Source of the DNA: Nitrospirota bacterium | Lineage (GTDB): Bacteria > Nitrospinota_A > UBA7883 > JACRGQ01 | DNA length: 17,676 bases | Assembly (NCBI GenBank): GCA_024275955.1 | Contig: JAJRYD010000041.1 | Location: 1-17,676, forward strand | Direction: 5' to 3' | Shown: positions 1 to 17,676 of the stretch, piece after piece | Layout: every line of letters begins with the position of its first letter | How positions within the stretch are numbered: the stretch's first letter is position 1 | Program-made: the position numbers and the translations under genes | The notes under the pieces: generated by a model | Seen by the model: the letters and a program-made list of their open reading frames with translations, nothing else | The model's database searches: none | Told to the model about the DNA's origin: nothing

Positions 1-2
1 CC

Positions 3-722
3 CTCTCCGGCGTTGCCGAAATGTTTGAAGAACGCAAACGACGCGGCGAAATCCCTGCCGATGAGGAGATAACCTTCATTATGGTGACAGGTGACGGTGG
101 TCTTGATATCGGGCTTGGGCCGGCACTTGGAACCGCGATAAGAAATCACAATATGATTATCCTTGAGTACGATAATCAGGGGTATATGAATACCGGCCAT
201 CAGCTTTCATTCTGCACCCCGCTGGGCCATGCTACATCAACCTCTAATGTCGGACCGGCACAGGTAGGAAAAACCTTCCACCATAAAGATTCAGCACAGC
301 TGTTTGCCTCTACCCATATCCCCTATGTGTTCACCGCCTGCGATTCCAACTACAAAGACCTGATAACAAAAGCGGCGAAAGCCCAGTGGTATGTAAGGAA
401 TGAGGGGCTTGTTTTTGGAAAACTGTTCTCAGTCTGCCCCTTGAACTGGAGGCACACAGATGACATAGCGGACGATGTAGGCAATGCAGCTATAAACTCC
501 AACTTTTTCCCGCTATATGAGGTCGAAAATGGGATTACCACCCTGAATTACGACCCTGAAGCTAAGGGCAAAAAGGTAGATGTCACAGAATGGCTCAAGC
601 TTATGGGCAAAACCAAACATCTTCTAAAGCCCGAAAACGCACAGCTTGTAGACAGTTTTAGGCAGGAAGTTGACCGGCGGTTTGAGAAAATAAAGGCAAA
701 ATCGGAGCATGCTCTCTTATAG
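3..722 (+). CDS. porB: 2-oxoacid (probably pyruvate):ferredoxin oxidoreductase beta subunit, 5' end outside window
   Basis: This is the thiamine-diphosphate-binding subunit that decarboxylates pyruvate or a related 2-oxoacid and passes electrons to ferredoxin in the cytoplasm. The reading frame is open from base 3, before the first ATG at 21, so the N-terminus lies outside the window; about 239 residues are visible. The TPP motif is seen as GDGGLDIGLG followed about 25 residues later by a YDNQGYMNTG block, which is typical of PorB. The preceding SGVAEMFEERKRRG and the later HIPYVFTAC stretch also fit PorB. The usual length is about 280-310 residues, so roughly 50-70 are missing. The 2-oxoacid specificity (pyruvate, 2-oxoglutarate or 2-oxoisovalerate) cannot be decided without the alpha/gamma subunits; pyruvate is the best guess from the motif wording. 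A multihaem cytochrome follows after 50 bases. Confidence 0.9.
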   Translation, partial: LSGVAEMFEERKRRGEIPADEEITFIMVTGDGGLDIGLGPALGTAIRNHNMIILEYDNQGYMNTGHQLSFCTPLGHATSTSNVGPAQVGKTFHHKDSAQLFASTHIPYVFTACDSNYKDLITKAAKAQWYVRNEGLVFGKLFSVCPLNWRHTDDIADDVGNAAINSNFFPLYEVENGITTLNYDPEAKGKKVDVTEWLKLMGKTKHLLKPENAQLVDSFRQEVDRRFEKIKAKSEHALL

Positions 723-753
723 GAAAAAATTAGGAGAAACTGCCACTATCACT

Positions 754-762
754 TGCTATAAT
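754..762 (+). promoter_or_regulatory. extended -10 promoter-like element just before the nine-haem cytochrome
   Basis: TGCTATAAT is a perfect extended -10 (TGnTATAAT). It ends 10 bases before the ATG at 773, so a transcript starting 6-7 bases downstream would be nearly leaderless. An AGGAG at 732-736 lies too far upstream (36 bases) to serve that ATG. No convincing -35 is visible. Confidence 0.4.
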
Positions 763-772
763 TGAACCCGTT

Positions 773-2065
773 ATGGTGGGAAAATATTGCTTTGGTGGTC
801 TTTGGCCTACTGCCGTACAGTTTGCGCTTGCCCTTGCCTTTTTTCTGCTTTCGCCTCCGGCCTCTTTCGCAGAGGATAAAGCCGCCGAAGAAGAAAATGT
901 CTGTATCGCCTGCCACCTAGATTCGGAAGATATCTACAAAGAGGTAGCGGTTGACTGGCAGAAATCTGTCCATGCCGAAGCGGGAGTAGAGTGCCAAGAC
1001 TGTCATGGAGGCGACTCGAAAGATTACGACGAAGCGATGGAAGAAACCTCCGGCTTTATGGGAAAACCGGAGAAAAGCGAAATACCAAAGCTTTGTTCAA
1101 ACTGCCATGCCGACTCGGCAAAGATGCGTAATTACAATCTCCCTTCCGAACAGTTTGAGAAATACTCGCGCTCCCTGCATGGAAAAAAACTGATGAACGA
1201 AAAAAACGAGAACGCACCCAGCTGTATCGACTGCCACGGAAAACATGCAATCCTAAGAGTAGCTGACCCTAACTCAACAGCAAATAGAAAAAACATTGTA
1301 AAAACCTGCACTGGCTGTCATGCCGACAGCACTGCTATGAAAGGAAGTAAGCTTCCTGTAAACCAGCTAGAACTATACAAAAAAAGCAGACATGGAAAGC
1401 TTTATTCTAAAGGCGATGATGGCGTGCCAACCTGCTTTGACTGCCACAGCAGTCACGAAATCAAAAATCCAAAGTCTTTAAGCGTAAGGCTCGTCTGTTC
1501 CAACTGCCATACAGAGCAGGAGGAGATGTATAGAAAAAGCGGACACTGGGATTCCGCCCAGGCAGTCGGCAAGCCTGCGTGCGTAGATTGCCATTCAAAC
1601 CATGCTATAGAAACTCCTACGCTCGCTAAATTCAAAGATAAGGGAGAACTAAACTGTCTTGGATGCCACGAAGGAGATGCGATGAAGACAGATATGGCCA
1701 CGCAGATCTACGATGCGATATTAATGTCGCAGATTAATCTCGCCGATGGAGAGCGCGCGTTGCAAAGGATGTACGAATGGAGCGGTAGCGGGTTTGAGAC
1801 ATCCCATCTCGATAAAACAATCAAGAAGATGAAAACCGCGCTAAAGGAGATGAAAGTAGCGTCTCACGGTCTCGACATCGTGCAGATAAAGGAAAACGCC
1901 AAGCTTATCCAGAAAAACACGATGGACATCCAGAATGAAGTCTATGCCATGCAGACAGAGCTGAACCGAAGGAAAGTCGGGCTTACGGTAACTTGGATTG
2001 TCGCTATAGCATTTTGCTGGGCTCTCATAAGCCTTACTAACCGCTGGAAGAGGGATGACGACTAG
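773..2065 (+). CDS. nine-haem membrane-anchored c-type cytochrome
   Basis: This is a 430-residue multihaem cytochrome, probably periplasmic and carrying electrons between membrane and periplasmic partners. A signal peptide is visible (hydrophobic core at about 14-27, likely cleavage after ASFA at 34). Nine CXXCH haem-binding motifs begin at residues 44, 74, 108, 151, 179, 221, 242, 270 and 295. Between them are repeated S-x-H or S-x-x-H stretches (for example RSLHGK, KSRHGK, KSGHWD) that could supply distal His ligands. After the haem region comes a roughly 100-residue helical segment, then one transmembrane helix (about 404-421) and a basic tail (RWKRDDD), predicting a C-terminal anchor. No catalytic signature such as the CXXCK of NrfA is seen, so electron transfer is more likely than nitrite reduction. 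The ATG has no Shine-Dalgarno at normal spacing; an extended -10 lies just upstream. It overlaps the next gene by one base. The partner is unknown. Confidence 0.88.
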   Translation: MVGKYCFGGLWPTAVQFALALAFFLLSPPASFAEDKAAEEENVCIACHLDSEDIYKEVAVDWQKSVHAEAGVECQDCHGGDSKDYDEAMEETSGFMGKPEKSEIPKLCSNCHADSAKMRNYNLPSEQFEKYSRSLHGKKLMNEKNENAPSCIDCHGKHAILRVADPNSTANRKNIVKTCTGCHADSTAMKGSKLPVNQLELYKKSRHGKLYSKGDDGVPTCFDCHSSHEIKNPKSLSVRLVCSNCHTEQEEMYRKSGHWDSAQAVGKPACVDCHSNHAIETPTLAKFKDKGELNCLGCHEGDAMKTDMATQIYDAILMSQINLADGERALQRMYEWSGSGFETSHLDKTIKKMKTALKEMKVASHGLDIVQIKENAKLIQKNTMDIQNEVYAMQTELNRRKVGLTVTWIVAIAFCWALISLTNRWKRDDD

Positions 2066-2370
2066 TGAACAGTAAACATCCAGCGAATGACGACTTCTGG
2101 GCAACCACCCTGCAAAAAATTGAAGAAACAGCTTCTATCAAAATTAACAAAGGGATTGAGATAAATTTTCTTTCCGCTTTTTGGTATCTGACGCTGTTCC
2201 CTGCTCTAATTTTCATTAGAGCCTATTCCACCGCCCTGCTAAGAGGAAAAGCTGGATACTATCAAGCTGTTGCGGAGGCAATGTCATCCTTTGCCGTTAA
2301 CGCAATCGTGCATGAAAAACTAAACGGAAACAACAAAGAACTCCGCCTCATCCAATCCGAGTTCGCTTAG
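2065..2370 (+). CDS. small membrane-associated protein, possible stand-alone C-terminal segment of a family 2 glycosyltransferase
   Basis: This is a 101-residue protein of no firmly recognised family. The GTG start shares one base with the TAG stop of the cytochrome gene (TAGTG), so translation is probably coupled. An N-terminal polar region is followed by a hydrophobic stretch (about residues 33-55), then RAYSTALLRGKAGYYQAVAEA and a helical end (the quoted stretch is cited from residues 55 to 75; its key residues are R, Y, the GKAG turn and AEA). This layout resembles the membrane-proximal tail of WaaE-like family 2 glycosyltransferases, where an R-x-Y...G...G...A pattern follows a hydrophobic helix. 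No glycosyltransferase catalytic domain is present here or in the neighbouring frames. That resemblance is my inference from a short motif and is weak. It could instead be a small accessory subunit of the cytochrome. Confidence 0.65.
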   Translation: MNSKHPANDDFWATTLQKIEETASIKINKGIEINFLSAFWYLTLFPALIFIRAYSTALLRGKAGYYQAVAEAMSSFAVNAIVHEKLNGNNKELRLIQSEFA

Positions 2371-2402
2371 GCCTGAAAAACTCTACTGAAAGAAAAGAAA
2401 GT

Positions 2403-3272
2403 ATGAAAAAAATTAGGAAAGCTGTCTTCCCCGTTGCCGGCCTAGGTACAAGGTTCCTTCCGGCTACAAAAGCCTCCCCCAAGGAGATGTTGCCATTGGT
2501 TGACAAACCGATGATTCAGTATGTAGTGGAAGAGGCTATCGCGTCTGGCATAGAAGAGATAATCCTGATTACCGGCAGAGGAAAAAATGCGATTGAAGAC
2601 CATTTCGATAACGCGATAGAGCTTGAACAACTCCTCAAAGAAAAAAACAAGCTGGAAGAACTAAAAATGATAAAAGACATTTCGGATATGTGCGACTTCG
2701 TTTACATAAGACAAAAGGAGCCGCTCGGCCTCGGACACGCGATACTAAGAGCAAAAAATGCGATAGGCCCTGAACCTTTTGCGGTTTTACTCGGAGACGA
2801 TATAATATACTCAGACGGGGTGCCGGCTCTAAAACAGCTTATAACTGTTTACGAAGAAACAGGCTCCTCAGTGATCGCAGTTGAAAAAATCCCCCGTAGC
2901 AAAATATCAAGTTACGGCGTTGTCGATACTGAGTGGGAAAAGGATGACTCCTGCAAAATTAGAGGGCTCGTAGAAAAACCAGCAGAAGATAAAGCGCCCT
3001 CGGAACTTGCGGTGATTGGAAGGTACATTTTAACGCCTAAAATATTTGAACTGCTTGAGAATGTGGAGCGAGATAAGTCAGGCGAAATACAACTGACAGC
3101 CGGTTTAAACGAACTTTGCGCGCTTGAAGATATGTATGGCTGTAAGTTTAGTGGTAAACGATATGATGCCGGTAACAAACTTGGGTTCCTAATGGCAACG
3201 GTAGAGTATGGTCTGCGCAGAAAAGAATTTGGGGATGAATTTAGAAATTATATTAAGGCGCTTAACCTCTAA
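2403..3272 (+). CDS. galU: UTP--glucose-1-phosphate uridylyltransferase
   Basis: GalU makes UDP-glucose from UTP and glucose-1-phosphate in the cytoplasm, feeding polysaccharide, lipopolysaccharide and galactose metabolism. The 289-residue length is typical for bacterial GalU. Recognisable in order are the nucleotide-binding signature GLGTRFLPATKASPKEML (13-30) running into PLVDKP (31-36), the GLGHA loop (109-113), the GDD metal/sugar site (131-133), VEKP (190-193) and YDAGNKLG (254-261). The start is an ATG preceded by a purine-rich GAAAGAAAAGAAAG. It begins 32 bases after the small membrane gene and ends shortly before the hsp20 gene, so it may be the first gene of a galU-hsp20-lon transcript, though no promoter of its own is clear. 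If the preceding small protein really is a glycosyltransferase remnant, the pairing with a sugar-nucleotide enzyme would make sense, but that is speculative. Confidence 0.97.
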   Translation: MKKIRKAVFPVAGLGTRFLPATKASPKEMLPLVDKPMIQYVVEEAIASGIEEIILITGRGKNAIEDHFDNAIELEQLLKEKNKLEELKMIKDISDMCDFVYIRQKEPLGLGHAILRAKNAIGPEPFAVLLGDDIIYSDGVPALKQLITVYEETGSSVIAVEKIPRSKISSYGVVDTEWEKDDSCKIRGLVEKPAEDKAPSELAVIGRYILTPKIFELLENVERDKSGEIQLTAGLNELCALEDMYGCKFSGKRYDAGNKLGFLMATVEYGLRRKEFGDEFRNYIKALNL

Positions 3273-3295
3273 AAAGCAGATTGATTGCGAATATT

Positions 3296-3754
3296 ATGGC
3301 TGTAGACGATAATAATCGAAAAGAAAAACCACCCGTTAAGTTCAAAGACTTTTCATACGGTATCAGCTACACGGATGGCGATTTTCATGGACTCTCTGAG
3401 CAGTCATCCAGCAACACTTTCCATCTCCCCACCGATATTTACGAAAATGACGAATTGGTTTTTATGGATATTGAGCTTCCGGGAGTCAACCCAGATAAAA
3501 TATCTATAAACCTAAAGGACGATACATTGATAATACAGGGAGTCAGAAATGAGGAGCATACATCTTCCGACACCTCTTTTTTTTGCGCCGAACGAAACTT
3601 CGGCAAATTCAAAAGAGTTTTTGTCCTCGATCATACCGTTGACTCAGAAAGAATCTCTGCAAAGTTTAAAAACGGGATTCTCCACCTGACTGTCCCAAAA
3701 CAGTCAGAACGAAGAAAAAAGATCCACCAGATAAAGGTCAACCTCGATGAGTAA
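3296..3754 (+). CDS. Hsp20/alpha-crystallin small heat shock protein
   Basis: This is a cytoplasmic ATP-independent holdase that keeps unfolding proteins soluble. The protein is 152 residues from the ATG at 3296; an in-frame TTG at 3281 would add five residues (MIANI), and neither start has a good Shine-Dalgarno, so I chose the ATG. The alpha-crystallin domain runs from about residue 45 (DIYENDELVFMDIELPGV) to residue 142, with the classic ELPGV, the ERNFGKFKR loop and the strand AKFKNGILHLTVPK. The C-terminal tail ([10 protein letters not shown]) contains an I-x-I-x-V element like the I-x-I/V motif used for oligomer assembly. The gene ends inside lon: the last codons GAT GAG TAA contain the lon ATG, an 8-base overlap pointing to coupled translation of a chaperone and a protease that act on the same damaged proteins. 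Confidence 0.93.
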   Translation: MAVDDNNRKEKPPVKFKDFSYGISYTDGDFHGLSEQSSSNTFHLPTDIYENDELVFMDIELPGVNPDKISINLKDDTLIIQGVRNEEHTSSDTSFFCAERNFGKFKRVFVLDHTVDSERISAKFKNGILHLTVPKQSERRKKIHQIKVNLDE

Positions 3755-6206
3755 AAAACAGATAAATGAACAGCTGACCATCGAGGAACAGGAACTGGAA
3801 ATACCGGAAGAACTGCCGCTCCTCCCAGTACGCGATATCGTCGTATTCCCGTATATGATCCTGCCGCTCGCTGTCGGCAGGGAGCTTTCCGTCCGGGCTG
3901 TAAACGAAGCGCTTTCCAGCAACAGAATGATGATGCTTGTAGCCCAAAAAGATATCGACACAGATAAACCGACTCCCGACGATCTCAGCAGAGTGGGCAC
4001 TGTTGCATCTGTAATGAGGATGATTAAAACCGAAGATGGCAACATCAAAATACTTGTTCAGGGAGTTGCCAAAGCTGAAGTAACCGAATTTGTATCGACA
4101 TCTCCATTTTTTACAGTGAAAGTAAGAAGGTATGAAGATATCCATGACAAGAAAATAACTAAAATGGAATCTGAAGCTTTAAAAAGGGAAACGCTCGAAC
4201 AACTGCACAAAATTGTAGAACTAGGGAAAAACCTATCTCCAGATATCATAATGGTTTCAGAAGATATTGATGACTCTGGCAAACTGGCAGACCTTGTCGC
4301 CAGCAATCTTGGGCTCACCGTGGAGGATGGTCAAAAAGTAATCGACATTCAGGATTCGCATAAACGCTTGCTAAGAATTAGCGAAATGCTGGCAAAAGAG
4401 ATAAAGCTACTTGGAATTCAGGAAAAAATACAGACGAATACCCAAAGCGAAATGACCAAAAGCCAAAAAGAGTATTACCTGCGGGAGCAGATGCGGCAAA
4501 TTCAAAAAGAATTAGGGGAAACCGATGAAAGATCGGATGAAATAGCGGAATTACTGGAAAAAATGAAACAGGCAAAAATGCCGGAAGCAGTAGACAAGGA
4601 AACCGAAAAACAGATCCGCCGGTTGGCGAAAATGCACTCCGAATCGGCCGAGGCAACAACTGTAAGAACATACATAGACTGGTTGCTAGATCTGCCGTGG
4701 TCTGCCTCCACCAAAGATACGATTAACATAGATAAAGCCAAAAAAATTCTTGACGAAGATCACTACAACCTCGAAAAAATAAAAGAACGGATATTGGAGT
4801 ATCTCGGCGTTGCCAAACTAAAAAAAGATATCAAAGGCCCAATACTCTGCTTTGTCGGCCCGCCCGGAACAGGCAAAACTTCGCTTGGGAAATCAATCGC
4901 GCGGGCTCTTGGAAGGAAGTTTACACGGATATCTCTGGGTGGCATGCGGGACGAGTCGGAAATTAGAGGACATCGAAGAACATATGTCGGCGCCCTGCCC
5001 GGCCGGATAATACAAGGTATAAAAACCGCTGGAAGCAATAATCCTGTCTTCATGCTGGACGAGATAGATAAACTGGGGTCGGATTTCAGGGGCGATCCTA
5101 CATCGGCGCTTCTGGAAGTACTCGATCCAGAGCAAAACAACGCCTTTGTTGACCACTATATGGGGGTACCGTTCGATCTCTCCAAGGTGCTGTTCATCGC
5201 GACGGCAAACTGGATCGACCCGATACCAAGCCCCTTGAGAGACAGAATGGAGGTTCTTTCGCTATCCGGCTACACGGGGGAGGAAAAACTCAACATAGCA
5301 AAAAAATATCTCATACCACGCCAAATAAATGAAAACGGGCTTACAAAAACAAAAATATCTTTTCAGGATAGCGCCGTAAGAGGAATCATTAATAAATATA
5401 CAAGAGAAGCAGGTTTAAGAAATCTTGAAAGAGAGATCGCGACCGTCTGCCGAAAGGTTGCGCTTAAAATCGCCAGAAACAAAACAGCCAAAAAAACAAC
5501 ATCAATCACCGAAAAAGCACTTCCAACCTACCTTGGGCCTACCAAATTTTTACGGGAAAGCGAAAAGGAAAAACCGCAGGTAGGCCTCGCTATCGGACTT
5601 GCGTGGACAGCCGTGGGCGGCACTCTGATGCATATAGAAGTGACAACGATGAAAGGCAAAGGAGCGCTTACGCTTACCGGAAAGCTTGGAGCTGTCATGA
5701 AAGAATCGGCAACCGCCGCGTATTCATACTGCAGAACCAACGCCAAAAAACTTGGAATACCAGATGATTTTGCAAAAAGTACCGACATTCATGTTCATGT
5801 ACCGGCAGGAGCGATACCAAAAGACGGACCGTCTGCCGGAATAACAATCGCTGTTGCTCTTGCCAGCGCCCTTTCCGGCAAACCTGTAAAAAATGATATC
5901 GCAATGACGGGAGAGATAACTCTTCGGGGCAGGGTTCTTCCTATAGGTGGCCTTAAGGAGAAAACTCTCGCCGCGCTTCAGGCAGGAATAAAAACGGTGA
6001 TAATACCAGAGCAGAATCAAAACGATTTAATAGACATACCAAATTACGCGAAAAAGCATCTCAAGTTTATATACGCAAAAACTGTAGATACCGTCTTTAA
6101 ACATGTTTTCGAGCCTGCCGAAACAAAAGCTAGAAAACCAAAAACAGCTAAAAAGGCTAAAAAGAAACCGGCAACGACCAACCGCAAAAAACAGCGACCC
6201 CGATAA
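3747..6206 (+). CDS. lon: ATP-dependent protease Lon with an extra basic C-terminal tail
   Basis: Lon is a cytoplasmic ATP-driven serine protease that degrades misfolded and regulatory proteins. At 819 residues it is slightly longer than E. coli Lon. The N-terminal substrate-binding domain starts at [14 protein letters not shown] (24-37). A helical region follows, then the AAA+ module with Walker A GPPGTGKT (371-378) and Walker B VFMLDEID (434-441). The proteolytic domain has the catalytic Ser in PKDGPSAG (Ser696) and the catalytic Lys in [10 protein letters not shown] (Lys739), 43 residues apart as in E. coli Lon. All key residues are present, so it should be active. After the normal domain end (about 790) comes a tail of about 27 residues very rich in Lys/Arg ([20 protein letters not shown] region), which may touch nucleic acid or polyphosphate; that is inference. 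Its start overlaps the hsp20 gene by 8 bases. No clear intrinsic terminator follows. Confidence 0.98.
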
Positions 6207-6289
6207 CTCTATTATATTAAAGGTCGGTGAGCGTCAAGGCACTGCTAAACCAGCCTGTCCAAAAACCAAAACTTAAAAATAGCAAATGC

Positions 6290-6685
6290 CTATCCTCGCG
6301 TTAAAGCGTCTCGAACTTCCGGTGGAAGCTCCTGCGGTTTCATCTTGTCGTTGACGCAAGCCATCTTTGTAACGCCTATCACCAGCAATGTTCCGTCGCT
6401 CTCTCTTACTATTTTGTAAAGAACCACAAAGCTCGCCGCCCTAAGCTTTTCTATAGAGGTTTCTACTATCAGGCTGTCGCCGTATTGTGCCGGTGCTTTG
6501 TACTCCAAGCTAGCGTTTACAACGGTAAAAAGTGTTCCTCGCTTTTGAAGTTTGGCCAGAGATATCCCCCTCTTCTCCAGATGCTCCGTGCGCCCCCTCT
6601 CGAAATATTTTAGATAGTTGGCGTAGTAGACCACTCCCCCGCAGTCGGTATCCTCGTAGTAGATTTTTATCGGTGTTTTGTGCAT
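6290..6685 (-). CDS. ybgC: YbgC-type acyl-CoA thioesterase (4-hydroxybenzoyl-CoA thioesterase fold)
   Basis: This is a 131-residue hot-dog-fold thioesterase that hydrolyses acyl-CoA (or acyl-ACP) thioesters. The N-terminal signature YYEDTDCGGVVYYANYLKYF (residues 9-28) followed by ERGRTEHL is characteristic; Asp14 corresponds to the catalytic Asp of the family. The usual VYH of E. coli YbgC is VYY here. The central strand region SLEYKAPAQYGDSLIVET also fits. In many Gram-negatives ybgC sits beside tol-pal genes; here it is alone, so its link to the envelope Tol system is not supported by context, and a role in thioester clean-up in CoA metabolism is equally possible. The bases upstream of the ATG (CTTCCTC) contain no Shine-Dalgarno, and a TATAAT lies 7 bases before the start, suggesting a leaderless mRNA. 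The symbol is assigned by motif only. Confidence 0.9.
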   Translation of the reverse strand: MHKTPIKIYYEDTDCGGVVYYANYLKYFERGRTEHLEKRGISLAKLQKRGTLFTVVNASLEYKAPAQYGDSLIVETSIEKLRAASFVVLYKIVRESDGTLLVIGVTKMACVNDKMKPQELPPEVRDALTRG

Positions 6686-6692
6686 GAGGAAG

Positions 6693-6698
6693 ATTATA
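6693..6698 (-). promoter_or_regulatory. -10 box at leaderless spacing before the YbgC-like gene
   Basis: On the minus strand this reads TATAAT, a perfect -10 consensus, 7 bases before the ATG. Transcription would start at or next to the start codon. No good -35 is visible 16-18 bases further upstream. Confidence 0.4.
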
Positions 6699-6745
6699 TC
6701 CGATTTTAAATAAAAGATTGGCTTCGGCTATCGCCTAATATCAGA

Positions 6746-6751
6746 TAAAAT
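6746..6751 (+). promoter_or_regulatory. -10-like box at leaderless spacing before the methyltransferase/reductase gene
   Basis: TAAAAT (5 of 6 to TATAAT) lies 6 bases before the ATG at 6758, with no Shine-Dalgarno between. The -35 is weak (TTCGGC at 6723-6728 with a 17-base spacer). This promoter and the YbgC-side -10 share a divergent gap of 72 bases. Confidence 0.3.
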
Positions 6752-6757
6752 GGCTCT

Positions 6758-8557
6758 ATGAAACCATTCAAACAGCTTATAAATGAAAAGACCGTCGTCT
6801 GCGACGGGGCGATGGGTACCCTTCTCTACCAAAAGGGGGAATATGTCAACAAATCGTTCGACCAGATAAACCTAACCAAACCGGAGCTTATAAGAAATAT
6901 ACACAGGGAATATATATCAGCCGGTGTCGACGTGATAGAAACAAACTCGTTTAGCGCGAACCGCTACCGCCTTGCTCATTACGGGCTGGAGGCGGATGTA
7001 CGGGCGATAAACCTCGCCGCCGCGCAGAATGCCGTCTATGAAGCGAGGGGCGGAGTTTATGTTGCCGGCGCTATAGGCCCGCTTGGCGAGAAGGTAGATA
7101 ACAGCGAAGCACTTGCCGCTTTTAGCGAGCAGGCAGAGGCTCTTCTTGAAGGCGGTGTCGACCTTATCTTCCTCGAAACTTTCGGCAGTCTTAAAGAGAT
7201 AGAGCTGGCTATCAACGCCGTGCGGAAACTTGACGGCGAGATAGCTATAGTGGCGCATATGACATTTAACGAAAAGAGCCTCACTCCATCCGGCGACAGC
7301 GCGGAAGAGGTGGCAAAGTTTTTAGAAAAACTTTGCATAGATGTCATAGGCGTGAACTGTTCGGTCGGCCCCGGCCCTATGCTGGAAACCGTAACTCGCC
7401 TCGCAAAAGCAACTACCAAACCTATATCGGCGATGCCCAACGCCGGCGACGCGCATATGGTGGATGGACGGCATATCTACATGACTACGCCGGAGTACTT
7501 TGTTACCTATGCAAAAAGATTTATAAGAGCAGGTGCCAAGATGGTAGGCGGGTGTTGCGGCACTACGCCTGCCCATATAAAACTGCTTAGCAATGCCGCC
7601 AAAGCTTTGTCGCCATCCCGTGTTTCCGTGGAGGCAAAAGATGTCGATATCGACGTAGAGGTAACTCCGACAAAAGATAAATCGGACCTTGCCAGAAAGC
7701 TTGCTGATGGAAAATTTGTCACATGCGTAGAGATTCTTCCGCCTCAAGGCGCCGATCCATCCAAAACATTAAAAAAGGCGGAGCGCCTAAGAGATGCCTC
7801 TATAGACGCCTCTAATATTCCTGACGGCCCAAGAGCGTCGGCAAGGATGAGCCCTATGTCGCTGGCGCTTCTTTTTAAAAACAGTGTCGGCATAGAGCCT
7901 GTCGTGCATTACACATGCCGTGACAGAAACATACTCGGTATGCAGGGCGATATACTCGGCGCTAATGCTGTAGGAATTAAAAATATTCTGGCTGTAACAG
8001 GCGACCCGCCAAAACTTGGCAACTACCCGGACGCGACGGCGGTTTACGATGTCGACGCTATAGGGCTAGTGAAGATAATAAACAACCTTAACCACGGAAA
8101 AGATTTGGCCGGCAACCCTATCGGCACGCCGACATCTATCCATATAGGAGTAGGCGTAAACCCTGTAGCGATAAACATCGAGCAGGAGATTAAACGGCTT
8201 TACCAGAAAGTTGAAAACGGGGCGGAATATATACTTACCCAGCCTATATTCGACCCCGCAAAATTTATCTCGTTTAAAGAGTCTATTCACGATATTAAGA
8301 TACCGATACTTATAGGGATGCTTCCGTTATCTTCTCTTAAGATGGCGGAGTTCCTCAACAGCGAAGTACCCGGTATGGATGTGCCTCTTGACGTAAGAAG
8401 GAGGATGGAATCTGCCGGAGAGAATGCCAAAGCGGAAGGAATAAAGATTGCCGGTGAATCGTTAAAGATGACCCGTGATTACGCGCAGGGAGTTTATGTA
8501 ATGGCCCCCGGCGGCGGGGTGAAGCCTGCAATCGCCTTACTAGAAGATTATCTTTAG
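6758..8557 (+). CDS. bifunctional homocysteine S-methyltransferase / 5,10-methylenetetrahydrofolate reductase
   Basis: This is a 599-residue fusion in one-carbon and methionine metabolism. The N-terminal half (about 1-285) is a zinc-dependent homocysteine methyltransferase domain with DGAMGT (16-21), GVNCSVGPG and the GGCCGT motif; the zinc ligands would be Cys201, Cys266 and Cys267. The C-terminal half (about 318-599) is a MetF-type flavin reductase: VEILPP (Glu325 as the catalytic Glu of the EFFPP motif), NILAVTGDPP with Asp416, and YILTQPIFD. The same two-domain order is known in a bacterial family sometimes called YitJ. The cobalamin-binding and activation domains of MetH are absent, so the methyl donor may be S-methylmethionine or another methyl compound, or a separate corrinoid protein; this cannot be decided here. 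The start at the first ATG fits the N-terminal KPFKQLINEKTVVCDGAMG of the family. priA begins 11 bases after its stop. Confidence 0.95.
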   Translation: MKPFKQLINEKTVVCDGAMGTLLYQKGEYVNKSFDQINLTKPELIRNIHREYISAGVDVIETNSFSANRYRLAHYGLEADVRAINLAAAQNAVYEARGGVYVAGAIGPLGEKVDNSEALAAFSEQAEALLEGGVDLIFLETFGSLKEIELAINAVRKLDGEIAIVAHMTFNEKSLTPSGDSAEEVAKFLEKLCIDVIGVNCSVGPGPMLETVTRLAKATTKPISAMPNAGDAHMVDGRHIYMTTPEYFVTYAKRFIRAGAKMVGGCCGTTPAHIKLLSNAAKALSPSRVSVEAKDVDIDVEVTPTKDKSDLARKLADGKFVTCVEILPPQGADPSKTLKKAERLRDASIDASNIPDGPRASARMSPMSLALLFKNSVGIEPVVHYTCRDRNILGMQGDILGANAVGIKNILAVTGDPPKLGNYPDATAVYDVDAIGLVKIINNLNHGKDLAGNPIGTPTSIHIGVGVNPVAINIEQEIKRLYQKVENGAEYILTQPIFDPAKFISFKESIHDIKIPILIGMLPLSSLKMAEFLNSEVPGMDVPLDVRRRMESAGENAKAEGIKIAGESLKMTRDYAQGVYVMAPGGGVKPAIALLEDYL

Positions 8558-8568
8558 ACGGCAGACTG

Positions 8569-10758
8569 GTGGGGAATAGCTTACGCAAAACGGCAGAGGT
8601 AGCGGTATTCCTTCCGGTAATGCAAACCTACCATTATCATTTTGGAAAAGAAACGGAGAACCTTTTAAAGCCCGGCGTAAGAGTTGTCGTTCCGTTTAGA
8701 AACAGAAGTGTAGTCGGCGTTTTCACGCGGTTTACCAAGAGCGATATCGAGACTAAAGAGATTAAAACCGTACTAGATGAGAACCCTCTTTTCCCCCAAA
8801 AACTGTTTGAGCTGGCAGAGTGGATTTCAAAATATTACCTTTGCGGGCCGGGAGAAGTATTTAAACTAATAGCCCCCAAAGACGACCTTAAAAAAAAAGT
8901 CTCCTATAAAAGAGGAGAGGCTGGGCCGGAGCGTTTACAAAAAACTAATAGAGAGATATACGAGCTTTTATCCAAGCCGCTCTCCGCGCAACTGCTCGCT
9001 GGAAAAGCCGGCCTCACTGTAAAAGAACTCGACAAAAAAACAAAACCTCTTGTCAAGAAAGGAATACTTGAAAAAAAAGAGGAGTTCTATTTTGCCAAAC
9101 CTAGAACGAAGGAGCTGTTATGGGAGATGGAGCGTTCTACTGGGAAAGAAAAAAAGAAAAAGCTGACAGATGAGCAGTTGGCCGCCGTTAAAGCTGTATC
9201 GACTGAAATCGAACAAAAAAGCGGTAAGACAACTCTTCTTTTTGGAGTTACCGGCTCAGGCAAAACAGAAGTTTATATAAACCTTTGCCAAAAAGCGTTA
9301 GAGAGAGGCAGTGCTATAGTTTTAGTACCGGAGATAGCCCTTACCTATCAGCTTGTAAAACGTTTTTTAAAAGTCTTTGGTAAAAAGATAGCCCTACTCC
9401 ATTCCGGCCTTACCCATGCTGAGAGAAGGTCGGAATGGAAGCGCGCCCAATCGGGCGAGGCAAAAATAGTTATCGGGGCTAGGTCGGCAATATTCGCCCC
9501 TCTAAAAAATCTTCAGCTAATAGTCGTAGACGAAGAACACGACGCGTCGTACAAACAATCCGACTATCCTTACTATAACGCGCGCGACGTGGCGGTGGTG
9601 CTTGGCAAAATATGCGGGGCGGCTATACTGCTTGGAAGCGCCACGCCATCGCTTGAAAGCTTTTACAACGCGACGCATAAAAAATATCTGCTCCGCCGGA
9701 TAAGCAAAAGAGTAGACGGGGCTCCAATGCCTAAGGTAGATTTTATCCAAAGTGAAGACAGTTCCACTGAGCCTAAAACCTTGCCGACAAGAGCGATTGA
9801 AAAAATCATTCAAAGGCTTGGCCGAAAAGAGCAATCACTGGTTTTTATAAACCGCAGGGGCGCGTCCCGCTACCTTAAATGTGCAATATGCAAAGAGGCG
9901 ATAGAATGCCCGAACTGTTCCATTACTCTTACCTACCATTCCTATGCTGGTAAAAAGCTTGCGTGCCACTACTGCGGTTACGAGGAGCAACAGCCGTTTA
10001 ACTGCCGAAGTTGTGGAGTGCGCAAAGGCACCTTCTCGCATCGTGGTGTAGGCACACAAAAACTTGAAAGTTTTCTAAAAGAACTGTTTCCAAAAGCGAT
10101 GGTAGATAGGCTTGACCACGACACCGCGCCTGACCGTAAAAAGGTTTTTGAAATACTTGAAAAGTTTGAAACCGGACAAACCGACATACTGGTCGGCACC
10201 CAGATGACGGCAAAAGGACACGACTTTGCCAACCTTACATTTTCCATAATAGTAGGCGCGGATGACTACCTTGCTTTCCCCGATTTTAGATCTGCCGAAA
10301 AAACTTTTTCGCTGATTACTCAGGCGGCAGGAAGAACAGGAAGAGGAAAACTGAAAGGAGAAGTTATTGTAAGCGGCGCGGGGGATCACTACGCGATAAG
10401 ACATGCTCTTACCCATGACTACGAGTCGTTTTACAAAGAAGAGCTGGATAAACGGCGGATGACCGGCTATCCGCCATTCTCTAGGCTAATCGGGCTACGG
10501 CTAGAGTCGAACTCACAAGAAATTTTACAAAAAGAGATGAACCGTATATCGGAAAAAGTCAAAATGCTTTTTAGTGCTGTAGAGGTACTCGGCCCAACAG
10601 AGGCGTTGATATACAAGCTTCGCAACCGATACAGGTGGAAGATGCTTCTTAAAGGGAAAAACATCGTAAAACTGCATAACGCCGCGATAGAGCTGGCAAA
10701 TATTATCGACCCGAGGATTTCTGTTTTGATAGATGTAGATCCGATACGATTCTACTAA
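8569..10758 (+). CDS. priA: primosomal protein N' (PriA), replication restart helicase
   Basis: PriA recognises stalled forks and D-loops and reloads the replicative helicase. The product is 729 residues, near the E. coli length. The N-terminal 3'-end-binding and winged-helix part (about 1-190) is followed by the helicase core with Walker A GVTGSGKT (226-233), DEEHD (321-325), GSATPSLES (356-364), VGTQMTAKGHDF (542-553) and the QAAGRTGRG motif (585-593). Two zinc-binding clusters are intact: Cys438, 441, 447, 450 and Cys466, 469, 479, 482. It starts with GTG 11 bases after the previous stop, probably in the same transcript. The region before the GTG (GCAGACTG) has no strong Shine-Dalgarno, but the next residues (KTAEVAVFLPV) match the usual PriA N-terminus, so the start must be close to this. 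It converges with the minus-strand cytochrome gene. Confidence 0.97.
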   Translation: MGNSLRKTAEVAVFLPVMQTYHYHFGKETENLLKPGVRVVVPFRNRSVVGVFTRFTKSDIETKEIKTVLDENPLFPQKLFELAEWISKYYLCGPGEVFKLIAPKDDLKKKVSYKRGEAGPERLQKTNREIYELLSKPLSAQLLAGKAGLTVKELDKKTKPLVKKGILEKKEEFYFAKPRTKELLWEMERSTGKEKKKKLTDEQLAAVKAVSTEIEQKSGKTTLLFGVTGSGKTEVYINLCQKALERGSAIVLVPEIALTYQLVKRFLKVFGKKIALLHSGLTHAERRSEWKRAQSGEAKIVIGARSAIFAPLKNLQLIVVDEEHDASYKQSDYPYYNARDVAVVLGKICGAAILLGSATPSLESFYNATHKKYLLRRISKRVDGAPMPKVDFIQSEDSSTEPKTLPTRAIEKIIQRLGRKEQSLVFINRRGASRYLKCAICKEAIECPNCSITLTYHSYAGKKLACHYCGYEEQQPFNCRSCGVRKGTFSHRGVGTQKLESFLKELFPKAMVDRLDHDTAPDRKKVFEILEKFETGQTDILVGTQMTAKGHDFANLTFSIIVGADDYLAFPDFRSAEKTFSLITQAAGRTGRGKLKGEVIVSGAGDHYAIRHALTHDYESFYKEELDKRRMTGYPPFSRLIGLRLESNSQEILQKEMNRISEKVKMLFSAVEVLGPTEALIYKLRNRYRWKMLLKGKNIVKLHNAAIELANIIDPRISVLIDVDPIRFY

Positions 10759-10774
10759 AAAGAGGTCTAAGGGC

Positions 10775-10808
10775 AAAAAAAAACCCGGGGCTTTTTTAAA
10801 ACCCCGGG
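10775..10808 (-). terminator. intrinsic terminator of the monohaem lipoprotein cytochrome gene
   Basis: Read on the minus strand, CCCGGGG and CCCCGGG form a 7-bp all-GC stem around an 11-base loop, followed at once by nine T residues. It lies 26 bases after the cytochrome stop codon. On the plus strand the hairpin is followed by CTGTGTAG rather than T residues, so it would not be a good terminator for priA. Confidence 0.9.
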
Positions 10809-10833
10809 CTGTGTAGAACTGTGTATCGGTTAG

Positions 10834-11358
10834 CTAGTCGTTTCTGTTACCGCAAATGTAGCCTTTACAATCTTCAAGATATGTAGTGTGGCAATGCATG
10901 CAGAACTGTGGGTTCAAACCGTTACCAGGCTCTGTGTTTGCTATCGAAACACTGTCAGCCAGAGTGATGACATCCATGTAAGGCTTGCCTTCTTTGTGAG
11001 CAGTTGTAAAACCGACACCAAGTTTAGGCAAAAGCAGAATAGCAGTCATGCCATCCGGATACTCGGAACCTTTAGCATCGTATATAGATTTCACCGCAGG
11101 ATTGATATGAGTCTCGTAGTGACCTGGATCAAGCGAGCAGTAAGCGTCAACTGTATCCTGAAGGTTCTGGTCCAAGCCAAGTGCAATTACGTTGGTACCG
11201 CATGGAGGAAACTGCCCCTTTGTTCCTACCGGCCAATCTTTCCAAAACTCAACCGCGGCAATACCCTTTTTAGCCGCCGGCGGTGCGGCCTTACTACAAG
11301 CCGATACAGTGAACGCCACTGCAAGAACAAGCGCAATACTTAAAAAAACTCTTTTCAT
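10834..11358 (-). CDS. monohaem c-type cytochrome lipoprotein
   Basis: This is a 174-residue predicted lipoprotein. The N-terminus (KR, hydrophobic core, then the lipobox VSAC with Cys21) predicts export and lipid anchoring. A single haem-attachment motif CMHCH is at 153-157, close to the C-terminus, followed by a tail with two further Cys (164 and 169); Cys53 and Cys74 are also present and could form disulfides. The YPDGMTAILLLPKLG stretch before a C-terminal CXXCH is loosely like cytochrome P460-type proteins, but I cannot confirm that family. The likely role is single-electron transfer or small-molecule binding at the envelope. The start has a strong Shine-Dalgarno (GGGGGAGAGA right before the ATG). 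It has its own promoter at 11451-11480 with a leader of roughly 85 bases and a clear terminator, so it is a separate transcription unit. Confidence 0.82.
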   Translation of the reverse strand: MKRVFLSIALVLAVAFTVSACSKAAPPAAKKGIAAVEFWKDWPVGTKGQFPPCGTNVIALGLDQNLQDTVDAYCSLDPGHYETHINPAVKSIYDAKGSEYPDGMTAILLLPKLGVGFTTAHKEGKPYMDVITLADSVSIANTEPGNGLNPQFCMHCHTTYLEDCKGYICGNRND

Positions 11359-11450
11359 TCTCTCCCCCTAATAAAAGACACCCCAAAACTAAACACCGGA
11401 AATAACGGAACTTACTAGAATCCCCATTAAGTCCTCAACAATTAGAGGGC

Positions 11451-11480
11451 ATTCTACTCTGTACATATTGCCTTTGTCAA
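11451..11480 (-). promoter_or_regulatory. promoter of the monohaem lipoprotein cytochrome gene
   Basis: On the minus strand a perfect TTGACA (-35) is separated by 18 bases from TAGAAT (-10, 5 of 6). Transcription would begin near 11444, leaving a leader of about 85 bases before the ATG at 11358. Confidence 0.65.
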
Positions 11481-11543
11481 ATAAGCCTATAAACTCCGAC
11501 AGATCGCAACGGCGGCATTGTGCGATAAGTGGCGTGAACTTGG

Positions 11544-11572
11544 TTGACACTATCACGAAACCTCTATAAACT
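11544..11572 (+). promoter_or_regulatory. promoter of tRNA-Glu
   Basis: A perfect TTGACA at 11544-11549 is followed by overlapping -10 candidates: TATAAA at 11565-11570 (15-base spacer) or TAAACT at 11567-11572 (17-base spacer). The predicted start lies about 13-15 bases before the mature tRNA 5' end, as expected for a tRNA gene. Confidence 0.7.
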
Positions 11573-11592
11573 CTCCCTTTCTTGCATGCGCA

Positions 11593-11667
11593 GGTCCCAT
11601 CGTCTAGCGGTTAGGACGTCGCCCTCTCACGGCGAAAACAGGGGTTCGATTCCCCTTGGGACTACCA
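11593..11667 (+). tRNA. tRNA-Glu (anticodon CTC)
   Basis: A full cloverleaf can be drawn. The acceptor GGTCCCA pairs with TGGGACT (first pair G-T wobble). The D arm is GTC...GAC around TAGCGGTTAG. The anticodon stem TCGCC/GGCGA encloses the loop CTCTCAC with anticodon CTC, reading GAG. The T arm AGGGG/CCCCT has loop TTCGATT. The discriminator is A and CCA is encoded. The sequence closely follows bacterial tRNA-Glu, including the TCTCA-type loop. A strong promoter precedes it. No other tRNA or rRNA gene is seen nearby. Confidence 0.95.
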
Positions 11668-11889
11668 TAGACGAATCAATTAGGCAGGCAATTTTTGCTT
11701 TATTTCCAATGGGTTACTGCTTCTATTCTCTATTTCTCATTACTCCGGCTATTCTGGTGTTTCTGGCAATTGGTGGCTAAATTGTGCCGCATAGAAACTT
11801 AGCTGGAAACCCCAACGATACCCCCGAACAAGGTTAGCAGGGGCTGACGCCTGCCCTCACTCTATTTACAGCTATACAGCCGGAATTAC

Positions 11890-12105
11890 TCACTTAGTGC
11901 CAAGCGTCCGGTGCAGTGCAGATTTGGAAACCTTTAGCACGCCTGCCGCCTTTTCCACACTTCCGTATGCCTCGACAGCATTTATAGAAACATAAAGCTT
12001 TACCGTTTGGAGTATTTCTGACATCGGCAAAGTAGGTTTAGAAAACAGTTGGCACTTCGGTTTGATGATTTGGAGCACTCTCCCAGCTATAGCATTTTTG
12101 GACAT
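11890..12105 (-). CDS. small Fis-like helix-turn-helix DNA-binding protein
   Basis: This is a 71-residue protein. The C-terminal half reads VEAYGSVEKAAGVLKVSKSA followed by LHRTLG, which fits the Fis/NtrC-type helix-turn-helix (A-A-x-x-L-x-V/I-S-x-x-x-L-x-R-x-L) at about residues 47-68. The N-terminal part has no recognised domain. A very good Shine-Dalgarno (AGGAGG at 12110-12115, four bases from the ATG) supports it as a real gene despite its size. It is alone on the minus strand between tRNA-Glu and the divergent three-gene operon starting at 12336, so it may regulate that operon or the gene may be a leftover of an element inserted near the tRNA. A weak promoter candidate (TTTACA, then TTTTAT after 18 bases) lies in the gap upstream. 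Confidence 0.72.
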   Translation of the reverse strand: MSKNAIAGRVLQIIKPKCQLFSKPTLPMSEILQTVKLYVSINAVEAYGSVEKAAGVLKVSKSALHRTLGTK

Positions 12106-12263
12106 CTTTCCTCCTGATTCTGGTTTGGTTGGTGCGGCTCGACGAAAACCGCCTTCCCCTTCACGTTACCAAATTATTTTTTTACCTCATAACTAAAAAT
12201 CGACCATTAGAAAATAAAACAGCCCTGAACCTGAAAGTGTAAAAAGCGGATAAGTTTCAGATA

Positions 12264-12292
12264 TTGACGATTTTGCTTATAAAGAATAGAAT
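12264..12292 (+). promoter_or_regulatory. promoter of the membrane protein / Usp / radical SAM operon
   Basis: TTGACG (5 of 6) at 12264-12269 and TAGAAT (5 of 6) at 12287-12292 are separated by exactly 17 bases. Transcription would start near 12299, giving a leader of about 37 bases before the ATG at 12336. The -10 is identical to that of the lipoprotein cytochrome promoter. Confidence 0.65.
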
Positions 12293-12335
12293 TGTCCGTT
12301 CAACATTTTTTGAATAGTGGGAATTGCAAAATCAT

Positions 12336-13016
12336 ATGGAACAGATACTTAGCGGATCAGGATTTCTCTCTTCCAGGTCGAGCTTTGGCTCTGACCTTAG
12401 CCTTATTCTGGCGATAAGCTTTACCTGTCTTTATTTCGTTGCCGGATATTTTGCCGCAAAAGGGAAAGGGCTTACCCATCACAGGCTTATAATAACCTCT
12501 ACTTTGGCGATGTTTGGCTACTTCCTCTATTACTATAAGGTGAGGAACCTCGGCTACAAAAGCTTTGCCGACCAAATTGAATTCAGTAGCCTCGGCTGGA
12601 TACAGGCAAACCTATTTACGCCGGTCATATACACACATTTCCTTATAGTGGTTCTCTCTACCTTTGTCGCTCTCTATGCAATGGCAACAGGCTTTAAAGC
12701 CTCTACCAACATCAATGGTAAATTAATGCTTAAAAATGAATTAGCTACGATATCAAAGCTAGGATGGGCTTTAGGTTTTATATGGCTCGCTATCCTGCTG
12801 TGGTGGATTTTTGTTCAGCATGGCTTTAGCATCGAGTATGCCATCGCCTTCCTTATTCTCGGGTATTTTCTCCCTGTAAGCATAGCCCTTTATATACATC
12901 AGGTATTGCCAACCCTAGAGCGGAGGCACAGGGTAATCGGAAAAATCTCTATAGCTCTTTTTCTCTGTTTATTGGTCACAAGCACTCTTAGTTATTCGAT
13001 TTTATATATTCTTTGA
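12336..13016 (+). CDS. six-helix membrane protein resembling DUF420
   Basis: This is a predicted inner-membrane protein of 226 residues from the ATG at 12336; an in-frame TTG at 12324 would add four residues, but the GTGGGA just before it is better placed for the ATG. Six hydrophobic helices can be seen, for example LILAISFTCLYFVAGYFAA, LIITSTLAMFGYFLYYY and FLIVVLSTFVALYAMATGF. His residues sit at helix ends: THHR before helix 2, YTHF in helix 3, RRHR before helix 6. This His pattern, together with FLYYYKVRNLGYKSF and the terminal LSYSILYIL, resembles the DUF420 family, whose members have been linked to cytochrome oxidase assembly. The protein is longer than typical DUF420, so the assignment is tentative. 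It is the first gene of an operon: the Usp gene starts 15 bases after its stop. Confidence 0.75.
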   Translation: MEQILSGSGFLSSRSSFGSDLSLILAISFTCLYFVAGYFAAKGKGLTHHRLIITSTLAMFGYFLYYYKVRNLGYKSFADQIEFSSLGWIQANLFTPVIYTHFLIVVLSTFVALYAMATGFKASTNINGKLMLKNELATISKLGWALGFIWLAILLWWIFVQHGFSIEYAIAFLILGYFLPVSIALYIHQVLPTLERRHRVIGKISIALFLCLLVTSTLSYSILYIL

Positions 13017-13031
13017 TTGAGGTAACAAATT

Positions 13032-14222
13032 TTGTACAAGAACATTTTTACGATGCTAGATAATTCCAGCTATTCTCTTTGGTCTGTCGATTTTGCGCTG
13101 GAGCTTGCAAAACAGTTCGACTCCAGAGTAACGGGCAACCATGCCTACGCGTCAAAGCTTCATGAGGACAGGTTCATACAGATGGAGCCGGGACTTCCCG
13201 AAAAGTATCAAGCCCCTGAAGAGATACAAAAACAGCGGGATATTCATGGAAGCCTCATTGAAAGAGGCTTAGAGCTTATTTCAGATTCTTTTATCGACGT
13301 ATTTGTCGAACGTTGCGAAAAAAAGGGCATCAAAAACTACAAACGGGAAATGTCGGAAGGCAAAAACTACTCTGTACTGGTAAAAGATATAAAAAAAGCA
13401 GACTACGACCTTGTCGCAATGGGTGCCTGTGGGCTTGGAGAAGTTGAAAGCACGCAACTAGGATCGGTCTGTGAAAGAGTGAACCGCAGAATAAAGGTAG
13501 ATACCGTCATAATGAAAAATGGAACTCAGGTTCATGATGGTCATCTTGTTGTAGGAATAGACGGGAGCGAAGAATCGTTTTCCGCTATGCGAGCCGCGAT
13601 ACAGTTCAACAAACTGTTCGGCTGTAAAATAACCGCTCTCTCTGTCTTCGACCCAGAGTTTCACTACAAGGTTTTTGACAGCATCGCCAAGGTCCTTTCA
13701 GAAGAAGCTGGAAAAGTCTTTAAGTTTAAGGAGCAGGAAGCTCTCCACGAAGAGATAATAGACTCGGGACTCGAAAAAATTTATCGTGACCATCTGGAAC
13801 AGGCTATAAAAATGGCGAAAGATGAAGGGGTAGAAATCGAAGCCAAAGTCCTTTCGGGCAAAGCGTACGACGAAATAATCAAATGGGTAAAAGATAAAAA
13901 AATAGCCCTTCTTATGGTAGGAAGAATCGGAGTGCATCAGGATGAAGGCCTTGATATAGGCTCCAACTCCGAGAATCTTTTAAGAAATGCTAACTGTAAC
14001 CTGATGCTTTTTAGCAGTAAATACACACCAGCCGACCTCGAACAAGATCCATCCGACGAAGTTCAATGGACGGAAAAAGCTTTAAAGATGCTCGACCGCG
14101 TGCCGTCTTTCGTTAGAAAAATGGTGCGGGGACATATCGAAGCGAACGCCCGCAAATCGGGACAAAAACTGATTACGGAAGAGATTATGATAAAAGCACG
14201 CAAGAAAATGATGGGGCGATAG
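13032..14222 (+). CDS. tandem universal stress protein with C-terminal PCP_red-like module
   Basis: This is a 396-residue cytoplasmic protein. Two UspA domains lie at about 1-162 and 168-330. Each keeps the ATP-binding pattern G-x2-G-x9-G-S: Gly131/134/144-Ser145 in the first and Gly297/300/310-Ser311 in the second, so both may bind nucleotide. A third module at about 346-392 starts WTEKALKMLDRVPSFVRKMV and ends with ITEEIMIKARKKM; this matches the C-terminal helical domain of light-independent protochlorophyllide reductase subunit B (PCP_red). The start is TTG, supported by GAGGTAA about eight bases upstream and by the typical YKNIFTMLDNSSYS opening of Usp proteins. The next gene begins 5 bases after the stop and carries the same module several times, so the two products probably work on the same partner or ligand. 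The function is unknown; a stress-responsive role in tetrapyrrole handling is inferred. Confidence 0.88.
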   Translation: MYKNIFTMLDNSSYSLWSVDFALELAKQFDSRVTGNHAYASKLHEDRFIQMEPGLPEKYQAPEEIQKQRDIHGSLIERGLELISDSFIDVFVERCEKKGIKNYKREMSEGKNYSVLVKDIKKADYDLVAMGACGLGEVESTQLGSVCERVNRRIKVDTVIMKNGTQVHDGHLVVGIDGSEESFSAMRAAIQFNKLFGCKITALSVFDPEFHYKVFDSIAKVLSEEAGKVFKFKEQEALHEEIIDSGLEKIYRDHLEQAIKMAKDEGVEIEAKVLSGKAYDEIIKWVKDKKIALLMVGRIGVHQDEGLDIGSNSENLLRNANCNLMLFSSKYTPADLEQDPSDEVQWTEKALKMLDRVPSFVRKMVRGHIEANARKSGQKLITEEIMIKARKKMMGR

Positions 14223-14227
14223 TTTAA

Positions 14228-16102
14228 ATGAGCTTTGTACCATATGCCGTCTCGTGGAACCTTACCCAAAGGTGCAATCTTCTTTGCGAACATTGCTACA
14301 TGGATGCGGGCGAGCGTGAAAAAGGCGGCCCAGACGAACTTTCTACAAAAAAAGCGCTAGAGATTGTTGGGCAAATTGCGGAAGTAAACCCGGGAGCTGT
14401 TCTTATACTGACAGGCGGAGAGCCTCTTATGCGGGCTGACATCTACGATATCGCTTCCAAAGCTTCGGGTCTTGGCATGATGGTAGTGCTAGGCACGAAC
14501 GGAACGATGCTGACAGCCGAAACAGTAAAAAAGCTAAAGGAATCCGGCGTATCAGGCATAGGGATAAGCATAGACTCTCTCGATGAAACTCTGCACGATT
14601 CATTCAGGGGACTTAAAGGCGCGTTAAAAAAATCAATCGCCGGTCTCGAAGCGGCGCGCGACGGCGGGCTGGAAGTACAGGTACAAACCACCCCAACCAC
14701 TAAAAACCTTGACGAAATACCAAAGATAGCCGAGTGGGCTCATAACTTTGGCGCGAAGGTTTTTAACCTTTTCTTTCTTGTATGCACAGGCAGAGGAGAA
14801 GAGATGGCCGACATCACGCCGGAGGAATACGAAAAAGTCCTCAAATGGGCGGTAGAGGCGCAGAGTGAATTCTCTGGAATGATGATACGCCCAAAATGCG
14901 CCCCCCACTTCAAACGGATTCTTTATCAAACAGAAAAGAACCACCCGTTACTAAGCACATATATAGCGGCATGCAGAGCCGGCACGCACTATTGCAGAAT
15001 AACTCCAAACGGAGAGGTGACACCCTGCCCTTACATGCCTCAAACTTCTGGCGATTTAAAAGAGGTCTCCTTTAAAGAGATTTGGGAAGAGTCGTCTTCA
15101 TTAACGCAGTTCCGCACGCCGGAGTATGGTGGCAAATGCGGGCTGTGCGCTTACAGGCTTTTGTGCGGTGGTTGCCGAGCAAGAGCATACGCAGAGCTTG
15201 GCGATGTTATGCAGGAAGACCAGTGGTGCGTCTACGAGCCTATCGCGATGGAAAAAGCGATAGAAAACCCAGATACGCAGGCAAAGTTCGCAACAGCAGA
15301 GCCGGTAGGCGACATAAATGAAAAGTGGAGCGATGAGGCAAAAGAAAAGCTTTCGCGGATGCCGGTGTTCGCGCGCTCTATTGTACAAAAAGCTTCAGAA
15401 AAATATGCCGATGATAACAACATAGATGAAATTACTGTTGAAGTAATGAGGACAGCCGCGCCGCCTCCAGCTCAGTTCGTTGGCAAAAACTTCGGCAAGC
15501 CGACCGGCAAAATAGAAGATGGCCGGAAAGATAAAGAAGAAAGAAAAGAAGACGACGTTGAATGGGACGAAGACGCGAAAGCACGGCTGGAAGACGCGCC
15601 AGACTTCGTACGGCCCGGAATACGCAAGCTTATGCAAAAACGGGCAAGAGAGCGAAGCCAAAAAAAAATAACAACAGAATTTCTTACAGAGATAAGAAAC
15701 GAATCTATGATGCTGGTTACGAGGCGTGTCAAGAAAATGGGGTTCGATAAGATGGAAATGTCTGCGTGGGACAAAGCAAAAGATATTTTCAAAAAGTCGA
15801 GCGTCAAAAAAGAGACTATAGATACCATCGCCAGTTTTCTTGATAAACGCGAAGTAGTAAACGAAGATATGATAAAGAAATTTGAAAGCTACTTGGAAGA
15901 CGACTCCAAATCAATCGGATGGGAAAAAGAGGCGAAGGAACGGCTGGCAAAAGCGCCATTTTTTGTAAGGAACAAGGCGAAAGCTTTTATAGAACAACAT
16001 GCAAAAGAGAACGGCTACAGGTACGTTACCCTCAAAGCGGTAGAAGAGGCGATGGCAAACCTGCCGATGGGAAAAATGTTTTCAAAGCCAAATAAAGGCT
16101 AA
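14228..16102 (+). CDS. radical SAM/SPASM enzyme (NirJ/AhbC/AhbD-like) with repeated PCP_red modules
   Basis: This is a 624-residue protein. The radical SAM core has C-x3-C-x2-C at Cys16, 20 and 23 in NLTQRCNLLCEHCYMDAG, and TGGEP at 62-66 for SAM binding. The RPKCAPHFK segment (Cys224) and the SPASM-type cysteines 249, 256, 267, 304, 307, 313, 316 and 334, in CGLC...CGGCRARAYAELGD...WC, fit the haem-biosynthesis radical SAM group (NirJ, AhbC, AhbD). These enzymes act on sirohaem-derived side chains or coproporphyrin. From 367 to the end come PCP_red-like modules with the pattern W-x3-A-x3-L-x3-P-x-F-x-R: clear copies at about 367-412, 446-492 and 565-610, and a degenerate copy at about 514-556. 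A charged linker (about 425-445) separates the first two. The catalytic part normally ends near 340, so nearly half the protein is this added region. It is the last gene of the operon. The substrate is not known. Confidence 0.9.
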   Translation: MSFVPYAVSWNLTQRCNLLCEHCYMDAGEREKGGPDELSTKKALEIVGQIAEVNPGAVLILTGGEPLMRADIYDIASKASGLGMMVVLGTNGTMLTAETVKKLKESGVSGIGISIDSLDETLHDSFRGLKGALKKSIAGLEAARDGGLEVQVQTTPTTKNLDEIPKIAEWAHNFGAKVFNLFFLVCTGRGEEMADITPEEYEKVLKWAVEAQSEFSGMMIRPKCAPHFKRILYQTEKNHPLLSTYIAACRAGTHYCRITPNGEVTPCPYMPQTSGDLKEVSFKEIWEESSSLTQFRTPEYGGKCGLCAYRLLCGGCRARAYAELGDVMQEDQWCVYEPIAMEKAIENPDTQAKFATAEPVGDINEKWSDEAKEKLSRMPVFARSIVQKASEKYADDNNIDEITVEVMRTAAPPPAQFVGKNFGKPTGKIEDGRKDKEERKEDDVEWDEDAKARLEDAPDFVRPGIRKLMQKRARERSQKKITTEFLTEIRNESMMLVTRRVKKMGFDKMEMSAWDKAKDIFKKSSVKKETIDTIASFLDKREVVNEDMIKKFESYLEDDSKSIGWEKEAKERLAKAPFFVRNKAKAFIEQHAKENGYRYVTLKAVEEAMANLPMGKMFSKPNKG

Positions 16103-16113
16103 AAAAGTAAAGC

Positions 16114-16143
16114 TTGATTAATCTTTAACATGCAGAATAAATA
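16114..16143 (+). promoter_or_regulatory. possible promoter upstream of the short ORF
   Basis: TTGATT at 16114-16119 is followed after 18 bases by TAAATA (16138-16143), or after 17 bases by ATAAAT. The match is modest and the region is AT-rich, so this could be chance. Confidence 0.25.
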
Positions 16144-16200
16144 ACTGTCAACACCCTCCGCCTACACTACTCCAAGGTTTGAATAGAGAATGTAAATTGG

Positions 16201-16230
16201 TCAAAATTAACAAGGGGCATCTATGTTCAA
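16201..16230 (+). repeat. diverged direct repeat of the porin leader, copy 1
   Basis: TCAAAATTAA, a purine-rich ribosome site and ATGTTCAA occur here and again at 16416-16446 before and over the porin start. The outer 10-base and 8-base blocks are identical; the middle differs mostly by transitions and one inserted base. Confidence 0.6.
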
Positions 16231-16294
16231 CAGTCTTATGAGCCATATACGTCAAACATTTTCCTCGACCACTTTCGAGAGCTTAATCAACTAA
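16223..16294 (+). CDS. short 23-residue ORF, possible leader peptide or decayed porin start
   Basis: The ATG is preceded by AAGGGG at 16212-16217 with a 5-base gap, a good ribosome site. It encodes MFNSLMSHIRQTFSSTTFES plus LIN and stops with TAA at 16292-16294, inside the 26-bp palindrome. The first residues (MFNSL) echo the porin start (MFKKL), and the leader is a diverged copy of the porin leader. I see two readings: a translated leader peptide whose stop in the palindrome couples translation to the structure, or the remains of a duplicated porin gene. No homologue is recognised. Confidence 0.35.
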   Translation: MFNSLMSHIRQTFSSTTFESLIN

Positions 16295-16311
16295 TCAATT
16301 GATTAGTTGAT
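16286..16311 (+). promoter_or_regulatory. perfect 26-bp palindrome, probable operator
   Basis: The half-site ATCAACTAATCAA is followed directly by its exact reverse complement, with no spacer and no mismatch. It lies 18 bases upstream of the -35 region of the predicted porin promoter. It is not followed by a T run, so it is unlikely to be a terminator. A dimeric regulator (for example MarR- or TetR-like) binding here is the simplest reading. Confidence 0.65.
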
Positions 16312-16328
16312 ACAACTGCCTGAAATTA

Positions 16329-16364
16329 TTGATTTTACATAAAGCAGATTGTGCTATATATGAT
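16329..16364 (+). promoter_or_regulatory. probable porin promoter
   Basis: There are -35 candidates TTGATT (16329-16334) and TTTACA (16334-16339), and -10 candidates TATATG (16357-16362, 17 bases from TTTACA) and TATGAT (16359-16364, 19 bases). The exact pair is uncertain. The leader would be about 65-70 bases long. Confidence 0.4.
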
Positions 16365-16415
16365 ATTGTAGCTTTGCGGTTGTTTGACAGTAATTCAGGA
16401 ATTTTTAAAGTTTGC

Positions 16416-16446
16416 TCAAAATTAATTTAGGAGTATTTATGTTCAA
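16416..16446 (+). repeat. diverged direct repeat of the porin leader, copy 2
   Basis: This is the partner of the copy at 16201-16230. It contains the functional-looking ribosome site TTAGGAG (16427-16433) and the porin ATG. Confidence 0.6.
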
Positions 16447-17653
16447 GAAATTGAGTCCGGTTTCTTTGGCAGTTGTCGTTTTATCAATATTCATTTTAAG
16501 CATTCCGGCACAAGCCGGCGAACCTATCGGCAACAATACGCTAATCAAGAAGCTTATAGAAAAAGGGGTTTTGAGCAAAGAGGAAGCGAAGGAGATTAGC
16601 TCCAGCTATCCAAAAGTAAAACTTGGTGGACGGGTTCAGGTTCAGTACAGGAATCATGGCGGAGCGACAGACGCAAAAAAAGCGAACGAGTTTTTCATGC
16701 GCCGCGCAAGGTTCACGATCGACGCACAGCTAAGCGAAACGGTTTTCGCAAAGCTTAACCCCTTTTTCGATAAAGGATCGGTCGGCCTTAAAGATGCCTA
16801 TATCGGTTTTCATACCGGCGGCGGCAAAGTTACTCTTGGTAACCAGTATGTTCCTTTCAGCAGAGAGGCTCTTACATCTTCCAAATACCTTCAGTTCGTA
16901 GAAAGAAACCTCACATCACAGCTCGCGCCTTTCAGGCAGATGGGCGTTTTGTTTCAGGGCAACGGCATAGATAAAAAGTTTGCTTACAAGGCAGGTATTT
17001 TTAACGGCAGTCTCAACAGCTCTAAAGTGGACATTGCCGGAAAGAAAATAAAGAAAAACCAGATATACCACATAGAGCTTGATAAGAACGACAACAACGC
17101 GTTGATGTACGGAGGCCGTCTTGAGTACCATCCTTTCGGTTTTCTGAAAATGAGCCAAGAAAACTTTAAAGGCGAGACCAAGCTCGCGCTAGGCACCAGC
17201 TACTACGCTTCCGACGATACCGCCAAGGCAGGCGCCACAGCCGACACAGCGAAGGGAAGCAATGCTATCAACTTTGACGCAGACCTCCGGCTCGGCAATT
17301 TATCGGCCCTTGCCGAATATACCGCCAGAAAAATCGACTACTACGATTCCACTTTAGCCACAGGCGATTCGAGCCAAAAATCGTACTCATTGCAAGGCTC
17401 TTATATGGTCACCCCTAAGTTCGCGGTAGCGGCCAGATATGAATTTCTCGATTATGATGACACCGATTCGGGCCTTACAGGCAATGATGGACAGCTGGAA
17501 GATATCTGGACAACTATCAGGGTGAGCTACTACTTTCAGAAGCACCACACCAAAATTCAGGCCAACTATGTAACCAAGGATGAGAAGATGCCGGCAGGCG
17601 GCGTAAAGCCGAAGAATGACACTCTGCTTATACAGACAGCTTGGTACTTCTAG
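16439..17653 (+). CDS. outer-membrane porin of the OprO/OprP (phosphate-selective porin) type
   Basis: This is a 404-residue beta-barrel channel of the outer membrane. The start is the ATG at 16439, supported by TTAGGAG five bases upstream; an in-frame TTG at 16412 is less likely. The signal peptide has a basic start (FKK), a hydrophobic core and cleavage after AQA at about residue 26. The mature N-terminus has a short helical region LIKKLIEKGVLSKEEAKEIS (35-54), common in this porin group. The barrel then begins with KLGGRVQVQYR and FFMRRARFTIDAQLSE. Alternating strands continue to the end, and the protein finishes with TAWYF; a terminal Phe is the outer-membrane insertion signal. The family includes phosphate/polyphosphate channels, but selectivity cannot be read from the sequence. 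A 26-bp palindrome upstream suggests that expression is controlled by a dimeric regulator. Confidence 0.9.
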   Translation: MFKKLSPVSLAVVVLSIFILSIPAQAGEPIGNNTLIKKLIEKGVLSKEEAKEISSSYPKVKLGGRVQVQYRNHGGATDAKKANEFFMRRARFTIDAQLSETVFAKLNPFFDKGSVGLKDAYIGFHTGGGKVTLGNQYVPFSREALTSSKYLQFVERNLTSQLAPFRQMGVLFQGNGIDKKFAYKAGIFNGSLNSSKVDIAGKKIKKNQIYHIELDKNDNNALMYGGRLEYHPFGFLKMSQENFKGETKLALGTSYYASDDTAKAGATADTAKGSNAINFDADLRLGNLSALAEYTARKIDYYDSTLATGDSSQKSYSLQGSYMVTPKFAVAARYEFLDYDDTDSGLTGNDGQLEDIWTTIRVSYYFQKHHTKIQANYVTKDEKMPAGGVKPKNDTLLIQTAWYF

Positions 17654-17676
17654 GCTGAACTTTAAACGCCTTCTAG

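Follow-up and report, generated by a model that had tools for sequence, protein, structure and literature searches.

Cytochrome bd-like oxidases of the OR-N type, made of CydAA' subunits, have been described in Nitrospirales and Nitrospinota, with cytochrome c as the presumed electron donor; their subunit composition and function are predictions (PMC10839748, PMC12342949). The accounts of OR-N and OR-C oxidases consulted here describe the oxidase itself and name no biogenesis genes (PMC10839748, PMC12342949). Canonical cytochrome bd needs the haem transporter CydDC for its assembly (PMC10374445), and the radical SAM enzymes AhbD and NirJ act on tetrapyrroles (PMC7242693). Here we analyzed a three-gene locus encoding a DUF420-like protein, a tandem Usp protein and a radical SAM/SPASM protein, the last two with C-terminal PCP_red modules. 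It lies in a window of 17,676 bases, which is an entire contig (G000:C30).

The locus shares parts with several known systems. Like the OR-N and OR-C CydAA' oxidases of Nitrospira and Nitrospinota (PMC10839748, PMC12342949), the oxidase linked to its genes is CydA-like and has cytochrome c partners; we call it OR-type from its architecture and distribution. The radical SAM protein has the radical SAM/SPASM architecture of AhbD (TIGR04545), AhbC and NirJ, its closest sequence relatives and a tetrapyrrole pathway family. Unlike them, it belongs to a clade of its own, ends in PCP_red modules, is paired with Usp in nearly all loci read, is linked to an oxidase rather than to ahb or nir genes, and comes in addition to the genome's own set of these enzymes. 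The Usp protein has two Usp domains with nucleotide-binding motifs, as do TTHA0350, Rv2623 and UspE, and differs from these by its PCP_red tail and a distinctive set of conserved His, Arg and Gln residues. The 45-residue PCP_red domain itself comes from the BchB/ChlB subunit of dark-operative protochlorophyllide reductase. The locus has only this C-terminal domain in common with BchB and does not encode a dark protochlorophyllide reductase, lacking the nitrogenase-like BchB core, any BchN/BchL fusion and a photosynthesis context. If our proposal is right, the module would resemble CydDC as a dedicated helper for the haem loading of a bd-type oxidase, though its proteins are unrelated and would use radical SAM chemistry where CydDC uses ABC transport.

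Organization of the three-gene locus

The features of the locus are listed in Table 1. The open reading frames and the gaps between them, 15 bases from DUF420 to Usp and 5 bases from Usp to radical SAM on the forward strand, match those of the original prediction, whose protein identities (DUF420-like, tandem Usp, NirJ/Ahb-like radical SAM) are backed by Pfam and by the NirJ2 and AhbD profile scores. The DUF420 assignment is borderline, since the score falls to 29.3 bits, below the cut-off, in the genome-wide stretch search. This reading frame was listed with a TTG start and has an in-frame ATG four codons downstream. Five genomes, each from the window's phylum, have a DUF420 gene immediately upstream of Usp. 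The near-consensus promoter claimed upstream of the genes does exist, but promoter-like sites are no commoner than in shuffled sequence (5 found versus 6.7 +/- 2.8 expected), and it was therefore discarded as a special feature.

Table 1. Coordinates of the features identified in the locus (window positions)
Feature	Position	Strand	Evidence
Sigma-70-like promoter match, TTGACG-17-TAGAAT	12264-12292	+	10/12 consensus positions
DUF420 ORF	12324-13016	+	PF04238 32.2 bits on whole protein, cut-off 30.5
Tandem Usp + PCP_red ORF	13032-14222	+	PF00582 x2 111 bits, PF08369 53 bits
PCP_red copy, Usp protein	14067-14201	+	56.7 bits; E 1.4e-6 to solved BchB C-terminal domain 2kru
Radical SAM/SPASM ORF, AhbD-sister clade, PCP_red tail	14228-16102	+	Pfam, NirJ2 and AhbD profile scores, invariant cysteines, tree
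Radical SAM core with CxxxCxxC, residues 11-170	14258-14737	+	PF04055 95 bits; C16, C20, C23 invariant
SPASM auxiliary cluster domain, residues 249-307	14972-15148	+	PF13186 38 bits
PCP_red copy 1, radical SAM protein	15326-15457	+	53.4 bits
PCP_red copy 2, radical SAM protein	15563-15694	+	47.4 bits
Possible degenerate PCP_red copy, residues 512-556	15761-15895	+	Predicted-model helices; no profile match
PCP_red copy 3, radical SAM protein	15920-16051	+	54.6 bits

Usp domains and PCP_red modules

Usp is a nucleotide-binding fold. Each of the two Usp domains carries a G-2x-G-9x-G-S nucleotide-binding motif, which places the protein among tandem Usp proteins. The motif glycines are invariant columns of the alignment, as are H37, H44, R47, Q50, H72, H211, H239 and H302. 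The predicted model resembles the ATP-bound tandem Usp 3ab8 (Z 27.8, rmsd 2.8, 256 aligned residues) and 3cis (Z 27.6, rmsd 3.3, 276 aligned residues).

The repeats shared by the two proteins had been attributed to PCP_red, and the profile search (PF08369) placed them there: four copies score 47-57 bits each against a cut-off of 32.5, one in the Usp protein and three in the radical SAM protein (whole-protein E 1.8e-38). The original prediction counted a fifth, degenerate copy, which the profile failed to match even in an unfiltered search allowing E values as high as 100. In the predicted radical SAM model (mean pLDDT 80.5), helices at residues 512-520, 525-539 and 546-556 have the order and similar length of those in the true copies, and this segment may be a decayed copy. 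The same profile search of the whole genome found the four copies only and no BchB; with neither BchB nor a further PCP_red gene present, a remnant of photosynthesis was ruled out.

Other occurrences of the domain bear on its role. Stand-alone tiny PCP_red genes adjoin MoaA (locus L045), a MoaA-like gene (L044) and an Mrp-like ATPase (L078), and the domain is elsewhere fused to rubredoxin-like and CGGC domains. Moreover, Usp lacks PCP_red in one Nitrospirota lineage, where the pair is kept and the radical SAM protein has one copy. The earlier idea of a ligand-binding part finds no support in these observations, and the neighbours and fusions likewise leave a tetrapyrrole-specific module unsupported. 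Given these neighbours and fusion partners, docking or redox-partner contact is a more probable role than tetrapyrrole binding.

The Usp and radical SAM genes form a conserved pair linked to a CydA-like oxidase

PCP_red was detected in 23 of the 24 genomes searched of the window's small phylum, own genome included. The pair is present in 23 of the 24 and a CydA-like gene in 21, while one genome (G008) lacks both. Where contigs allow, Usp and radical SAM are neighbours in most of these genomes; in G023 they are split between two contigs. Further carriers of the pair are Sedimenticola, Polarisedimenticolaceae, a Lamellibrachia symbiont, a deltaproteobacterial MAG and Nitrospirota. Its adjacency is far beyond chance and recurs in nearly all relatives, so that the rarity of such neighbours that would have spoken against the original prediction was not observed, and this conserved pairing backs the view that the genes of the locus belong together.

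We then considered the genes located around the pair. In gammaproteobacterial loci, it is found near a gene for a CydA-like membrane protein (PF01654, N-terminal half), arranged divergently, and near cytochrome c genes. A HemY-type protoporphyrinogen oxidase gene (TIGR00562, 239.5 bits, cut-off 97.9) comes after the radical SAM gene in all four gammaproteobacterial loci read, and the same enzyme is the next gene in two Nitrospirota genomes, in agreement with the haem-enzyme context initially proposed. Single-strand arrays were observed in G095 (L146), with the order CydA-cytochrome c-cytochrome c-Usp-radical SAM-HemY, and in G157 (L160), with the order cytochrome c-cytochrome c-CydA-Usp-radical SAM and gaps of about 22 bases between CydA and Usp and about 15 between Usp and radical SAM. 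Related neighbourhoods were found on a deltaproteobacterial contig (L054), in Nitrospirota (G039/L130) and in the window's phylum (G012/L084 and G018/L090). DUF420 shows a tie to oxidases in a form other than the one first suggested: in G158 the CydA gene is flanked by DUF420 and a double-PCP_red protein, and four further Nitrospirota genomes of large size have a long DUF420 gene some 7 kb away from a CydA-like gene. The original prediction contained no mention of the link to an OR-type CydA-like oxidase, which is the central fact about this locus.

In the window's own genome, the pair and the CydA cluster are at different places, as they are in large Nitrospirota genomes that we take for Nitrospira from their size and phylum. 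The cluster (G000:C40, about 88-97 kb) comprises a gene for a CydA-like protein of 683 aa, three adjoining cytochrome c genes and a cytochrome b gene, and thus provides the CydA-like subunit with cytochrome c partners expected of an OR-type oxidase. The linked oxidase has no strong full-length match to canonical CydA. When aligned to solved CydA, it keeps the histidine corresponding to E. coli H19, and the family has Ala at the position of H186, a b558 ligand in E. coli CydA.

The separate location of the two loci in this and other genomes, and the probable sulfur- or nitrite-oxidising autotrophy of many carriers, would fit a pair and oxidase that were co-transferred as parts of one chemolithotrophic gene package with no direct functional tie. 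We regard this as very unlikely, the pair being beside CydA in unrelated lineages and in differing layouts, divergent in gammaproteobacteria and downstream of CydA in G157 and G095.

Co-occurrence of the pair with the oxidase

Among 245 Nitrospirota genomes, 104 carry both Usp and the CydA-like gene, 3 Usp only, 5 CydA only and 133 neither (phi 0.93), and among 195 genomes of a gammaproteobacterial order the corresponding counts are 33, 3, 0 and 159 (phi 0.95), these phi values treating genomes of the same clade as independent and hence overstating the evidence. Adjacency suffers less from this effect: Usp is present in 33 of 33 CydA genomes of the gammaproteobacterial order, 26 of which have both genes on one contig, within 4.2-5.2 kb in 25 of the 26. 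As genomes of the same clade are not independent, we put the main weight on physical linkage in varied arrangements across lineages. Either the pair or the CydA-like gene was found without the other in G048, G054, G273, G375, G441 and G458, in G071, G158, G209, G233 and G278, and in G003 and G021 of the window's phylum. Gaps in draft assemblies could lie behind some of these cases, but the Usp gene of G441 is on a contig of more than 1.4 Mb.

As a control, Usp was compared with haem-copper oxidases (PF00115) in the same Nitrospirota genomes, giving a phi of -0.32, again with genomes of one clade taken as independent. Because this association is negative, the pair is not a mere sign of oxygen respiration, and a general marker of aerobic life was ruled out. 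The stress role given to the locus in the original prediction is equally unsupported, Usp being a nucleotide-binding fold and the pair tracking one oxidase type rather than stress genes.

Alternatively, the pair could be expressed with the oxidase as a module for sensing or protection, with Usp reporting on oxygen or on the energy state and the radical SAM enzyme repairing or degrading damaged haem. In favour of this are the Usp family membership and the sigma-54 two-component genes found near both loci. The sigma-54 response regulator beside the window genome's CydA cluster is a close relative of the one beside the gammaproteobacterial radical SAM-HemY genes (E 1e-131), as well as of regulators located close to the pair (G012) and to DUF420-Usp (G023). 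In Nitrospira marina several UspA proteins, which may or may not include the Usp of the pair, rise at low oxygen (PMC8115632). However, the pair tracks one oxidase type and not haem-copper oxidases, and an enzyme derived from AhbD favours synthesis over repair, which makes this explanation improbable.

The radical SAM enzyme is a separate relative of AhbD

In addition to the CxxxCxxC motif, the SPASM cysteines C249, C267, C304, C307, C313, C316 and C334 are invariant in the alignment, and the protein is thus a radical SAM/SPASM enzyme with a seven-cysteine SPASM. It scored 339 bits with NirJ2 (TIGR04055, cut-off 500), 333 bits with AhbD haem b synthase (TIGR04545, equivalog cut-off 500) and 188 bits with NirJ (TIGR04051, cut-off 515), below all three cut-offs. 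Elsewhere in its genome, one contig (G000:C10) carries an AhbD-like protein (465 bits) beside an AhbC/NirJ1-like protein (588 bits to NirJ1), and another (G000:C34) a NirJ-like protein (459 bits). The AhbD-like protein also scores under 500 yet falls inside the AhbD clade. In a tree of 64 sequences, all Usp-paired radical SAM proteins group in one clade (SH-aLRT 95) beside bacterial and archaeal AhbD, so profile scores and tree position bear out the earlier description of the enzyme as a NirJ/Ahb relative.

The scores of 333-339 bits could mean no more than that this protein serves its genome as AhbD or as the haem d1 enzyme and carries an added tail. This is extremely improbable: both scores are under the cut-offs, the genome has a better AhbD beside AhbC plus a NirJ-like protein, and the Usp-paired enzymes form a separate clade. 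The presence of separate AhbC, AhbD and NirJ-like proteins rules out a main haem b or haem d1 enzyme. Judged by sequence, the protein is a fourth tetrapyrrole-family member in its genome, with a predicted job of its own, given its own clade and the additional AhbC, AhbD and NirJ-like enzymes.

Peptides are frequent substrates of SPASM enzymes, and as the main alternative to acting on haem, the enzyme could modify a peptide of the oxidase complex that Usp-PCP_red presents, cross-linking or otherwise altering side chains of CydA or of an associated cytochrome. It would still be a maturation factor, and the same oxidase linkage would be explained. The invariance of all seven SPASM auxiliary cysteines fits this alternative. 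A fold search with the radical SAM model retrieved SPASM and other radical SAM enzymes, leaving the PCP_red part uncovered, and the closest solved folds are peptide enzymes (SuiB, SkfB, PqqE, anSME). No solved AhbD or NirJ was among these matches, however, and the ranking is uninformative on haem versus peptide. Sequence and tree group the enzyme with AhbD and NirJ, which are tetrapyrrole enzymes (PMC7242693), and HemY adjoins in several genomes. We consider peptide modification unlikely.

A putative module for oxidase biogenesis

It is quite likely that the locus serves oxidase biogenesis in a broad sense. The reading that we favour, by a modest degree of confidence, is a module for biogenesis of the OR-type oxidase that most likely tailors or delivers haem; for tailoring in particular, the chances are a little short of even. 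We infer the biochemical steps as follows. Usp(-PCP_red) and radical SAM(-PCP_red), joined in some genomes by DUF420, would make up a dedicated biogenesis module for a CydA-like, cytochrome c-associated, bd-like oxidase. The radical SAM/SPASM enzyme, a paralogue of AhbD, would tailor haem or a haem precursor, a tetrapyrrole substrate being suggested by the enzyme family and by HemY. The tandem Usp, with its two intact nucleotide-binding sites, would hold or hand over the substrate or gate the reaction, a carrier or gate role proposed because of the conserved nucleotide sites and the invariant histidines. The PCP_red modules may serve to dock the two proteins together or onto a reductant, and DUF420 may aid assembly at the membrane. 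In some genomes the HemY-type protoporphyrinogen oxidase would add an oxidation step. The product would then be inserted into the oxidase.

More tentatively, the module might make an undescribed modified haem, perhaps d-type or otherwise altered in its side chains, which the OR-type bd-like oxidases would require in Nitrospira, sulfur-oxidising symbionts and related chemolithotrophs; within haem synthesis it would then form a radical SAM branch that serves one terminal oxidase family. A literature search of open-licence papers found no earlier report linking the pair to the oxidase. Within that literature the module appears to be undescribed, with a member of the tetrapyrrole radical SAM family probably recruited as an oxidase biogenesis factor. 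Of the original suggestion of an undescribed tetrapyrrole or haem system acting under stress, the haem part is thus plausible and the lack of an earlier description stands, but not the stress.

Most Nitrospira are considered to use an OR-type bd-like oxidase as their principal terminal oxidase, and enzymes of this type are conserved in Nitrospinota. The two or three genes named here should, when removed or co-expressed, determine if such an oxidase can be assembled, and thereby provide a practical handle for its heterologous expression. Our analysis also offers an explanation, without photosynthesis or stress, for the odd mix of a stress protein, a domain of a photosynthesis enzyme and a haem-type radical SAM protein. 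If haem tailoring is true, the AhbC/AhbD/NirJ family of radical SAM tetrapyrrole enzymes would gain a fourth member, which would be, to our knowledge, the first of the family tied to oxygen reduction.

Genes surrounding the pair and the CydA clusters

In close relatives, a conserved gene set lies 3' of the adjacent Usp and radical SAM genes (L080:2777-8445). It comprises thioredoxin-like, CcmH-like, DsbD-like, formylglycine-enzyme-like and putative haem-binding genes, and resembles a cluster for cytochrome c biogenesis. In the window contig, the palindrome that follows the radical SAM gene is possibly an operator.

In the window's own genome, the cluster encoding the CydA-like oxidase subunit is adjoined by genes for a corrinoid-binding protein and a 956 aa URO-D/2Fe-2S/RACo fusion (G000:C40:85001-105000), with a sigma-54 response regulator on one side of them and a PAS histidine kinase on the other. 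A fusion and a kinase of the same type are also found near the pair in two other loci (L075, L085). HEAT-repeat and "cup" genes are conserved at the CydA-Usp interval in gammaproteobacteria, and in L102, L103 and L105, too, CydA is flanked by "cup" relatives. Three genomes of a gammaproteobacterial order (G441, G375, G458) carry the Usp gene with no CydA-like match; the Usp gene of G441 lies on a contig of more than 1.4 Mb, making an assembly gap a less likely cause there.

Features of the window contig and of other loci
Feature	Location	Context
Multihaem cytochrome, many CxxCH motifs	window 773-2065
Small lipoprotein-like protein, one CxxCH	window 10834-11358
Perfect 26-base palindrome, ATCAACTAATCAATTGATTAGTTGAT	window 16286-16311	between radical SAM and porin genes
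HEAT-repeat protein and beta-sandwich periplasmic-type protein ("cup")	L051:4688-7959	between CydA and Usp; gammaproteobacteria
Same	L052:4209-7477	same
NUBPL/Mrp-like iron-sulfur carrier ATPase, then ~140 aa PCP_red protein	L078:5355-6684
Same	L093:4857-6100
Same	L084:11862-13127
Radical SAM protein, ~504 aa, PCP_red N-terminal	L132:1649-3160
Same	L133:3204-4715
PCP_red-CGGC protein, 184 aa	L135:4706-5257
185 aa ORF resembling the L135 protein	L138:6818-7375
Stand-alone PCP_red gene, 56-57 aa	L045:7912-8082	window phylum; neighbour MoaA
Same	L044:2925-3095	window phylum; neighbour MoaA-like

PCP_red in other contexts

The ~140 aa proteins encoded after the NUBPL/Mrp-like ATPase are rich in CxxC motifs at the N-terminus and carry PCP_red at the C-terminus. 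The hosts of the L132, L133, L135 and L138 loci are Thermodesulfobacteriota, other deltaproteobacteria and archaea. The stand-alone PCP_red genes lie 2-22 bases from the neighbouring radical SAM gene, and MoaA-like genes were also detected near PCP_red stretches in L036, L046 and L049. This association with MoaA and MoaA-like genes gives the domain a second context, that of the molybdenum cofactor.
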